From the NCBI RefSeq assembly GCF_003226535.1, contig NZ_QKOB01000001.1, positions 186,001 through 250,000 of the forward strand: 64,000 nucleotides of DNA, in the 5' to 3' direction. The translations under genes were made by a program, and so were the position numbers. Within the stretch, counting starts at the first letter, position 1, and each line of letters begins with the position of its first letter. Of this stretch, positions 1 to 64,000 are shown one piece after another. The notes beneath the pieces were generated by a model, which saw nothing but the letters and a program-made list of their open reading frames with translations, made no database searches and was not told the origin of the DNA. This DNA comes from Meiothermus sp. Pnk-1 (GTDB lineage Bacteria; Deinococcota; Deinococci; Deinococcales; Thermaceae).

Positions 1-10
1 GCTTTTTTCC

Positions 11-86
11 TGGTGCCAAGGGGCGGAATCGAACCGCCGACACTGCGATTTTCAGTCGCATGCTCTACCGACTGAGCTACCTTGGC
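11..86 (-). tRNA. tRNA-Phe (GAA)
   Basis: The reverse complement folds as a full cloverleaf. The acceptor is GCCAAGG paired with CCTTGGC, the anticodon loop CTGAAAA gives anticodon GAA, and the T-loop is GTTCGATTCC. The 3' CCA is encoded. It lies 51 bp downstream of tRNA-Asp on the same strand, so the two are probably one transcript. Confidence 0.97.
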
Positions 87-137
87 CTGCGGCGCGCCGG
101 GCACAGCGTGGGCTTCAGCCGCACACGGCGCGCGTTT

Positions 138-214
138 TGGCGGCCCGGACGGGACTTGAACCCGCGATCTCCCACGTGACAGGCGGGTATGTTAACCAAC
201 TACACCACCGGGCC
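138..214 (-). tRNA. tRNA-Asp (GTC)
   Basis: The reverse complement begins GGCCCGGTGG and ends with the matching acceptor strand, discriminator G and an encoded CCA. The anticodon loop CTGTCAC gives anticodon GTC (Asp). It is the first gene after the strong promoter at 257-285 and is probably co-transcribed with tRNA-Phe. Confidence 0.97.
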
Positions 215-256
215 AGTTTTCAGCTGCCTTGGGTTGTCCAAAGGGCAGCACATAGG

Positions 257-285
257 ATGATAGTCGAGGGGGGAAAGGCTGTCAA
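257..285 (-). promoter_or_regulatory. Promoter for the tRNA-Asp/tRNA-Phe transcript
   Basis: On the minus strand a perfect TTGACA (280-285) is separated by 17 bp from TATCAT (257-262), about 43 bp ahead of tRNA-Asp. This is the best sigma-A match in the window. Confidence 0.85.
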
Positions 286-341
286 GCAGATCGGGAAAGT
301 ATAGGGTAGACGCTAAGCACCCCGAAGGCGGTTCGCCACAG

Positions 342-707
342 ATGTCCTGGCGGGAGGTCTTAGGGATTCACAAAACCCTACGGGGCATCGGTTCGGGGAG
401 CTTGTTGGTAGATAGGGGGGAGTCCGGTTATCGCAACGAATTCTTGCCCGATGGGCGGATCGTCTACCCTGGAGAAGGGCTACGGGGTAACCAGCAACCC
501 ACCGGGGGCAACCGGATTTTGCTGGAGGCTTACACAGATAAACGCCCCATGCGGGTTTTTGCTCGCGAGGGTCCTAACCGCTGGCGCGATCTGGGAAAGT
601 ATCGGGTCGAGGAGGTGCAGTACACCTGGTTACCGCCCGAACGCCGCTATATCTACAGGTTTACCTTGATACCCGAGTTATCCACAGATCTTGAGTCCAA
701 ATTGTAG
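342..707 (+). CDS. Small SRA-like protein, possible modified-DNA reader
   Basis: A 121-residue protein with no signal peptide or membrane segment. Residues about 35-95 read like the SRA-type fold found in ScoMcrA-class type IV restriction proteins: a YPGEGLRGNQ stretch (residues 42-51), then GNRILL, then a VFAREG strand, then aromatic residues near the C-terminus. That family binds modified cytosines or phosphorothioate DNA and is usually fused to an HNH nuclease. No nuclease domain is present here and none is encoded beside it. The 3' end contains the first DnaA box of the cluster at 678-761. The assignment rests on motif resemblance only. An unrelated PUA-like domain is an alternative. Confidence 0.5.
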   Translation: MSWREVLGIHKTLRGIGSGSLLVDRGESGYRNEFLPDGRIVYPGEGLRGNQQPTGGNRILLEAYTDKRPMRVFAREGPNRWRDLGKYRVEEVQYTWLPPERRYIYRFTLIPELSTDLESKL

Positions 708-761
708 GTGTAACACCGGGAAACTGGATTCATCCACAAAATTATCCACAGCTTATCCACA
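678..761 (+). promoter_or_regulatory. Cluster of four DnaA boxes
   Basis: Perfect TTATCCACA boxes lie at 678-686, 742-750 and 753-761. A one-mismatch box, TCATCCACA, lies at 730-738. All are on the plus strand. The last three are spaced 12 and 11 bp apart, close to one helical turn. The first box is inside the end of the preceding gene and the rest fill the gap before manA. Possible roles are an origin, a DnaA-titration site or DnaA control of a neighbouring gene. No dnaA or dnaN is visible. Confidence 0.75.
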
Positions 762-796
762 GATCGCTGGGTACTCTAATGGGCTCTACCAGAGCC

Positions 797-1768
797 CTAG
801 GAACTGGAACCGCACTGCACCGCCGATGGATAGCCCTCTAACCGCTCCGGCGAAGGGATAAACGCCCCCAGCACCTCGGCATCCCCCCCAAGTCTTACCT
901 GCTTTCCCGCCCCTATCAACAGCGTCTCGCCCCAACGCAGCGCTCGCCCTTCCCAGCTGGCCTGGCCCCGTACCGGCGTCAGGAGGAGGAAGCTCTCCCA
1001 GGGGGCCTGGAGCGTAGCGCTCCCCTGAAGCCGGTGGCGTTCGAGCACAAAAGCCCTCGAGGCCAGCAGGATCTCCTTGGGACCTTCCGCGTAGGGTTGT
1101 AGTCTAGGGACAGGGGTAGGCTCGAGCCGGGAGACCGCCAGGCCCTTCTCCAGGTGCAATTCCCGGCCTCGCCCGTAGTCGTAGAGCCTATAGGTTAGGT
1201 CGGAGCGCTGCTGCACCTCGTAGATCAGCAGCCCCGGCCCCAAGGCGTGGATGGTTCCCGCCGGGACAAAGATAACCTCTCCGGGCCCCACATCCACCCG
1301 ATGCAGCTTTTCCCAAGCGCTCCCATCCAGCAACCCCTGGCGCAGTTCCTCGCGGGTCATAGGGTGCTTTAGGCCGTACACCAGCTCGCTGGTACCCTCG
1401 AGCACGTACCAGGCCTCGGTCTTGCCGTGAAAGCCGCTGGCCGCCTCGGTGGTGTGGGCATACGCGTCATCGGGGTGAACCTGCACCGAAAGCCATTCGG
1501 CGGTATCCAGAAACTTGATCAAAAGGGGCAGCTCTGAGCCGTACCGCCCGTACGGCACCGGTCCCAAAAATGCCGGCCCCAGTTCGAGCAGCACCTCGTT
1601 GAGCCGCCGCCCGGTGAAAGGAGGGCTCGAGACTAGGTTCTCGTCGTAAGCCAGCCAGAGTTCCCCGATGGGATCAGGCCTCTCCTGAGCGGTAAAGCGG
1701 GCCAGGCGAGGACCACCCCATACCCGCGGGACCGCCTGAGGCTCGAGGGCCAGCGCCGAGATCTCCAT
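797..1768 (-). CDS. manA: Mannose-6-phosphate isomerase, class I
   Basis: Cytosolic Zn enzyme interconverting mannose 6-phosphate and fructose 6-phosphate, which feeds GDP-mannose synthesis. It has 323 residues, the size of the short Bacillus-type class I enzymes. Metal ligands expected for the family are visible: Q96 and H98 in SVQVHPDD, E118 in GKTEAWYVL and H174 in TIHALGPG, followed by the EVQQRSDLTYR stretch typical of the family. I start at ATG 1768 because TAGAAT sits 7 nt upstream, the leaderless layout common in this phylum. A TTG eight codons upstream (1792) has no ribosome site. It is divergent from the metallophosphoesterase. Confidence 0.92.
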   Translation of the reverse strand: MEISALALEPQAVPRVWGGPRLARFTAQERPDPIGELWLAYDENLVSSPPFTGRRLNEVLLELGPAFLGPVPYGRYGSELPLLIKFLDTAEWLSVQVHPDDAYAHTTEAASGFHGKTEAWYVLEGTSELVYGLKHPMTREELRQGLLDGSAWEKLHRVDVGPGEVIFVPAGTIHALGPGLLIYEVQQRSDLTYRLYDYGRGRELHLEKGLAVSRLEPTPVPRLQPYAEGPKEILLASRAFVLERHRLQGSATLQAPWESFLLLTPVRGQASWEGRALRWGETLLIGAGKQVRLGGDAEVLGAFIPSPERLEGYPSAVQCGSSS

Positions 1769-1817
1769 GGGCTGTATTCTACTTGCCCGCAAAAGGTAGG
1801 GTAATCTAGGCCAAACC

Positions 1818-2444
1818 GTGCGGATCCTAGCCCTATCGGATCAAATTCATCCCTTTATCCACCAGAACCGCTTCCCAGGGAACCTGCCGCCGTTTGATCT
1901 GGTGCTCATCGCAGGAGATTTACCTGGCAGCTACATCGAGTTCGTCGCTACCAAGGTGAGCGTTCCCTTGGTATTTGTTCACGGCAACCATAAGGAGGAA
2001 TACGTACAGGACTACCTGGGCCACCTGACTCCCCCGGGGGGAGCCATCCCCGCCCACGGGCGCATCGTGGAAGTGGGCGGGGTTCGCATCGCCGGATGGG
2101 GTGGCGTACCCCGCTACAACGACCGGGATTTCGGGCAGTACACCGAGGCTGAGGTCGCGGCTCGAGTCCTCTCTTGGGCGCCGGCCCTCCTCCCCCGGCG
2201 TTATCTGCGGGGGCACGGGGTAGACATCCTCCTTACCCACGCCCCACCCCCCGGCCCCCACGCCGGGAGCGACTTCGCCCACCGCGGCAGCCCCGCTTTG
2301 GCGCTGTTTCACCGGCTTTACCGCCCCCGGCTGCACGTGCACGGGCACGTCCACCTCTACGAGGCGCAACCCAAGCGGGAATACCTGAGCCCAGAGGGGG
2401 TGCGGGTGGTGAACGCCTTCGAGTACGCCCTAATCGAGCTGTAA
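1818..2444 (+). CDS. Metallophosphoesterase, calcineurin-like fold
   Basis: 208-residue cytosolic phosphoesterase. The five family blocks can be read in order: an N-terminal strand ending in LSDQIH (D8, with H11 shifted by one from the usual DxH), AGDL near residue 33, VHGNHK near 55, LTHAPPP near 140, and HVHGHVHL near 173. These residues normally hold two metal ions. The substrate cannot be deduced. The family covers phosphodiesterases, Ap4A hydrolases and protein phosphatases. The start is GTG, with TAATCT about 10 nt upstream. It is divergently transcribed from manA across 49 bp. Confidence 0.8.
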
Positions 2445-2536
2445 GGCCCTTGGCGATTGGCGTACGACCCAGGTGGGGAGGCGATAACTGTTCGCGGTTC
2501 TATAATCGCGTTCGAATTCTGCAAAATAATAAAGCC

Positions 2537-3124
2537 ATGCTGCACTACCCCAACCTTCCCCTCGGTAGTGACCTCATAGACGCCGAATTGCCGGACCCCC
2601 AGGGCCGCCTCTACCGCCTCTCCGGTTTCCGCGAGCCGGTGCTGGCCATCGTGTTTATGTGCAACCACTGCCCCTACGTGAAGGGCTCGATCGCCGAACT
2701 TGTCGCGCTGGCCCAAAGGTACCGGGGGCAAGTGGCTTTCGTCGGGATCAACCCTAACGACTACACCCGCTACCCTGAGGACTCCCCTCAGGCCATGGAT
2801 GCTTTCATAGCCGAACACGGCATCCCCTTTCCCTATCTGCTCGATGAACGCCAGGAAGTGGCCAAAGCCTACGGAGCCACCCGCACCCCCGAGCTCTTCG
2901 TGTTCGACCGGGAGCGTAAGCTTCGCTACCACGGGCGGGTCAACGACGTGCCCAAAGACGCGGCACAGGTACGTGAGCACACCCTCGAGCTGGCCCTCGA
3001 GGCCCTCCGGGAAGGCCGTGAACCCCCGGTTGCCGAGGCGCTGGCCATCGGCTGCTCCATCAAGTGGAAGCCCGGCAACGAGCCGAACCTCACCATCGAG
3101 CCCGCTCCCTCAGGGGGGCGGTGA
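2537..3124 (+). CDS. Thioredoxin-fold (AhpC/TSA-like) redox protein
   Basis: 195-residue redoxin. The active-site loop is [12 protein letters not shown] (residues about 35-46), a CxxC placed as in the thioredoxin-like subgroup annotated as thioredoxin family or AhpC/TSA. There is no signal peptide, so it should act in the cytosol. The start is ATG 2537. A TATAAT at 2501-2506 lies 30 bp upstream, so I discard a longer reading frame that runs back into the phosphoesterase gene. Its 3' end overlaps the convergent copD-like gene by 15 bp. The electron donor and target are unknown. Confidence 0.82.
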
Positions 3125-3976
3125 AGTGCTGGCCAGGAACCCCGTCAGGGCCAGCACCCCCAACAACAACAGGGCCTCGAGCCGGATCAGCCGGCCCAGC
3201 CAGGCTCGCCGGTTCCCGCTTTGCACCCTGGGCAATAGCCACCAGCGGTTGAGGGCCGCCGTACCCAGGGTCGCCGCCACCCCCAGGAGTTTGCGCATCA
3301 GGGCTGCGCCATAATCCGAGGCGGTGAGGTTGGCGGCGGCGCGGGGTAGGCTGATGGCGAAGTGCTCCTGGCGGCCGCCGAGGTGAATAAGGGCCAGCAG
3401 GCTCCCGCTCAGCACGAAGACAACCACGGCTACCTCTCCCAGCTTAGAAAGGCGCTCCACCGCAGGGCGCAGCTCAGGGTGCCCGTCCCACAACAGGCCC
3501 AACGCCAGCAAGCTCCCCCCCCAGGCCACTACCACGGCGGTGTGGACCAGGTGGCCGGGCAGTGCCAGCCCCCCCTGAGCCCCAGCATGGGCGGTGAGGG
3601 TGAGGGTGGCCAGCAGCCCCAGCGCCGTCAGCACGAAGGCGGGGCGCTCGAGGGGGTAGGGGCGGCCTAGCCCCAGCGCGAGCAGGACCGCTACCAGCAA
3701 AAGCCGCAGCAGGAGCAACTGGCCCTGCTGGGTCTGGGTGAGGTAGCGCGGGGCCAGTTCCCAAAAGGGGCTTCCCAGCATCTCGCTGATGTGAACGACC
3801 AGGTACAACGAGCCCGTCGCCGTAAGGAAACCTCCGGCGAAGAGCAAAACCCTCAGCGCGGCCCGGCAGCTTTGGGCCAGCTCGGGGCCGATCCAGCGGG
3901 CGAAGAAGCCCGACCCCACCAGGGCGAAAACCCCTAGGTACAGCAGGAGGCGCGCGGTGACCTCGGCGTGCTCCAT
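3110..3976 (-). CDS. copD: CopD-family copper membrane protein
   Basis: Integral membrane protein of 288 residues with about eight hydrophobic helices and the layout of the CopD domain, including histidines in the segments VVHISEML and LTAHAG. CopD proteins are thought to move copper across the inner membrane together with periplasmic CopC. The gene starts 6 bp after the copC-like gene and is the last of the copper operon. The C-terminus ends in a short tail after a final helix. The direction of transport (uptake or tolerance) cannot be read from sequence. Confidence 0.82.
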
Positions 3977-3982
3977 GGGCCT

Positions 3983-4408
3983 TTAGGGTTGGTAGACGAA
4001 GACGTAGAAGCCCTCGCTGGGATGGGTATCCACCGAGAGCACCCGCCACATCACCGCGTAGGCTCCGGGCTTGAGGCTTTCCTTGAGCTTGAGCTCCACC
4101 CGCTCGGCGGTCTGGGGGTTGCCCACCACCCCGGCGTCAGCCCGTTGCGCCTGGTCGTTGGTGGACCCTAGCAGGGTTCTGAACACGCGGGCAGCTTCGC
4201 GCTTGGCCGAGGCCAGGTCCTTTGGACCCAGCGAGTAGACCTTGAAGCTCGAGAGGGCCATCTCCACCGGCTCCGAGAAGGCTAGCTGGACGGTCGCGGG
4301 CAGGCGCTTGACGGTGCTATCGGGGGCTGGGGTGGCTTGGGTGAGCAGGGCGTGGGCCAGGGCCGCCCCGGCTAGGGCCAGGGCGGCGAGCAGGGTCAGC
4401 GATCTCAT
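3983..4408 (-). CDS. copC: CopC-domain periplasmic copper-binding protein
   Basis: 141-residue exported protein with a signal peptide ending near ALAHA, so the mature N-terminus carries a histidine as in CopC copper sites. The rest follows the family: a PAPDSTV turn, VQLAFSEPVE, and the C-terminal block SVDTHPSEGFYVFVY that contains a second copper histidine. It overlaps the PCuAC gene by 4 bp (ATGA) and lies 6 bp before copD. It probably hands copper to CopD or to the PCuAC chaperone. Confidence 0.85.
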   Translation of the reverse strand: MRSLTLLAALALAGAALAHALLTQATPAPDSTVKRLPATVQLAFSEPVEMALSSFKVYSLGPKDLASAKREAARVFRTLLGSTNDQAQRADAGVVGNPQTAERVELKLKESLKPGAYAVMWRVLSVDTHPSEGFYVFVYQP

Positions 4409-4836
4409 TGGTCCCTCACGGTGGCCTCGAGGGCCTGGGTATGCCCATCGGCAAAGCGCAGCACCAAGCGCACTTTCTGGCCTAGCTTGAGGGGTTGCTT
4501 GAGGCCCTCGAGCATCAGGTGGATCCCGCCGGGCTTGAGCTCGAGGCGTCCTTTGGGCGGGATGGTGAGGGAGTCCAGGGGTTTCATGCCGGTCATCTCT
4601 CCGTGGCCCATGTGCTCGGTGCTCGAGGTGGTGTGGAGGCTGACCCGAGCGGCGATGGGGCTCGAGACCCCCACGATCTTCACCGATTCCCCAAGCGCTG
4701 GGTTGATGAGGGTCATGTAGGCCGCGGTGGTGTTTCCCGGGAGAAGGCGTACCCAGGCGTTCTCGATTTGCAGGGAGTGGGCTAAGCCGAGCGAGCCCAG
4801 CGAGAGGGCGAGCATCCAGCCAACGATGCGGTGCAT
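4405..4836 (-). CDS. PCuAC-type periplasmic copper chaperone
   Basis: 143-residue exported protein, signal peptide about residues 1-19. It belongs to the PCuAC (DUF461) family, whose Thermus member inserts copper into the CuA site of ba3 cytochrome oxidase. The metal motif is visible: a histidine in SLHTTS, methionines and histidine in EHMGHGEMTGMK, then GGIHLMLEGL with the closing H and M. It sits between ycnI and copC in a tightly packed operon, which suggests copper delivery to the respiratory chain rather than simple detoxification. Confidence 0.9.
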   Translation of the reverse strand: MHRIVGWMLALSLGSLGLAHSLQIENAWVRLLPGNTTAAYMTLINPALGESVKIVGVSSPIAARVSLHTTSSTEHMGHGEMTGMKPLDSLTIPPKGRLELKPGGIHLMLEGLKQPLKLGQKVRLVLRFADGHTQALEATVRDQ

Positions 4837-4846
4837 GTGGGCCTCC

Positions 4847-5299
4847 TCACTTGATCTCCACCGACGAAGCCGGGGTATCGGCGCTGGGGTCTTCTTTGTC
4901 CCAGGCTACCACGCTGCCGTCGGCGTACTTTTGGTAGACCTTCCAGTACAGCTTGGTGGGCGACTGGGGGTTGCGGCCTTGGAAGACGAAGCGGGCGAAT
5001 TCTCCCTCTTCGATCCGGCCCCTCCAGGTGACCTCGGTGATCAGGCCGTTGGCGTCCTTGACCACGCTGCGTTCCCAGCCAGGGGTTTGCAGAAAGCGGG
5101 TGAGGACGAAGCCCGCGGGCACCACCAGCCGGACCTCCACGGTAGCCAGGGGTTTTTCCACCGGGACCTGGAGGCGGTAGGTTTCAAAGGCTCCGGTTTT
5201 GGACTCGGCCAAGCCAGCCTCCGTGCGGACGGTGGCGTGGGCCAAGGCACTAGGTAGAAGGGCAAGGGCGAACACGGCGATCCAGTGTGGGATCTTCAT
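4847..5299 (-). CDS. YcnI-family (DUF1775) copper-binding protein
   Basis: 150-residue exported protein. The signal peptide ends at ALAHA, leaving a mature N-terminal histidine that in YcnI forms the copper site. The body follows DUF1775: [13 protein letters not shown], a GWERSV segment and ITEVTWRG. YcnI usually neighbours CopCD, as here. The start is ATG 5299, preceded by AGGAG. It is the first gene after the 18-bp palindrome at 5314-5331 and lies 10 bp before the PCuAC gene. Unlike many YcnI proteins it ends without a C-terminal membrane anchor. Confidence 0.83.
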
Positions 5300-5313
5300 G
5301 AGAACACTCCTAT

Positions 5314-5331
5314 AACCGGTGAGCACCGGTT
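5314..5331. promoter_or_regulatory. Perfect 18-bp palindrome at the copper operon promoter
   Basis: AACCGGTG and CACCGGTT are perfect inverted arms separated by AG. On the minus strand the right arm merges with TTATAG, a possible -10, 16-21 bp before the ycnI start. This is where a repressor would bind. The ligand is probably copper, judging by the genes it precedes. Confidence 0.6.
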
Positions 5332-5367
5332 AGGCTCGAGGGCTTGAGGTCGTAGGGCTCTCCTGGC

Positions 5368-5814
5368 TCAAGCCGAGGCGCATTTTCGCCAAGCGGAATG
5401 AGGGCCGGCGAGCCGACACGAAAAACTCAAGCCTGGTATAGGAGGGGCCCGGCTGGCCGTCGGTAGATAGTGGATGCGTCGGGGTTGCGGGGGGCCGAAC
5501 CTCAGCCGGGGTTGATGTCTGGGGCTGCCCCAGCCCACCACGCGCTCGGTACTGGGGCCAGGATCGGTGAACTGGATGGTGCAGAGCGGGCAGTGCTCGT
5601 GGTGGTCATGCGGAGGGTGGGCGGGGGACTCGTGGTCTGCATGAGCCATCGGGCCCATCGCTTGGGGTGGCGCCGATACGGCCTGCGCCACCTCGGGCAG
5701 CAGTAGGACGGCCCGCAGCGCATGGGCGGTGGAGGCCAGCAGCGCGCACAGCACCAACCCAACCACGGCTCCTGTCAGGCGGCGTGAAGCGGGGTTGGGT
5801 AGGGCGGGTGGCAT
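5368..5814 (-). CDS. His-rich exported protein, DUF2946-like
   Basis: 148 residues. One hydrophobic segment (about 12-33) acts as a signal or anchor. It is followed by a metal-binding-looking stretch, HADHESPAHPPHDHHEHC, running into CPLC. An N-terminal helix followed by a conserved CPxC near the middle is how DUF2946 proteins look, and they often neighbour copper genes. The C-terminal third is proline- and arginine-rich. It lies 68 bp upstream of the palindrome that precedes ycnI, so it could be a separate unit or the first gene of the copper operon. Confidence 0.55.
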   Translation of the reverse strand: MPPALPNPASRRLTGAVVGLVLCALLASTAHALRAVLLLPEVAQAVSAPPQAMGPMAHADHESPAHPPHDHHEHCPLCTIQFTDPGPSTERVVGWGSPRHQPRLRFGPPQPRRIHYLPTASRAPPIPGLSFSCRLAGPHSAWRKCASA

Positions 5815-5870
5815 GGCCTTACCCTGAGTATGCCATCTTGCTCAGGACAATCGTCCCTCGGGTGGCCCCC

Positions 5871-7896
<2,026 letters not shown>

Positions 7897-7900
7897 GGCC

Positions 7901-8536
7901 CTATGCTACGCCGTCGAGGTAGACGAAGACTACCCCGTAGCCTTTGCTGAGCTCGAGCCCTACCGGGCCTAGAGTCTCGTTGGAGAGGGTGAGGCTCGAG
8001 CCCAGCTCCACCCGCGCCCCGGCGAGCGGCCAGCGCACTCCCCCTAGGCGCAAGCCCTCCAGGTCGCTCAAGCCCACCACGCTGAGCCGCCTTCCCGGCG
8101 CCAGCTCGAGCCTGAGCTTTCCGGGTAGCAGTGGGTAAGCTTCCTCGGTTCCGCTCGAGAGCCGCACCCTTAGGCCCTGCTCCGCCAGCCGGAGGGCCAG
8201 GGTGAGGTGGGCGAGGGTCTGGTCGGTGCGCCCGCCCAGGGCCCCCACCAGCCAGAGTTCGCGCGCCCCCAGGGCCAGGGCCGCCTCGAGGGCGAGTTCG
8301 CCGTCGGTCTTGTCCTTGGCGGTGGGGTGGACCTGGCGAGGGACGTGGGCGTAGCGCTGGAGCAGCTCGGGGGGGCTCGAGTCGAAGTCGCCCACCCAGA
8401 GCTCGGGTTCCAAGCCGAGCGGGGCGGCGTGGGCCATGCCGCCGTCGGCGGCGATGGCCCGGGCCCCGGCCAATTGGGCCTTCAGCTGGGCGGTGGGTAC
8501 TAGCGGCCCGGAGAGGAGGATGGCGAAGCGGCTCAT
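7901..8536 (-). CDS. thiN: Thiamine pyrophosphokinase
   Basis: 211 residues. Transfers pyrophosphate from ATP to thiamine, giving TPP. The N-terminal catalytic domain shows AADGGMAHA and WVGDFDSS, the substrate and metal-binding loops of the family, then KDKTDGELAL and GALGGRTDQTLAHL. The C-terminal about 70 residues form the smaller thiamine-binding beta domain. The start ATG overlaps the stop of the ABC ATPase gene (ATGA at 8533-8536) and has a GAGGAGG site upstream. I reject a longer start 123 bp further up because it lies inside the ATPase gene. Confidence 0.88.
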   Translation of the reverse strand: MSRFAILLSGPLVPTAQLKAQLAGARAIAADGGMAHAAPLGLEPELWVGDFDSSPPELLQRYAHVPRQVHPTAKDKTDGELALEAALALGARELWLVGALGGRTDQTLAHLTLALRLAEQGLRVRLSSGTEEAYPLLPGKLRLELAPGRRLSVVGLSDLEGLRLGGVRWPLAGARVELGSSLTLSNETLGPVGLELSKGYGVVFVYLDGVA

Positions 8537-9498
8537 GCCGCCTCCTCGTTGAGGGCCAAAAGGTGCTCGAACCGGATCGTGAGGCCGACGGCCTGGCCCT
8601 CGCTGAGCCCGGGGTCGGGGCCTTCCCAGTACAGCCTGAGCCCCCGCAACTCCAGCCACAACCCCACCCGGCTCCCGTAGAACAGCCGCTCCAGCACCCG
8701 AGCAGGGTGTCCTTCCCCGAGCTCCAGGGCCGCCGGGGGAACCAGGTGAGGGACTTCGGGCAGGCCCAGGCTTCGGCTCTCCTGGGCGCTCAAAACATTC
8801 TTGTGCCCTAAGAACCGGGCCGTCCAGGCGTCTTTAGGCCGTGCGTACAGCTGTTCCGGAGCGTCCGATTGCACCACCCGGCCCGCGCGCAACACCGCCA
8901 CCCGATGGGCCAACACGAAGGCCTCGGCCTGGTCGTGGGTCACCACCAAGGCCGTGACCGAGGTGCGCCGCAGGATGTCCCGTAGCTCGAGCAGGAGCTC
9001 CTCACGAAGCCGCAGGTCCAAGGCCCCTAGGGGCTCATCCAGCAAGAGCAGCCGGGGTTCGGGGGCCAGCGCCCGGGCCAGCGCCACCCGCTGACGCTCG
9101 CCGCCGGAGAGCGCTTCGGGGCGTTTGCGGGCGTGGGGAAAGAGGTGGGTCAGCTCGAGCATCTCCCGCACCCGAGATGCGATGCGGGCTTCATTCCAGC
9201 GCCCCTCCCGCAGGCCGAAGGCGATGTTTTCGTAGACGGTGAGGTGCGGGAAGAGGGCGTAGTCCTGGAATACCAACCCCACCCCCCGCCGCTCGGGAGG
9301 GAGGGGGGTGAGGTCGGCCTCGCCAAAGGTAATCCGCCCGGCCTCCGGGGTCTCGAGGCCCGCCACCAGCCGCAGCAGGGTGCTCTTCCCCGAACCCGAG
9401 GGCCCCAAAAGGGCCAGGGTCTGCCCCAGAGGGACTTCCAAGGTGGCCCTGAGGACGAAACCGGGGTAGCTTTTGCGCACCTCCTCCACCCGCAGCAC
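8533..9498 (-). CDS. ABC transporter ATP-binding protein, possibly thiamine uptake
   Basis: 321 residues. The N-terminal ATPase shows GPSGSGKST (Walker A), [16 protein letters not shown] (Q-loop), [13 protein letters not shown] (signature), [12 protein letters not shown] (Walker B) and VVTHDQ (switch). A C-terminal TOBE-like domain of about 90 residues places it with the PotA/FbpC/ThiQ importers. Coupling by ATGA to thiamine pyrophosphokinase suggests a thiamine or thiamine-precursor importer, but the permease and binding protein are not in the window. The start is GTG 9498. No TPP riboswitch sequence is evident upstream. Confidence 0.8.
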
Positions 9499-9597
9499 CC
9501 CTCGATTATCCCTGATCTTGCGGCTAACGCTCGAGGGCTATGCGGGGAGATCGCAATCGAAGGTAATTCTATCGCCATTTTATTCTAGCTACTTGTT

Positions 9598-9626
9598 TTA
9601 GATGTTAAACTGCAAGGTGCTATAGT
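9598..9626 (+). promoter_or_regulatory. Promoter of the heme oxygenase-bacteriophytochrome operon
   Basis: TTTAGA (9598-9603), a 17-bp spacer and TATAGT (9621-9626), 18 bp before the heme oxygenase start. The -35 box matches only four of six positions, so an activator may be needed. Confidence 0.45.
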
Positions 9627-9644
9627 TTTGAATAATCCGTAGAG

Positions 9645-10232
9645 ATGAGGATGAATATGCACGTACGAGGGGGGGCTTCGGATATCATGCTCTACCTAAA
9701 AGAGGCCACCCGTGGTGAACATGAGCGGCTTGAGGCGCTGCTGCCGGTTTTCGATCCGGCCTTTGACCGCGGGCGCTATGTGATATTACTGAGCCAGATT
9801 TATCAGGCAGTGGCTCCCCTCGAATCCCGCCTGAGCACCTTACCTTTACCGCCAGCTTTATGCCTTAGCGAGCGACTCAAAAGCCCGGCGCTGCGCGCGG
9901 ACCTGCTTGCTTTGGGCGCGGAGTTGCCCCCTCTTCCTACGGCCTTGTCTTGGCTGCCCCAAGAGGTGCCGGAAGCCTTGGGGGCCATGTACGTCTTGGA
10001 GGGCTCGAGCTTGGGCGGGCAGTTGATCTCGCGGCACCTCCAGAATAGCCTAGGCCTCAGCCCGGAGCGGGGGCTACGCTACTTCGTTGGTTACGGTCCC
10101 AAGACCAGCGCGATGTGGAAATCCTTTGGTCAGATCTTGCGGCAGCAAGTACTGCCCGGCAGCGAAGAGCAGGTCGCCGAGGGGGCGCGCTGTACATTTG
10201 CGTTATTTGGCCAATTCTTGCGGGGGGGATAG
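9645..10232 (+). CDS. bphO: Heme oxygenase (biliverdin synthesis for bacteriophytochrome)
   Basis: 195-residue soluble heme oxygenase that opens heme to biliverdin IXalpha. The proximal helix LKEATRGEHERLE carries the heme-ligand histidine (H25 from this start). The distal helix is YVLEGSSLGGQLISRHL, with the glycines that contact heme. It ends 1 bp before bphP, so its product supplies the chromophore for the neighbouring photoreceptor. The start is ATG 9645 as given. An internal ATG at 9687, directly before LYLKEATRG, is a possible alternative and neither has a clear ribosome site. Confidence 0.93.
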   Translation: MRMNMHVRGGASDIMLYLKEATRGEHERLEALLPVFDPAFDRGRYVILLSQIYQAVAPLESRLSTLPLPPALCLSERLKSPALRADLLALGAELPPLPTALSWLPQEVPEALGAMYVLEGSSLGGQLISRHLQNSLGLSPERGLRYFVGYGPKTSAMWKSFGQILRQQVLPGSEEQVAEGARCTFALFGQFLRGG

Positions 10233-10233
10233 C

Positions 10234-12474
10234 ATGGGCTACGAGGAGGCGGGCTTGTTGCCCCCCACCTATCTGGGCGGGCCGGTCATTACTCCTGACA
10301 ACTGCGACCGCGAGCCCATTCATATTCCGGGAAGTATCCAGCCCCACGGGGCCTTGCTCGCGGTAGATGCGCATACTCAGCTCATCCTGCAAACCAGCGT
10401 TAATACCGCCGCCCACCTTGGTCAGCCCCCGGAAAGCCTGCGTGGGTCTTCGCTGGCGACTGTTTTGTCAGAAGCGGCGCTCCAGCCAATGCTGGCCGCT
10501 TTGCCGGTCGGATCGCCGGATAACCTTCAGTACCGCACCACGCTGGATCTGCCGGTTGGCCGCCGGGCGCTGACTGCCCACCGGGTACAGGATCTGCTGA
10601 TCTTGGAATTCGAGGCCAGCCAAGGGTATGACCCAACCGGTCCGCACGCCTTGCGCAACGCGGTTTTTGCCCTCGAGGGGGCACCGACGTTGGACGGGCT
10701 TGTACAGGTGGCAGCGCAAGTAGTTCGAGAGATTTCCGGTTTCGACCGGGTGATGATCTATCGTTTCGCCCCCGACGCTAGCGGCGAGGTTATCGCTGAA
10801 GCGCGCCGGGCCGATCTCTTTAGCTTTTTGGGGCACCGCTTTCCTGAATCGGATATTCCAGCTCAGGCTCGGGCTCTTTACCTTCGGCATTTGTTGCGGA
10901 TGACCGCGAATGTGGAGGCTCAGCCTGTGCCGCTCGAACCCTTACTTAACCCCCAAAACGGCCAACCTACCCCGCTGGGCGGAGCGGTGCTGCGGGCTAC
11001 CTCGCCGATGCATATACAGTACCTGCGGAATATGGGGGTAGCCTCCAGCTTGTCGGTCTCCATCGTGGTGGAAGGGCGTCTATGGGGGTTGATCTCTTGC
11101 CACCACCTCACCCCCTACGTAGTACCACCTGAGATTCGCACCGCGTTGGAGTACTTAGGCCGCTTGCTTAGCTTGCAGGTGCAGATTAAATCCCGTGCCG
11201 ACACCGATGCTTTTCGGGCTCGCTTGCATGCTCAACACGCACGGTTAGTAGAAGCGGTGGCCCATTCGTTGGATCCTCTCGAAACCCTGAGCGACGAACG
11301 GCTGGACTTGGCTGGGCTTATGCGGGCCAGTGGGGTCATCGTATTTTTTGAAGGGCGCTGGCGGGCTCGTGGACAGACTCCTTCTCCCACGGAGATAGAA
11401 AACCTTCTCGCTTGGCTGCGCACCCAGGAAGGCTCTTTTCTGTATACCGACGCTTTGGCTGAACTTTGGCCGCCTGCGGCCCAGCTTAGCGACCGGGCCA
11501 GCGGCCTGCTAGCCATCGGAGTGGGCAACAACTGGGCGGAAGGAGTGGTGTGGCTGCGGCCCGAGATCGCTACCGTGGCCCGCTGGGGTGGGGCTACCCC
11601 ACAAAGCGCCAAGGATTCCCTAGGGCCACGCCGCTCCTTTGCCACTTATGTAGAGACCGTGCGAGGACGGTCCGAACCTTGGCATCCCGGTGAACTGGAA
11701 GAGGCCCAAGACCTTCAGCGCGCCCTGACGGCGACATTGGGGGAGCGGTTGCACGTGCTGCGGGCGCTAAACGCTGCCCTCGAGCGCTCCAATGCAGAGT
11801 GGCAACGGCTCGCCTTCGTGATCGCCCATGATATGCAAGAGCCGGTACGTCTGATCGCGCAATTCGCCGAACTTTTCGCCTTGCGTTACCGTCAGCAATT
11901 GGATGGACAGGCTGAGCGGATCTTGCACTTTTTGCTCGACGAGACAGCCCGGCTACGCACTCTCACCCAAGACCTCTATGCCTACACCGCGCTGCTCTCG
12001 GCACCCCCTTTAACCCGCCGCCCGGTGGCGCTGGATGAGGTACTGCGGGATGTGCTGGCTAAGCTAGAACCGCAGATCCGGGAAACTCAAGCTCGCCTCC
12101 GCCTACCGGAGCAAGCGCCCTTGCTTCAGGCAGATCCCGAGCGCCTACGCGACCTATTGCTGCATCTTTTGCGCAATGCTTTGACTTTTGGTGGGCGTCC
12201 TCCCCGGATTGAGGTAGAGCTCGAGCGTGTGCCAGGAGCCTGGCAGCTCACCGTGCGTGATCACGGCCCAGGAATTCCGCCAGAGTACCATGAGCAGGTG
12301 TTCGGCCTTTTTCAACGGCTGGGACGGCGTGAGGATGCACCGGGTAACGGTATCGGGTTAGCCCTTTGCCGTAAGATTGCCGAGCAACACGGCGGCCGCT
12401 TGACCCTGCAATCTACTCCCGGCGCCGGTTGCGCGTTTACGTTTTTTCTCCCCGATCCGGAGCATCATGGCTAA
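10234..12474 (+). CDS. bphP: Bacteriophytochrome histidine kinase
   Basis: 746 residues in the order PAS-GAF-PHY-HisKA-HATPase. C24 in PDNCDREPIHIPG is the biliverdin-attachment cysteine typical of bacterial phytochromes. The GAF domain (about 135-310) has FPESDIPAQARALY, where most relatives have PASDIP, and the chromophore-pocket histidine region LISCHHL. The PHY domain spans about 320-500. The phospho-acceptor is H532 in IAHDMQEP, followed by an ATPase with GPGIP and GNGIGLALC. It is a red/far-red light sensor expected to signal to the response regulator that overlaps its 3' end. The true start is ATG 10234, 1 bp after bphO. Confidence 0.96.
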   Translation: MGYEEAGLLPPTYLGGPVITPDNCDREPIHIPGSIQPHGALLAVDAHTQLILQTSVNTAAHLGQPPESLRGSSLATVLSEAALQPMLAALPVGSPDNLQYRTTLDLPVGRRALTAHRVQDLLILEFEASQGYDPTGPHALRNAVFALEGAPTLDGLVQVAAQVVREISGFDRVMIYRFAPDASGEVIAEARRADLFSFLGHRFPESDIPAQARALYLRHLLRMTANVEAQPVPLEPLLNPQNGQPTPLGGAVLRATSPMHIQYLRNMGVASSLSVSIVVEGRLWGLISCHHLTPYVVPPEIRTALEYLGRLLSLQVQIKSRADTDAFRARLHAQHARLVEAVAHSLDPLETLSDERLDLAGLMRASGVIVFFEGRWRARGQTPSPTEIENLLAWLRTQEGSFLYTDALAELWPPAAQLSDRASGLLAIGVGNNWAEGVVWLRPEIATVARWGGATPQSAKDSLGPRRSFATYVETVRGRSEPWHPGELEEAQDLQRALTATLGERLHVLRALNAALERSNAEWQRLAFVIAHDMQEPVRLIAQFAELFALRYRQQLDGQAERILHFLLDETARLRTLTQDLYAYTALLSAPPLTRRPVALDEVLRDVLAKLEPQIRETQARLRLPEQAPLLQADPERLRDLLLHLLRNALTFGGRPPRIEVELERVPGAWQLTVRDHGPGIPPEYHEQVFGLFQRLGRREDAPGNGIGLALCRKIAEQHGGRLTLQSTPGAGCAFTFFLPDPEHHG

Positions 12475-12922
12475 TCCTCCCCTCCGCATACTTCTTGTCG
12501 AAGACAATCCCGCCGACGTCTTCTTGATGGAAGCAGCCCTAGAGCTGGGCGAGCTGCCGCATACCCTTTTATTGGCCCGTGACGGTCAAGAAGCCTTGGA
12601 ACTCCTTCGAGGAGCGCGTAGCCAGGATAGTTTGCCGGACCTCATCCTATTAGACCTCAATCTTCCACGTCTCAGCGGCTTTGATGTCTTGCAGGCCATT
12701 CGTCAAGACCCTCAGCTTAGCCACCTCACGGTAGTGGTTTTTACCACCTCGAACGCCCATTCTGACGTTCAGAGGGCCTATGCCCTGCAAGCCAATGCGT
12801 ATGTGGTCAAGCCTCCGGGGCTCGATGATCTTCTTAGAATAATCAGCCAGCTCAAGTCCTTTTGGTTCGAGGCAGCTAGCCTGCCGTGTAGCTACCCACA
12901 CTTAGAGGGGGGTAGGACATAG
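12467..12922 (+). CDS. Rcp1-type single-domain response regulator
   Basis: 151 residues, one receiver domain. VEDNPADV provides the acidic pocket, D63 in LLDLNLPRLSG is the phosphorylation site, and VVKPPG holds the conserved lysine. This sequence type (Rcp1/BphR) is the standard partner of phytochrome kinases and has no output domain, so it must signal by protein contact. It overlaps bphP by 8 bp. A C-terminal about 20-residue tail follows the receiver fold. Confidence 0.93.
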   Translation: MANPPLRILLVEDNPADVFLMEAALELGELPHTLLLARDGQEALELLRGARSQDSLPDLILLDLNLPRLSGFDVLQAIRQDPQLSHLTVVVFTTSNAHSDVQRAYALQANAYVVKPPGLDDLLRIISQLKSFWFEAASLPCSYPHLEGGRT

Positions 12923-12994
12923 CCAGCGGGGTCCTTACGTGACGCAAAAACACCTTTCGCCCTCGGGGAATGGGCTACACTTGAAGCCGATATC

Positions 12995-13372
12995 ATGGCC
13001 GTGACCCTCCTGGTGGTAGACGACGAGCCCCACATGCGCTTGCTGGCATCCCGTATCCTCTCCAATGCGGGGTATCAGGTGTTTCAAGCCGCCCACGGGG
13101 CAGAGGCGCTGGAGGTCTTGTTGCAACACCCGGAGATCCGGTTGGTGGTTACCGATATCGCCATGCCGGTGATGGATGGGCTCGAGCTTTTGCAAAAGCT
13201 GGCGGTGCGGGGAACCCCTCCGGTGGTGGTGATCTCGGCCCGCAGCAGTCAGCGCGACGAGGAGATGGCCCTTGGGTTGGGGGCCAAGGCCTTTTTGGCC
13301 AAACCCTTTCGCGGGGAGGAGCTGCTTAGGTTGGTTGCGGCTGAGTTGCATGGAGGGGGAGGGTCAGGCTGA
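12995..13372 (+). CDS. Single-domain response regulator
   Basis: 125 residues, a CheY-like receiver only. VVDDEPHMR gives the acidic pair, D54 in VTDIAMPVMDG is the phospho-acceptor, and FLAKPFRG holds the conserved lysine. It ends with a short glycine-rich tail. It lies 72 bp after the phytochrome operon, and its last 47 bp overlap the end of the convergent GAF/PAS sensor kinase, a plausible cognate kinase despite the opposite orientation. Confidence 0.9.
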   Translation: MAVTLLVVDDEPHMRLLASRILSNAGYQVFQAAHGAEALEVLLQHPEIRLVVTDIAMPVMDGLELLQKLAVRGTPPVVVISARSSQRDEEMALGLGAKAFLAKPFRGEELLRLVAAELHGGGGSG

Positions 13373-15809
13373 AGGTGGTGCCCTTGCCTACCTCCGATTC
13401 CACCCAGATCCGCCCGCCGTGGGCCTCCACGATGGCTTTGGAGATGTAAAGTCCCAGCCCGGTCCCCGACACCCCGCGCGAGACGGCACTTTGGGTGCGC
13501 CCGTAGCGCTGGAACAGCCGGCTTTGTTCGGATTCGGGGATGCCCGGGCCGGTGTCCTCCACCTCTATCTTCAGGCTGTCGCCCTCGAGCCTGGCCCGCA
13601 GGGTGACCCTCCCGCCCTTAGGGGTAAACTTGAAAGCGTTGGAGAGCAGGTTGCCCATCACCTGGCCGATGCGGTCGGGGTCGGCCTCGACCGGCGGGAG
13701 GGGGGGGATCTCCCGGTGGAACTCCACCTGGGAGAGCTGGGCCACCCCGGCGAAGCTGTCGGCTACCCCCCGCAGGGTTTCCTCGAGCTGTACCGGGCGC
13801 TTGTACACCTCAAAGCGCCCCGCCTCGAGCCGCGAGGAGTCCAGCAGGTTATCCACCATGTTCTTCAGCCGCCGTCCGTTGTCGTAGATGATTCGCAAGA
13901 ACTCCTGGCCTTCTTCAAGCGGGATCTCCCCGCTGGTGAGCAGCTCGGCAAACCCCATGATGGCCGCCAGCGGGGTGCGCAGCTCGTGGCTCACCGCCGC
14001 GATGAACTCGCTTTTGATCCGTTCGGCGTCTTTTTGCGGGGTCACGTCGCGGATGATGAGCAGGCCCTGCTGGGGGGCGATCTGCACGGCCCGCCCTTCG
14101 TAATCGCGCAAGCGCCCATCGGTACGGATCTGGTATTCAAAAAAGGGCAGGCGGCCTTGGGTAAGGGCCGCGTGCAGCGCCTCCATGGCCCGGTTGGCCG
14201 CTTCGGGAGGCAGTACCTCCGAAAGGGTACGGCCCAAAAAGGACTCGCCCGAGACCGGCAGGGGCTCCTCGCGGGCGGACTTGTACTCCTGGATGCGCCC
14301 TTCCTGATTCACCACGAAGAGCATGTCGGGGATGGCTTGCAGAATGGCCCGGTTGCGCGACTCGCTTTCACGTATGGCCTGCTCGGCTAGCTTGCGCTGG
14401 GTGATTTCGTGCAGCACCAGTACCCTGAGCCGGCCCTCGCGGGTGCCCAGCACGCTGAAGGTGCGGCCTTTTAGCTCCACCTCGAGCTCCCGCCCCTCGA
14501 GCGCGGGGTAGAGGTAGTCGGGCAGATCGCCAAGCTCTACCTCGCGCTCCAGCCCCAAGGCCTCTCGCGCCAAGCGGTTGGCGAAGCCCCGGTCCTCTTC
14601 GAGCACGATCACCCCATCGCCCATCTGCTCGAGCGCCTCGGTGAGTTTGCTGCGCTCGAGGGCTAAGGCCTCGGAGAGCCGGGCCTGCTCGGCGTAGACC
14701 TGCGCGTTCTTGATGGCTACGCCCGCGGTGTTGCACAAAAGCTGCACATACCACAGGTCTTCCACCACCACCTCGGTGCCCTTGGGGCCGTGGTCCACCG
14801 CTACCACCCCCAGCACCTCCATGTCGGTCTGGGTCTGCGCTGGCTTTCCGGGCTCCACGAATGTAGGTGAAAAGGCGGTGATGGGCACAAACGCCATGCT
14901 CTCGCTGTTCACCCAAGGAGGAAGCTGCTCCTTGGTAGCGAGCACCGGGCGGCGCAAACGGGCGGCCTGGGCCATGGGGTCGCTCGAGCCCTGGATGGGA
15001 ATGCGGATGCGGCTATGCCCCCGGGTGCGGTAGACCTGCCCCTCCTTGACCGTGAGAAACCCCTGCAAAAAGTCGTTTTGGTTGACCGCGACGGTCACCC
15101 GATGGTATCCGAAATCCTTGTGCAGCCGCACCGCCAGGGTCTCGAGAATGGCCCCCAGGTCGAGGTTGCGCACCACTTGGCGGGAGAGCGCGCTCACCAG
15201 CTCGAGCTGGCGGCTCCGCTGGGCTAGCCGGGCGCGGCTTTCGGTCACTTCCTCGTAGACCCGGGCGTTGCGCACCGCCAGGGCGGTGGAGCGGGCGATG
15301 AGCGGCATCAGCTCGCGGGTTCCCTCCGGGAAATGCCCCTCCAGGGAGAGCACCCCCATCGCCCCGAAGTGGCGGCAACTGGGGCAGACCAGCGCTCGGT
15401 TGACCTTGGTGGCCTTGGGGCTGATGGTGCAGGAGCGCTCTGGGGTGACCCAGCAGTAGGGGTTCCCGCCCGAAGGGGCCGCTTGCAACACGATGGGCAG
15501 CAGGTAATCGCCTTCTTTGACGATCCCCTCGGGGGGGGCGAAAAAGGCCTCTTGGACGGGGCCTTTCCTCGAGAGCGGCAAGGCGATGGTGGTGACGGTC
15601 TGGTGAGCCCCCGAGGCTACCTCCCCCCGCAGGTCCTGTTCCGCCGGGTGATAGAGAAAGATCGAGGCCCGCTCGGCGCCCAGTTGGCGGGTGGTGGCCG
15701 AGAGCAGGTTACGCAGCACCGGCTTGAGCTCCACGTCCGAGAGCAGCGCCTCGTGCAAAGCGGCCATCACCGCGGCGGGTTCGGCAGAGGCTTTGCGCCA
15801 GCGAAACAT
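13326..15809 (-). CDS. Multi-GAF/PAS sensor histidine kinase
   Basis: 827-residue cytosolic kinase with no membrane helices. Two GAF domains (about 15-185 and 205-380) are followed by a coiled linker, a short PAS-like segment (about 390-460), a PAS domain (about 475-590), HisKA with H608 in AAVSHELRTPLAAIMGF, and a HATPase with GPGIPESE and GTGLGLYIS. A cysteine/histidine-rich patch in the first GAF (VCPSCRHFG, and CWVTPERSC before it) could bind a metal or sense redox state. Its 3' end overlaps the response regulator on the other strand by 47 bp. Confidence 0.9.
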   Translation of the reverse strand: MFRWRKASAEPAAVMAALHEALLSDVELKPVLRNLLSATTRQLGAERASIFLYHPAEQDLRGEVASGAHQTVTTIALPLSRKGPVQEAFFAPPEGIVKEGDYLLPIVLQAAPSGGNPYCWVTPERSCTISPKATKVNRALVCPSCRHFGAMGVLSLEGHFPEGTRELMPLIARSTALAVRNARVYEEVTESRARLAQRSRQLELVSALSRQVVRNLDLGAILETLAVRLHKDFGYHRVTVAVNQNDFLQGFLTVKEGQVYRTRGHSRIRIPIQGSSDPMAQAARLRRPVLATKEQLPPWVNSESMAFVPITAFSPTFVEPGKPAQTQTDMEVLGVVAVDHGPKGTEVVVEDLWYVQLLCNTAGVAIKNAQVYAEQARLSEALALERSKLTEALEQMGDGVIVLEEDRGFANRLAREALGLEREVELGDLPDYLYPALEGRELEVELKGRTFSVLGTREGRLRVLVLHEITQRKLAEQAIRESESRNRAILQAIPDMLFVVNQEGRIQEYKSAREEPLPVSGESFLGRTLSEVLPPEAANRAMEALHAALTQGRLPFFEYQIRTDGRLRDYEGRAVQIAPQQGLLIIRDVTPQKDAERIKSEFIAAVSHELRTPLAAIMGFAELLTSGEIPLEEGQEFLRIIYDNGRRLKNMVDNLLDSSRLEAGRFEVYKRPVQLEETLRGVADSFAGVAQLSQVEFHREIPPLPPVEADPDRIGQVMGNLLSNAFKFTPKGGRVTLRARLEGDSLKIEVEDTGPGIPESEQSRLFQRYGRTQSAVSRGVSGTGLGLYISKAIVEAHGGRIWVESEVGKGTTFSLTLPLHATQPQPT

Positions 15810-15958
15810 CTTCTATAGCCTAGAACATCCGGGCGGTTTCTCCCAGGCATTTGGCCGGGCGAAGTACGAATGTCCCGCAAGCCTTGCCTAGGATGGACCT
15901 GCGGGGTGTGTAAACCGCCTGACGTATGGCTGCCGCGGTACACCTTTAATCTGAAGCC

Positions 15959-16645
15959 ATGACCCTTACCTTTGTTTCCGCTTTCTTCGCGGGGCTTTTC
16001 TCGTTTTTGTCGCCCTGCGTTTTGCCGCTGGTGCCCACGTATTTGCTCTACTTGGGGGGTGAGCGCGGGCGGCCTCTATTCAACGCCCTCTTTTTCGTGG
16101 GGGGGTTCGGGCTGGTGTTCTTGCTGCTGGGGCTGCCTTTTACCCTGCTGGGTAACCTGCTGGCCGAGCACAAGAGCCTGCTGGGGCGGGTTGGCGGGGC
16201 GGTGATGATCCTGTTTGGGGCTTACATGTTCAACCTCTTCGGCCTCAAGAGCTTGGCCTCGAGGGGGGTGGGCCTGCGCTATCAGGGCGACACGGCGCGG
16301 CCTTGGGGGGCTTTCGTGCTGGGGGTGGTGCTGGCTTTGGGCTGGACGCCTTGCATCGGCCCCATCCTGGGCGGTATCCTCACCCTCACCACGGTGGAGG
16401 GGCGGGGGGCCGAACTGCTGCTTATCTACATTCTGGGGTTGGCCGTGCCGTTTTTGCTGGTGGCGGTGTTCGCCGACCGGGCAGTGGCCTTGATCCGCCG
16501 CACCGGCCACCTCACCAAATGGGTCGAGCGCGGCGCCGGGGCCTTTCTGATGCTGGTCGGGGCCTTGCTCCTCAGCGGCTACTACACCCAGCTCAACGGC
16601 TTCTTTCTCAAGATCACCCCTTCCTGGCTGCTCGAGCGGCTATAA
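15959..16645 (+). CDS. ccdA: CcdA thiol-disulfide transmembrane protein
   Basis: 228 residues with six predicted helices. C20 in LSPCVLPLVPTYL and C132 in GWTPCIGPILG form the redox pair that carries electrons from cytosolic thioredoxin across the membrane. Here the likely receiver is the CcmG-type thioredoxin encoded downstream, which keeps apocytochrome c cysteines reduced. It opens the cytochrome maturation cluster. TAATCT lies 6 nt before the ATG, so the transcript is probably leaderless. Confidence 0.93.
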   Translation: MTLTFVSAFFAGLFSFLSPCVLPLVPTYLLYLGGERGRPLFNALFFVGGFGLVFLLLGLPFTLLGNLLAEHKSLLGRVGGAVMILFGAYMFNLFGLKSLASRGVGLRYQGDTARPWGAFVLGVVLALGWTPCIGPILGGILTLTTVEGRGAELLLIYILGLAVPFLLVAVFADRAVALIRRTGHLTKWVERGAGAFLMLVGALLLSGYYTQLNGFFLKITPSWLLERL

Positions 16646-16660
16646 TTACCCCTACCCGGT

Positions 16661-17290
16661 ATGCTACGCCCCATGACCCCTTCCCCCCCGCCGCCCTACC
16701 TGCTCCGTGCCGAGGCCCTCTCCAAGCGTTACGGGCGGGAGTGGGTGATCCGGGAACTGGATTTTAGTCTGGCCGGGGGTGAGGTGGTGGCGCTTTTGGG
16801 GCCCAACGGGGCGGGCAAGACCACCCTCTTGCGCCTGCTGGCCGGGTTGGTGCGCCCCACCGCAGGGAGGGTGAGCGCTCAGGCCAAGGTCGGCCTGCTG
16901 GCCAATCCCCCGGCCTTCTACCGCCACCTCTCGGGAGAGGAGAACCTGGCCTATGCCCTGCGCCTGGAGGGCCGCAGGGTAGACCTGGGGGCGATCCGCC
17001 AGCTCCTCGCGCACCTTGGGTTACCCCCCAAGAAGCCGGTGCTCTCGTACTCGAGCGGGATGAAAAAGCGTTTGGCCTTAGGCCGGATGCAGTTGCTTGG
17101 GACCGAGGTCTGGCTCCTCGACGAGCCGGAGGCGGCCCTGGATGCCCAAGGCCGGGAGCTCCTGGGCGAGATCGTGCGCCAAGCGCGCAGGGGAGGCGGG
17201 GTGGTGATCGCCACCCATGACCGGACCTGGATCTCCACCCTGGCCGACCGCCAGGTGGTGTTGGGCCATACCGCGAGGGGTGAGCGGTGA
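16661..17290 (+). CDS. ccmA: Heme exporter ATPase CcmA
   Basis: 209-residue ABC ATPase. It shows GPNGAGKTTLLRLLAG (Walker A), a shortened signature LSYSSGMKKRLALGRM, LLDEPEAALD (Walker B) and a switch histidine in IATHD. The SGMKKR form of the signature and position between ccdA and ccmB identify CcmA. With CcmB it uses ATP to release heme-loaded CcmE from CcmC. A second ATG four codons in (16673) is an alternative start. It overlaps ccmB by 4 bp (GTGA). Confidence 0.9.
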   Translation: MLRPMTPSPPPPYLLRAEALSKRYGREWVIRELDFSLAGGEVVALLGPNGAGKTTLLRLLAGLVRPTAGRVSAQAKVGLLANPPAFYRHLSGEENLAYALRLEGRRVDLGAIRQLLAHLGLPPKKPVLSYSSGMKKRLALGRMQLLGTEVWLLDEPEAALDAQGRELLGEIVRQARRGGGVVIATHDRTWISTLADRQVVLGHTARGER

Positions 17291-18012
17291 GGGCGGTGGA
17301 ATCTTCTCCCAGAGCGTACTCCGGTAGCCTGGAAAGCGGAGGGGCGGTGCGGAGGATTTTTTGGTTGGCCTGGCGCGATTTGACCCTCGAGCTGCGGGGG
17401 CGGGCCGGGCTACTGGCGGTGGTGTTTTTCCTCACGGTGATGCTGCTCATCCTGGGGCTGGCCTTTGGCCCCTACCCCCAGGACTTGCGCAAGGCCGCGC
17501 CGGGGGTGTTATGGGTGGCGCTGGCTTTTGCCGGGAGCCTGTTGGCGGGCCGGGCTTTCGGGCTCGAGCTCGAGGACAACACCCTGGATGACCTGCTGCT
17601 CACCCCCGGCGGCAAGGAGTGGATCTACTTCGGCAAGCTGCTGTTTCAGATGCTCCTGCTCCTGTTGGTGGGAATCGTCCTGATCGTGTTCACCGCCGGG
17701 CTTTTCTACCTGCCGCTCTCGGCCTGGCCGGGGCTCTTGCTCACCTTGCTATTGGGCACCTTGGGTTACGCCAGCGTCTCCAGCTTCTACGCTGGGATGC
17801 TGGCCCGCTTGCGCGGGCGCGAGGTGCTGCTGCCCTTGCTCTTGTTCCCCATTGTGGTCCCGGTGGTGCTTTCCTCGGTGCAGGCCACCATCGCCTTGGT
17901 CCAAGGTACGCCGGTGGCCGAGATGCGCCACTGGTGGCAGCTTCTGTTGGTCTTCGACGTGATCTACGTTACGGTGTGCAGCCTGCTTTTTCCCTGGGTG
18001 CTGGAGGGGTGA
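17287..18012 (+). CDS. ccmB: Heme exporter permease CcmB
   Basis: 241-residue membrane protein with six predicted helices, starting at a GTG that overlaps the ccmA stop. The N-terminal block IFWLAWRDLTLELRGRAGL and the helix with LLLPLLLFPIVVPVVL are characteristic of CcmB. The first about 20 residues are polar and not family-like, so an internal start is possible. It is the membrane partner of CcmA in heme handling for cytochrome c maturation. Confidence 0.9.
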   Translation: MRAVESSPRAYSGSLESGGAVRRIFWLAWRDLTLELRGRAGLLAVVFFLTVMLLILGLAFGPYPQDLRKAAPGVLWVALAFAGSLLAGRAFGLELEDNTLDDLLLTPGGKEWIYFGKLLFQMLLLLLVGIVLIVFTAGLFYLPLSAWPGLLLTLLLGTLGYASVSSFYAGMLARLRGREVLLPLLLFPIVVPVVLSSVQATIALVQGTPVAEMRHWWQLLLVFDVIYVTVCSLLFPWVLEG

Positions 18013-18088
18013 GCGTCATGCTCTACATCTGGCCCGGCCCAGCGTACCCATTCTCATGCCGCTTGTCGGACAATAGAAAGGAGTCCGT

Positions 18089-18787
18089 ATGCAGACCCTC
18101 GAGCGCACCCCTGCTACCCGCCTGGACGGCCTGACCCTGGCCCTCCTGGGAACCGGCACCCTGGCCTTTCTCGTTGCCCTGTACTTCGTGCTGACCTCCC
18201 CCCCTGAGGTGAGCCAGGGGTACGTCTACCGGATCGTCTTCGTTCATATCTCCACGGCCTGGGTGGGGTATCTGGCCTGCTTCGGCTGCCTGGCCTACTC
18301 GGTGGCCTACCTGGTGACCCGAAAACCCGCCCACGACCGCATGGCCGCGGTGATGGCCGAGCTGATCCTGTTGTTCATGGGCCTGACCCTGGTGCAGGGG
18401 ATGCTCTATGCCCGCCCGACCTGGGGGGTGTACTGGGAGTGGGAACCCCGCCTCACCACCACCGCCATCCTCTTTGCCGTCTACGTGGGCTACTTCGTGC
18501 TGCGCGCGGCCATCGAAGATCCTGAGCTCAGGGCCAAGGCCGCCGCAGCGGTGGGCATCTTGGGGGTCATCAACGTGCCCATCAGCTACATGTCGGTGAT
18601 CTGGTGGCGCAGCCTGCACCAGGTGCAAAGCTTCAACCTCACCACCGGCAAAAGCCAGTTCGACCCGGCCATGCTCCCCGCGCTCTTGGTGACCCTAACG
18701 GCCCTCACCTTGCTCCTTTTCGGTTTCGCCCGCTTCAAGGGGTACCTGGCCGCCCAGAGCGCCCATAAGGAGGCCATGGATGGATAA
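18089..18787 (+). CDS. ccmC: Heme-handling protein CcmC
   Basis: 232 residues with six helices. The tryptophan-rich periplasmic loop reads TWGVYWEWEPRLTTT, the heme-binding WWD-type signature of the heme-handling-protein family. Flanking histidines, in FVHISTAWVGY and in the later loop containing SLHQVQS, match the heme ligands expected for CcmC. It loads heme onto CcmE. AAGGAG precedes the ATG by 6 nt. The 76-bp gap after ccmB contains nothing else recognisable. Confidence 0.93.
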   Translation: MQTLERTPATRLDGLTLALLGTGTLAFLVALYFVLTSPPEVSQGYVYRIVFVHISTAWVGYLACFGCLAYSVAYLVTRKPAHDRMAAVMAELILLFMGLTLVQGMLYARPTWGVYWEWEPRLTTTAILFAVYVGYFVLRAAIEDPELRAKAAAAVGILGVINVPISYMSVIWWRSLHQVQSFNLTTGKSQFDPAMLPALLVTLTALTLLLFGFARFKGYLAAQSAHKEAMDG

Positions 18788-18899
18788 CCCCCTGTTCAAC
18801 CCGGCCAACCCCTTCGTGGTCTGGGCCTACCTGCTTACTTACGGAGCGGTGCTAGGGTATCTGGGCTATTTGGTCTGGCGCTACCGGCGGAGGGAGTAA
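18780..18899 (+). CDS. ccmD: CcmD-like small membrane protein
   Basis: 39-residue protein: about 12 polar residues, one membrane helix (VVWAYLLTYGAVLGYLGYLV) and a basic tail WRYRRRE. The length, topology and place between ccmC and ccmE are those of CcmD, which helps release holo-CcmE from the CcmABC complex. The ATG at 18780 overlaps the end of ccmC by 8 bp. It ends 6 bp before ccmE. Confidence 0.82.
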   Translation: MDNPLFNPANPFVVWAYLLTYGAVLGYLGYLVWRYRRRE

Positions 18900-18905
18900 G
18901 GAAGA

Positions 18906-19334
18906 ATGAAACCCAAATACATCCTCGGCATCCTGGTCGTCCTCGCGGCACTGGCCTACATGGTCTTTGGCGGCCTGGGGCAGAACCTGGTGTACTTCAT
19001 CACCCCTTCGGAGTACTTCCAGCAGCCTGCGCGCTACCAAAACCGGCCGGTGCGGCTGGGCGGGATCGTCAAAGCCGGGACGGTTCGCTACAACAAGGAC
19101 ACCCTCGAGCTGCGCTTTGTCCTTTCCGACGGGGTTTCTGAGGTTCCGGTGGAGGCCCGGGGTACCCCTCCGGCGCTCTTCAAGGAGCGCCAGGGGGTGG
19201 TGGTGGAGGGCCGCTTCCAGGGCCAGAGCTTTCGGGGGGATACCCTCTTGGTAAAACACTCGGAGTCCTACCAGGCACCTAAAGCGGGCTGGACCCCCGA
19301 CCAAGTACGCAAGCTGATCGAGGAGACCAGATGA
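18906..19334 (+). CDS. ccmE: Heme chaperone CcmE
   Basis: 142 residues: an N-terminal anchor helix (about 5-25), then the OB-fold domain with VRLGGIVKAGTV and GTPPALFKERQGVVVEG. H118 and Y122 in LLVKHSESYQ are the histidine that binds heme covalently and its partner tyrosine, the HxxxY form of the motif rather than the cysteine form. It carries heme from CcmC to CcmF. Confidence 0.94.
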   Translation: MKPKYILGILVVLAALAYMVFGGLGQNLVYFITPSEYFQQPARYQNRPVRLGGIVKAGTVRYNKDTLELRFVLSDGVSEVPVEARGTPPALFKERQGVVVEGRFQGQSFRGDTLLVKHSESYQAPKAGWTPDQVRKLIEETR

Positions 19335-19413
19335 AGCCGTACGTTTTAGGCGATACGCTTAAGGGACCTTTTGACGTACCCCGTGCGACGCACGAGGTGA
19401 GGCGGAGGTAGGC

Positions 19414-21429
19414 ATGACCCCCGGCCTCCTCGGTGGACTCTCGCTGGTCGCTGCGCTCCTTTTCTCGCTGATCGGGCTGGGTTTGTCTGGCTTCGCCCAT
19501 TTCCAGCGGGACGGGCGCTACCTCGAGGCCGCCCGACGCACCTCGGGGCTGGCCCTGCTCGCGGCCCTGGTGGCCTTCGGGGCGCTCGAGTGGGCCTTGC
19601 TCAGCGATGATTTCAGCGTACGGTATGTGGCGGAGCACCACTCCAGCACCTCGCCCCTATGGGTCAAGCTGGTCACCCCCTGGGCGGCGCTCGAGGGCAG
19701 CATCCTGCTATGGGCTACCCTGCAAACCCTCTATACCTGGATCGTCTCCTGGCGGGTGCATACCCGCGCCCTTCCCGGGGGCAAAAACGGCCTCGATCCC
19801 TACCGCGCCCCTATCGCGCTGGGGGTGCTTTTCACCGTGCAGGTGTTCTTCTTCGCGGTGATGGTCTTTCTGGCCCATCCCTTCGACGCGGTGATCCCCC
19901 CGCCCACCGAGGGGCCAGGGCCTAACCCGCTCTTGCAAAACCACTGGATGATGGCGGTGCACCCGGTGCTGATGTACCTGGGCTTCGTAGGCTTCAGCGT
20001 GCCGTTTGCCTATGCGGTAGCGGCGATGGCCACCCGGCGCTACCAGAGCTGGGTGCACGAGACCCGCTGGTGGACCATGATCGCCTGGGGCTTCCTGACC
20101 GCGGGCAAGATGGCCGGGGCCTGGTGGAGCTACGAGGTGCTGGGTTGGGGCGGGTACTGGGCCTGGGACCCGGTGGAAAACGCCTCCTTCCTGCCCTGGT
20201 TGCTCGCCACGGCTTTCTTGCACACCTCCATGGTGCAGGAGCGGCGGGGACTGTTGCGAAGCTGGAACTTTGCATTGGTGATCCTGACCTTCGTCGCCAC
20301 CTTCTTCATGACCTTTCTGACCCGCTCGGGGGTCATCCAGTCGGTGCACGCGTTTGGTGAAGGGCCGGTGGGGCCGGTGTTTCTGGCCTTCTTGCTCTCG
20401 GTGGCGTTCGCCAGCTTTTACTTCCTCTCCCGAGTCTCCTCGGAGCTTCGCGATGCCGGGGAGGTGCGCCTTGTGAGCCGCGAAGGGGCCTTGCTGGGTG
20501 GGGCCATCCTCTTCACCGTGTTCACCTTCGTGGTGCTGGTCGGCACGGTCTGGCCGCTGGTGGTGGAGGCCCTGAGCGGGGCCAAGGTTTCCGTAGGGGC
20601 CCCCTTCTTCAACCAGATGGCGGCCCCCTTCGGGGTGTTCATGCTGACGCTGATGGGCATCGGGCCGGTATTGCCCTGGCGGCGGAGCAAGCCTGAGGCG
20701 GTGCGTAACCTGCAGATCCTGTTGGCGGTGCTGTTGATCGGCACGCTGGTGGGGTTGGCTCGGGGCTGGACCGTAGGGGTTTCGCTAGCGGTGGGGCTTT
20801 TCCTGTATAACCTGGCGGCGGTGGGGTTGATGGTGGACCAGGGGGTGCGCGAGCGGGCCAGATCGCTGGGCATTTCGGCGGCCCGAGCCCTGGCGGATCT
20901 CGCCCTCAGCAACAAGCGGCGCTTCGGCAGCCACATCGTTCACGTGGGGGTGGCGTTGGGCTGTCTGGCCATCGCCTTCAGCCAGGCCTACCGGGTAGAG
21001 GCGCAGAAGACCCTGCGCCTCGGGGAGACCTGGAAAGAGGTGGGGCTCGAGGTGCGGCTGATCGACCTGCGGCAGCTACAAGAACCCAACCGCCTGGCCA
21101 CCGTCGCGGTCTTGGAGGTGCGCGGCACCTCTCGTCAGGGCCTGTGGGCGGAAGGGCAGTACCGGCCCCGGCTCAACGTCTACCGGGCGATGAACCAGCC
21201 GTTGCCCTCCCCTGCGGTGAAGTACACCCCGGGCAACGATTACTACTTCATCCTTCAGCAGTTCGGCCAGGACGAGCGGGGGGTGTGGGCTACGGTGCGG
21301 GTGATCGTCACCCCGCTGGTGCTGTGGTTGTGGGTGGCGGGGATGATCGTGGTTTTGGGGACGCTCTACATCCTATGGCCTGCGGGCGTGCGGGCTTTGG
21401 CCAAGGCTCCCGGAGGGGCCACCGCGTGA
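19414..21429 (+). CDS. ccmF: Cytochrome c heme lyase subunit CcmF
   Basis: 671 residues with about 14-15 membrane helices. The WWD motif is GWGGYWAWDPVENASFLPWL, preceded and followed by the expected conserved histidines (EHHSSTSPLWV and AFLHTSMVQERRG). It is the core of the heme ligation complex with CcmH and CcmI. A short stretch after ccmE (19335-19413) contains no gene. The C-terminal about 110 residues form a periplasmic domain. It overlaps ccmG by 4 bp (GTGA). Confidence 0.95.
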   Translation: MTPGLLGGLSLVAALLFSLIGLGLSGFAHFQRDGRYLEAARRTSGLALLAALVAFGALEWALLSDDFSVRYVAEHHSSTSPLWVKLVTPWAALEGSILLWATLQTLYTWIVSWRVHTRALPGGKNGLDPYRAPIALGVLFTVQVFFFAVMVFLAHPFDAVIPPPTEGPGPNPLLQNHWMMAVHPVLMYLGFVGFSVPFAYAVAAMATRRYQSWVHETRWWTMIAWGFLTAGKMAGAWWSYEVLGWGGYWAWDPVENASFLPWLLATAFLHTSMVQERRGLLRSWNFALVILTFVATFFMTFLTRSGVIQSVHAFGEGPVGPVFLAFLLSVAFASFYFLSRVSSELRDAGEVRLVSREGALLGGAILFTVFTFVVLVGTVWPLVVEALSGAKVSVGAPFFNQMAAPFGVFMLTLMGIGPVLPWRRSKPEAVRNLQILLAVLLIGTLVGLARGWTVGVSLAVGLFLYNLAAVGLMVDQGVRERARSLGISAARALADLALSNKRRFGSHIVHVGVALGCLAIAFSQAYRVEAQKTLRLGETWKEVGLEVRLIDLRQLQEPNRLATVAVLEVRGTSRQGLWAEGQYRPRLNVYRAMNQPLPSPAVKYTPGNDYYFILQQFGQDERGVWATVRVIVTPLVLWLWVAGMIVVLGTLYILWPAGVRALAKAPGGATA

Positions 21430-21956
21430 AGCGCTTGTGGCCCTTCGCCCTGCTGGTCGGGTTGGGGGCGCTGTTGTTCTGGGGTTTGCGGCGGGGCGAC
21501 CCCGGTGCGCTGCCTTCGGTGTTGGTGGGAAAACCGGCCCCGGATTTTACCCTGCCCACCTTCGCTCCGTACCGAGCGGAGTGGGGGGAGCAGCTCCAGC
21601 TTTCCAAGTACCTGGGTCGAAAACCCATCCTGCTCAATCTATGGGCCAGTTGGTGCGTGCCCTGCCGTGACGAGGCCCCCCTGCTCGAGGCCGCCTGGCG
21701 GCGCTACAGAGACCGCCTGCTGATCCTGGGGGTGAACGTGCAGGATACCAACCCCGGGGCGGCCTTGGGGTTCATCCAAGAGTTCAGCCTCACCTTCCCC
21801 AGCGGCATCGACACAAACGGGCGGGTCTGGATCGACTATGGCGGCTACGGGGTGCCCGAGACCTTCTTGATCGGCAAAGACGGCAAGGTGCTTTACCGCC
21901 ACGCCGGGCCGCTGAGCCCGGCCACGCTCCAGGAGTTGTTGAGGAAGGTGCTATAG
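21426..21956 (+). CDS. ccmG: CcmG/DsbE-type periplasmic thioredoxin
   Basis: 176 residues: a membrane anchor (about 4-21) and a thioredoxin domain with NLWASWCVPCRDE (C77 and C80) and GVPETFLIGKDG carrying the cis-proline. It reduces the cysteines of the apocytochrome haem-binding site, taking electrons from CcdA. The start is GTG 21426, overlapping the ccmF stop. A longer frame opening inside ccmF is rejected. Confidence 0.93.
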   Translation: MKRLWPFALLVGLGALLFWGLRRGDPGALPSVLVGKPAPDFTLPTFAPYRAEWGEQLQLSKYLGRKPILLNLWASWCVPCRDEAPLLEAAWRRYRDRLLILGVNVQDTNPGAALGFIQEFSLTFPSGIDTNGRVWIDYGGYGVPETFLIGKDGKVLYRHAGPLSPATLQELLRKVL

Positions 21957-21959
21957 GGG

Positions 21960-22457
21960 ATGGCGCAACGCCAAACGCCAAACGCTAAACGCCGGATACC
22001 AGGGGTCATTTTGATGGCGTATTGCCTCTGGCTCCTGGGATCGGCCTTCGCCCAACCCGCTGCCAACACCCCACCCCCCGATTTTTCGCCCCGGGTCTTC
22101 GAGATCGCCCGGGAACTGCGCTGCCCGGTCTGCCAGGGGGAATCGGTGGCGGAGTCCAACGCCGGGATCAGCCAGGAGATGCGCCGCATCATCGCCGAGC
22201 AGTTGGCCCAGGGCAAGACCAAGGAGCAGATCAAAGCCTACTTCGTAAGCCGCTATGGGCCCTGGATCCTCTACGAACCGCCCCGCTCCGGGCTCACCCT
22301 CTGGGTCTGGCTGGCCCCGCTGGTGGGGGTGGGGTTCATCGGGGCGGGCCTGTACTTTTACCTGCAATCCGCCCGGCGGCGCTTGCTCGAGGCGGGCGCG
22401 GCGGAGGTTTCCGAAGAGGAGCTGCGCCGCGCCGAAGCCGAACTCGACCGACCATGA
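21960..22457 (+). CDS. ccmH: CcmH (CycL) cytochrome c maturation oxidoreductase
   Basis: 165 residues: signal peptide, then a short helical domain with the redox motif LRCPVCQGESVAES (C55 and C58), then a membrane anchor LWVWLAPLVGVGFIGAGLYFYL and a cytosolic tail. It resolves the CcmG-apocytochrome disulfide and forms part of the heme lyase. A start at ATG 22014 would give a more typical signal peptide; the first 18 residues here are unusually basic and polar. It overlaps ccmI by 4 bp. Confidence 0.93.
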   Translation: MAQRQTPNAKRRIPGVILMAYCLWLLGSAFAQPAANTPPPDFSPRVFEIARELRCPVCQGESVAESNAGISQEMRRIIAEQLAQGKTKEQIKAYFVSRYGPWILYEPPRSGLTLWVWLAPLVGVGFIGAGLYFYLQSARRRLLEAGAAEVSEEELRRAEAELDRP

Positions 22458-23440
22458 CCCTGATCCTCGCCTTGCTAGTCTTGCTGGCCGCCATCGGCTA
22501 CGCGATGCTACCGTTGCGCCAGGCGGCTCGGCCTTTCCCCCCCAACCCCCGCCCCGAAGAACTCCAGGCCGAATTGCAGCTGCTCAAGGCCCAGGCTAAG
22601 GAGGCCGAGGGCGAAGAGCGCAAACGGCTTCTGTTGCAGATCGTGAAGTTGGAACGGGAAATTGGACCGCTTCCCGGCGAACTGCCTCCCCCGCGCCGGT
22701 TCCCTCCGGCGCTTTGGGGGGTGGCGGCGCTGGGGGTGATCGCGCTGGGGGTGGGCCTTTACGCCTTCACCCTGCCCCGGCTGCCCGGCGAGACCACGGT
22801 TACCGCCCGCTCCGAAGCACGGGAGTTGAAGCGGCTGGAGGAGAGGGCCAAGCAGGGTGGGCAGACGGGGGACTGGCTGGCTTTTGCACACAAGGCCTGG
22901 GAACTCCAGGACTTCGACCGGGCTGCACAAGCCTACGTTCGGGTGCTCCAGCAAGACCCCCGCAACGTCGAGGCGGTGCGGCGGGTGGGCATCCTGCTCT
23001 TTATGGGGGGCCGCCCACAGGAAGCGGTGCAGTTCCTCCAGATCGCCCTGCGCGCCGACCCCAAGGCCACCGAGGGCTGGCTTTTCCTGGGGAATGCTTA
23101 CTTCCAACTCGGCCAGCGCGAAGCGGCTATCCGGGCTTGGGAGAACTACCTGGCCAACGGCGGCGAGGCTCGAGAGCGCGTACAAAACCTCATCGCCACG
23201 GCCAAGGCCCAACAGAGCGCTCCCGGCGCGTCGGGGCAGCAGGTCTATCTGCAAAAGTGCGCCGCCTGCCACGGAGCGCAGGCCCAAGGGGGAGTCGGGC
23301 CCAAGCTGGCCGGAAACCCCATCGTCAAAGTGCCCCAGGCGGTCAGCGAGATCGTGAAGAACGGGCGGGGAAAGATGCCCGCGGTTTTGCTCAGCGACGA
23401 GGAGCTGAAAGCATTGCTGGAGTACTTGGGGGGTTTATGA
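22454..23440 (+). CDS. ccmI: CcmI-like TPR protein fused to a C-terminal cytochrome c domain
   Basis: 328 residues. Two membrane helices (about 1-20 and 84-104) flank a cytosolic helical linker. TPR-like repeats then run from about 135 to 240 (AFAHKAWELQDFDRAAQAYVR, LRADPKATEGWLFLGNAYFQ). This layout is CcmI, the apocytochrome chaperone. The last about 70 residues are a separate domain, QQVYLQKCAACHGAQAQGG followed by GRGKMPAVLLSDEELKALLEYL: a complete small cytochrome c with a CxxCH site and a methionine ligand. CcmI does not normally carry heme. It overlaps both ccmH and the Rieske gene by 4 bp. Confidence 0.88.
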   Translation: MTLILALLVLLAAIGYAMLPLRQAARPFPPNPRPEELQAELQLLKAQAKEAEGEERKRLLLQIVKLEREIGPLPGELPPPRRFPPALWGVAALGVIALGVGLYAFTLPRLPGETTVTARSEARELKRLEERAKQGGQTGDWLAFAHKAWELQDFDRAAQAYVRVLQQDPRNVEAVRRVGILLFMGGRPQEAVQFLQIALRADPKATEGWLFLGNAYFQLGQREAAIRAWENYLANGGEARERVQNLIATAKAQQSAPGASGQQVYLQKCAACHGAQAQGGVGPKLAGNPIVKVPQAVSEIVKNGRGKMPAVLLSDEELKALLEYLGGL

Positions 23441-24009
23441 AGCTCACCCGGCGCGACCTCATCTGGATCCTACCCAGCACGGCTACGGCAGGGTTTTTCG
23501 GCTGGTTCGCCCTGCGGGCCTATAACATCCAGCTCAGAAAAGCCGGGGTCGGCGCGCCGCAGTGGAAGGAGGGGCCGAGGCTCGAGGTGGCTAGGGTCTT
23601 TGCGCTGGCCCAGCCCTGGGATTTCCGCTACTTCGAGTACCCGGTCGCCATCGGGGCTGCCACGCGGCTGCTCGAGGCGGTGCTGATCCGGGTGCCCCAG
23701 CCGCAAGAAGGCGGTCTCACCGTGGGCGAGGCCCACTTCCTGGCCCTCTCGCGCATCTGCACCCACCAAGGCTGCACGGTGCGGTACGTGCCCGACCCCG
23801 AGGTGGGCTCCATCGCCTATAATTACCGCTCCGACCATCCCTTCCTGGGCTGCCCCTGTCATTTTGGGGCCTACGACCCCTTGCAGGCCGGGAAGGCCGT
23901 ATACGGCCCGCCGCGCTACCCATTGCCCCGGCTGCGCCTGGAAGAGGAAGCCGGGACGATCTATGTAGTCGGCCACGAGATTCCGCTACGCCCGGCGGAG
24001 GGAGGGTGA
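23437..24009 (+). CDS. Rieske iron-sulfur protein with Tat signal
   Basis: 190 residues. The N-terminus LTRRDLIWILPSTATAGFF is a twin-arginine signal that stays as an anchor helix. The 2Fe-2S ligands are C108 and H110 in ICTHQGC and C139 and H142 in GCPCHFGAYD, with C113 and C141 placed for the stabilising disulfide. It overlaps the last ccm gene by 4 bp, so it belongs to that operon. No cytochrome b gene follows. It may serve a bc-type complex encoded elsewhere or another Rieske-dependent enzyme. Confidence 0.9.
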   Translation: MKLTRRDLIWILPSTATAGFFGWFALRAYNIQLRKAGVGAPQWKEGPRLEVARVFALAQPWDFRYFEYPVAIGAATRLLEAVLIRVPQPQEGGLTVGEAHFLALSRICTHQGCTVRYVPDPEVGSIAYNYRSDHPFLGCPCHFGAYDPLQAGKAVYGPPRYPLPRLRLEEEAGTIYVVGHEIPLRPAEGG

Positions 24010-24022
24010 GGCGGTGGTGGCC

Positions 24023-25405
<1,383 letters not shown>

Positions 25406-25458
25406 TCACGATGCTCAAGTGAACCAAGCCCTGCGAGGGGAGCCCCTATACTAAACCC

Positions 25459-25842
25459 GTGCGTACCTTGTTGATCCTGGCCGTCCTGCTGGGGGGGCTT
25501 TACCTCTATGCCGAGAATTTTGGTCTGGCCATAGGCGCGCCGCCTTTCATCCCGGTTTATTACTGGAAGTACACTGGCACCGCCACCAAGCAGCTCCGGG
25601 TGAGCGGGATCGCCGATTCGGTCAAGATCATGCTCAGCGGCGGGCTATCCGAAGGTAGCGTGACCATCGAGCTTCGCCAGGGAGGACAGCTCGTTTCTAC
25701 GCCAAAGACCTACACCGGCACCTTCAAGGATCAGCTTCAGTACCGGGTGAGCCCGGGGCTTTACGACATCGTCTTCCGCATCGAGCGGGCCAAGGGCAGC
25801 GTCCGCTATGACTGGGTCTCGACTAAATTCGATCCCTACTAA
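25459..25842 (+). CDS. Exported protein of unknown function
   Basis: 127 residues, not recognised. A hydrophobic N-terminus (about 3-18) acts as signal peptide or anchor. The rest is predicted beta-rich, with a TGTATKQLRVSG strand and a closing VRYDWVSTKFDPY, so it may be a small periplasmic beta-sandwich. The start is GTG 25459 with TATACT 6 nt upstream, a leaderless layout. Divergent from tyrS across 89 bp. Confidence 0.7.
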   Translation: MRTLLILAVLLGGLYLYAENFGLAIGAPPFIPVYYWKYTGTATKQLRVSGIADSVKIMLSGGLSEGSVTIELRQGGQLVSTPKTYTGTFKDQLQYRVSPGLYDIVFRIERAKGSVRYDWVSTKFDPY

Positions 25843-25973
25843 ATGCTTGGGACCATGCGGGGTTTCCGTGCACCGCCCGTGTCATTACCGAGGGAGTCAG
25901 GGGAAAAACCTGGGCGTGCCCAGCCCACCCGCGGCGATTGCTAGAAGCCATCCTGTGTGGTAACCTTGGGGTT

Positions 25974-25996
25974 GGCTTGCCCGAAACGGGCGCAAG
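25974..25996 (+). promoter_or_regulatory. Inverted repeat in the rpsT leader
   Basis: GCTTGCCCG and CGGGCGCAAG flank AAA, pairing with one bulged base, 22 bp before the rpsT start. It could be a leader hairpin for autoregulation of ribosomal protein synthesis. No known S20 binding structure is recognised. Confidence 0.3.
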
Positions 25997-26017
25997 AAAG
26001 CAAACTCTGGGAGGAGC

Positions 26018-26308
26018 ATGGCACAGAAAAAAACCACCCGTAATCCCTCGGCGATGAAGCGCCACCGTCAGTCTCTCAAGCGGCGGGCGGCCAACCGTTC
26101 CAAGAAGTCCACGATCAAGACCATCAGCAAGAAGGCCGTAGCCCTGGCTCAGCAGGGCAATGCCGAAGAAGCCACCAAGTTTCTACGCCTGGCCGAGAGC
26201 CTGATTGACAAAGCTGCCAAGGGCTCCACCTTGCACAAGCGCGCCGCCAGCCGCAAGAAGTCCCGCTTGGCCAGGAGCGTGCACAAGCTCCTCAGCGCTT
26301 CGGCGTAG
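26018..26308 (+). CDS. rpsT: Ribosomal protein bS20
   Basis: 96 residues, lysine- and arginine-rich. The N-terminal stretch ends in [20 protein letters not shown], the S20 signature, followed by the long helical hairpin and [18 protein letters not shown]. It binds 16S rRNA early in 30S assembly. GGGAGGAGC precedes the ATG. The bTHX gene follows after 19 bp and a terminator closes the unit. Confidence 0.97.
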
Positions 26309-26327
26309 CAACCTGTAGGGGTGAAGG

Positions 26328-26408
26328 ATGGGCAAGGGAGATCGTCGCACTCGTCGAGGCAAGATCTGGCGCGGTAGCTACGGCAAATACCGCCCCCGCA
26401 AGAAGTAG
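26328..26408 (+). CDS. Ribosomal protein bTHX
   Basis: 26 residues: a basic mini-protein beginning MGKGDRRTRRGKIWRG and ending YGKYRPRKK. This matches the Thermus Thx protein that sits in a cavity at the top of the 30S head and stabilises the ribosome at high temperature. It follows rpsT by 19 bp with GTGAAGG as ribosome site and is followed by an intrinsic terminator. Confidence 0.95.
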   Translation: MGKGDRRTRRGKIWRGSYGKYRPRKK

Positions 26409-26431
26409 CCGCGAATACGGGAGTTTCGCAG

Positions 26432-26462
26432 CCCCCATCCTGGATAAGGATGGGGGTTTTTA
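26432..26462 (+). terminator. Intrinsic terminator after rpsT-bTHX
   Basis: CCCCCATCC (26432-26440) pairs perfectly with GGATGGGGG (26448-26456) and is followed by TTTTTAG. It lies 24 bp after the bTHX stop. Confidence 0.92.
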
Positions 26463-26522
26463 GGGGAGGGAGCCCCGGCGTGAGTAAAACCTCAGGCCCC
26501 AGAAGCCAAGTCACCCGTGCCC

Positions 26523-27296
26523 TCAGCGAACCGTGCCGCTGTGTTCGGCTTCTTCCTCCCACAGCAAGTCCCGCAGCAGCCAGCCTTTGCCGGGCGGGGC
26601 GATTTCGCCTTTGCGGATGCTCTGGATCAGGTAACGGCGCACCAGGCCGATACTGTAGCCGCTCTGGACTATTTCCCCTAGATTGCGGCTGCCGTCGAGG
26701 TGAACGGTGATGTCGTCAGGGTGGGGGGCTTGCCCGGCCAGCGTGCGGCGGGCGGTAGGGTGGCGGATACGCAGCCCGAACCAGGCGTATTTGCGCAGGG
26801 GCATCAGGTCGCCCTCGCGCAGACCGCGCCAGGCTCGTTCGGCTGCGATGATGAGCGGAACCTCCCAGATCTTGGCGGCCCCTCGGATACTCTTTCCACC
26901 TATGAAGAGCCCATAGGGCTCAGAGGCCCGCAAAGCCTCCAACACCCGGCTGGGCGAGTCGAAAAGCTGGCGGAAGCGGGTCCACTCGTCGTAAAGGCGC
27001 GCCCATTCGCCGATCAGGGCTTTGAAGCGCAGCGCAGGCGGTGGCGCCGAGTCGCCGTGGCCAGCGGGCGCTGCGCTGGTGAAGCGGAACCAGCCCTCCT
27101 GAGGCTGCAACGGCAGGGTAGAGATGGCCTCCAGCCCCTCCCAGTCCAGAATGCCTCCGCCGGTAATCTCGCCCTCGAGGAAGTGTAAGTGCACCGGTAG
27201 GCCCCCTACCTCGAGGCGAAGCTCGCCCGAGCCGCGGTTCTCGTGGATCATCTCCAGCAGTTCTAGAAGCCCGATTGTTGCTAAGCTGCCTTCCAC
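26523..27296 (-). CDS. DUF4388 (PatA N-terminal-like) domain protein
   Basis: 257 residues. The first about 95 residues match the DUF4388 pattern: MEGSLATIGLLELLEMIHEN, then SGELRLEVGGLPVHLHFLEG and a glycine-rich turn. The domain is common in Deinococcus-Thermus, Myxococcus and cyanobacterial gliding or signalling proteins and its biochemical role is not settled. The remaining 160 residues contain a possible winged-helix-like end (LGEIVQSGYSIGLVRRYLIQ). It lies 12 bp after thrB. Confidence 0.7.
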   Translation of the reverse strand: MEGSLATIGLLELLEMIHENRGSGELRLEVGGLPVHLHFLEGEITGGGILDWEGLEAISTLPLQPQEGWFRFTSAAPAGHGDSAPPPALRFKALIGEWARLYDEWTRFRQLFDSPSRVLEALRASEPYGLFIGGKSIRGAAKIWEVPLIIAAERAWRGLREGDLMPLRKYAWFGLRIRHPTARRTLAGQAPHPDDITVHLDGSRNLGEIVQSGYSIGLVRRYLIQSIRKGEIAPPGKGWLLRDLLWEEEAEHSGTVR

Positions 27297-27308
27297 AGGT
27301 GGCCTTCT

Positions 27309-28181
27309 TTAGCGTTCCTCCCGGTATCCTTCGCCCAGGCCCAGGACTAGGGTTTTCCCCTGGGTACCAACATACTCCAACAGCGCCTCCCGCAGGGCCG
27401 CAACTGCACTTTGAGGGGCGAGGGCGGCCAGGGTTGGTCCGGCCCCACCGACGAAGGCCGCCAACGCCCCGGCCTGGTAGGCCCGCTCTAAGGCGGCCTC
27501 GAGCCCCGGCATGAGCTGGGCCCGGTAAGGTTGGTGGAGCCGGTCCCGTGCGGCCTCGCGCAGAGCATCCAGGCGTCCTGAAAAGAGCGCCGCAGGCCAC
27601 AAAGCAGCCCGGGCCAGGTTGAAGACCGCATCGGCATGAGGTATCGCTGGGGGCAGGGCGGCCCGCGCGAGGGGGGTTGGAACCTCGTAGGCGGGAATCC
27701 CCAGCACGAACCTCAGGCCCTTGGGGGAGGGTAGGGGTAGGGCCAAAGGGGGATCGGCCAAGGCCGCTACAAAGCCGCCGTAAACCGCCGGGGCTACGTT
27801 GTCGGGGTGACCTTCGAGCTGGGCCGTCACCCGGAACACCCCGTCCTTGCCCAGCCTGCCCCCCGAGAAGCGATCGGCCAGGGCCGCGCCCGCTACCAAC
27901 GCCGCCGAGCTCGAGCCCATCCCCCGCGCGAGCGGGATCGGGTTGTAGGCCCTGATAGCGATGGCCGGAGGGGGTTCCCCGATCTCGGCCCAGGCCGCGC
28001 GGTAGGCCTGGTGGATCAGGTTATCAGGGTGAGGGGGCACACTCCCCTCGCCCTCGTAGAAAAAGGAGTCCTGCGCGGCAAGGCGGGCTTCGACCTCCAG
28101 ATATAGGTCCAGGGCCACCCCCAAAGCATCGAAGCCAGAGCCCAGGTTGGCCAAAGTTGCGGGAACGTACAGGCGCACCAC
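27309..28181 (-). CDS. thrB: Homoserine kinase
   Basis: 290-residue GHMP kinase phosphorylating homoserine for threonine synthesis. LARGMGSSSAALVAG is the ATP-binding motif, and the N-terminal PATLANLGSGFDALGVAL and C-terminal AFVGGAGPTLAALAP complete the family pattern. The start is GTG 28181 with TATAAT (28190-28195) 8 nt upstream and TTAGCA 17 bp further, so the mRNA is probably leaderless. thrC and hom are not adjacent. Confidence 0.92.
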   Translation of the reverse strand: MVRLYVPATLANLGSGFDALGVALDLYLEVEARLAAQDSFFYEGEGSVPPHPDNLIHQAYRAAWAEIGEPPPAIAIRAYNPIPLARGMGSSSAALVAGAALADRFSGGRLGKDGVFRVTAQLEGHPDNVAPAVYGGFVAALADPPLALPLPSPKGLRFVLGIPAYEVPTPLARAALPPAIPHADAVFNLARAALWPAALFSGRLDALREAARDRLHQPYRAQLMPGLEAALERAYQAGALAAFVGGAGPTLAALAPQSAVAALREALLEYVGTQGKTLVLGLGEGYREER

Positions 28182-28189
28182 TGCGGCGA

Positions 28190-28218
28190 ATTATACCGGA
28201 GTGTGACCGGTCTGCTAA
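28190..28218 (-). promoter_or_regulatory. Promoter of thrB
   Basis: On the minus strand TTAGCA (28213-28218), 17-bp spacer, TATAAT (28190-28195). Transcription would begin at or just before the GTG start at 28181. Confidence 0.65.
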
Positions 28219-29669
28219 TGCCAGTAAGGCCGGACCTGCCCTTGGGCCAGCCGTTCTCTGGCTTGGGGTATGGCGTCGGCGAGCTCGTGGGCCAACAGGC
28301 CCACCCTCCCCAGCAGGTCCCCGGCCAGGCCGTGCAGGTAGACCCCCAGCCGGGCTGCGTCCCAAGGCGCGAGCCCCGCCGCTAGCAAAGCCCCGATTAC
28401 CCCAGAGAGTACATCCCCCATCCCGCCCGTGGCCATCGCCGGGTTGCCGGTGGTATTGACCGCCAGGCGCTCTCCTGCAGCGATCACCGTGGGCCCCCCC
28501 TTGAGCACCACCGTCACCGCAAAGCGCCCGGCCAGGGTGCGGGCGCTCTCGAGGGGGAAGCGGGCCACCTCCTGAGCGGAGCTTTGCAACAGCCGGGCCG
28601 CCTCGCCAGGGTGCGGGGTGATGACGGTGGGAATCCCTGCCCCGGCGAACTCCTCTACGATCTCAGGGTGCAGGGCATCGGCGTCCAGAAGGGTGGGGAG
28701 GCCCAGCGCACGCACGGCCTGTGCCGCCTCCTTCCCCGATGGCCCGGCCCCCATCCCTACCGCTACCGCCTCGGCCTTGGCCGGCTTTAGGGCCGCTGGG
28801 CTCCAGCCCACCACCGGAAGGCGTACCGCCTCGAGCGGGGGAACCACTGCGGCTTCCTGGGGATAGGCTACCGTCACTAGCCCCGCTCCGGCGCGATAGG
28901 CGGCGATGGCGCTCAGCGCCGGAGCCCCGGTATAGTTGGGGTAACCCCCCACTACCAGCACCCGCCCCACGCTGCCCTTATGGGCGTCGCCAGGGCGGGA
29001 GGGCAGCAGGGCCTGCATGGCCTGGGGCGTGAGAAGTTCCGCCAAGGATTCGTCTGCCAAGGCCCCGGGAGGCATCCCGATGTCGTCCAGCAGAATCTTT
29101 CCGCAAGCTGCGCGTTGGGGGTAGAAGAGGTGCTCGCGCTTGAGGGCGGCCAGGGCCACGGTGAGGTCAGCTTTGACGTGGGGGGTGTAGGGAAGCCCGG
29201 AGGGCAGATCGGCGGCCACCACGCTGAGACCGGATTGGTTGATCTTTTCCACCAGCTCGGCGTAAAAGCCTTGCAGGGGGCCGTTCAGGCCGGTGCCGAA
29301 AAGGGCATCGAGCAGCACGGTATGGGGCCTAGGCTCCCATGCCGAAAGGGGCTGCACCTCCACGCCGTGGGCCTCGAGCGCCTGCCGCATGGCCGCTGCC
29401 TCCCCCTGTTGCCCTGGGGCGGCGTAGACTTCGACCTCACACCCCCACACCTTTAGCCAGCGGGCCGCTGCCAGCCCGTCCCCGCCGTTATTCCCCTTAC
29501 CGCACAGCACCACCACCCGCCGGTCGGGATAGCTCCGCAGCAAGGCTTGGGCGACCCCGCGCCCCGCGGCGTCCATCAGTAGCAGGCTGGGGTAGCCCCC
29601 CCGAGCAGCTTTTTGGTCGGCGAGCCGCATGGCGGCGGAGGTATAAAGGCGCAGACTATGTGCTTTCAC
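28215..29669 (-). CDS. nnrD: Bifunctional NAD(P)HX epimerase/dehydratase
   Basis: 484 residues. The N-terminal about 200 are the YjeF_N epimerase domain (LCGKGNNGGDGLAAARWL, LDALFGTGLNGPLQG). The C-terminal about 270 are the ribokinase-like dehydratase (VGRVLVVGGYPNYTGAP, VITPHPGEAARLL, and NPAMATGGMGDVLSGVIG with the catalytic aspartate). The enzyme repairs hydrated NAD(P)H, damage that rises with temperature. I choose GTG 29669 because GGTGGGGGAT precedes it. Confidence 0.92.
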   Translation of the reverse strand: MKAHSLRLYTSAAMRLADQKAARGGYPSLLLMDAAGRGVAQALLRSYPDRRVVVLCGKGNNGGDGLAAARWLKVWGCEVEVYAAPGQQGEAAAMRQALEAHGVEVQPLSAWEPRPHTVLLDALFGTGLNGPLQGFYAELVEKINQSGLSVVAADLPSGLPYTPHVKADLTVALAALKREHLFYPQRAACGKILLDDIGMPPGALADESLAELLTPQAMQALLPSRPGDAHKGSVGRVLVVGGYPNYTGAPALSAIAAYRAGAGLVTVAYPQEAAVVPPLEAVRLPVVGWSPAALKPAKAEAVAVGMGAGPSGKEAAQAVRALGLPTLLDADALHPEIVEEFAGAGIPTVITPHPGEAARLLQSSAQEVARFPLESARTLAGRFAVTVVLKGGPTVIAAGERLAVNTTGNPAMATGGMGDVLSGVIGALLAAGLAPWDAARLGVYLHGLAGDLLGRVGLLAHELADAIPQARERLAQGQVRPYWH

Positions 29670-29722
29670 GTATCCCCCACCTAACCCAAGCTTACCTTGG
29701 CCGCTTATACTTTGCCCTAAGG

Positions 29723-30313
29723 ATGCCCACCGTACACTCTCCCCTTGGCCTACGCCAACGCCTGGCAACAGGGATGCTCAGGCTGCTTGGTTGGAAGGTC
29801 GTCCTCGAGCCTCCACCTGGCCCCAAGGTGGTGATGGTGGGTTACCCCCATACCTCCAACGTGGACTTCTTCTATGCCATCTTGTGGGCCTGGGCCACCG
29901 GCACCAAGATGAGCTTTATCGGCAAACGGCAACTTTTTGGCGGCCTCATGGGGCCGCTCATGCGGCGGCTGGGTGGGATCCCCGTTGACCGCGACAAGAC
30001 TAAGAACTTTGTCAAGCAAGTGGCAGAGATCTTCGCCCAACGCGAAGAGCTTTGGCTGGTCATCGCCGCCGAGGGCACGCGCAGCCGGGCCGACCACTGG
30101 CGCAGCGGGTTTTATTACATGGCCCTCGAGGCCAAGGTTCCCATCGCGCTGGCCTACCTGGACTACGCGAGCAAAGAGGTCGGGGTGGGCGGGTACTTTG
30201 TGCCCAGCGGCGATATCGTAAAAGACTTCGCGATCATCGAGCAGTTTTATGCCGGTAAAGTGGGGCGTACCCCCAAAAACCAGGGCCCGGTGCGATTGAA
30301 GCCGCCGGGCTAG
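29723..30313 (+). CDS. Lysophospholipid acyltransferase family protein (PlsC-like)
   Basis: 196 residues. The acyltransferase blocks are present: HTSNVDF (the HxxxxD motif, about residues 43-48), a GGIPVDRDK block and EGTRSRA. No clear membrane helix is seen except a short hydrophobic stretch near the start, so it may associate peripherally with the inner membrane. The substrate is unknown; 1-acylglycerol-3-phosphate is typical. TATACT lies about 11 nt before the ATG. It overlaps glyA tail to tail by 4 bp. Confidence 0.8.
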
Positions 30314-31542
30314 GGCATGGGGTGCTGGAGGGCCAGCTCGCGCACCCGCGCTTTGAGTTCGGGGCTGGGGCCCTGGGTGAGGGCCTCGTCGATGAAGGCG
30401 GCGATGAGGGGCATCTCCTCGGGGGTAAAGCCGCGGGTGGTGATGGCCGGGGTGCCGATGCGGATGCCCGAGGTCACCCAGGGTTTCTCGGGGTCGTAGG
30501 GAACGGTGCTCTTGGAGACGGTGATGTTGACCTGGTCGAGGAGGCTGGAGGCCTTGTTGCCCTTGATGCCCTGAGGGCGCAGGTCGAGCACGAAGAGGTG
30601 GTTGTCGGTACCGCCCGAGACCACCCGGTAGCCGCGCTCGAGGAAGCTCTGGGCGAGGGCCTGGGCGTTTTCGATGATGCGGCGGGCATAGTCCTTGAAG
30701 GAGGGTTGCAGCGCCTCCCAGAAGGCCACCGCCTTGGCCGCGATGACGTGCTCGAGCGGCCCCCCCTGGAGGCCGGGGAAGATCATCTTGTCGATCTTGG
30801 CCCCGATCTCGAGGTCGTTGGAGAGGATCAGCCCTGAGCGCGGCCCGCGCAGGGTCTTGTGGGTGGTGGAGGTCACCACATGGGCGTACGGCATGGGCGA
30901 GGGGTGCAGCCCAGCCGCCACCAGCCCGGCGATGTGGGCGATGTCGGCCATCAGGTAGGCGCCCACCTCGTCGGCGATGACGCGGAACCTCTCGAAGTCG
31001 ATGATGCGGCTGTAGGCACTGGCCCCGGCGATGATCAGCTTGGGTCTGTGCTCGAGGGCCAGCTTGCGCACCAGGTCGTAGTCGATGTACTCGGTCTGGG
31101 GGTCCACGGGGTAGCCGATGACGCGGTAGTTGAGCCCGGAGAAGTTGACCGGCGAACCGTGGGTGAGGTGCCCTCCCTGGTCGAGGGCCATGCCCATGAC
31201 GGTATCGCCCTTCTCCAGCAGGGCGTAGTACACCGCGAGGTTGGCGCTAGAGCCCGAGTGCGGCTGCACGTTGGCCCAGGCCGCGCCGAAGAGCTCCTTC
31301 GCGCGGTCGATGGCGAGCTGCTCGATCTCGTCGATCACCTCGCAGCCGCCGTAGTAGCGCTTGCCGGGATAGCCCTCGGCGTATTTGTTGGTCAGCACGC
31401 TCCCGGTGGCTTCGCGCACGGCGCGAGAGGTGAAGTTCTCGCTGGCGATGAGCTCGAGGCCCTCGCGCTGGCGGGCTTCCTCTTTGGCGATGAGGCTGAA
31501 TAGCAGCTCGTCGCGGGGTTCGGACTTGGGGAGGGTTTGCAT
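30310..31542 (-). CDS. glyA: Serine hydroxymethyltransferase
   Basis: 410-residue PLP enzyme interconverting serine and glycine with tetrahydrofolate, the main source of one-carbon units. The PLP-lysine motif is [16 protein letters not shown], and the active-site block [16 protein letters not shown] and the opening LIASENFTS are intact. TATAAT (31550-31555) lies 7 nt before the ATG with no ribosome site, a clear leaderless arrangement. Confidence 0.97.
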
Positions 31543-31620
31543 AGGGTCAATTATATGTCGTACGCCTTGTGGCCTAAAGGCGATGCCTGGGCCGGCAGGG
31601 GACGTTTTGAACTACCTCGC

Positions 31621-31648
31621 TTGGCACCAGGCCCGGGTGCGCTAGACT
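31621..31648 (+). promoter_or_regulatory. Promoter of the 81-residue membrane protein
   Basis: TTGGCA (31621-31626), 16-bp spacer, TAGACT (31643-31648), then 6 nt to the ATG at 31655. It shares the gap with the leaderless glyA promoter. Confidence 0.7.
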
Positions 31649-31654
31649 GATAGC

Positions 31655-31900
31655 ATGAGAAGCGCGCTCGGAAGAATCCCGCTGTTTATCGGTTTCGCCT
31701 TGCTGGTGGTTGCCCTCATCCTGCTGGCTTATCTTTCGGTGGACTATGTGCGGCTTTCGGCGGCGGCCTCTACCCTCAACCGCACCTACCCCAACCCCAT
31801 GGGGATGGTGGTGCTCACCATGCTGCTGTGTCTGGCCTCCGGCTTTTTCTTGGGCCTGGGCGTGCGTTTTGGACGGCGCGAGGAAAAGCCCCTGGCCTGA
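31655..31900 (+). CDS. Small two-helix membrane protein, function unknown
   Basis: 81 residues with helices at about 8-28 and 48-70 and a basic C-terminal tail (GVRFGRREEKP). The arrangement resembles LapA/DUF1049-type small proteins, but the family signature is not strong enough to assign. It precedes acuB by 114 bp and has its own promoter. Confidence 0.65.
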   Translation: MRSALGRIPLFIGFALLVVALILLAYLSVDYVRLSAAASTLNRTYPNPMGMVVLTMLLCLASGFFLGLGVRFGRREEKPLA

Positions 31901-32014
31901 AGGGAGCCTAGTCCCAGGTCGCCGATGCCGGCTAAGCGGAGGGTTCTCGGGTTTAGCCTGTTGCCCAAGGGGCGGCCCGTTCGCTCGGCTGAGCCCAGGC
32001 CCAAGGAGCCCGTG

Positions 32015-32641
32015 ATGTTGGTGAGGGATGTGATGCGACGCCCGGTGCTCACCGTGGACGAGCGGGCCACCTTGCGCTCGGCCTACCAGGTGATGCAAGA
32101 CCACCATATCCGCCACCTGCCGGTGACCCGGGCGGGCAAGCTGGTGGGCATCGTCACCGACCGGGACATCCGCTTGGCGGTGAGCCCATTGGCGGAGGGC
32201 GGTCCCCGCCACTTGGAGGCCGCAGTGGGCTCGATCATGAGCCAACCGGTGCTGAGCGCGGATCCCTTGGACCCGGTGGAGGAGGCCGCCCGCCTGATGC
32301 GCCGCCGCAAGATCGGGGCCTTGCCAGTGTTGGAGGGAGAGGAGCTGGTAGGGATCGTTACCGGGATCGACCTGCTGGACGCCCTGGTGATCCTCACCGG
32401 GGTGGAAAAGCCCAGCGGCAGGCTCGAGGTGCGCCTTCCCGACCGCCCCGGCGAGCTGGGACGGCTGACCCAATTCCTGGGGCGTGAAGGGATTAATATT
32501 CACTCTCTGCTTACCTACCCCGATGATCCCAAGACAGTGCGCGCGGTGCTGCGGGTAGGTACCCCCATGACCCACCAGGTCGCTGAGATGCTACGGATAG
32601 AGGGTTTTAACGTTATTTGGCCACCGCAGAAAAAGGGCTAG
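32015..32641 (+). CDS. acuB: AcuB-like CBS-CBS-ACT protein
   Basis: 208 residues: two CBS domains (about 1-58 and 68-125; RDVMRRPVLTVDE and SIMSQPVLSADPL) and an ACT domain (about 135-200; LEVRLPDRPGELGRLTQFL). These bind adenine nucleotides and small metabolites, so the protein is probably a ligand-sensing regulator. I start at ATG 32015, which has AAGGAG 7 nt upstream, rather than an ATG 90 bp earlier. acuC follows after 19 bp. Confidence 0.85.
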   Translation: MLVRDVMRRPVLTVDERATLRSAYQVMQDHHIRHLPVTRAGKLVGIVTDRDIRLAVSPLAEGGPRHLEAAVGSIMSQPVLSADPLDPVEEAARLMRRRKIGALPVLEGEELVGIVTGIDLLDALVILTGVEKPSGRLEVRLPDRPGELGRLTQFLGREGINIHSLLTYPDDPKTVRAVLRVGTPMTHQVAEMLRIEGFNVIWPPQKKG

Positions 32642-32660
32642 AGGGAAGACGCTTTACGCT

Positions 32661-33797
32661 ATGAGCGTCCCCGTTTTGTATCATCCGGCCTATAAGACCT
32701 ATACCTTCGGGCCGGAGCACCCCTTTAGCCCGCGCAGGTTGGAGATGCTGCTCAGCCTCCTCGAGGCATGGGGCCATGCGGTTCCTCGGCGCCCCCTGCA
32801 ACCGGCCACCCGCGAGGAGGTTCTGACGGTTCACGCCGAGCGGCTGGTGCGGCGGGTAGAGGGTTGCTCGGTGGGGGAGGTTGCCGCCGATGTCGAACAC
32901 TACGGCCTGGGGACTGCCGACACCCCTATATTCCCCGGCATGGACGAGGCCACCCGTTGGCTGGTGGGGGGGACGCTCGAGGCCGCCCGGATGATCCTGC
33001 GGGGGGAGGCCCGGGAGGTGCTGCAGCTGGGAGGTGGGCTGCACCACGCCCAGTATGACCGTAGTTCGGGATTTTGCGTCTACAACGACCTCTCGGTGGC
33101 GATCCGGCACCTCACCCGTGCCGGGTTGCGGGTGGCTTATCTCGATATAGATGTGCACCACGGCGACGGGGTGCAGTGGATCCACTACGACGAGGCCGAG
33201 GTGCTCACGCTGAGCTTGCACGAGTCGGGGCGCTACCTATTCCCCGGCACCGGGGCCATCTACGAGATCGGCAAGGGAGCTGGGCTGGGCCGCAAGCTCA
33301 ACGTGCCGCTCGAGCCCTTCACCCAAGACGAGAGCTACCTGGAGGTGTTCGAGGCGGTGCTCGAGCCCGCCCTGGCCTGGTTCCGCCCCGATGTCATGGT
33401 CATCCAGTGCGGGGCCGACGCGCACTTCCTCGACCCGCTGGCCGATCTGGTACTGAGCACCCGGGCTTACCAGAAGCTCTTCCTCCGGATGCGCGAATAT
33501 GTCCGGGAGTTCTCCGGGGGGAAGGCCGTGTACACCCTGGGAGGGGGCTATAGCCTGGACGCCACCACCCGTGTCTGGGCCATGCTGTATTTGCTCCTAC
33601 AGGGCCACCCCCTCCCCGACCGCCTGCCCGAGGCCTGGCGGCAGCACTGGGAGGGCCAGCTTCACAAAGCGCTCACCCCTACCCTCCACGACGCCGCGGA
33701 CTCCATCCCAAAGATCCCCCGCCGCCCCGAGATCGTCCGGCACAACTGGGGGCAGGTGGTGCGGCTGCTCGAACTGGTTAAGCCCTACTGGACCTGA
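32661..33797 (+). CDS. acuC: AcuC-type histone-deacetylase-fold protein
   Basis: 378 residues of the class I deacetylase fold. The Zn and catalytic residues are visible: GGLHHAQY (paired histidines), YLDIDVHHGDGVQ (Zn ligands D and H), and QCGADAHFLDPL (Zn aspartate). In Bacillus, AcuC deacetylates and activates acetyl-CoA synthetase. Pairing with acuB supports control of acetyl-CoA metabolism, although acuA and acsA are not adjacent. Confidence 0.9.
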   Translation: MSVPVLYHPAYKTYTFGPEHPFSPRRLEMLLSLLEAWGHAVPRRPLQPATREEVLTVHAERLVRRVEGCSVGEVAADVEHYGLGTADTPIFPGMDEATRWLVGGTLEAARMILRGEAREVLQLGGGLHHAQYDRSSGFCVYNDLSVAIRHLTRAGLRVAYLDIDVHHGDGVQWIHYDEAEVLTLSLHESGRYLFPGTGAIYEIGKGAGLGRKLNVPLEPFTQDESYLEVFEAVLEPALAWFRPDVMVIQCGADAHFLDPLADLVLSTRAYQKLFLRMREYVREFSGGKAVYTLGGGYSLDATTRVWAMLYLLLQGHPLPDRLPEAWRQHWEGQLHKALTPTLHDAADSIPKIPRRPEIVRHNWGQVVRLLELVKPYWT

Positions 33798-33866
33798 GGC
33801 GGGCCGGGCTCCCACTCACATTTTCCAAGAACTTTTACGACTAACTTGGGCCTGGTGGAGGGACCC

Positions 33867-34145
33867 ATGCACGGAGAGTACAAGGCCCCCGGTGGAAAGC
33901 TGGTGGTGGTGGTGGATCTCGAGGTCTACACCGGGCGGTTGGCCCAGGTCCGGGTGAGCGGGGATTTCTTCCTCGAGCCGGAAGAGGCCCTGGATCGGAT
34001 CAACGCCGCGCTCGAGGGCCTACCGGTTACAAGCGACGAGACCGAGATCGCCCAAGCCGTTCGGCAGGCGGCTGCACACGCCGAGATGATCGGGTTCTCG
34101 CCGGAGGCCGTCGCGGTGGCGGTCAAGCGGGCGCTTTCGGGTTAG
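33867..34145 (+). CDS. lplB: Lipoate ligase accessory domain (LplB-like)
   Basis: 92 residues matching the C-terminal accessory domain of lipoate-protein ligase A: HGEYKAPGGKLVVVVDLEV and VSGDFFLEPEEALDRINAAL. In Thermoplasma this domain is a separate protein (LplB) needed with LplA to activate lipoate. ATG 33867 has GGAGGG 5 nt upstream, better than a TTG 21 bp earlier. It sits 12 bp before the catalytic subunit gene, the reverse of the domain order in one-piece LplA. Confidence 0.82.
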   Translation: MHGEYKAPGGKLVVVVDLEVYTGRLAQVRVSGDFFLEPEEALDRINAALEGLPVTSDETEIAQAVRQAAAHAEMIGFSPEAVAVAVKRALSG

Positions 34146-34157
34146 CGGAGCTAGCCT

Positions 34158-34930
34158 ATGCGGACGAACTGGCATGACTACGAGTGGCAACTTTTGCGGG
34201 ATGGCCCCCTGAGCCCCAACCTGCACATGGCCCTGGACGAGGTGCTGACCTACGAGGTGGGGGCCGGACGGCGCAAACCGACCCTGCGCATCTGGGAGTG
34301 GGGGGCTCCGGCGGTGGTGATCGGGCGCTATCAGTCGGTGAAGAACGAGGTGGACCTGGAGAACCTGGAGCGCTACGGCTTCGAGGTGGTGCGCCGCATC
34401 AGCGGGGGCGGGGCCATGTTCATCGAGCCCGGCAACACCATCACCTACTCGGTCTACGCCCCGCAGGAGTTGGTGGCGGGGATGAGCTTTCAGGAGTCGT
34501 ACGCCCGGATGGACGCGTGGGTGCTCGAGGCCCTCAAAACCCTGGGGATCAAGGCCTGGTACCAGCCCATCAACGACATCACCAGCGAGGGCGGCAAGAT
34601 CGCCGGAGCCGCCCAGACCCGGCGTGGCGGGGCGGTGCTCCACCACGTCACGATGGCCTACGACATCGACGCGGCCAAAATGGTGCAGGTGCTCAGGATC
34701 GGGCGGGAAAAGCTCTCCGACAAGGGCCAGACCAGCGCCCAGAAGCGGGTGGACCCCTGCGCTCGCAGACCGGCCTGCCCCGAGCGGCAGTGATTGACCG
34801 GATGATCGAGACCTTCGATGACCTGTACGGCCTAAACCGGGATGAGCTAAAGCCCGAGGAGCTCGAGGCGGCCTGGAACCTGGTGCGGACCAAATTTGCC
34901 ACGCGGGAGTGGATCTACCTCATCCCCTAG
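34158..34930 (+). pseudogene. lplA: Lipoate-protein ligase A catalytic domain, frameshifted
   Basis: The catalytic fold is clear: GAPAVVIGRYQS, VVRRISGGGAMFIEPGNTITYS (the lipoyl-AMP loop) and NDITSEGGKIAGAAQTRR with the catalytic lysine. The frame stops at 34793 after QKRVDPCARR. The expected C-terminus continues in the -1 frame from about 34755 to 34930: LRSQTGLPRAAVIDRMIET and on to a stop. The break falls in a run of four C (34754-34757); one more C would restore a protein of about 257 residues. This is a single-base deletion, a sequencing error or, less likely, programmed slippage. Confidence 0.85.
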
Positions 34931-35718
34931 AAAAACTCGAGCCTCTCCCAATCCGGCTCCCCGAGGCCGTAAGCTTCGAGAAAAACCCTGTCCCAGCCCT
35001 CCCCGAACTGCGGGTTGTGATCAGAGGTGAGGCTGCGGGTCATGAGGGCTAGGTCTTGGTAGCGGTCGGCCACGCCGAGGCGCCCCAGGTCGACGAACCC
35101 GCTGAGCTTCCCCTCCTGCAGCAGGACGTTGGGCAGGCAGTAGTCCCCGTGGCAGACCACTAAATCCTCATCGGTGGGGCGCGTCTGGAGGAGCACCTCG
35201 AGCAGTTCCTCTGCCGACTTTCCTTGCCAGCGTTCATCGAAGCCTGCGGGGTCCACCAACCCGAGTTCGGTGCGCCGCCGCACCTGGGCGAGCTTGGCCT
35301 CGAGCCGTTGGTCGAAAGGGCAGCGCTCGAGGGGGATCGAGTGAAGCCGTTTGAGCGCTTCGGCAATCGCTACGACCACTCGAGGCCGCTCCTCCGGTGG
35401 CCAGTTCTCGGCCCCACTCCGTCCCGCGATCTCGGTCATCAGCAGGTACTCGCAGCCGTCCTGTTGGCTATACTCGAGCACCTCCGGCGCTGGAACCCAG
35501 GCCGAGAGCCAGCGCATCTTCTCGGCCTCTGGAGCCAACCGAAACCCCGGATCAGGGTCGTGGGAATCGGGGCGAATCTTAAGGATCAGACCGGGTTCCC
35601 CCGCTTTGCGCCACCGGTAGACGCCCGCGCCGGACATTCCCACCGTGACCGGCTCAGCCTCGTACCCTTGGAGCCAGCGAGATACCGCTTGGGGCAGCGC
35701 CTCGAGCATCAGACCCAT
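34927..35718 (-). CDS. APH(3')-like aminoglycoside phosphotransferase
   Basis: 263 residues with the full APH(3') pattern. The N-lobe lysine is in GLILKIRP, the catalytic loop is VCHGDYCLPNVLL (HGDxxxxN), and the metal aspartate is in SGFVDLGRLGVADRYQDLAL, a block close to known kanamycin phosphotransferases. The C-terminal part NPQFGEGWDRVFLEAYGL also fits. It should phosphorylate the 3' hydroxyl of kanamycin-like drugs, although chromosomal homologues may have other substrates. It overlaps the end of lplA by 4 bp and the end of ade by 10 bp. Confidence 0.85.
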   Translation of the reverse strand: MGLMLEALPQAVSRWLQGYEAEPVTVGMSGAGVYRWRKAGEPGLILKIRPDSHDPDPGFRLAPEAEKMRWLSAWVPAPEVLEYSQQDGCEYLLMTEIAGRSGAENWPPEERPRVVVAIAEALKRLHSIPLERCPFDQRLEAKLAQVRRRTELGLVDPAGFDERWQGKSAEELLEVLLQTRPTDEDLVVCHGDYCLPNVLLQEGKLSGFVDLGRLGVADRYQDLALMTRSLTSDHNPQFGEGWDRVFLEAYGLGEPDWERLEFF

Positions 35719-37430
35719 AGGCTCACGAAGCGGAACTTCTCCACGTCTACCAGCCCCCGATCGGTGAGCTTGAGCTTGGGAATGACCTCGAGGGGCAAAA
35801 ACGCCACGTGCATCACCGGGTCATGGAGGGTAGAGCCGAGCTGTTGGGTGGCGGCGAGCAGCGTATCCATCTGCTCGCGGATCTTGGGTAGAGGCTGGTC
35901 GCTCATCAGCCCGGCGATGGGCAAGGGGGTAAGGGCCAACACTTCCTGACCTAACGCCACTGCGTACCCCCCGCCCGCCTCGGCCAGGGCCCGCATCGCC
36001 GTGCGCATGGATTCGTCGTCGGCTCCCGCGCAGGTCAGGTTGTGGCTGTCGTGGCCGACGGTCCCCGCGATAGCTCCTTTCCGCAACCCCAGCCCGTGGA
36101 CGAAGCCCAAACCGACCCCGGCTTTCCCGTAACGGTTCACCACCGCTACCTTGAGCAGGTCGCGCTCCGGATCGGCCTGAGCCAGCCCGCCCACCACCTT
36201 GGGAGACATGATCCGCTCCTCGGTCACCACCTGGTGGGGCACCACCCCGATGGCCCGAAGTTGATTTCCCTGGACCGGGATATCCAGCGAGAGGCGGTCC
36301 AGGTCTACCCGCACGGTGTGGCGCACCCGGCTCTGGTCAGCCTCGGGGCCTACCCAATCGCCCACCGGAGCCCCCGCCTCGCCCACCCAGCGGCCACGGG
36401 CATAGACCCGCTCGGCGCGGAAGTCCTCGAGCGAACGCACCACCACCAGATCCGCCCTCCGGCCCGGAGCGATAGCCCCCCGGTCGTAGAGCCGGTGGGC
36501 GTTGGCGGCGTTCAGGGTGGCCATTTGGAGGGCTGTGAGGGGAGAAAGCCCGCGTTGCACTGCCTTGCGAATGAGAAAGTCCAGGTGGCCCTCCTCGAGC
36601 AAATCCTCGGGGTGGCGGTCGTCGGTGCAGAAGGCCATCCGGGGGGCGGTCTTCTCGTTGATGATGGGAAGTAGGGCTTCCAGATCGCGGGTCACGGTTC
36701 CTTCGCGCACCAGCACAAAGAGCCCGGCCCGCAGCTTCTCGAGCGCTTCCTCCGCCGTGGTGCACTCGTGGTCGGTGGCGGGGCCTGCCGCGGCATAGGC
36801 CTGGAGCCACTTCCCGCCGATCCTGGGGGCGTGCCCGTCGATCCGCTCGCCGCGGAAGGCCATGAGCTTGTCCAGGCTTTTCGCATCGCCCAGCACAGCG
36901 CCGGGTACGTTCATGAACTCGGCTAGGCCCAAAATCCGCGGATGCCGGCCCCACAGCTCGAGCAAGTCCGCCGCTTCCAGCACCGCCCCCGCCGTAGAGA
37001 GCGGGCTCGCGGGCACGCAGGAGGGCAGCATGATCCGCACGTCCAGGGGAAGCCCTTCGCTGGCCTCGAGCATGAAGCGGATCCCGTCCAGGCCGCATAC
37101 GTTGGCGATTTCGTGGGGGTCGGCGACGAGGGTGGTGGTCCCCTTGGGCACGATGACCCGGGCCAGCTCAAAGGGCAAGGCGAGCGTGGACTCGATGTGG
37201 ATATGCGTATCGATCAGCCCCGGAACCAGGTAGCCCCCCTTCAGGTCGTGCTCCTCCACCCCCCGGTAGCCCTCGCCTACCCCGGCGATGTATCCGGCGA
37301 AGACGGCTACCTCCGCCGGGTAGATCTCGCCGCTGAAGACGTTGACTACCTGGGTGTTTTTGAGCACCAGGTCGGCGGGGGCATCTCCTCGGGCTACCGC
37401 CAGCAACCGTTGGAGGGTGTCGCGTTCCAT
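35709..37430 (-). CDS. ade: Adenine deaminase
   Basis: 573-residue amidohydrolase converting adenine to hypoxanthine for purine salvage. The metal motif is VPGLIDTHIHIEST, then ADPHEIANVCG, and CTDDRHPEDLLEEGH; the C-terminal domain has GTVGHDSHNLTCAGADD. I start at ATG 37430, where TACAAT sits 6 nt upstream (leaderless). A GTG at 37457 overlapping the SDR stop as GTGA is the alternative and would mean translational coupling. Neither has a ribosome site. Confidence 0.93.
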   Translation of the reverse strand: MERDTLQRLLAVARGDAPADLVLKNTQVVNVFSGEIYPAEVAVFAGYIAGVGEGYRGVEEHDLKGGYLVPGLIDTHIHIESTLALPFELARVIVPKGTTTLVADPHEIANVCGLDGIRFMLEASEGLPLDVRIMLPSCVPASPLSTAGAVLEAADLLELWGRHPRILGLAEFMNVPGAVLGDAKSLDKLMAFRGERIDGHAPRIGGKWLQAYAAAGPATDHECTTAEEALEKLRAGLFVLVREGTVTRDLEALLPIINEKTAPRMAFCTDDRHPEDLLEEGHLDFLIRKAVQRGLSPLTALQMATLNAANAHRLYDRGAIAPGRRADLVVVRSLEDFRAERVYARGRWVGEAGAPVGDWVGPEADQSRVRHTVRVDLDRLSLDIPVQGNQLRAIGVVPHQVVTEERIMSPKVVGGLAQADPERDLLKVAVVNRYGKAGVGLGFVHGLGLRKGAIAGTVGHDSHNLTCAGADDESMRTAMRALAEAGGGYAVALGQEVLALTPLPIAGLMSDQPLPKIREQMDTLLAATQQLGSTLHDPVMHVAFLPLEVIPKLKLTDRGLVDVEKFRFVSLWV

Positions 37431-37453
37431 TGGAAAATTGTACCCGAGCGTGC

Positions 37454-38239
37454 TCACAACAGCCCCCGAGTGGCCCCCCCATCCACTACCAGGGTCTGCC
37501 CGGTGAGGTAGCTGGCTCTGGCCGACAGCACAAACACCGCCACATCGGCGATCTCCTGCGGCGTGCCCAAGCGGCCGGCGGGGATCTGCTTGGCCTGCTG
37601 GTAATAGGCTTCTTCCAACGAGATGCCTTGCTGCTGAGCGCGAAACTGGAAAACCTCTTCTACCCGCTCGGTGCGGGTGTAGCCCGGCCCCAGGGTGTTG
37701 ACGGTGATGCCATAGGGGGCCACCTCGCGGGCCAGGGTTTTGGCGTAACCGGTAAGCCCCGAGCGCACGGTGTTGGAGAGGGCTAAATTCTCGATGGGCT
37801 CTTTTACCGCCAGCGAGGTGATGTAGAGGATGCGCCCGAAGCGGGCTTTTTGCATACCCGGCAGCAGCCCGCGGGTCAGCTCGAGCATGGGAAGAAGAAG
37901 GGAATGAACCGCCTCGAGGACCTCCCCGGCGCCCATCTCCTGGGCTTGCATCGGCTTGGGGCCGCCGGTATTGCCCAAAAAAATCTCGACGGTCCCGACC
38001 TTGGCCGCCTCACGCAACACCCCCTCAGCTGCGCCCGACTGCTCCAAGTCGGCAGGGAGCGCGTAGGCTTCACCGCCGAGCTCTTCGACCTCCGAAACCA
38101 GCGCCCGCAGCTTGTCCTGGCTGCGGGCCACCGCCAGCACCTTGGCTCCTTCCCGCGCCAGCGCGAGCGCGACGGCTTTCCCAATCCCCTGCGAAGCCCC
38201 GGTAACCAGCGCCAGCTTCCCTCGGATGCCCAGCTCCAT
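37454..38239 (-). CDS. SDR-family oxidoreductase lacking the YxxxK motif
   Basis: 261 residues. The NAD(P)-binding TGASQGIGK and the NNAG-equivalent GNTGGPKP are present. The catalytic serine lies in YITSLAVKEP, but where Tyr-xxx-Lys should follow the sequence reads LSNTVRSGLTGYAK: the Tyr is Asn and the Lys is Ser or Arg. This variant exists in a subgroup usually labelled 3-oxoacyl-ACP reductase. Activity must use other residues or be lost. A short C-terminal segment SYLTGQTLVVDGG is normal. Confidence 0.82.
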   Translation of the reverse strand: MELGIRGKLALVTGASQGIGKAVALALAREGAKVLAVARSQDKLRALVSEVEELGGEAYALPADLEQSGAAEGVLREAAKVGTVEIFLGNTGGPKPMQAQEMGAGEVLEAVHSLLLPMLELTRGLLPGMQKARFGRILYITSLAVKEPIENLALSNTVRSGLTGYAKTLAREVAPYGITVNTLGPGYTRTERVEEVFQFRAQQQGISLEEAYYQQAKQIPAGRLGTPQEIADVAVFVLSARASYLTGQTLVVDGGATRGLL

Positions 38240-38270
38240 GTGGAGAGTCTCGGGGGACGCGGATTCAAAG

Positions 38271-38765
38271 TCAAGCCTGGGGCAGGTCTTTCACGTACCA
38301 GCGCAGGCTCGGTCCGCCGTCTTTGAGGTGGCGGAACCCCCGGGCTTCCCAGAACCGCTGGGCAACCGGGTTGTTGCCGTAGACGACCGCGTAGAGCTTG
38401 CGCACCTCTCCCCGTAGGAGACCCTCCAGATGCTCGAGGGCCAGCGAGCCGAACCCCTGACCCTGGTGCTCTTCGGCGATCAGGAGCAGGCTGATGGTGG
38501 CGGCCATCGCCTCCGGATAGTGCAGCTTGTAATCGAGGTAACCGACGACTTGGCGCCCTTCTTTGGGCGTGGGCGTCGCGATCAAGCAGCAGCGGCGCTG
38601 GGGATCGTGGGCTAGGGCCTCGACCTCGCGTTCTACGTCGCTCAAGGTAGGGATCTCCATGCCGATGAGCTGGAAATAGGTAGGGCTTTTTTGGTATAGC
38701 TCGTGAATTATAGAGGCGGAATCGGAATCTACCGCGATCAGCTCCGGACGCGCAGCGGTCTTCAT
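38271..38765 (-). CDS. GNAT-family N-acetyltransferase
   Basis: 164 residues. The acetyl-CoA binding loop is EEHQGQGFGSLALEHL, followed by YGNNPVAQRFWEARGFRHL, the typical end of a GNAT fold. The substrate is unknown. I start at ATG 38765, with TACAAT about 11 nt upstream. A longer frame adds 28 residues that cross this promoter. It lies 31 bp upstream of the SDR gene. Confidence 0.82.
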   Translation of the reverse strand: MKTAARPELIAVDSDSASIIHELYQKSPTYFQLIGMEIPTLSDVEREVEALAHDPQRRCCLIATPTPKEGRQVVGYLDYKLHYPEAMAATISLLLIAEEHQGQGFGSLALEHLEGLLRGEVRKLYAVVYGNNPVAQRFWEARGFRHLKDGGPSLRWYVKDLPQA

Positions 38766-39015
38766 GGCCTGTTCAGATTGTACAAGAGCGGGTAGCCAAG
38801 CATCGCGTTGAAAGACGGCCACAGATCCCCTCCTTTTAGCGCATGGCACAAGCGTAAGTAAAGTCTAGGCATGACCCCGTAACCCTAACGTGATGTTTGG
38901 CCAAAACGATGAGTACGGTCTAAACCCAAGGCCAGGCTCATTATCGTAACGCTACCGGAGAAGGCAGGTGAGGTAGGCAACGCCTAAATCACGGCAGGGC
39001 TTCATGCTGAAGCGT
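38766..39015. other. Intergenic stretch without a recognised gene
   Basis: About 250 bp between the GNAT start and the cspA terminator. It contains the GNAT promoter at its left end. I see no reading frame, RNA or repeat in the rest. Confidence 0.6.
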
Positions 39016-39044
39016 AAAAAACCCTCTGGCGTTTAGCCAGAGGG
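39016..39044 (-). terminator. Intrinsic terminator of cspA
   Basis: On the minus strand CCCTCTGGC, loop TAAAC, GCCAGAGGG, then TTTTTT. It lies 20 bp after the cspA stop. Confidence 0.92.
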
Positions 39045-39063
39045 AAGGGTGCTAGAGGGTAGA

Positions 39064-39288
39064 TTAAAACCGCTTGGCGGGCTCGACAACGCTCACGTTA
39101 GCGGCCTGCGGCCCCTTACCATTCTTACCCGGCTCTACATCGAACTCCACCACATCCCCCTCGTTGAGGGTGCGGAAGCCCTTGGCCTGGATGGCGCTGT
39201 AATGGACGAAGACGTCGGTGTCCCCCTCGCGCTCGATGAAACCGAACCCCTTTTCCGCGTTGAACCACTTTACCTTACCCTTTGCCAT
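39064..39288 (-). CDS. csp: Cold-shock domain protein
   Basis: 74 residues. [17 protein letters not shown] (RNP1) and DVFVHYSAI (RNP2) are intact. It binds single-stranded nucleic acids and acts as RNA chaperone or antiterminator. The start ATG 39288 has AAGGAG 5 nt upstream. A TAGAAT at 39459-39464 would give a leader of about 165 nt, as expected for thermoregulated csp mRNAs. A strong terminator follows. Confidence 0.96.
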
Positions 39289-39464
39289 ACTGCTCCTTCG
39301 AAACAGAGCCCCGCCCACGCGCCAAGAAAGCACCCTCGAGGTTGGCGACCAACCCCGGCTTGAGTCCCTTATACAGCGCCATAGACAGTAACAGCCCTAC
39401 CCAGGTACGAGGCGCTGAAATGCCCAGTGGGCCACCCCCGTAAGTCCCGAGTGCCCCTATTCTA
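39289..39464 (-). promoter_or_regulatory. Long csp leader with upstream -10 box
   Basis: TAGAAT on the minus strand (39459-39464) is the best -10 box upstream. The leader to the csp start would be about 165 nt, unlike the mostly leaderless genes nearby. No cold-box consensus is recognised. Confidence 0.4.
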
Positions 39465-39524
39465 ACACACCCCTCATTGGCTAACCTTCACGACCGGGTG
39501 ACAAACCCGTGCCAGAGGGGGGAT

Positions 39525-40604
39525 TCAACCTTTAAATACCCGCTTGATCCGATCCCAAAACCCCTCCGGGTGGACCTCTTCGCCTACCTCTTGGGCGTAC
39601 TCCTCTAAAAGTTGCCGGGCTCTTTTGGAAAGGTGTTGGGGTACGGCAATTTCGGTTATTACCCGCAACTCGCCCCGGCCCCGGCGCCCGGGGTAGGGCA
39701 TCCCTTTGCCCTCCATCGCAAAGACCTCTCCGTGTCCGGTCCCCGGCGGGATATCCAGGGGAATCGGCCCATCGACGCCAGGGATCTCCACGCGGGTTCC
39801 TAGGGCGGCCTGGGCCAGCCCTAGCCGCAACCGATAGAGGAGGTTTGCCCCTTCGCGCTCGAGGTGAGGATGAGGGCGTAGGCGGAGCCGCACAAAGAGG
39901 TCGCCCGGTCCTCCAGCGTGAACGTTGCCCATTCCCGAGACCCGCAGCATCTGGTTCTCGTCGATGCCCGCGGGCACCTCCAGGCTGATTTTCTCTTGGC
40001 GCTCCCTGCGGCCTTGGCCCCGACAGCTGGGACAGGCCTCGCTGATGCGGTAACCTCGGCCCCGGCAGGCCGCGCAGGACACCTGGGTGCGCATGGTGCC
40101 GAAAAAGCTCTGCTGGAGCTGCTCTTGTACCCCGCGCCCACGGCAGGCCGGGCAGACCTCGCGCTTCCCTCCAGAGCCCGAGCAGGTTTCGCAAGGCACC
40201 AGGCGGCGATAGGTGATCTCCGCTTCCTTGCCCGAAAAGGCTTCCTCGAGGGTTAGCTCGAGCTCTACCTCGAGGTCTTCGCCGCGGGGTGCCGGGCTGC
40301 GCGCCCCCGCCGGACTGCGAAAGCCGAATACTTGCTCAAACAGGTCAAAGATATCCCCAAACCCGCCTCCGGGGAAGCCGCCCACCTGAGGGGCCTCGTG
40401 GCCGTAACGGTCGTAGTTGGCCCGCTTTTCGGGGTCCGAGAGCACCGCGTAAGCCTCATTGATCTCCTTGAACCGCTCCTCAGCCGCCTTGTCGCCGGGG
40501 TTCCGGTCGGGGTGGTACTGCAGCGCGAGCTTGCGGTAGGCCCTCTTGATCTCCTCGCTGCTGGCGTCTTTGCTTACTCCCAGGATGGCGTAGTAGTCCT
40601 TCAT
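39525..40604 (-). CDS. dnaJ: Chaperone DnaJ (with zinc finger)
   Basis: 359 residues, a type I co-chaperone of DnaK. The J domain (1-65) has [12 protein letters not shown] with the HPD motif. A G/F-rich segment follows. The zinc domain has four repeats: [24 protein letters not shown] and CPSCRGQG. The C-terminal domains carry the [16 protein letters not shown] segment. As I recall, Thermus thermophilus has a DnaJ without zinc repeats, so this is the other type. dnaK and grpE are not adjacent. The promoter carries the inverted repeat at 40614-40634. Confidence 0.95.
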
Positions 40605-40613
40605 AGCGCTGAG

Positions 40614-40634
40614 CTTTAGTCTAGCAGACTAAAG
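40614..40634. promoter_or_regulatory. Inverted repeat operator upstream of dnaJ
   Basis: CTTTAGTC and GACTAAAG form a perfect 8-bp inverted repeat with spacer TAGCA, starting 9 bp upstream of the dnaJ ATG. On the minus strand TATAAA lies just before it, so the repeat would overlap the transcription start. A further half-site-like AGACTTTA follows TATAAA on the far side. It is neither CIRCE nor the HspR HAIR sequence. Confidence 0.6.
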
Positions 40635-40782
40635 TTTATAAAGTCTGGGTTTCATATACAGGGGCCCTCCCGCCGGGGCGAGGAGCGCACCTGTCCGCGC
40701 TTGTCTCCAGGGGGAAACTGGGGGCAGGCTCCGTCCCTACCCTCTTTTTTGCCATCGGCCAGGCGCGATAAGCTATAAGCTG

Positions 40783-42717
40783 ATGTTCTCTTCCCCCCTC
40801 ACCCCCGACCAACGGCGCATCCTGGACGAGCTGAAAGCTGTGGCGGAGCCGATGGACGAGGGGTTTGCCGTCCGCCTCGAGCGCTACTTCGGCGAGCTGT
40901 ACGAGGGGCTGGCGGCGGTCTACCCCGATCCCCGGGAGATGCTAGGCCCTTTGCTCGAGGTCATGCAGCGGCACTACCGCGAGCGCCCTGCCGATCTCAA
41001 GCGGCTTGATCTGGAGCGGATATTGGCCAAGGACTGGTTTCAACGTCCGGAGATGATCGGCTACGTCTGCTACACCGAGCGCTTTGCCGGGAGCTTCAAG
41101 GGGGTGGAAGAGAAGCTTGATTACCTGCGATCTTTGGGCGTCACCTACCTCCACCTGATGCCCTTTCTGAAGCCCCGCCCGGCCCCCAACGACGGCGGCT
41201 ACGCGGTGATGGATTACCGCAGCGTCCGCGAAGACCTGGGGACCATGGACGACCTCCAGGCCCTGGCCACCAAGCTGCGCCAGGCGGGGATTTCCCTCTG
41301 CTGCGACTTGGTGCTGAACCACGTGGCCCAGGAGCACGAGTGGGCGGTGAAAGCCCGCTTGGGCGACCCCAAGTACCAGCGCTACTTCTACATGTTCGAA
41401 GACCGCACCCTCCCCGACCAGTACGAGCGCACCCTGCCGGAGGTTTTCCCCGATTTCGCCCCCGGCAACTTCACCTGGGACGCGCAGGCTAAGCGCTGGG
41501 TCTGGACCACCTTTAACGCCTGGCAGTGGGACCTCAACTGGGCCAACCCAGAGGTATTCCTCGAGTTCGCCGACCTCATCCTCTGGCTGGCCAACAAGGG
41601 CATCGAAGTATTTCGTCTTGACGCCATCGCCTTTATCTGGAAGCGGATGGGCACCCACTGCCAGAATCAGCCCGAAGTCCACGCCATCACCCAGGCGCTC
41701 CGGGCGGTGGCCCGCATCGTGGCCCCGGCGGTGCTCTTCAAGGCCGAGGCTATCGTCGCCCCCGATGACCTCATCCAATACCTGGGCCAGGGCCGGCACT
41801 TCGGCTTGCTCTCCGACACCGCCTACCATAACAGCCTGATGGTGCAGATCTGGTCTAGCTTGGCGAGCCGGGACGTCCGTCTGATGGCCCAGGCCCTCAG
41901 GGGGTTTCCTTCCAAGCCCTACACCACGGCCTGGAACACCTACTTGCGCTGCCACGACGACATCGGTTGGGCCATCGCCGATGACGACGCGGCGGCGGTG
42001 GGGCTGTCGGGGGAGGCCCATCGGCGCTTCCTCTCCGATTACTACTCGGGCCGCTTCCCGGGGTCGCACGCGCGGGGGTTGGTCTTCCAGGAAAACCCGC
42101 GCACCGGCGACCGGCGCATTTCCGGATCGGGGGTGAGCTTGGCTGGGCTCGAGCAAGCCCTGGAGAACGATGACTTGCAGGGGGCGAATTTGGCGCTCGA
42201 GCGCCTGCTGCTGGGCCACGCTATCGTGCTGGGCTTCGGCGGGATCCCCCTTTTGTACATGGGCGACGAGCTGGCCCTCCTCAACGACTACCGCTATCTG
42301 GAAGAGCCTGAACACGCCATGGATAACCGCTGGGTCCACCGGCCCCGCATGGACTGGGCCAAGGCCCACCGGGCGCAATCCGACCCCCACTCCATCGAAG
42401 GGCGGATGTACCACGGTCTGCGGCGCCTCATCGAGGTGAGAAAGGCTACCCCGCACTTCCACGCTTCGATAGAGGCGGAGATCCTCGAGCCCAAAAACCC
42501 CCACGTCTTCGGTTACGTCCGCCGTCACCCCCTGGGGAACTTGGTTGCCCTGTACAACTTCAGCGAAGCGCCGCAGTACTACCCACTCGGCCAGCTCGCC
42601 GAGCACGGCCTGACCCACCCCTTTGACCGCATCCGTGCTAGCCACATCACGGTTTCCGGGGGGTTGGTGCAGCTGGAGCCGTTGGCCCGTTTGTGGCTGA
42701 CCCAGGGGGAGGGCTAA
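40783..42717 (+). CDS. Amylosucrase (GH13)
   Basis: 644 residues. Transfers glucose from sucrose onto glucan chains, releasing fructose. The N-terminal about 90 residues are the helical domain specific to amylosucrases ([17 protein letters not shown]). The barrel has catalytic nucleophile D280 in [11 protein letters not shown], acid/base E322 in FKAEAIV, and the stabilising aspartate in [11 protein letters not shown] (about 393). [10 protein letters not shown] after the nucleophile is typical of amylosucrase and sucrose-hydrolysing relatives. GATAAG lies about 10 nt before the ATG. No sugar transporter or phosphorylase gene is adjacent. Confidence 0.9.
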
Positions 42718-42834
42718 ACTAGCGTTACGTGGTCGAGAGCCATCGAAGTGTTGGAGCTTTCGGGCGGCGCGGCTCGCGCGGGGATGGCCCCCGAGGCCGC
42801 GGGAGATGCCTACGGTTTGCCTGGAGGAAAGACC

Positions 42835-43098
42835 ATGCTCGATGTCAAGGAAGCGGTCAAGGTGGCCACCGAGTACATCCAGACCCTCTTCACCGAAAAG
42901 CAGATCCCCGACCTGCGGCTCGAGGAGGTAGAGCTGAGCCCCGATGGCAAGTTCTGGGATGTCACCTTGAGCTTTGTAAGCCGCGAGTCCTCCCCCTACC
43001 TGAGCCTGGGGGAAGCGGCCAAGACCCGCGAGTACAAGGTGTTTCGGGTGAACGCCGAGACGGCCCAGGTGCAGTCGATGAAGATTCGCAGGTTCTAG
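42835..43098 (+). CDS. Conserved small protein of unknown function
   Basis: 87 residues, soluble, not assigned. DVKEAVKVATEYIQTLF, then a LRLEEVELSPDGKFWDVTLSF block and a basic C-terminus. The alternating charge and hydrophobic pattern suggests a small alpha/beta domain. I start at ATG 42835 because GGAGGAAAG lies 4 nt upstream. A start 87 bp earlier has no such site. Confidence 0.72.
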   Translation: MLDVKEAVKVATEYIQTLFTEKQIPDLRLEEVELSPDGKFWDVTLSFVSRESSPYLSLGEAAKTREYKVFRVNAETAQVQSMKIRRF

Positions 43099-43189
43099 GC
43101 CAATCCGCTCCTGAGTGGTCTGGTAATGTCCGCTAGGAGAGGACGATCCACCGCGTTTGGCGTACGGCGTAGGGTATCGCTACAGGGGA

Positions 43190-43810
43190 TCAAATTGCTA
43201 GCTTGGCTTGCAGGTTGGCCTTGACCGCAGGCCACTCCTCGGCCAGGATGCTGAACATCGCGCTGTTGCGGATCCCCCCGTCCGAAGCGGGCATATGCGC
43301 CCGGAGAACCCCCTCGAACTTGGCCCCCAGCCGTAGGATCGCGTTACGCGAACGCATGTTCCGCTCGTCGGTTTTGAGGGTTACCCGCCGTACTTGCCAG
43401 ACCTCGAAGGCGTGGGTGAGCATCAGTAGCTTGGCCTCGGTGTTGATGCCGCTGCGCTGGGCGAAGGGGGCCAGCCAGGTCCAGCCGATCTCCACGGCGT
43501 CGGGTTGGCCCGGGCGGGCCAGGGGGGAGCCCTCCGGCCAGTTCCAGAACTCGAGGTGCGCCAGACGGGTGCTTCCCACGATCTTCTCCGAACGCTTGTC
43601 CACCGTCACAAACGGCACGGTCTTGCCCTGGGCTTGCTCTTCCAAGGCGGTTTGAATGTAGCGGCGCATCCCGTGTTCGCTATGGGGGACGCTGGTAAAG
43701 GGATAGTCTTCCAGACTGGCCAGCTCGAGCAGCACCGAGAGGTGCTCCATGGTGAGGGGCTCGAGGCGGACGATTTGGCCTTCTAGGGTCAGCGGTTCGG
43801 TCAGGTTCAT
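43190..43810 (-). CDS. RimJ-like GNAT acetyltransferase
   Basis: 206 residues of the RimJ/RimL type of GNAT: LEGQIVRLEPLTMEHLSVLLEL at the start, EIGWTWLAPFAQRSGINTEAKLLMLTHAF for acetyl-CoA binding, and VTLKTDERNMRSRNAILRLGAKFEGVLRAHM at the end. Members acetylate protein N-termini or amino compounds. It lies 30 bp downstream of a PaiB-type gene in the same direction, recalling the paiA-paiB pair of Bacillus, although it is not PaiA-like itself. Confidence 0.83.
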   Translation of the reverse strand: MNLTEPLTLEGQIVRLEPLTMEHLSVLLELASLEDYPFTSVPHSEHGMRRYIQTALEEQAQGKTVPFVTVDKRSEKIVGSTRLAHLEFWNWPEGSPLARPGQPDAVEIGWTWLAPFAQRSGINTEAKLLMLTHAFEVWQVRRVTLKTDERNMRSRNAILRLGAKFEGVLRAHMPASDGGIRNSAMFSILAEEWPAVKANLQAKLAI

Positions 43811-43840
43811 AGCCGCGTTTGGCGTAGCGTCGTCGGTACG

Positions 43841-44443
43841 TCAGTCTTCTGCCAAGTTTTTCCGCATCTGCTCCGCCACGGCCCGGTCAAAAGGGTTGTC
43901 GCTTGCCGAGAGCGCCCGGATAACCCGCGTTTGGTCGGCCCGTGAGCGGTTTTGCGAGAGCTTGAACTTGCCCTCGAGCCGGGTGATTTCGATCTCGAAA
44001 GCCACGATGCCCTGCATCATCCCCTGCAGGTAGTCGGGCGGGAGCTGCGCCATATCCCACTCCTGCTCGTGCTGCACGACCAGCTCGTGCAATAGCCGCT
44101 TGACCGCCTGGGGCTCCTCTACGATGCGCGGCTTGCCGTAGGCGTGGACGGTCATGTAGTTCCAGGTCGGCACGCTAGGGTGCTTCTCGTACCAAGTGGG
44201 CGAGATGAAGCTGTGCTCGCCCTGGAAGATGACCAGCACCTCCCGGTTCGGATCGAAGCCGGTCCACTGTGGGTTGGCTCGAGCTAAGTGCGAGGAGAGG
44301 ACCCCTTCCTTTACCACGAAAGGCAGATGGGTGGCGAAGGGTACTTCTTGATAGATGGAGACCAGCGTGGCGAAGCTGAACCGGCGCATGAGGTCGTAGA
44401 GCACGGCTTGATCGGTGACCTGGTAATGCCGAGGCAGGTACAT
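43841..44443 (-). CDS. paiB: PaiB-family FMN-binding protein
   Basis: 200 residues. The opening PRHYQVTDQAVLYDLMRRF and ATLVSIYQEVPFATHLPFV, and the block WYEKHPSVPTWNYMTVHAYG, are those of PaiB proteins, which bind FMN or heme in a split-barrel fold and have been called negative transcriptional regulators in Bacillus. No DNA-binding motif is evident. It is the first gene of a two-gene unit with the GNAT. Confidence 0.86.
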   Translation of the reverse strand: MYLPRHYQVTDQAVLYDLMRRFSFATLVSIYQEVPFATHLPFVVKEGVLSSHLARANPQWTGFDPNREVLVIFQGEHSFISPTWYEKHPSVPTWNYMTVHAYGKPRIVEEPQAVKRLLHELVVQHEQEWDMAQLPPDYLQGMMQGIVAFEIEITRLEGKFKLSQNRSRADQTRVIRALSASDNPFDRAVAEQMRKNLAED

Positions 44444-44663
44444 CTACACCAAAGGATAGCCTCGACCTGCCTTTTTGCGAAGGGGCAGACTGTCCAAACG
44501 GCGCGAAAGCGGGTCAAAAGCCTTTACATACTCAGCGATGCCCTGATAGACTGCCCCTCAGATGCGACCCTCCGCTCGAGCTATCCGCTAGCGGCTCCTT
44601 TCCTTTGCTGGAAGGGGTCGTTCGGATATGCCGGGCGGAGAATCTTTTTTCGTGGAGGAAGCG

Positions 44664-45779
44664 ATGGTGCTCTTGACCCCTGGCCCCACCCCGATTCACC
44701 CCCGCGTGCAGGCCGCGCTTGCCCAGCCGATGCGCGGCCACCTCGACCCGGAGGTGCTCCAGACCAACCGGCGCATCCGCGAGTACCTGAAGTTGCTCTT
44801 CGACCCCGGCGAGGGGGCGCTGCTGGCAGCGATCCCCGGTTCGGGGAGCCTGGGGATGGAAGCCGGGCTCACCAACCTTGCCGGGGAGGGAGATGCGGTG
44901 CTGCTTTTGGTCAACGGAACCTTCGGCGAGCGGATGGTAGAGATCGCTCACGCCTACAACTTAGACTACACGGTGCTGCGCGCCGAGCCTGGATATCCGA
45001 TTGACCCCGCCCAAGTCGAAAAAGCGCTCGGCCAACGGACGTACAAGCTGGTGGCCCTGGTCCACGGCGAGACCAGTACCGGGGTTCTCAACCCCGCCCG
45101 CGAGATCGCTCGGCTGGTGGCCGAGCACGGGGCACTGTTCATGCTGGACGCGGTGACTACTGCCGCGATGATGCCGTTTTCCATGCGAACGATGGGGGTG
45201 GATTACGCCTTCACCGGTTCGCAGAAGTGCCTCTCGGCTCCACCGGGGCTGGCCCCGTTTGCCCTCTCGCCGCGGGGGCGGGAGAGGCTGGGGCGGGTGC
45301 GGGGCTGGTATTCCGACCTCTCCAGGCTGGCCGTCTACTGGGAGCAGGAGGGGTATTTCTGCACCTCGCCGGTCTTGCTCCACTTCGCCCTGGAAGAAGC
45401 CCTCAAGCTGGCCCTGGAGGAGGGGTTAGAGGCTCGCCGGCGGCGGGCGGAACGCCTTTACGGCGGTGTGCTCTCGCTGCTGGAGGAGCTGGGCTTCAGC
45501 GCCTACGCCGCCGCGGGAGCGCGGTTGCCCACGGTGTTGGTGGTGCGCCCGCCCGAGGGCTACAGCGAGGGGGAGATCCGCAAGGGGCTCCAGGCCAGAG
45601 GGGTGACGGTGGCAGGCGGTATCGGCCCTACCGCGGGGAAGGTGCTCCGGCTGGGGCTGATGGGCGAAGGGGCCCGGGCGGAGCTTTACCGGGTCTTCTT
45701 CCGGGCTTTGGGAGAGGTGTTGGGCAAGCGAGGGCTGGAGGAAGCCTTCACAGAACGCGCTGAGGAACTGCTCGTCTAG
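44664..45779 (+). CDS. Class V aminotransferase (alanine/serine-glyoxylate type)
   Basis: 371 residues. It begins VLLTPGPTPIHPRVQAAL, typical of this PLP family. The cofactor lysine is in AFTGSQKCLSAPPGLAP, and the loop HGETSTGVLNP follows the family. Likely reactions are transfer from alanine or serine to glyoxylate or pyruvate; the donor cannot be fixed. I start at ATG 44664, which has GGAGGAA 4 nt upstream. Convergent with the membrane protein gene, overlapping by 4 bp. Confidence 0.88.
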   Translation: MVLLTPGPTPIHPRVQAALAQPMRGHLDPEVLQTNRRIREYLKLLFDPGEGALLAAIPGSGSLGMEAGLTNLAGEGDAVLLLVNGTFGERMVEIAHAYNLDYTVLRAEPGYPIDPAQVEKALGQRTYKLVALVHGETSTGVLNPAREIARLVAEHGALFMLDAVTTAAMMPFSMRTMGVDYAFTGSQKCLSAPPGLAPFALSPRGRERLGRVRGWYSDLSRLAVYWEQEGYFCTSPVLLHFALEEALKLALEEGLEARRRRAERLYGGVLSLLEELGFSAYAAAGARLPTVLVVRPPEGYSEGEIRKGLQARGVTVAGGIGPTAGKVLRLGLMGEGARAELYRVFFRALGEVLGKRGLEEAFTERAEELLV

Positions 45780-46525
45780 GGCTCGGTGAGGTCGGGCTGG
45801 GTGAGGTAGATCTGGGATAGCTCGGCCTCGAGCTGTTCCAGGGCTTTCTTCAGGCTGCCGCCCTTGAAGGGCAGGGCGGTGTAGGCTTGCAGCGGCACTG
45901 CGGCCTTGAGGCGGCGGAAGACCGGGCCCGCGGCTTCGGGCCCGCCGTTTTGCAAGATCACCAAAAAAACCCCTTCGCCCATCTGGAAGAGCAAGTCAGG
46001 GCCGCGTAAGCTGCGCAGGATAGGGGTGGGATCCTGGTTGGGGGGGGTTTGCATCAGCAGCAGCACCAGGGGTCGGCGGGTGGCCGCGGCCTCGAGGCTG
46101 GGGGCCAGCGCGTGAAGGGCGTTGCGGTTCATGGCTCCGCTGGGGTCGCGGTACTGGCTGCCTTCGAGCCGGGGCACCCAGAAGGGTTCGCGCCGGAGGC
46201 TTTGATACAGCGCAGTGAGGAGGGTGACCCCGCTCCCCAGCGCGACCCAGCCCCCCAGGGCATAGAGCCCGCTGGGGAGAAAAGCCAGGGCGAAAGCGCT
46301 TTGGCAGGCCAGGCTGTAGGCCAGAAAGCCCAGGCCCAGCACCCACAGCACCCGCACCCTCGGACCGACCGGGGCGCGGCTATAGAGGCTGGCTGCCCCT
46401 GCCAGGGTGAGCGCCGCCACCAGGAAGACCACCCCAGGATAGAGGCTCGAGCGGGCGGGGTAGCTCCCCAGCGGCAACAGCCCCAGGACGAGCAAGGCCC
46501 AGGGCAACAAGGACAACCAAGACAT
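45776..46525 (-). CDS. Membrane protein with degenerate GGDEF-like domain
   Basis: 249 residues. Four hydrophobic helices fill residues 1-105. The cytosolic half then reads [16 protein letters not shown] and [18 protein letters not shown], where a diguanylate cyclase would have NRR and a GGDEF loop. The signature is lost (GEGVF), so it should not make cyclic-di-GMP but might bind a nucleotide or partner. ATG 46525 is chosen; ATG 46537 is possible. A much longer frame upstream is antisense to rarA and rejected. Confidence 0.62.
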
Positions 46526-46574
46526 CGCTACCAGCATAGCCCAAAATCTATCCTCGCGGCCCCACAATAGACCT

Positions 46575-47858
46575 ATGGAACGCAGGCCAGATGATTCGAA
46601 GAAGCCCTTGGCCGAACGCATGCGCCCCAGGTCCTTGGAGGAAGTGCTAGGGCAGCCCCACCTCACTGGGCCGGGAAAGCCCCTTAGGCGGATGCTCGAG
46701 TCGGGGCGGTTGCGCTCGCTAATCCTGTGGGGGCCGCCGGGGAGCGGCAAGACCACCCTGGCCCGTTTGCTGGCCGAGGGGGTGGGCCAGGAGATGCTCG
46801 CCCTTTCGGCGGTTGACGCCGGGGTTAAAGAGATCAAGGAAGCCGTGGCGCGGGCGAGGGAGGTAGGGGGGCTGGTGCTGTTCCTCGACGAGATCCACCG
46901 CTTCAACAAGTCGCAGCAGGATGCCTTGCTGCCGCACGTCGAATCGGGGCTGCTGACCTTGATCGGGGCCACCACCGAGAACCCCTCCTTTGAGGTGAAC
47001 CCAGCCCTGCGCTCGCGGGCGCGGGTGTACGTACTGCGCCCCCTCGAGCCCGCGGAGATCCGCCGGCTGCTCGAGCGGGCCCTGCAGCACCCCGAGGGCC
47101 TCCCGGGCGTAGAGGCCGAGCCGCCGGCGCTGGAGCTGTTAGCCCAGTCCTCGCTGGGGGATGTGCGGCGGGCCCTCTCGGCCCTCGAGCTGGCCGTGAC
47201 CCTCGAGGGGAAGGTCACCCTGGAATCGGCCAAAGAGGCTTTGGGGGCGGGCACGCTGGGCTTCGATAAGGGCGGCGAGCACTTTTATGACCTGATCTCG
47301 GCCCTGCACAAGAGCGTGCGCGGCAACCACGTGGACGCGGCGCTTTACTACTTGGCCCGGATGCTCGAGGGTGGAGCTGACCCTCTCTACCTGGCCCGCC
47401 GCCTGGTGCGGATGGCAGTAGAGGACGTCGGTCTGGCCGATCCGCTGGCGCTGCGGCTGGCGGTGGCGGCCCAGCAGGCCTATGAGTTTCTGGGCAGCCC
47501 CGAGGGGGAGCTGGCCTTGGCCGAACTCACCATCTACCTGGCGCTGGCCCCCAAGTCCAATAGCGCCTACACTGCCTGGAAGGCCGCTCAGGAGGCTGCC
47601 CGCCGCTATCCGGACGCCCCCGTGCCGCTACATCTGCGCAATGCCCCCACCGCCTTGATGAAAAGCCTGGGCTATGGGCAGACCTACGCCTACTACCACG
47701 ATGACCCCCAAGGGAGCTTCGCTCAAGCCTATCTACCGGAGGCTTTGGAGGGCCTCACCCTTTATGAGGCGACCGGAGAGGGATGGGAAGAGCGGGTTAG
47801 GGAGCGGTTGGGGGCGCTGCGTAGACGTTTTCGCCAGGCCCGGCCCGGCGAAGGCTAG
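46575..47858 (+). CDS. rarA: Replication-associated recombination protein RarA (MgsA)
   Basis: 427-residue AAA+ ATPase acting at stalled replication forks. It shows [31 protein letters not shown] (Walker A), [19 protein letters not shown] (Walker B and the RarA-specific helix), [18 protein letters not shown] (sensor 1 and arginine finger), and the C-terminal tetramerisation domain ([19 protein letters not shown]). Divergent from the membrane protein gene. Confidence 0.95.
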
Positions 47859-47861
47859 CGG

Positions 47862-48641
47862 TCAATCCGCTGCGGCGCTCTCTCCCTCGAGCATGGGCCG
47901 GGCCTTCTGGCCGAAATAAGCGTGAAGCTCGAGGAACCTCTGGTGGGCCTCAGGCCCTAAGAACCCCGGTGGGGTGAGTTCCGGTGGCAGCCCAGGATCC
48001 AAGAAGAGCAACTTCCGCGCCTCGTGCACCAGGCGGGTGAGCCGCACGAAGGCCTCCTCGGGGGTTTTAGGATGGAAGGGATGGAGCCGCACGAACTCCC
48101 GGTAGCGCTGCTGGGCGGCTTCCAGGTTGTAGGCTTTGCGGATCAGCTCGAGCGGGTCGCTCGCCGTGAAGCGCTGCGCCTGAAACAGCTCGACGTAGCT
48201 CTCCAGTTCGTAAAAGCGCACCAGATCCCGGGCGGCCTCGAGGCTCGCGGTAGGGCTTATCCACACCCCCGGGGTGGGGGTTCCGAACCCCAGCAGCACC
48301 AACTCGTTGCGAAAGCGGTCCCGCATGGTGCGCTTGGCTTCCGGCACGGCGTGGATCAGGATGCGCCATCCTCCATCCCATCGGTCTACGTTTCGGTAGA
48401 GGCGGCTTCGCACCTGCTCGACCTGCCAGGCCACCCGTTCGGAGAGCCGGTAGTAGGCCTTGCGCCCGTCCTTCTCGGGGAGGATCCAACCGCTCTTGAC
48501 GCTGCGCGACACCGCGGCCCGCACCGCCGGTTCGGAGAAGCCCAAAGCCTCCATCCAGCGGATCAGGTCGCCCACCCAGGCCCGGTTGCCGGGGTAGAGG
48601 TACTCCATGTAGAGCGTGAAGAGGGTGGAGCGGGCCCGCAT
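47862..48641 (-). CDS. PaaX-family transcriptional regulator
   Basis: 259 residues. The N-terminal winged helix (LFTLYMEYLYPGNRAWVGDLI, then FSEPAVRAAVSRSVKSGWI) and the central WRILIHAVPEAKRTMRDRFRNEL match PaaX, the phenylacetyl-CoA-responsive repressor of phenylacetate catabolism. No paa genes are adjacent. TAAACT lies 7 nt before the ATG (leaderless), and the palindrome at 48658-48667 sits in its promoter spacer, suggesting autoregulation. Confidence 0.88.
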   Translation of the reverse strand: MRARSTLFTLYMEYLYPGNRAWVGDLIRWMEALGFSEPAVRAAVSRSVKSGWILPEKDGRKAYYRLSERVAWQVEQVRSRLYRNVDRWDGGWRILIHAVPEAKRTMRDRFRNELVLLGFGTPTPGVWISPTASLEAARDLVRFYELESYVELFQAQRFTASDPLELIRKAYNLEAAQQRYREFVRLHPFHPKTPEEAFVRLTRLVHEARKLLFLDPGLPPELTPPGFLGPEAHQRFLELHAYFGQKARPMLEGESAAAD

Positions 48642-48657
48642 ATGGGTTAGTTTACGC

Positions 48658-48667
48658 TACCGCGGTA
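48658..48667. promoter_or_regulatory. TACCGCGGTA palindrome in the PaaX-type gene promoter
   Basis: Perfect 10-bp palindrome placed 3 bp upstream of the TAAACT -10 box (48649-48654 on the minus strand), between -35 and -10. It is a plausible operator for the regulator's own gene. Confidence 0.4.
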
Positions 48668-48717
48668 TGGGGGTTACCTCGAGCTTCGTCTGGTCAGAGT
48701 ACCATGAGGGCGCGTCT

Positions 48718-49170
48718 TTAGCGATTGCCCGAGGTTTCCTGTGCCCTCCCACCCAGAGGCTCCCCCCTGGCGACTTTGCGCTGAGGGGAGTGCTCGGCCA
48801 ATTGCATCAACTCGATATCGTTTCCGTCCGGGTCCTTGATCCAGGCTTGCCAGTTGTGGTCAAGGCCTAGGCTGGGACCGCGTTCGATGCTTATCCCCTT
48901 GGCTTTTAGCTCTTCAACCGTGCGGTGTAGATCATCGGTGACCAAACACAAGTGCATGAAGCTGCTGTTTCGGGATGGGTCGGGGGCGGGGCCACCCGGG
49001 AACACTTCGAGGAAGCGGTCCCCCCCAACGTGCAAGTAGACCAGCATCAAGGAGCCATCCTCACGATACAGGCGGAAAGATTCACGAATGCCGAGCAGCG
49101 CGTAAAAATCGAGCGTTCGGTCTAAATCGTGCGCCGCAAAGGCGATGTGGCCGATGTCGGTGATCATCAA
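48718..49170 (-). CDS. VOC-family protein (glyoxalase/bleomycin-resistance fold)
   Basis: 150 residues with paired beta-alpha-beta modules: ITDIGHIAFAAHDLDRTLDFY at the start and FMHLCLVTDDLHRTVEEL in the middle, each with a metal-type histidine, and two metal-type acidic positions (RFLEVFPGG and DGNDIELMQL). The pattern is that of glyoxalase I-like enzymes. The substrate is uncertain. It lies 52 bp after thrS on the same strand and could be co-transcribed. Confidence 0.8.
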   Translation of the reverse strand: MMITDIGHIAFAAHDLDRTLDFYALLGIRESFRLYREDGSLMLVYLHVGGDRFLEVFPGGPAPDPSRNSSFMHLCLVTDDLHRTVEELKAKGISIERGPSLGLDHNWQAWIKDPDGNDIELMQLAEHSPQRKVARGEPLGGRAQETSGNR

Positions 49171-49222
49171 GGGCTCCTTTGAAGTGAAGGTGCGGAGGGG
49201 TTTTCCTCGCCTGGGGAGGGAA

Positions 49223-51181
49223 CTACTTCTTTTCCCTGACCCGCTTTTGCATCTCCTCGATTAGCTCCTCCAGCTTTAGCGTTCGCTGCTCTTTTACCTG
49301 CCGTTCGCGCAGGTTTACCGTGCCCTGTTCCTGCTCCTTGTCGCCCACTACCAGAATGAGGGGAATTTTCTGAAGTTCGGCGTCGCGGATCTTGGCGTTC
49401 ATGCGCTCCGGGCGGTCGTCCACCTCTACGCGCAGCTTGGCCGCCTGCATAGCCTGGGCGATCCGTCGGGCGTATTCTAGGTGCCGGTCGGCGATGGGGA
49501 CGATCACGGCCTGGATGGGGGAGAGCCACAGGGGGAAGTTTCCGGCGGTGTGCTCGAGGTAGAAGGCAAAAAACCGGTCGAAGGAGCCCATGATGGCCCG
49601 GTGGATGATGACCGGGGTCTCTTTTTCACCCTTCTCGTTGGTGAACTCCAGGCCGAAGCGCCTGCCGCTGATGAAGTCGAGCTGGTTGGTGGCGATGGAT
49701 TCCTCTTTGCCCAGCACGGTGCGAAGCTGCACGTCGAGCTTGGGTCCGTAGAAGGTGGCCTCGCCGATGCCCTCGACGTACTGGGCGCCGGTCTCCTCCA
49801 GCGCTGAGCGGATGGCGGCGATGGCCTCGTCCCAGTGGGGGCCGGGCTCGCCGAACTTCTCGGGGTTGTTCTCGAAGTCGGGCAGGGAGAGGCGGAACCA
49901 GTAGTCGCGGAGGCCGAAGTCCTTGTAGACCTCGTCAAAAAGCCCGATCACCCGGATGAACTCCTCCTTGACCTGGGCCTTGGAGCAGTAGATGTGGGCG
50001 TCGTTCTGGGTGAAGCCGCGCACCCGCGAGAGCCCCGAGAGGGTGCCGGAGAGCTCGAAGCGGTAGACGGTGCCGAACTCGGCCAGGCGCAGGGGCAGGT
50101 CGCGGTAGCTTTTCGGCCGAGCCTTGTAGATCATGTGGTGGTGCGGGCAGTTCATGGGCTTGAGGTAGTATTCCTCGCCCTCGATCTCGATGGGAGCGTA
50201 CATGTCGTCTTTGTAGTAGGGGAGGTGCCCGGAGGTGTAGTAGAGCTTGGCGTTGGCGATGTGCGGGGTGATGACGTAGCGATAGCCGTGCTCCTGCTCC
50301 TTCTCGTACATGTACTGCTCGAGCTGCCGCCGGATGAAAGCCCCCTTGGGCAGCCATAGCGGTAGGCCCTTGCCCACTTCCTCGCTGATGGTGAAGAGCT
50401 CGAGCTCGGCCCCCAGCTTGCGGTGGTCGCGCTTCTTGGCCTCCTCTTGCCGCCATAGGTAGTCGTCGAGTTCTTCCTTGCTGCGGAAGGCGATGCCGTA
50501 GATGCGCTGGAGCATGGGACGCCTGGAATCGCCCCGCCAGTAAGCCCCGGCGATGTGGGTGAGCTTGAAGTAGGGCGGAATGCGGCCCGTGCTGGGAACG
50601 TGGGGCCCGCGGCAGAGGTCGGTGAAGCCGTGGGTTCCTTCGCCCTGGGCATAAAAGCTGATCTCTACCCCTTCCGGGAGGTCTTGAATCAGTTCGGTTT
50701 TGTAGGGATCTTTGCCCTCGAAGCGCCGCAGGGCTTCCTCGCGCGGCAGGACGAAGCGGCGCAGCTCGAGGTTCTCCTTCACGATACGGCGCATCCGCGC
50801 TTCGATCTCGGGCAGGTCGCCCTCGCCCAGCGGTTCTGGTGGGTCGATGTCGTAATAGAAGCCGTTTTCGATCACCGGCCCGATGGCCAGCTTTACCGCG
50901 TCGGGATCATAGCCCTTGGCGGCAAAAAACTCGCGCACGGCCTGGGCCAGCACGTGGGCCAGGGTGTGGCGGAAAAGCTGCTGGTATTCGGGGTCTTTCT
51001 CGGTGAGGAGCTTGAGCTTAGCCCCCTGAGGCAGGGGTTTCATCAAGTCGTACAGTTCGCCGTCCACGATCGCGCCGATGGCGGCCTTGGCCAGCCCAGG
51101 GCCGATCGCTTTGGCAGCCTCGGCGGCCGTTGCGCCATCCGGTAGGTTTAGTTCGCGTCCGTCGGGTAGGTAGACATTCAT
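49223..51181 (-). CDS. thrS: Threonyl-tRNA synthetase
   Basis: 652 residues: TGS domain (1-60), editing domain (about 65-225, with HTLAHVLAQAV and the metal-type CRGPHVPSTG), class II catalytic core (about 245-535, with MNCPHHHMIY and RGFTQNDAHIYC) and anticodon-binding domain. ATG 51181 has AGGAAGA 3 nt upstream. The 135-nt leader carries a promoter, a 13-codon leader ORF with two Thr codons and two competing hairpins, so expression is very likely controlled by transcription attenuation. Confidence 0.96.
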   Translation of the reverse strand: MNVYLPDGRELNLPDGATAAEAAKAIGPGLAKAAIGAIVDGELYDLMKPLPQGAKLKLLTEKDPEYQQLFRHTLAHVLAQAVREFFAAKGYDPDAVKLAIGPVIENGFYYDIDPPEPLGEGDLPEIEARMRRIVKENLELRRFVLPREEALRRFEGKDPYKTELIQDLPEGVEISFYAQGEGTHGFTDLCRGPHVPSTGRIPPYFKLTHIAGAYWRGDSRRPMLQRIYGIAFRSKEELDDYLWRQEEAKKRDHRKLGAELELFTISEEVGKGLPLWLPKGAFIRRQLEQYMYEKEQEHGYRYVITPHIANAKLYYTSGHLPYYKDDMYAPIEIEGEEYYLKPMNCPHHHMIYKARPKSYRDLPLRLAEFGTVYRFELSGTLSGLSRVRGFTQNDAHIYCSKAQVKEEFIRVIGLFDEVYKDFGLRDYWFRLSLPDFENNPEKFGEPGPHWDEAIAAIRSALEETGAQYVEGIGEATFYGPKLDVQLRTVLGKEESIATNQLDFISGRRFGLEFTNEKGEKETPVIIHRAIMGSFDRFFAFYLEHTAGNFPLWLSPIQAVIVPIADRHLEYARRIAQAMQAAKLRVEVDDRPERMNAKIRDAELQKIPLILVVGDKEQEQGTVNLRERQVKEQRTLKLEELIEEMQKRVREKK

Positions 51182-51223
51182 GTTCTTCCTCGCTGTTCCC
51201 CGTGCAGGGGCTGCTATGGCCAG

Positions 51224-51260
51224 AAAAAAAGACCCGGCTCGTTTTACCACACGAGCCGGG
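51224..51260 (-). terminator. Attenuator terminator in the thrS leader
   Basis: On the minus strand CCCGGCTCG pairs with CGAGCCGGG around a 10-nt loop and is followed by TC and seven T. It lies before the thrS start, not after a gene, so it acts as an attenuator. The first five bases, CCCGG, are shared with the antiterminator hairpin. Confidence 0.88.
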
Positions 51261-51294
51261 AGAACCTCTAGCGAATCCCTAGAAGTTCCCCCGG
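51256..51294 (-). promoter_or_regulatory. Antiterminator hairpin in the thrS leader
   Basis: CCGGGGGAACTTCTAG pairs over 16 bp (two G-U pairs) with CTAGAGGTTCTCCCGG across a 7-nt loop. Its 3' arm includes the CCCGG that starts the terminator stem, so the two hairpins exclude each other. Confidence 0.75.
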
Positions 51295-51320
51295 GGTCTG
51301 GTAGTGACGGGCCAGATCAT
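51279..51320 (-). CDS. Putative thrS leader peptide
   Basis: Thirteen-codon ORF MIWPVTTRPRGNF with adjacent Thr codons ACT and ACC. The ATG lies 10 nt after the TACACT -10 box, so it would be translated from a nearly leaderless end. Its stop codon falls at the top of the antiterminator 5' arm. Translation is inferred from position only. Confidence 0.5.
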   Translation of the reverse strand: MIWPVTTRPRGNF

Positions 51321-51330
51321 CTTGTAGGTG

Positions 51331-51359
51331 AGTGTACTGCTAGGCCTCCCTAGCGTCAA
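51331..51359 (-). promoter_or_regulatory. Promoter of thrS
   Basis: TTGACG (51354-51359), 17-bp spacer, TACACT (51331-51336) on the minus strand, about 150 bp upstream of the thrS start. Confidence 0.8.
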
Positions 51360-51360
51360 T

Positions 51361-51549
51361 CGGCTCGCCTGTCGGGCTGGTGTCAGTAAACGCGTAGGGC
51401 GCGCGCTGAGGGGAACGCTTCCGTTCCGCCGGACGGGGTGGGCGTGTGCGAATGCTCGGCAATCTCAGGCAGGACTATGTTAAGCTAACTCGTAGTATGC
51501 CGGTCTGCCTCCACACTGTTTTTTCGCCCCTTACCCCGGAGGGGCGGGC
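51361..51549. other. Intergenic stretch upstream of the Roadblock genes
   Basis: About 190 bp between the thrS promoter and the first Roadblock gene. A TAGTAT at 51493-51498 could serve as -10 for the plus strand, without a matching -35. Nothing else is recognised. Confidence 0.5.
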
Positions 51550-51882
51550 GTGAGGTTTCTGGACAGCCTGGCCCCCCTGGGAGTCCGGCGGGCGGTGCTT
51601 ACCGCCAGCGATGGCCTGGTGATCGAGAGCATAGGCTCGGGGGCCCCCTCGGCCGAGCTATTGGCCGCCGAACTGGCCTCGCTCCACCGCAACATGCGGC
51701 GGCTAGCCGAGGGGATGGGAGGAGGGGTCCGCCGTTTTACTCTGGCTACCGAGGAACGCGAAGTGTTGGTGGTGGTGGTAAGGGATTACTGCCTAGGCGC
51801 GGTGGTTGAGCGCAGCGGGGATCGGCGGGCGGTGGGGGCCGAGCTTTCTAGGCTAGCCAGCCGCCTCTCCGAACAGCTCTAG
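51550..51882 (+). CDS. Roadblock/LC7-domain protein
   Basis: 110 residues, one Roadblock/LC7 (MglB-like) domain: RRAVLTASDGLVIESIGSG is the conserved first hairpin, followed by a long helix and REVLVVVVRDYCLGAVVE strands. Such proteins dimerise and act as activating partners of small Ras-like GTPases such as MglA. No GTPase gene is in view. The start is GTG 51550. A second Roadblock gene follows after 15 bp. Confidence 0.82.
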   Translation: MRFLDSLAPLGVRRAVLTASDGLVIESIGSGAPSAELLAAELASLHRNMRRLAEGMGGGVRRFTLATEEREVLVVVVRDYCLGAVVERSGDRRAVGAELSRLASRLSEQL

Positions 51883-51897
51883 CAACAGGAGCACAGC

Positions 51898-52251
51898 ATG
51901 GTACAAGAGGTACTCTCCGAGCTACAAGCGGTGCGTGGGGTGCTGGGTTCTGCACTGGTCGCTGAGGACGGGTTCATCGTGGAAAGCCAGCAGGCCCCTG
52001 GCGCCCCCGATGTGGACTTCCTGGGTGGGGCCGCAGCGACCGCCCTGGCCTCGGCCAAGGCCCTCTCGCAGGAGATCAACCGGGGGGAGGTCGAAGAGGT
52101 CATGGTCGAGTATCCCGAAGGCCCGCTGCTGCTGGTGCCGCTCGAGGGGGGCTACTTGTTGGTGGTGCTGCTCGACTCGGTGCAGAGCCTGGGCCGGGCC
52201 CGCTTCCAGCTCAAGAAGAGCATCCCCCGGCTCAAGGAGGCGCTGACTTAG
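51898..52251 (+). CDS. Roadblock/LC7-domain protein, second copy
   Basis: 117 residues with the same fold: VRGVLGSALVAEDGFIVES, a helix rich in alanine, and GPLLLVPLEGGYLLVVLLD, ending in a basic helix. It differs strongly from its neighbour, so the pair may form a heterodimer rather than being a recent duplication. It is preceded by AGCAACAGGAG 7 nt before the ATG. Confidence 0.85.
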   Translation: MVQEVLSELQAVRGVLGSALVAEDGFIVESQQAPGAPDVDFLGGAAATALASAKALSQEINRGEVEEVMVEYPEGPLLLVPLEGGYLLVVLLDSVQSLGRARFQLKKSIPRLKEALT

Positions 52252-52330
52252 TTCGCCCCGCTCGCCTCATCCCCAAAAAGAGGTTAGACTGCTGTCGCGC
52301 TCGGGGTATTCTCGAGCTTAGGAGGAACTT

Positions 52331-52600
52331 GTGAACGAGCTTCGCCTGGATATCGACAAGGAGACCGCGTATGGGCGCTACACCAACCTGGCGCTCTTTT
52401 CCCACACCAAGAACGAATTCGTGCTGGATTTCGCCCTGATTCAGCCCCAGGGTGGGGCCATAGTGGTCTCTCGCCTGATCACCAGCCCTCAACACGCCAA
52501 GGCCCTCTTGCGCAGCCTGGCGGAAAATATCCAGCGCTACGAGGAAACCTACGGGTTGATCCCCGAGCCCGTGGCCGAAGGCTTGGGGAGCCAGGCCTAA
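52331..52600 (+). CDS. DUF3467 protein
   Basis: 89 residues. YGRYTNLALFSHTKNEFVLDF and the block LITSPQHAKALLRSLAENI with YEETYG are the DUF3467 pattern, a small conserved bacterial protein of unknown role. The start is GTG 52331 with AGGAGGAAC upstream. It lies 79 bp after the Roadblock pair, and co-transcription is possible. Confidence 0.82.
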   Translation: MNELRLDIDKETAYGRYTNLALFSHTKNEFVLDFALIQPQGGAIVVSRLITSPQHAKALLRSLAENIQRYEETYGLIPEPVAEGLGSQA

Positions 52601-52616
52601 ACTGCATCGCCCCCTA

Positions 52617-52655
52617 GCGCGAGCCCGGCATGGCGCAAAGCACCTGGGCTCGCGC
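52617..52655. terminator. Inverted repeat between convergent genes
   Basis: GCGCGAGCCC and GGGCTCGCGC form a perfect 10-bp inverted repeat with a 19-nt loop, 16 bp after the DUF3467 stop. No T-run follows on either strand, so it is a weak terminator candidate or an mRNA-end hairpin. Confidence 0.4.
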
Positions 52656-52750
52656 TTCGTATGCCCTCGAGTCGTTCCGCTGCCTGCCGCTAGGCGGGGT
52701 GGATAAATCTCGCTGCCAGACCAATGGGAACGGGACAAACGCGCCTTTTA

Positions 52751-53620
52751 TCACATCCTTTGGGCTTTTTGGGCAATCAGGATACCCCAGAGGGTCAGCA
52801 GCCCCCCCAGCAAAGCCTGTAGCGGCAAGTGTTCCCCCAGAAACACCACCCCCGCCAACACCCCTACCACCGGGGTAAGGTTGGAGAACACCGCTACCCG
52901 CACCGGGCCGAGCTGGCGTACTCCGTACATCCAGGTCAGAAAGGCCAGGGTGTTGGCCAGCAGCCCACTCGCTATCAGCAAAACCCAGACCCACATCGGC
53001 ACCGCGGCGCCGGCCAGCCGCAGCATCTGGGGGGTGTGCAGGAGCCAGTAGGGAACCATGCCTAGCACGAAGCTCCCGCCGGTCCAGGTGAGCAGCCGGT
53101 AACCCCCAGCCAGGCGGCGGGCCCCCACCGTGTAGACCGCCCAGCTCAGCGCGGAAAGCAGTACGAACACGACCCCTAGCCCTTGGCCTCCGCCCTGTCC
53201 GAGGGTTTCCCCGCTCAAGATCACGACCCCGGTCAGCGAAAGGGCCAGGCCCAGGTAGGCCATTTTGGATAGCGGCTCGCGGAGCCAAACCACGCTGAGC
53301 AGAGCTACCCAGATGGGGTTGGTGGAGCTCACGATGGAAGTGTAGGAAGCTGGGAGGCGAGGAATCCCCTCCAGGAAAAGCCATTGGTAGAGGCTGTTAC
53401 CGATGAGCCCGAGGCCCGCAATTACCGCCCAGTCCCGCCAACCCAGCCGCTCCCGGCTGAATAGCGACCACAGCACCGCGTAAGCCAGCGAGGCCAGCAG
53501 CACCCGCAGGCTGTTCATGGCATGGGGCGGCAGATATGCCGCCAACACCTTGAGTGCGGCGGCATTCGAGCCCCAGGCTAAAACGGAGAAAAGGGGGTAG
53601 ACAAAAGGGGGAAGGCGCAT
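52751..53620 (-). CDS. EamA-family (DMT) transporter
   Basis: 289 residues with ten predicted helices in two homologous EamA halves. The first half has FSVLAWGSNAAALKVLA and SIVSSTNPIWVALLS; the second has ALSWAVYTVGARRL and SNLTPVVGVLAGVVFLGEHL. It belongs to the drug/metabolite transporters, probably an exporter of amino acids or other metabolites. The substrate is unknown. It starts 7 bp after the S9 peptidase gene. Confidence 0.88.
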   Translation of the reverse strand: MRLPPFVYPLFSVLAWGSNAAALKVLAAYLPPHAMNSLRVLLASLAYAVLWSLFSRERLGWRDWAVIAGLGLIGNSLYQWLFLEGIPRLPASYTSIVSSTNPIWVALLSVVWLREPLSKMAYLGLALSLTGVVILSGETLGQGGGQGLGVVFVLLSALSWAVYTVGARRLAGGYRLLTWTGGSFVLGMVPYWLLHTPQMLRLAGAAVPMWVWVLLIASGLLANTLAFLTWMYGVRQLGPVRVAVFSNLTPVVGVLAGVVFLGEHLPLQALLGGLLTLWGILIAQKAQRM

Positions 53621-53627
53621 GGGGGCT

Positions 53628-55490
53628 TCAGCGCAAATAGCTCCCCCACCACTCCAGGTAGGCCTCGAGCCGGGCCACCCGCCGGTCTGGGCGGCCCGAG
53701 CGGGAAAGCTCGTGACCCTCCTCGGGAACCCGGAAGAAGCGGGTTGGGATCCCCAGGTGCAACAAGGCGGTGTACCAGGTCTCCCCCTGGTCGATGGGGC
53801 AGCGGTGGTCTTGCTCCGAGTGGACCACCAGGGTGGGGGTCTTGACCTGGTGCACCAGGCGCAGCGGGCTTTTCTGCCAGAGCACCTCGGGGCGCTCCCA
53901 CGGGGTAGCCCCCAGCTGCAACCAGGTGAAGCGCGGCCCGATATCAGAGGCCCCGAAGAAGCTGGTCCAGTTGCAGATGCTGCGGTCGGTGACGGCGGCT
54001 TTGAAGCGCTCCGGCTGGCGGGCGGTGAGCCAGTTGGTCATGTAGCCGCCGTAGCTGCCCCCAGCCACCCCGACCCGCCCGCGGTCCAAGGGAAAGCGGG
54101 AGAGGGCCTCTTCCAAAAGCCCCAACAAATCTGCCTCGTCGATCTCGCCCCAGCGCCCGTCCAGCCGGGTGTAGTCCTGGCCGTAGCCGGTCGAACCCCG
54201 GGGGTTGCCGTAGACGACGGCGTAACCTGCAGCCCGGAAGATCTGAAGCTGGAGCATCGGGGCATTGCCGAAGGCGGTGTGTGGCCCACCGTGGATGTAG
54301 AGGATGGTGGGGTGCGGGCCTGCTCCTTCGGGGAGCAAGACCCAGCCCGGCACGCTATGCCCCTCTGGGCTCTGCCAGGCAATGGGTGTAGGGGTCGGTA
54401 GGGTACCCAGCCCTTCGGCATTGGGATCAAAGAGTACCTCGTCGCCTCGGGTGAGGCGGGCCGGATGGGTGAAGGACTCGGTGAGCGTATATAGCTCACC
54501 TCCACAAAAGGCATACGCCACCACGCTTTCCGAGTCCCCTTGCGCTTCGCTGACCTCCCCAGCCAAGGAGACTCGCAACAACCGGGCCGAGCCCTTATGG
54601 GTCTCCACCAGATAGATAGCCCCATCGGGGCCGAAACGGGGAGCTTGGAAATAACCCCCGTACCGGCAATCCGAGTTGATCGTGTTGCCGAACGCCCCCT
54701 CAGCCAATAGGACCGGTTCTCCCCCAAAAGCGCGGTGGTAGAGCCGAGGCTCGGTGGCGCCGCCAAATTCCCAGGCGTGGGCCAGGTAGACCAGGCCGCT
54801 TTCGTCCGGGGTCACCGCTAAGCCCGAGATGGGACCAACACCGCCGAATAGCTCCTGTACCTCTCCGGCTAAGCTGACCCGGTAACACCGCTGCTTCCAG
54901 GCCCACCGCTCCCGGGGCGTGCCCGAGGCCGTGAACACCAGAAAGTCTCCCCCTGGGCTCCAAGCGATCTCTTCGATGTCTTCGGGGTGTTGCGCCAGCA
55001 ACCGGGTTTCCCCGCCCTGCCACAAGTAGAGCGCCCGGGGTGCTTGGGGCAGAAGGCCCCGCTGCTCGAACTTGAACGGCCAGGTCTGGTAGGCGCGCGG
55101 CTGGTCGGGTTTGGGGGCTTCATAATCGCCCCGGCTGAGAAGGGCGATCTTAGAACCATCCGGGCTCACCTTATAGCCCTCGAGCCCGGCCTTGAAGTGG
55201 GTGATCTGCTCTGGCTCCCCACCCTTGAGCGGTAGCCGAAAGAGTTGGGCCACCTTCTCCACTTTGCGGGTGAAGTAGATGAACTCCCCAGCCCACTGCG
55301 GGCTGCGCGCCTCGCTTTGGGTGAGCAGGCGAAGCCCATTATCCCAAATGGCCAGCCGGGGGCGGTATCTGGGGGGCTCGCTGCTGGTATTGGGGTTCTC
55401 GATGTCGGTCAGGACGAAGAGGGGCTTGGCGTGAGGGCCTTCGGTGAGATCGGAGAGGAAACGCAACCGGTAGAGGATCTCAGGTTTCAC
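53628..55490 (-). CDS. S9-family peptidase (acylaminoacyl-peptidase-like)
   Basis: 620 residues. A beta-propeller-type N-terminal part (about 1-350, with repeated SPDGSKIALLS-like strands) precedes the alpha/beta-hydrolase. The nucleophile is the serine of GVAGGSYGGYMTNWL, the aspartate follows in VHSEQDHRCP, and the histidine in VPEEGHELSRSG. It lacks a signal peptide, so it should cleave short peptides in the cytosol, in keeping with the peptide importer encoded nearby. A small inverted repeat lies in its promoter region. Confidence 0.92.
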   Translation of the reverse strand: MKPEILYRLRFLSDLTEGPHAKPLFVLTDIENPNTSSEPPRYRPRLAIWDNGLRLLTQSEARSPQWAGEFIYFTRKVEKVAQLFRLPLKGGEPEQITHFKAGLEGYKVSPDGSKIALLSRGDYEAPKPDQPRAYQTWPFKFEQRGLLPQAPRALYLWQGGETRLLAQHPEDIEEIAWSPGGDFLVFTASGTPRERWAWKQRCYRVSLAGEVQELFGGVGPISGLAVTPDESGLVYLAHAWEFGGATEPRLYHRAFGGEPVLLAEGAFGNTINSDCRYGGYFQAPRFGPDGAIYLVETHKGSARLLRVSLAGEVSEAQGDSESVVAYAFCGGELYTLTESFTHPARLTRGDEVLFDPNAEGLGTLPTPTPIAWQSPEGHSVPGWVLLPEGAGPHPTILYIHGGPHTAFGNAPMLQLQIFRAAGYAVVYGNPRGSTGYGQDYTRLDGRWGEIDEADLLGLLEEALSRFPLDRGRVGVAGGSYGGYMTNWLTARQPERFKAAVTDRSICNWTSFFGASDIGPRFTWLQLGATPWERPEVLWQKSPLRLVHQVKTPTLVVHSEQDHRCPIDQGETWYTALLHLGIPTRFFRVPEEGHELSRSGRPDRRVARLEAYLEWWGSYLR

Positions 55491-55510
55491 GCCGATACTT
55501 TACCCGAAAA

Positions 55511-55526
55511 CTGACCCACTGGTCAG
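55511..55526. repeat. Short inverted repeat upstream of the S9 peptidase
   Basis: CTGACC and GGTCAG are inverted around CACT, 20 bp upstream of the peptidase start. It could be an operator; the sequence matches no family I can name. Confidence 0.3.
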
Positions 55527-55562
55527 CCCGGTGGGAAACGCGGGATGGCCTCAATCCCGATT

Positions 55563-56774
55563 TCACCGAGGTAGCGTCACCGTATACACCAGGACGCGGG
55601 CTTGTCCGGGGTTTAGGTTGAAGCGCACCCGATACCCCTCAGGGGTCTTCTCCAGCCCTTGCCCTTCGAGCGTGAAAGGCCGGGGGAAGAACTCGCTGAT
55701 CTCGACCTCGAGGGGATAAGCCTTGGGGTTCTTCACCGTGGTGGTCACGCGGAAGCTGTTTTGCGCCAGCTGCTCGATCTTGCGCTCAGCCTGTCCGTCG
55801 GGATCGGGGCCCAGCGAGAGGCGCACCGGGTTGCCCTTGGCGGTATCGGGCAGGGCGGCTTGTCCCACGAAGACCCCCTGGTCGCGGATGCTCACGATGC
55901 CCGCGGCCAGGTTCTCTGTAGCAGCGAAGCGGTAACCGCGTTGGAAACGGATCTCGCTAGCGGTAGTGAAGCCGCCCGCGTAGCTCCAGGTGTAGGTGGG
56001 CTGGACTCGAGCGCGGATAAAGGGTAGCTCGGTGAGGCCGGGCTCGAGGTTTACCTCCCCCGGCAGGCGGTAGCGGAAGGTGCCGCCTGACTCTCCGGAA
56101 AACTCTGCGTCGGCGGCCATCGAGCGCACCTCGGGCGCCGGGGCTGTAGCCGCCTTGGGTACGGGAATGCCGCCTTCCAAGAGGGGAACCGTTCCCGCCA
56201 CCAACTCCACCTGGCGGAAGCGCTGGGGCGTTCCCAAGGAGTTGTGCAGGCTGGCCCAACCGGTGAGGTCGCCTCCTTCCAGGGTGTAACGCAGGCTCCA
56301 GGAGAGCCCCCGGGTCAGGTAGCTGAGGGTAGTCGGCCCTTGGCCTTGGTAACGGAAGACCACCTCGAGGCGGGGATTTTGGAAGCCCGAAGGGTCGGGG
56401 TAGGCCACCAAACCCGGCAGGCTGGTGAGGTAGTGCCCCTCGAACTGGAAGAGGGGTCTATCCGGATCCACCACTACTGCCTCGCGCCACTTTCCCTCCC
56501 AGTAAAAAGAGATCGCCTTGCCTTTGTAGGCTGCCAGTGGGTTGGGAGCATCCTGCAAAATAACCTGGCGGGATTGCTCGCTCAGGCCAAGGAGCTTGAG
56601 GGTTCCGGGCACCAAGGTCTCAAAGAGGCTTTCTCCAGGCTGCCAGCGCCACTCCCCCGCGGGTAGGGTCACCGGGGTCTTGACCTCGGCAAAGCCCCGA
56701 TAAAAAGCAGCCTCCTGAGCTTGAACCGCTCCGATCAAAGTGGCAATTCCCAGGGTGAGAAGGGCTTTGTTCAC
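55563..56774 (-). CDS. Exported DUF4139-like protein
   Basis: 403 residues with a signal peptide (1-19, ending VQAQ). Residues about 145-400 resemble DUF4139: SYLTRGLSWSLRYTLEG, ASLHNSLGTPQRFRQVELVAG, and closing blocks TVKNPKAYPLEVEISEFFPRP and GYRVRFNLNPGQARVLVYTV. Members are beta-rich secreted or periplasmic proteins of unknown function. It lies 72 bp upstream of the S9 peptidase gene, in the same direction. Confidence 0.75.
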   Translation of the reverse strand: MNKALLTLGIATLIGAVQAQEAAFYRGFAEVKTPVTLPAGEWRWQPGESLFETLVPGTLKLLGLSEQSRQVILQDAPNPLAAYKGKAISFYWEGKWREAVVVDPDRPLFQFEGHYLTSLPGLVAYPDPSGFQNPRLEVVFRYQGQGPTTLSYLTRGLSWSLRYTLEGGDLTGWASLHNSLGTPQRFRQVELVAGTVPLLEGGIPVPKAATAPAPEVRSMAADAEFSGESGGTFRYRLPGEVNLEPGLTELPFIRARVQPTYTWSYAGGFTTASEIRFQRGYRFAATENLAAGIVSIRDQGVFVGQAALPDTAKGNPVRLSLGPDPDGQAERKIEQLAQNSFRVTTTVKNPKAYPLEVEISEFFPRPFTLEGQGLEKTPEGYRVRFNLNPGQARVLVYTVTLPR

Positions 56775-56923
56775 GGGAGTAGTACATCACCCGCCGCGTA
56801 GAGCTGGGTGAGAGGGGCTTCACTAAAGGTTTACAAACCTCGAGCGCCCTTTGCTTGCGCCATCGCGGCTGGTTTAGGCTACCCGGCAGCGCCTTGGTCC
56901 TCCTGCCACGAACGCGATTGCCC

Positions 56924-56950
56924 AAAAAACCCCAGCCGGGGGGGCCGGGG
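56924..56950 (-). terminator. Intrinsic terminator after oppF
   Basis: On the minus strand CCCCGGCC, a C-rich loop, GGCTGGGG, then TTTTTT. It lies 17 bp after the oppF stop and ends the peptide transporter operon. Confidence 0.88.
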
Positions 56951-56967
56951 TCGTCGGGCAAAGCCGC

Positions 56968-57980
<1,013 letters not shown>

Positions 57981-57984
<4 letters not shown>

Positions 57985-59003
57985 GCCAGCACCTCCTGTT
58001 GAATCTCGGCCCAGCGTACGCAGCGCACCATGTGCCCGCCCCCGGCGTCTTCGAGGGGAGGGATCTGCTGGTCGCAGCGACCAGCCTGAAAGTACTTGCA
58101 GCGGGGGTGGAAGGCGCACCCAGCGGGCATATGGAGGGGGTTAGGCACGTTGCCGGGGATGGCCTCGAGGCGCTCCTTATGCTCGGCGGCGCGGTCCAAG
58201 CGGGGGATGGAGTTCAACAGGCCCATCGTATAGGGCATCAGCGGCTTCTTGAAGGTAGTGACCACGTCGGCCTCTTCCACCGCCCGGCCTCCGTACATCA
58301 CCACCACCCGGTCGGCCATCTCGGCCACCACCCCCAAGTTATGGGTGATGAACAGGATGCTCATGCCGATCTCGTCCTGGAGCTTTTTCATGAGTTCCAG
58401 GATCTGCGCTTGGATGGTCACATCGAGCGCGGTGGTGGGCTCGTCGGCGATCAGCAACGAGGGGTTGCAGGAAAGCGCCATGGCGATCATGACCCGCTGG
58501 CGCATCCCCCCCGACATCTGGTGGGGGTAGTTGGAAAGGCGTTTTTTGGGTTCGGGGATGCCCACCAGATCGAGCATATCCGCCGCCATCTCCAAGGCCT
58601 CTTTTTTGCTCTTGCCCTGGTGCAGCACGATGGCCTCGGCGATCTGGTCGCCCACCGTGTAGACCGGGTTCAAAGAGGTCATGGGCTCCTGGAAGATCAT
58701 GGCGATGTCATTGCCGCGGATCTTGCGCATCTCCGCCTCGGAGAGCTTGGTGAGGTCCTTGACCACCTTGTCCTTGCCCCGGAAGAGGATCTCTCCGCCT
58801 ACGATCTTACCCGGAGGCATCGGGATCAAGCGCATCGTGGCCAAGCTGGTCACGCTCTTGCCTGAGCCACTCTCGCCCACCACGGCCAAGGTCTCCCCCT
58901 TGTCGATGTGGAAGGAGACTCCGTCTACCGCCTTCACCACACCATCGTCGGTGAAGAAGTGAACTTTGAGGTCTTTGACCTCGAGGAGGCGTTTTTCGTC
59001 CAT
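57981..59003 (-). CDS. oppD: Oligopeptide ABC transporter ATPase OppD
   Basis: 340 residues. It shows [17 protein letters not shown] (Walker A), [14 protein letters not shown] (Q-loop), [15 protein letters not shown] (signature), [10 protein letters not shown] (Walker B) and ITHNLGVV (switch), with the C-terminal [18 protein letters not shown] cysteines. It pairs with OppF to power peptide import. The start is ATG 59003, preceded by CCGGAG; a longer frame would run into oppC. Confidence 0.94.
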
Positions 59004-59049
59004 TCGTTCTACTCCGGCTTCTATACTAATCCGCACCTCGGCGTATTCG

Positions 59050-60438
59050 CTAGCGCCTCGAGCGCGGGTCCAGGGCGTCGCGCAGCCCGTCACCCAACAA
59101 GTTATACGCCAAAACCGCGACCAGGATAAAGAGGCCGGGGATCAAAAGCCAGGGCCGCTCGGTAAAAGCGATGATCCCGGTCTGCTGGGCTTTGGACAGC
59201 AGCAATCCCCAAGAAGAGGCGGGTTCTTGGATGCCCAGCCCCAAGAAGGAAAGCCCCGACTCCCCCAGGATGAAGCTGGGAATCGAGAGGGTAACGATCA
59301 CGATGAGGTAGGTGAAGGTTCCGGGCAGGATGTGCCGGGTTAGCGTACGGGCATCGGAAGCCCCCAGGGCCTGAGCGGCTTGGGCATACTCCATCTCCCG
59401 TAGCTGCAACACCTGGCTGCGCACCGTGCGGGCCAAGCCACCCCAGTTGACAAAGGAGAGGATCGAAACCACCAGCATGAAGCGGGTGGCGGGGGGAATG
59501 TCCTGCGGAATCAGCACCGAGAGGGTGATGAGCAAGAAGAGGTCAGGGATGGCCGCCAGCACCTCGGTAGTGCGCATGATCAGGGTGTCCAAATCCAGCT
59601 TCACCGTCTGCCAGATGAGGAAGTAGCCGATGGCTACTAGCAGAATTACCCCAGCAGCCCCCGCCAGGATGGCCTCGAGCCCTTGGCTGGTCTGCAAAAA
59701 TCCCTGCAGGGTGATCCACAACAGCCAGGCCAATCCCAGCCAGACCAACGTCCAACCTAGGGCCTTGAGCCAGGCCACAAGCGGAGGTCCTCGCCTGAGA
59801 TAGCGGCGAAACTCTGGGCTAGCCAAGCCTATGCTGAGGGTGATCGGCTTTCCGGCGTAGAGCCCGGCGATCCCCCCGAAAAACACCCCGATGATGAGGG
59901 CCAAGCCGGTGGCGAAAATCCCCACCGTGAGGGAGACCCGTGCTCCAAACCAGATGCGCCCCCACAGATCCCGGCCAAAATCATCGGTACCCCAGAGGAA
60001 CAGGTGGGCTTGTTCGCTCACCAGCCAGTCGCCCCCCATGAGCCGTAAGTTGGCCGGGATGAAGCCCAGGAATTTGTACGGCTCCCCGCGTACAAAGAAG
60101 TAGATCGGATAGCGGCCCTTGCTACAGTCGGTAATCACCTCCACCCGGAAGGTCTCGAGGTTCCTCCTGCGCTCGCTGGGGCAGACGTAGGGGCGGGTTA
60201 GCCTGCCATCGGTATCGCGCCAAAAAATGTGGGTTGGAGGCGCATAGCTGAACTGGCGGAAGCTCTTGCTCTCCGGGTAAGGGGCGAGAAAATCCGCGAA
60301 TAGGGCCCCCAAATACAGCAGCAAGAGCACCACCCCTCCCAGCCGGGCCAGAGGGTGGCGGCGGAAACGCCGCCAGGCCATCTGGAAAAAGCTCTCGCTC
60401 TTCCCCATGCCTTCGCGAAGCTCGATTTTTCCGGTCAT
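59050..60438 (-). CDS. oppC: Oligopeptide ABC transporter permease OppC with inserted helices
   Basis: 462 residues, about 150 more than usual OppC. The start [24 protein letters not shown] and the permease core ([19 protein letters not shown] and the EAA loop [23 protein letters not shown]) are normal. Extra parts are a periplasmic segment of about 90 residues after the first helix, with two cysteines, and an insertion (about 205-280) that adds two helices before the core. It overlaps nothing and follows oppB by 8 bp. Confidence 0.9.
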
Positions 60439-60446
60439 GGGCGCTC

Positions 60447-61445
60447 CTAGTTGTAGCGAATCCTGGGGTCCACCCAGGCCAAGAGGAGGTCAGAGAGCAA
60501 GTTGCCCAGCATCAGTAAGATGGTGGTGACAGTGATAAACCCCATAACCAGGTAAAGGTCTACCGCTGAGATGGCATCGAGCAGCATTGGCGTGATCCCC
60601 GGCCAGGCCATCACCACCTCGATCAACCCGGCCCCGCCGATGAGGGCCGGGAGCAGGAACCCGATCCCCGCCACGATCGGAATCACCGCATTGCGCAGGG
60701 CGTGCTTGTAGATAGCGACCCGCTCGGTCACCCCCTTGGCCCGGGCGGTGCGGATGTAGTCTTGGGAGAGCACCTCGAGCATCTGCCCGCGCATCACCCG
60801 TATGAGCCCAGCCGTTCCGGTGGTGGCCAGCACCAGTACCACCGGTAGAGCGTGCCACAGCACATCCAGGGTGCGCTGCCACCAGGGGGCCTGCAAGTAC
60901 GGCACCCCGCCCACGAACTCCGAGGTCATGCCGCCGATGGGCAAGATCTTCATCCCGGTGGTGTCGTTGAGCCATACGGCGACAAAAAGCATAATCAAGG
61001 CGAAGAAAAAGTTGGGGATGGCCACCCCGATAAAGGCCAGCACCGTGAGGATGCGATCCCCGATCGAATACTGCCGCACGGCCGAGTATACCCCCACCGG
61101 GACGGCGACCAGATAGATGAGCAAGGTGGAGAGCACCACCAGCACCATCGAGTTGAGGATACGGGGCCAGATTACCTTCCAGACATCGGCCTTGTAGGAA
61201 AGCGAGAGCCCCAGTTTTCCTTGCAGTATCCCTGAGACCCACTTGGCGTACTGCACCATCCAGGGCTGGTCGAGGGCGAACTCCCGCCGCAAGGAGGCGA
61301 TGGATTCCCGGGTTTGGGTGGGGTCTAGCTCGAGGCGGGTGACGAAATCCCCCGGCGCCAGCTGGATGATGATAAACGCCAGCAGCGTAGCCCCGAAAAA
61401 GGTCGGAACGAGCTGAAGCAAGCGTCGAACGATATAGCTCCACAT
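60447..61445 (-). CDS. oppB: Oligopeptide ABC transporter permease OppB
   Basis: 332 residues with six helices. The N-terminal IVRRLLQLVPTFFGATLLAFIIIQLAPGD and the EAA loop RTARAKGVTERVAIYKHALRNAVIP are the DppB/OppB signature. ATG 61445 is the natural start before WSYIVRR. It forms the channel with OppC. It lies 57 bp after the binding-protein gene oppA. Confidence 0.94.
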   Translation of the reverse strand: MWSYIVRRLLQLVPTFFGATLLAFIIIQLAPGDFVTRLELDPTQTRESIASLRREFALDQPWMVQYAKWVSGILQGKLGLSLSYKADVWKVIWPRILNSMVLVVLSTLLIYLVAVPVGVYSAVRQYSIGDRILTVLAFIGVAIPNFFFALIMLFVAVWLNDTTGMKILPIGGMTSEFVGGVPYLQAPWWQRTLDVLWHALPVVLVLATTGTAGLIRVMRGQMLEVLSQDYIRTARAKGVTERVAIYKHALRNAVIPIVAGIGFLLPALIGGAGLIEVVMAWPGITPMLLDAISAVDLYLVMGFITVTTILLMLGNLLSDLLLAWVDPRIRYN

Positions 61446-61502
61446 AGTGACTTCCAAGCCGAAGGGGGCGAGCGGCCAGCCCGCCCCCTGCAACGGAGCG
61501 CT

Positions 61503-63236
61503 TTAGTCTTTGGTGAAGACCGTTTCGATGTAGGGGTACTGCCCGACGATGGCGTTGATCTCTTCCTTGGGGAAGAGGCCGCCGACGCGGTTGAGGCGGG
61601 CCGGGTTATAGGCCGGAGCCACGGTGTAGATGAGCGGCAAGTTCTCCGCTACCACCTTCTGGAACTGCACGTAGATCTCGCGCCGCTTGGCCGGATCGAG
61701 GGTGGTGGCCCCTTGCTTCATCAGCTTGTCGATGAGGACTTCAAACGGCTCGGTGCGGGCTGGGTTCTTGCCGTTTACCCCCTGGTTCCAAGCGTGGAGC
61801 GAGCCGTTGAGTTCCCACACGTTGCGGCTGAAAGCGGGCTCGATGCCGCCGGTGAGGCCGATGAGGATGGCATCGAAGTCGCGGGTACCGTCGGCTGCGG
61901 GGCTGGTGAGCTGGCGCACCAGCTCGTTGAAGTCGATGGGGCGGTAGTTAACCTTGACCCCGACCTTCCTGGCCTCATCGGCGAAGATCTGGGCGATCCG
62001 CTCGCGCAGGGTGTTGCCCTGGTTGGTGGCCAGGTTGAACTCGAGCACCTGCCCCTGGGCATTCACCAGGAAGCCGTCCTTGTTCTTGGTGCGGAAGCCG
62101 AGCTCGGCCAGGAGTTGGGTGGCCTTTTGCGGGCTGAACTCGTACTTGGCCACGTCGTCGGTGAAGAACTGCTTGACGGGGATCGAGATGGGGCCCCACT
62201 GCGGCTTACCCAGCCCGCCCTGGGCCACTTCGATCATGGACTTCTTGTCCATCAGGTAAGCCATGGCCCTTCTGAACTTCACCTGGCGGAAGAGGTTGGC
62301 CTTGAAGGAGTCCTTGTTGTTCCAGTTGAAGACGATGAAGTTGGTGCCAGTGGTCACGTCGGCGTTGGGGAAGATCTGGCCATTGAGGCGGCCTGAGCGG
62401 ATGCGCTCGAGCACCTGGGCCACCTTGTCGCCGTCGGGGGCGGCGTAGAGGTCGGTGTCCCCACCCAGGAAGCGGGCCAATTGGGCTTCGGTGTTGGAGA
62501 CGATCTGGAAGGTCCAGCGCTCGAGGTAGGCTACCGGGTTAGCCTTCTCGTCGGTGCCCCAGTAGTTGGGGTTACGCTTCAGCACCACCCGCTCGCCCTT
62601 GGCGTACTGGTCGAGGGTAAAGGGGCCACCCACCACGATCTGGGCAGGCGGGGTATCCAGGTTGTAGAGCGCTTGCAGCTTCTCCGGCCCCTGGCGGTAA
62701 GCCGGGCCGAAGATGTGCTCGGGGGCGATGAGCCAGCCCTGGATCAAAGCCGGGGCGTAGGGCTTGGGGAAGTCCGCGCGCACCGTGTACTGGTCCACCT
62801 TGCTCCACTTGATCGGCTGGCCGTCGAGGACGAAGCTCGAGCGGCTGTTGGAGTTCACCTTGGGGTCGGCGTGGACGGTGGCGCTAAAAATTACATCGTC
62901 GGCATCGATGGGCTGTCCATCCGACCACTTGGCCCCCTGGCGCAGCTTGAAGATCACCGTGAGCCCGTTGTTGCGTACCTCCCAGGAGGTGGCCAGGTAC
63001 CCCTCTGGCTGTAGGGTATAGGGATTGTAGCCGGTGAGGTAAGGGAAGAAGTTGTTGATGATGTCAGTGGACGAAGTCTCCCGCGCCACGAAGGGGTTGA
63101 AGGTGCGGGGGTCGGAGATCGAAGAGATGCGGAGCGATCCACCCTGCTTTCCCACCTCGGTGCCCTTGAACACCTTAGGCTGCGCCAGGGCTAACCCCGC
63201 CAGCGCCAGCATGCCCAGAACAAAAAGTTTTTTCAT
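61503..63236 (-). CDS. oppA: Peptide-binding protein OppA (SBP family 5)
   Basis: 577 residues. A signal peptide with LALAQ cleavage near residue 18 carries no lipobox cysteine, so the protein is free in the periplasm. The solute-binding family 5 blocks are present: LQPEGYLATSWEVRNNGLTV, FKLRQGAKWSDGQPIDADDV, and the closing YVQFQKVVAENLPLIY. It captures peptides for OppBCDF. GGAGGAG precedes ATG 63236. It is the first gene of the operon and probably the most highly expressed. Confidence 0.94.
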   Translation of the reverse strand: MKKLFVLGMLALAGLALAQPKVFKGTEVGKQGGSLRISSISDPRTFNPFVARETSSTDIINNFFPYLTGYNPYTLQPEGYLATSWEVRNNGLTVIFKLRQGAKWSDGQPIDADDVIFSATVHADPKVNSNSRSSFVLDGQPIKWSKVDQYTVRADFPKPYAPALIQGWLIAPEHIFGPAYRQGPEKLQALYNLDTPPAQIVVGGPFTLDQYAKGERVVLKRNPNYWGTDEKANPVAYLERWTFQIVSNTEAQLARFLGGDTDLYAAPDGDKVAQVLERIRSGRLNGQIFPNADVTTGTNFIVFNWNNKDSFKANLFRQVKFRRAMAYLMDKKSMIEVAQGGLGKPQWGPISIPVKQFFTDDVAKYEFSPQKATQLLAELGFRTKNKDGFLVNAQGQVLEFNLATNQGNTLRERIAQIFADEARKVGVKVNYRPIDFNELVRQLTSPAADGTRDFDAILIGLTGGIEPAFSRNVWELNGSLHAWNQGVNGKNPARTEPFEVLIDKLMKQGATTLDPAKRREIYVQFQKVVAENLPLIYTVAPAYNPARLNRVGGLFPKEEINAIVGQYPYIETVFTKD

Positions 63237-63414
63237 GCACTCCTCCTGCATTTTTATCCAACAAGTCTAGCGGCTTGGGAATGGGACATTCGCGCAGCTA
63301 GCTTTGGACTCCGGTTCAAGGTATCGAGCTATCCATGCTGTTGTCAAGGGTTGGCCAGCCGCCATTCGTTGGGCTTGCATCCACCTAATGGTGGACTATG
63401 GGCCGAAGCCTGGG

Positions 63415-63446
63415 AAAAAAAGCCGGTGCCCTTCAAGGCACCGGCT
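63415..63446 (-). terminator. Intrinsic terminator of secG
   Basis: On the minus strand AGCCGGTGCC, loop of about TTGAAG, GGCACCGGCT, then TTTTTT. It lies 19 bp after the secG stop and separates secG from the opp operon. Confidence 0.92.
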
Positions 63447-63465
63447 GAACCTCAGCACCCCGACT

Positions 63466-63693
63466 TTAGCGCGGCAGACGGCCCAACAGCCAGGCCAGCA
63501 CCACGAAGGCGATTCCCAGCCCCGCGGTGATGCGGTATAGGCCGCCGGTAACCCCGCGCGCCTGGAACAGGTCGCTCGCGCCCCCCAGAAGGTCGCCCCC
63601 GGTCTGTTTGGGCTCCTGGGCGAGCACGAAATACACCAAACCCGCCGCTATCAGCAGGTAAAGAACCAGGAGAAGGTTGTAGACAATTTCCAT
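63466..63693 (-). CDS. secG: Preprotein translocase subunit SecG
   Basis: 75 residues. Two membrane helices (about 4-24 and 54-71) flank a loop with QEPKQTGGDLLGGASDLFQARGVTG, the SecG signature. It assists the SecYE channel. I start at ATG 63693, with AGGATCG upstream; a longer frame runs back through the tRNA fragment and is rejected. Its own terminator follows. Confidence 0.92.
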   Translation of the reverse strand: MEIVYNLLLVLYLLIAAGLVYFVLAQEPKQTGGDLLGGASDLFQARGVTGGLYRITAGLGIAFVVLAWLLGRLPR

Positions 63694-63734
63694 CGATCCT
63701 CCGAACCCGGGCCACCGGCCCGGCTTATGCGCCT

Positions 63735-63793
63735 TGGTGCCGGGAGGGGGACTCGAACCCCCATGGCTGCTAACCGCTCGATTTTGAGACCAT
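63735..63793 (-). tRNA. Truncated tRNA-Leu (CAA), 3' half only
   Basis: Read on the minus strand this segment has an anticodon loop CTCAAAA (anticodon CAA), the 3' stem strand TCGAG, a class II variable arm GGTTAGCAGCC, a perfect T-arm (GGGGG, TTCGAGT, CCCCC), acceptor strand TCCCGGC, discriminator A and an encoded CCA. These are leucine-tRNA features. The 5' half is missing: the bases ahead of the loop do not pair with TCGAG, and no good acceptor partner or D-arm is found in the next 100 bp. It is either an attachment-site remnant or an interrupted or decayed tRNA gene. Confidence 0.7.
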
Positions 63794-63820
63794 CTCCAGA
63801 GCCGAAGACCATAAAAAACC

Positions 63821-63938
63821 CGTCCAGGACACAACCGGTTCACTCCACGGCACCGGGTGGTGCGACCATCATACCCTGAAGGTCTGTCTTAGCACAATAG
63901 CAAGCGTTTGCTAAGTTGTCAGAAACACCGTCCAGGAC
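63821..63938. repeat. Direct repeat of CGTCCAGGAC
   Basis: The decamer occurs at 63821-63830 beside the tRNA fragment and at 63929-63938 inside the 27-bp palindrome. Both copies have GTCC/GGAC symmetry. Confidence 0.5.
63898..63913. promoter_or_regulatory. LacI-family-type operator
   Basis: TAGCAAGCGTTTGCTA has inverted TAGCAA and TTGCTA arms around GCGT. The core GCAAGCGTTTGC has the central CG and the GNAANCGNTTNC layout of LacI/PurR-family operators. An outer pair CTTAGCA (63888-63894) and TGCTAAG (63909-63915) extends the symmetry. It lies 62 bp before the gene at the right edge. Confidence 0.6.
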
Positions 63939-63947
63939 GATGTTTCT
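63921..63947. promoter_or_regulatory. 27-bp palindrome, second operator
   Basis: AGAAACA-C-CGTCC and GGACG-A-TGTTTCT are inverted around a central A, with only one mismatched pair in 13. It covers the -35 region expected for TAAAAT at 63963-63968, so a protein bound here would block or assist transcription of the next gene. Confidence 0.6.
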
Positions 63948-63974
63948 AAGCGCTCGGTGTGATAAAATTGGGCC

Positions 63975-64000
63975 ATGACGGTCCGGGGCGACCAAAGGGG
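63975..64000 (+). CDS. Start of a gene cut by the window edge
   Basis: An ATG at 63975 opens a frame that reads MTVRGD and continues past the edge. TAAAAT lies 6 nt upstream (63963-63968), the leaderless layout seen elsewhere here. Two operator-like palindromes precede it. Too little sequence remains to identify the product. Confidence 0.4.

Follow-up and report, generated by a model that had tools for sequence, protein, structure and literature searches.

A conserved threonine leader peptide upstream of thrS in Meiothermus-type bacteria as a probable near-leaderless transcription attenuator

Introduction

In Escherichia coli, thrS is controlled by its own protein at a translational operator, and in Firmicutes the gene is controlled by a T-box. 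Leader-peptide attenuation is also known before synthetase genes, as at E. coli pheST. The closest described system to the locus examined here serves a biosynthetic gene: a leader-peptide attenuator reportedly operates at the hcs lysine cluster of Thermus thermophilus, and is said to have been described by Tsubouchi et al. in J Biol Chem in 2005.

Leader-peptide attenuators of synthetase genes have been described for trpS and leuS in Streptomyces (PMC1262725) and for hisS/hisZ in Bacillus (PMC2965389). Leaderless leader peptides also have precedents. The trpL peptide of Sinorhizobium meliloti is of this kind (PMC7298713), as are the mycobacterial uORFs that carry Cys sensor codons (PMC4633059; Canestrari 2020, as far as it is cited in PMC13236596).

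In this study, we examine the region upstream of thrS in the window, by which we mean the whole 64,000-nucleotide stretch of DNA that was analysed, and compare it with the corresponding regions of relatives. Sequence comparison and folding models lead us to conclude that this leader very probably attenuates transcription by a ribosome-mediated mechanism that responds to the charging of tRNA-Thr.

Results

The gene presumably controlled is thrS, encoding a threonyl-tRNA synthetase of 652 aa (49223-51181, minus strand; NCBIfam TIGR00418, E = 2.9e-199), and all parts of its leader lie on the same strand. A sequence-only reading of this DNA had described a promoter, a short ORF with Thr at codons 6 and 7, and a 16-bp hairpin, and each of these is present. 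The promoter (51331-51359) consists of TTGACG at 51359-51354, a 17-nt spacer and TACACT at 51336-51331. Taken alone this match is weak, because a promoter scan returned 2 sites in 8 kb when 1.0 was expected from shuffles, but TTGAC is invariant and TA(C/G/A)ACT near-invariant among 21 aligned thrS leaders. The gap between the -10 box and the leader ATG is 10 nt (51321-51330) and varies only between 9 and 10 nt among the 21 leaders, which would leave a 5' untranslated region of about 3-5 nt.

The leader ORF (51279-51320) comprises 13 codons and a stop, from the ATG at 51320 to the TAG ending at 51279, and encodes MIWPVTTRPRGNF (codons ATG ATC TGG CCC GTC ACT ACC AGA CCC CGG GGG AAC TTC TAG; peptides are written here up to their stop). 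Its tandem Thr codons, ACT ACC (51300-51305), are the putative sensor, a role suggested by their conservation. Hairpin 1, the candidate antiterminator (51256-51294), pairs arms 51294-51279 and 51271-51256 over 16 bp around a 7-nt loop, and the leader stop codon forms the end of its 5' arm, as had been claimed; the position of the stop is conserved in 21 of 22 genomes. The intrinsic terminator (51224-51260) was likewise found where it had been placed, with a T-run at 51232-51224, although its stem (51260-51251/51242-51233, with an 8-nt loop) has 10 bp and not 9. Because the CCCGG at 51260-51256 belongs to both structures, hairpin 1 and the terminator exclude each other. This proposal of the sequence-only reading is borne out by the invariance of CCCGG in 21/21 leaders and agrees with folding. 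An interval of 42 nt lies between the T-run of the window leader and the thrS ATG.

The predicted fold of the leader is far more stable than expected, with -56.2 kcal/mol where shuffled sequences give -32.7 (z = -7.25). The Thr-Thr pair is not striking by itself, since a random 13-codon ORF would contain one with a probability of ~0.04. No T-box match was found, an Rfam scan of the window returned two tRNAs only and no family matching the thrS leader, and a search of a plasmid collection gave no DNA resembling it. The decisive evidence that the leader exceeds chance is, at the level of sequence, its conservation in 21 of 22 genomes.

A ThrRS gene was identified in each of the 50 Thermaceae genomes searched. 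Nearly every upstream region was then read; the exceptions are in Thermus, namely G034 and also G024, whose match started inside the gene and was uninformative. The whole arrangement of promoter, 9-10 nt gap, ORF, stop within hairpin 1, hairpin 1, terminator and T-run lies upstream of thrS in 21 of the 22 genomes of Allomeiothermus, Calidithermus and Meiothermus, a count of related genomes and not of independent events. Thus the short ORF and the hairpins, on whose conservation in close relatives the sequence-only reading had been staked, are kept. The ORF has 13 or 14 codons in these 21 leaders and always stops within the 5' arm of hairpin 1, with the stop codon switching between TAG and TAA. 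Codon 6 is Thr in 21/21 (ACT, ACC or ACG), and all 72 of the 72 differing pairs at this position are synonymous. At codon 7, which is Thr in 18/21 leaders, the synonymous share of differing pairs is 72 of 129, compared with 11% at the remaining codons. Such a pattern is what would be expected of selection on the Thr codons themselves, beyond any on RNA sequence. Three of the 21 leaders have a single Thr codon, and two from Calidithermus have gained one in-frame codon to give three.

Hairpin 1 is paired in 98.4% of alignment cells, with three pairs changed on both sides, and pairing falls to 47-80% in a control in which the partner is slid by 1-3 columns. The terminator stem is 97% paired, and covariation sought there in the 21 leaders was not found; its absence is uninformative because the shared segment, which pairs with both neighbours, is invariant. 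An alignment that had been proposed to test for conserved Thr codons and compensation in both stems shows the former, and compensation in hairpin 1, while the terminator stem has no bearing on the matter. In many relatives the T-run is only ~9 nt from the thrS ATG. In one Meiothermus-type genome (G010, leader L103), loss of the ORF and hairpin 1 leaves the promoter and a terminator-like hairpin whose T-run abuts the thrS ATG. Thermus has no leader upstream of thrS, which begins a few bases after the -10 box; the leader was either lost in Thermus or never there.

The distance between the Thr codons and hairpin 1 is also conserved. Measured from the start of the first Thr codon to the invariant GGG of hairpin 1, it is 13 nt in 19/21 leaders; the other two have an extra upstream Thr codon at 16 nt and their next Thr codon at 13. 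Bacterial ribosomes cover ~13 nt from the first A-site base, as judged from E. coli toeprints. Folding ensembles were computed at 55 C for the RNA lying downstream of a ribosome, with medians taken over the 21 leaders; they describe equilibrium and ignore the kinetics of transcription. With no ribosome the terminator is blocked (median probability 0.00), and with a ribosome at the stop it always forms (1.00), in agreement with the earlier claim that a ribosome there would melt the first hairpin and allow termination. When the A site holds the first Thr codon and the footprint is 10-13 nt, hairpin 1 prevails at 0.62-0.70 against 0.31-0.40 for the terminator. When it is the second Thr codon that occupies the A site, hairpin 1 is favoured only at footprints of 10 nt or less, and the terminator is otherwise free.

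In these models, then, a stall permits the antiterminator and a ribosome at the stop codon prevents it, provided that the stall is at the first Thr codon and the footprint no larger than 13 nt. The proposal that slowing at Thr codons would favour read-through holds for the first codon over this range but for the second only at footprints of 10 nt or less, and for this reason the sensor position is probably the first of the two. The sequence-only reading had seen the tight geometry as an objection. The Thr codon does lie near the base of the hairpin, but this argues for attenuation and not against it, since the 13-nt spacing approximates the reach of the ribosome and hairpin 1 outcompetes the terminator there. 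A classical trp-type 1:2 protector or pause hairpin, which is typical of the class and not required, is not conserved (mean z -0.6). As a candidate, a 1:2 hairpin around the Thr codons was convincing in the Meiothermus core and in leader L086 and absent or weak elsewhere. Pairing of the 5' end with the 3' arm of the terminator, which appears in the minimum free energy fold of the window leader, was rejected as unsupported by any conserved column-pair helix in the alignment.

A covariance model built from the 21 thrS leaders was searched across Thermaceae. It recognised one further site, with E from 5e-9 to 5e-4, in 27 of 28 genomes of the Thermus type (genera g4 and g5). All of the sites read precede homocitrate synthase and encode MLAREKKLGRRGVG or a near variant, with Lys-Lys; we take this to be the reported hcs attenuator of T. 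thermophilus. The same model found, in the window's genome, a leader encoding MWGRRDDNS, with Asp-Asp-Asn, before a gene for aspartate--tRNA(Asn) ligase (aspS, NCBIfam; contig C3, 411101-411220, minus strand) and, in Calidithermus (L186, L189), a leader encoding MFASSRKPMQREVG before a gene for a LysJ/ArgD-like aminotransferase.

A plain pattern of promoter, spacing and ATG was scanned in the window's genome and in one Meiothermus genome, giving 14 and 13 sites against 0 and 2 for a reversed control. At 11 of these sites the repeated codons of the peptide match the downstream gene. Matches in both genomes precede thrS, aspS and a homocitrate-synthase-like gene; a match before trpB, with Trp codons (RWWCW), occurs on contig C6 of the window's genome. 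Those in Meiothermus include asd (MVWYTTTTS), pheS (MAGGWFFS), ilvB, with branched-chain codons, and the gene for DAHP synthase, with Phe, Tyr and Trp codons. The window's genome thus has at least six leaders of the near-leaderless type: besides thrS, these precede asd (three Thr), aspS (Asp-Asp-Asn), pheS (Phe-Phe), the homocitrate-synthase-like gene (Lys-Lys) and trpB (Trp). A simple codon model puts the joint chance of the six at ~3e-17, a value that shows only that chance is no serious alternative, because the motifs were picked after the fact.

For aspS, pheS and asd, counts come from a gene-based search combined over two screens. Leaders with Asp/Asn codons precede aspS in 21 of the 22 genomes of Allomeiothermus, Calidithermus and Meiothermus, and in 8/8 Thermus loci read, where the codons encode NN or ND and there is no T-run, which suggests that the mechanism there may be translational. 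Phe-Phe leaders precede pheS in 20/21 genomes, and leaders reading MVWY and then 3-5 Thr precede asd in at least 18 of 22. The two hairpins of the asd leader have no visible overlap, and a competing fold is not evident there. Among asd leaders the number of Thr codons differs between species with the frame kept. In most of the Meiothermus clade, pheS leaders end in WFF plus one residue (e.g. MRGRWFFR), and in many the downstream hairpins lack a clean T-run.

Short Thr-containing ORFs also lie upstream of thrS in many genomes of four other families, as seen in a set of 111 genomes that was identical for searches at class and at phylum level, with none recognisable as Deinococcaceae. Before their stops these ORFs read TTRTPRGV (family f3), TTTR, with a terminator (f4), and TTRTL or TTRTRG (f2 and f5). 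In folding, a Marinithermus-like thrS leader with four Thr (L140) switches as the Meiothermus leaders do. Oceanithermus-like leaders (L141-L145) have a peptide of the form MA..ATTTR, with a conserved Thr run, and a terminator; folding of these five gave no structure excluding the terminator. In two families of the class, thrS leader ORFs end in TRTPRGV or in RTRR or TTRTRG, with a recurrent CGA-ACN codon pair that could be a peptide or RNA motif.

Discussion

Sequence comparison shows which parts the thrS leader has, that they are conserved, that the hairpins exclude each other and how the Thr codons are spaced from hairpin 1; where transcription starts, that the leader is translated and how it responds to threonine are inferred. 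RNA polymerase would begin 3-5 nt before the leader ATG. A ribosome would load on the nearly leaderless 5' end in the absence of a Shine-Dalgarno (SD) site. When Thr-tRNA is plentiful, the ribosome would pass the Thr codons and reach the stop in the 5' arm of hairpin 1, which would block this hairpin, leave CCCGG free and let the terminator form, ending transcription before thrS. When Thr-tRNA is scarce, the ribosome would wait, its A site at the first Thr codon and its leading edge just touching the base of hairpin 1. Hairpin 1 could then form and take CCCGG, transcription would not terminate, and thrS would be made. As ribosome-free RNA reads through in the folding model, termination would need active translation of the peptide.

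Other explanations of the leader account for less than attenuation by Thr-tRNA does. ThrS binding, which the sequence-only reading had allowed for as the signal, would be autogenous control in which ThrRS recognises a tRNA-Thr mimic in the leader and either favours termination or blocks translation. Control of this kind operates at the E. coli thrS operator, and the terminator loop of the window, GUGGUAAA, holds U-GGU-A as does the anticodon loop of tRNA-Thr(GGU). The GGU loop is not conserved, however: relatives have UAGUUGAAG, GUAGAAUG or GCGGUUAAA, and L095 has no loop. The terminator loop was rejected as an anticodon-loop mimic because of these differences, and no conserved mimic of the tRNA-Thr anticodon arm was found among the 21 leaders, in which the terminator and hairpin 1 loops both vary. 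Binding by ThrRS would, moreover, leave unexplained the in-frame Thr codons, the stop and the near-leaderless start, as well as the similar build of leaders that precede other genes and carry codons for other amino acids, and we consider it highly improbable.

An action of the short ORF mainly on thrS translation, by SD access or re-initiation, with the hairpin and its T-run incidental, is unlikely too. The ~9 nt between T-run and thrS ATG in many relatives would suit it, as would the pheS leaders and Thermus aspS leaders without a clean T-run, but the window has 42 nt in this interval, the competing hairpin sequesters an arm of the terminator and not the SD, and the T-run and CCCGG, for which such a mechanism has no use, are conserved in 21 leaders. 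The leader might instead be a site of nascent-peptide arrest or a general sensor of translation rate, with read-through not set by Thr-tRNA specifically. Folding predicts read-through whenever the ribosome has not reached codon 7, which means that poor initiation would also raise thrS, and TTR or TRT motifs recur in distant families; yet the peptide is free to vary outside its Thr codons, as the 11% of synonymous pairs elsewhere indicates, and the conserved codons of other leaders match the gene served, so that this explanation has very little to recommend it.

On balance, we lean towards the view that near-leaderless peptides constitute genome-wide attenuation in Meiothermus-type bacteria and the main amino-acid-specific control of thrS, aspS and pheS and of asd, homocitrate synthase, trpB, ilvB and DAHP synthase. 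The non-discriminating AspRS would be served through Asp/Asn codons, and leaders left untranslated would read through, termination needing rapid loading of ribosomes at the 5' end. The leaders before aspS (for Asp-tRNA(Asn) ligase), pheS, asd, trpB and other genes suggest that near-leaderless peptides are a common sensor of tRNA charging. They make the coupling of near-leaderless translation to RNA polymerase at high temperature testable, and can help to annotate the amino acid that a gene serves.

To our knowledge, the hcs leader is the only member of the near-leaderless set of this group to have been studied; a literature search returned nothing on its other leaders and no report of a thrS leader peptide, Thermus relatives included. 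The hcs leader of Thermus shares with the thrS leader the promoter spacing, an ATG 9-10 nt after the -10 box, the order of the hairpins, the length of the ORF (14 codons in hcs), tandem sensor codons at positions 6-7, a stop within hairpin 1 and a C-rich segment common with the terminator, and one profile recognises both. The difference is that hcs has Lys codons before a biosynthetic gene and the window has Thr codons before a synthetase gene. A leader peptide had been called unusual for a synthetase gene, and such leaders are uncommon, but pheST, trpS, leuS and hisS are precedents. These resemble the thrS leader in their upstream cognate codons, terminator and antiterminator, and differ from it in amino acid and phylum.

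The near-leaderless start, which the sequence-only reading had regarded as new, is the rule in Thermaceae and is anticipated by S. meliloti trpL and the mycobacterial Cys uORFs, which likewise carry sensor codons and are translated from an AUG at the 5' end or close to it. The trpL transcript starts exactly at its AUG, whereas the window leader would have 3-5 nt before it, and the mycobacterial uORFs have no obvious terminator, unlike the window leader. The E. coli operator and the T-box of Firmicutes also control thrS; compared with these, the window leader is without a conserved tRNA-like operator and without a T-box match. A threonine leader peptide would therefore be a third solution for thrS control, besides the gene's own protein and the T-box, present here and probably across several Deinococcota families. 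Since synthetase leader peptides and near-leaderless starts both have precedents, the thrS leader, which by its sequence belongs to a conserved, family-wide near-leaderless set, adds a new case to a type of control that is already known.
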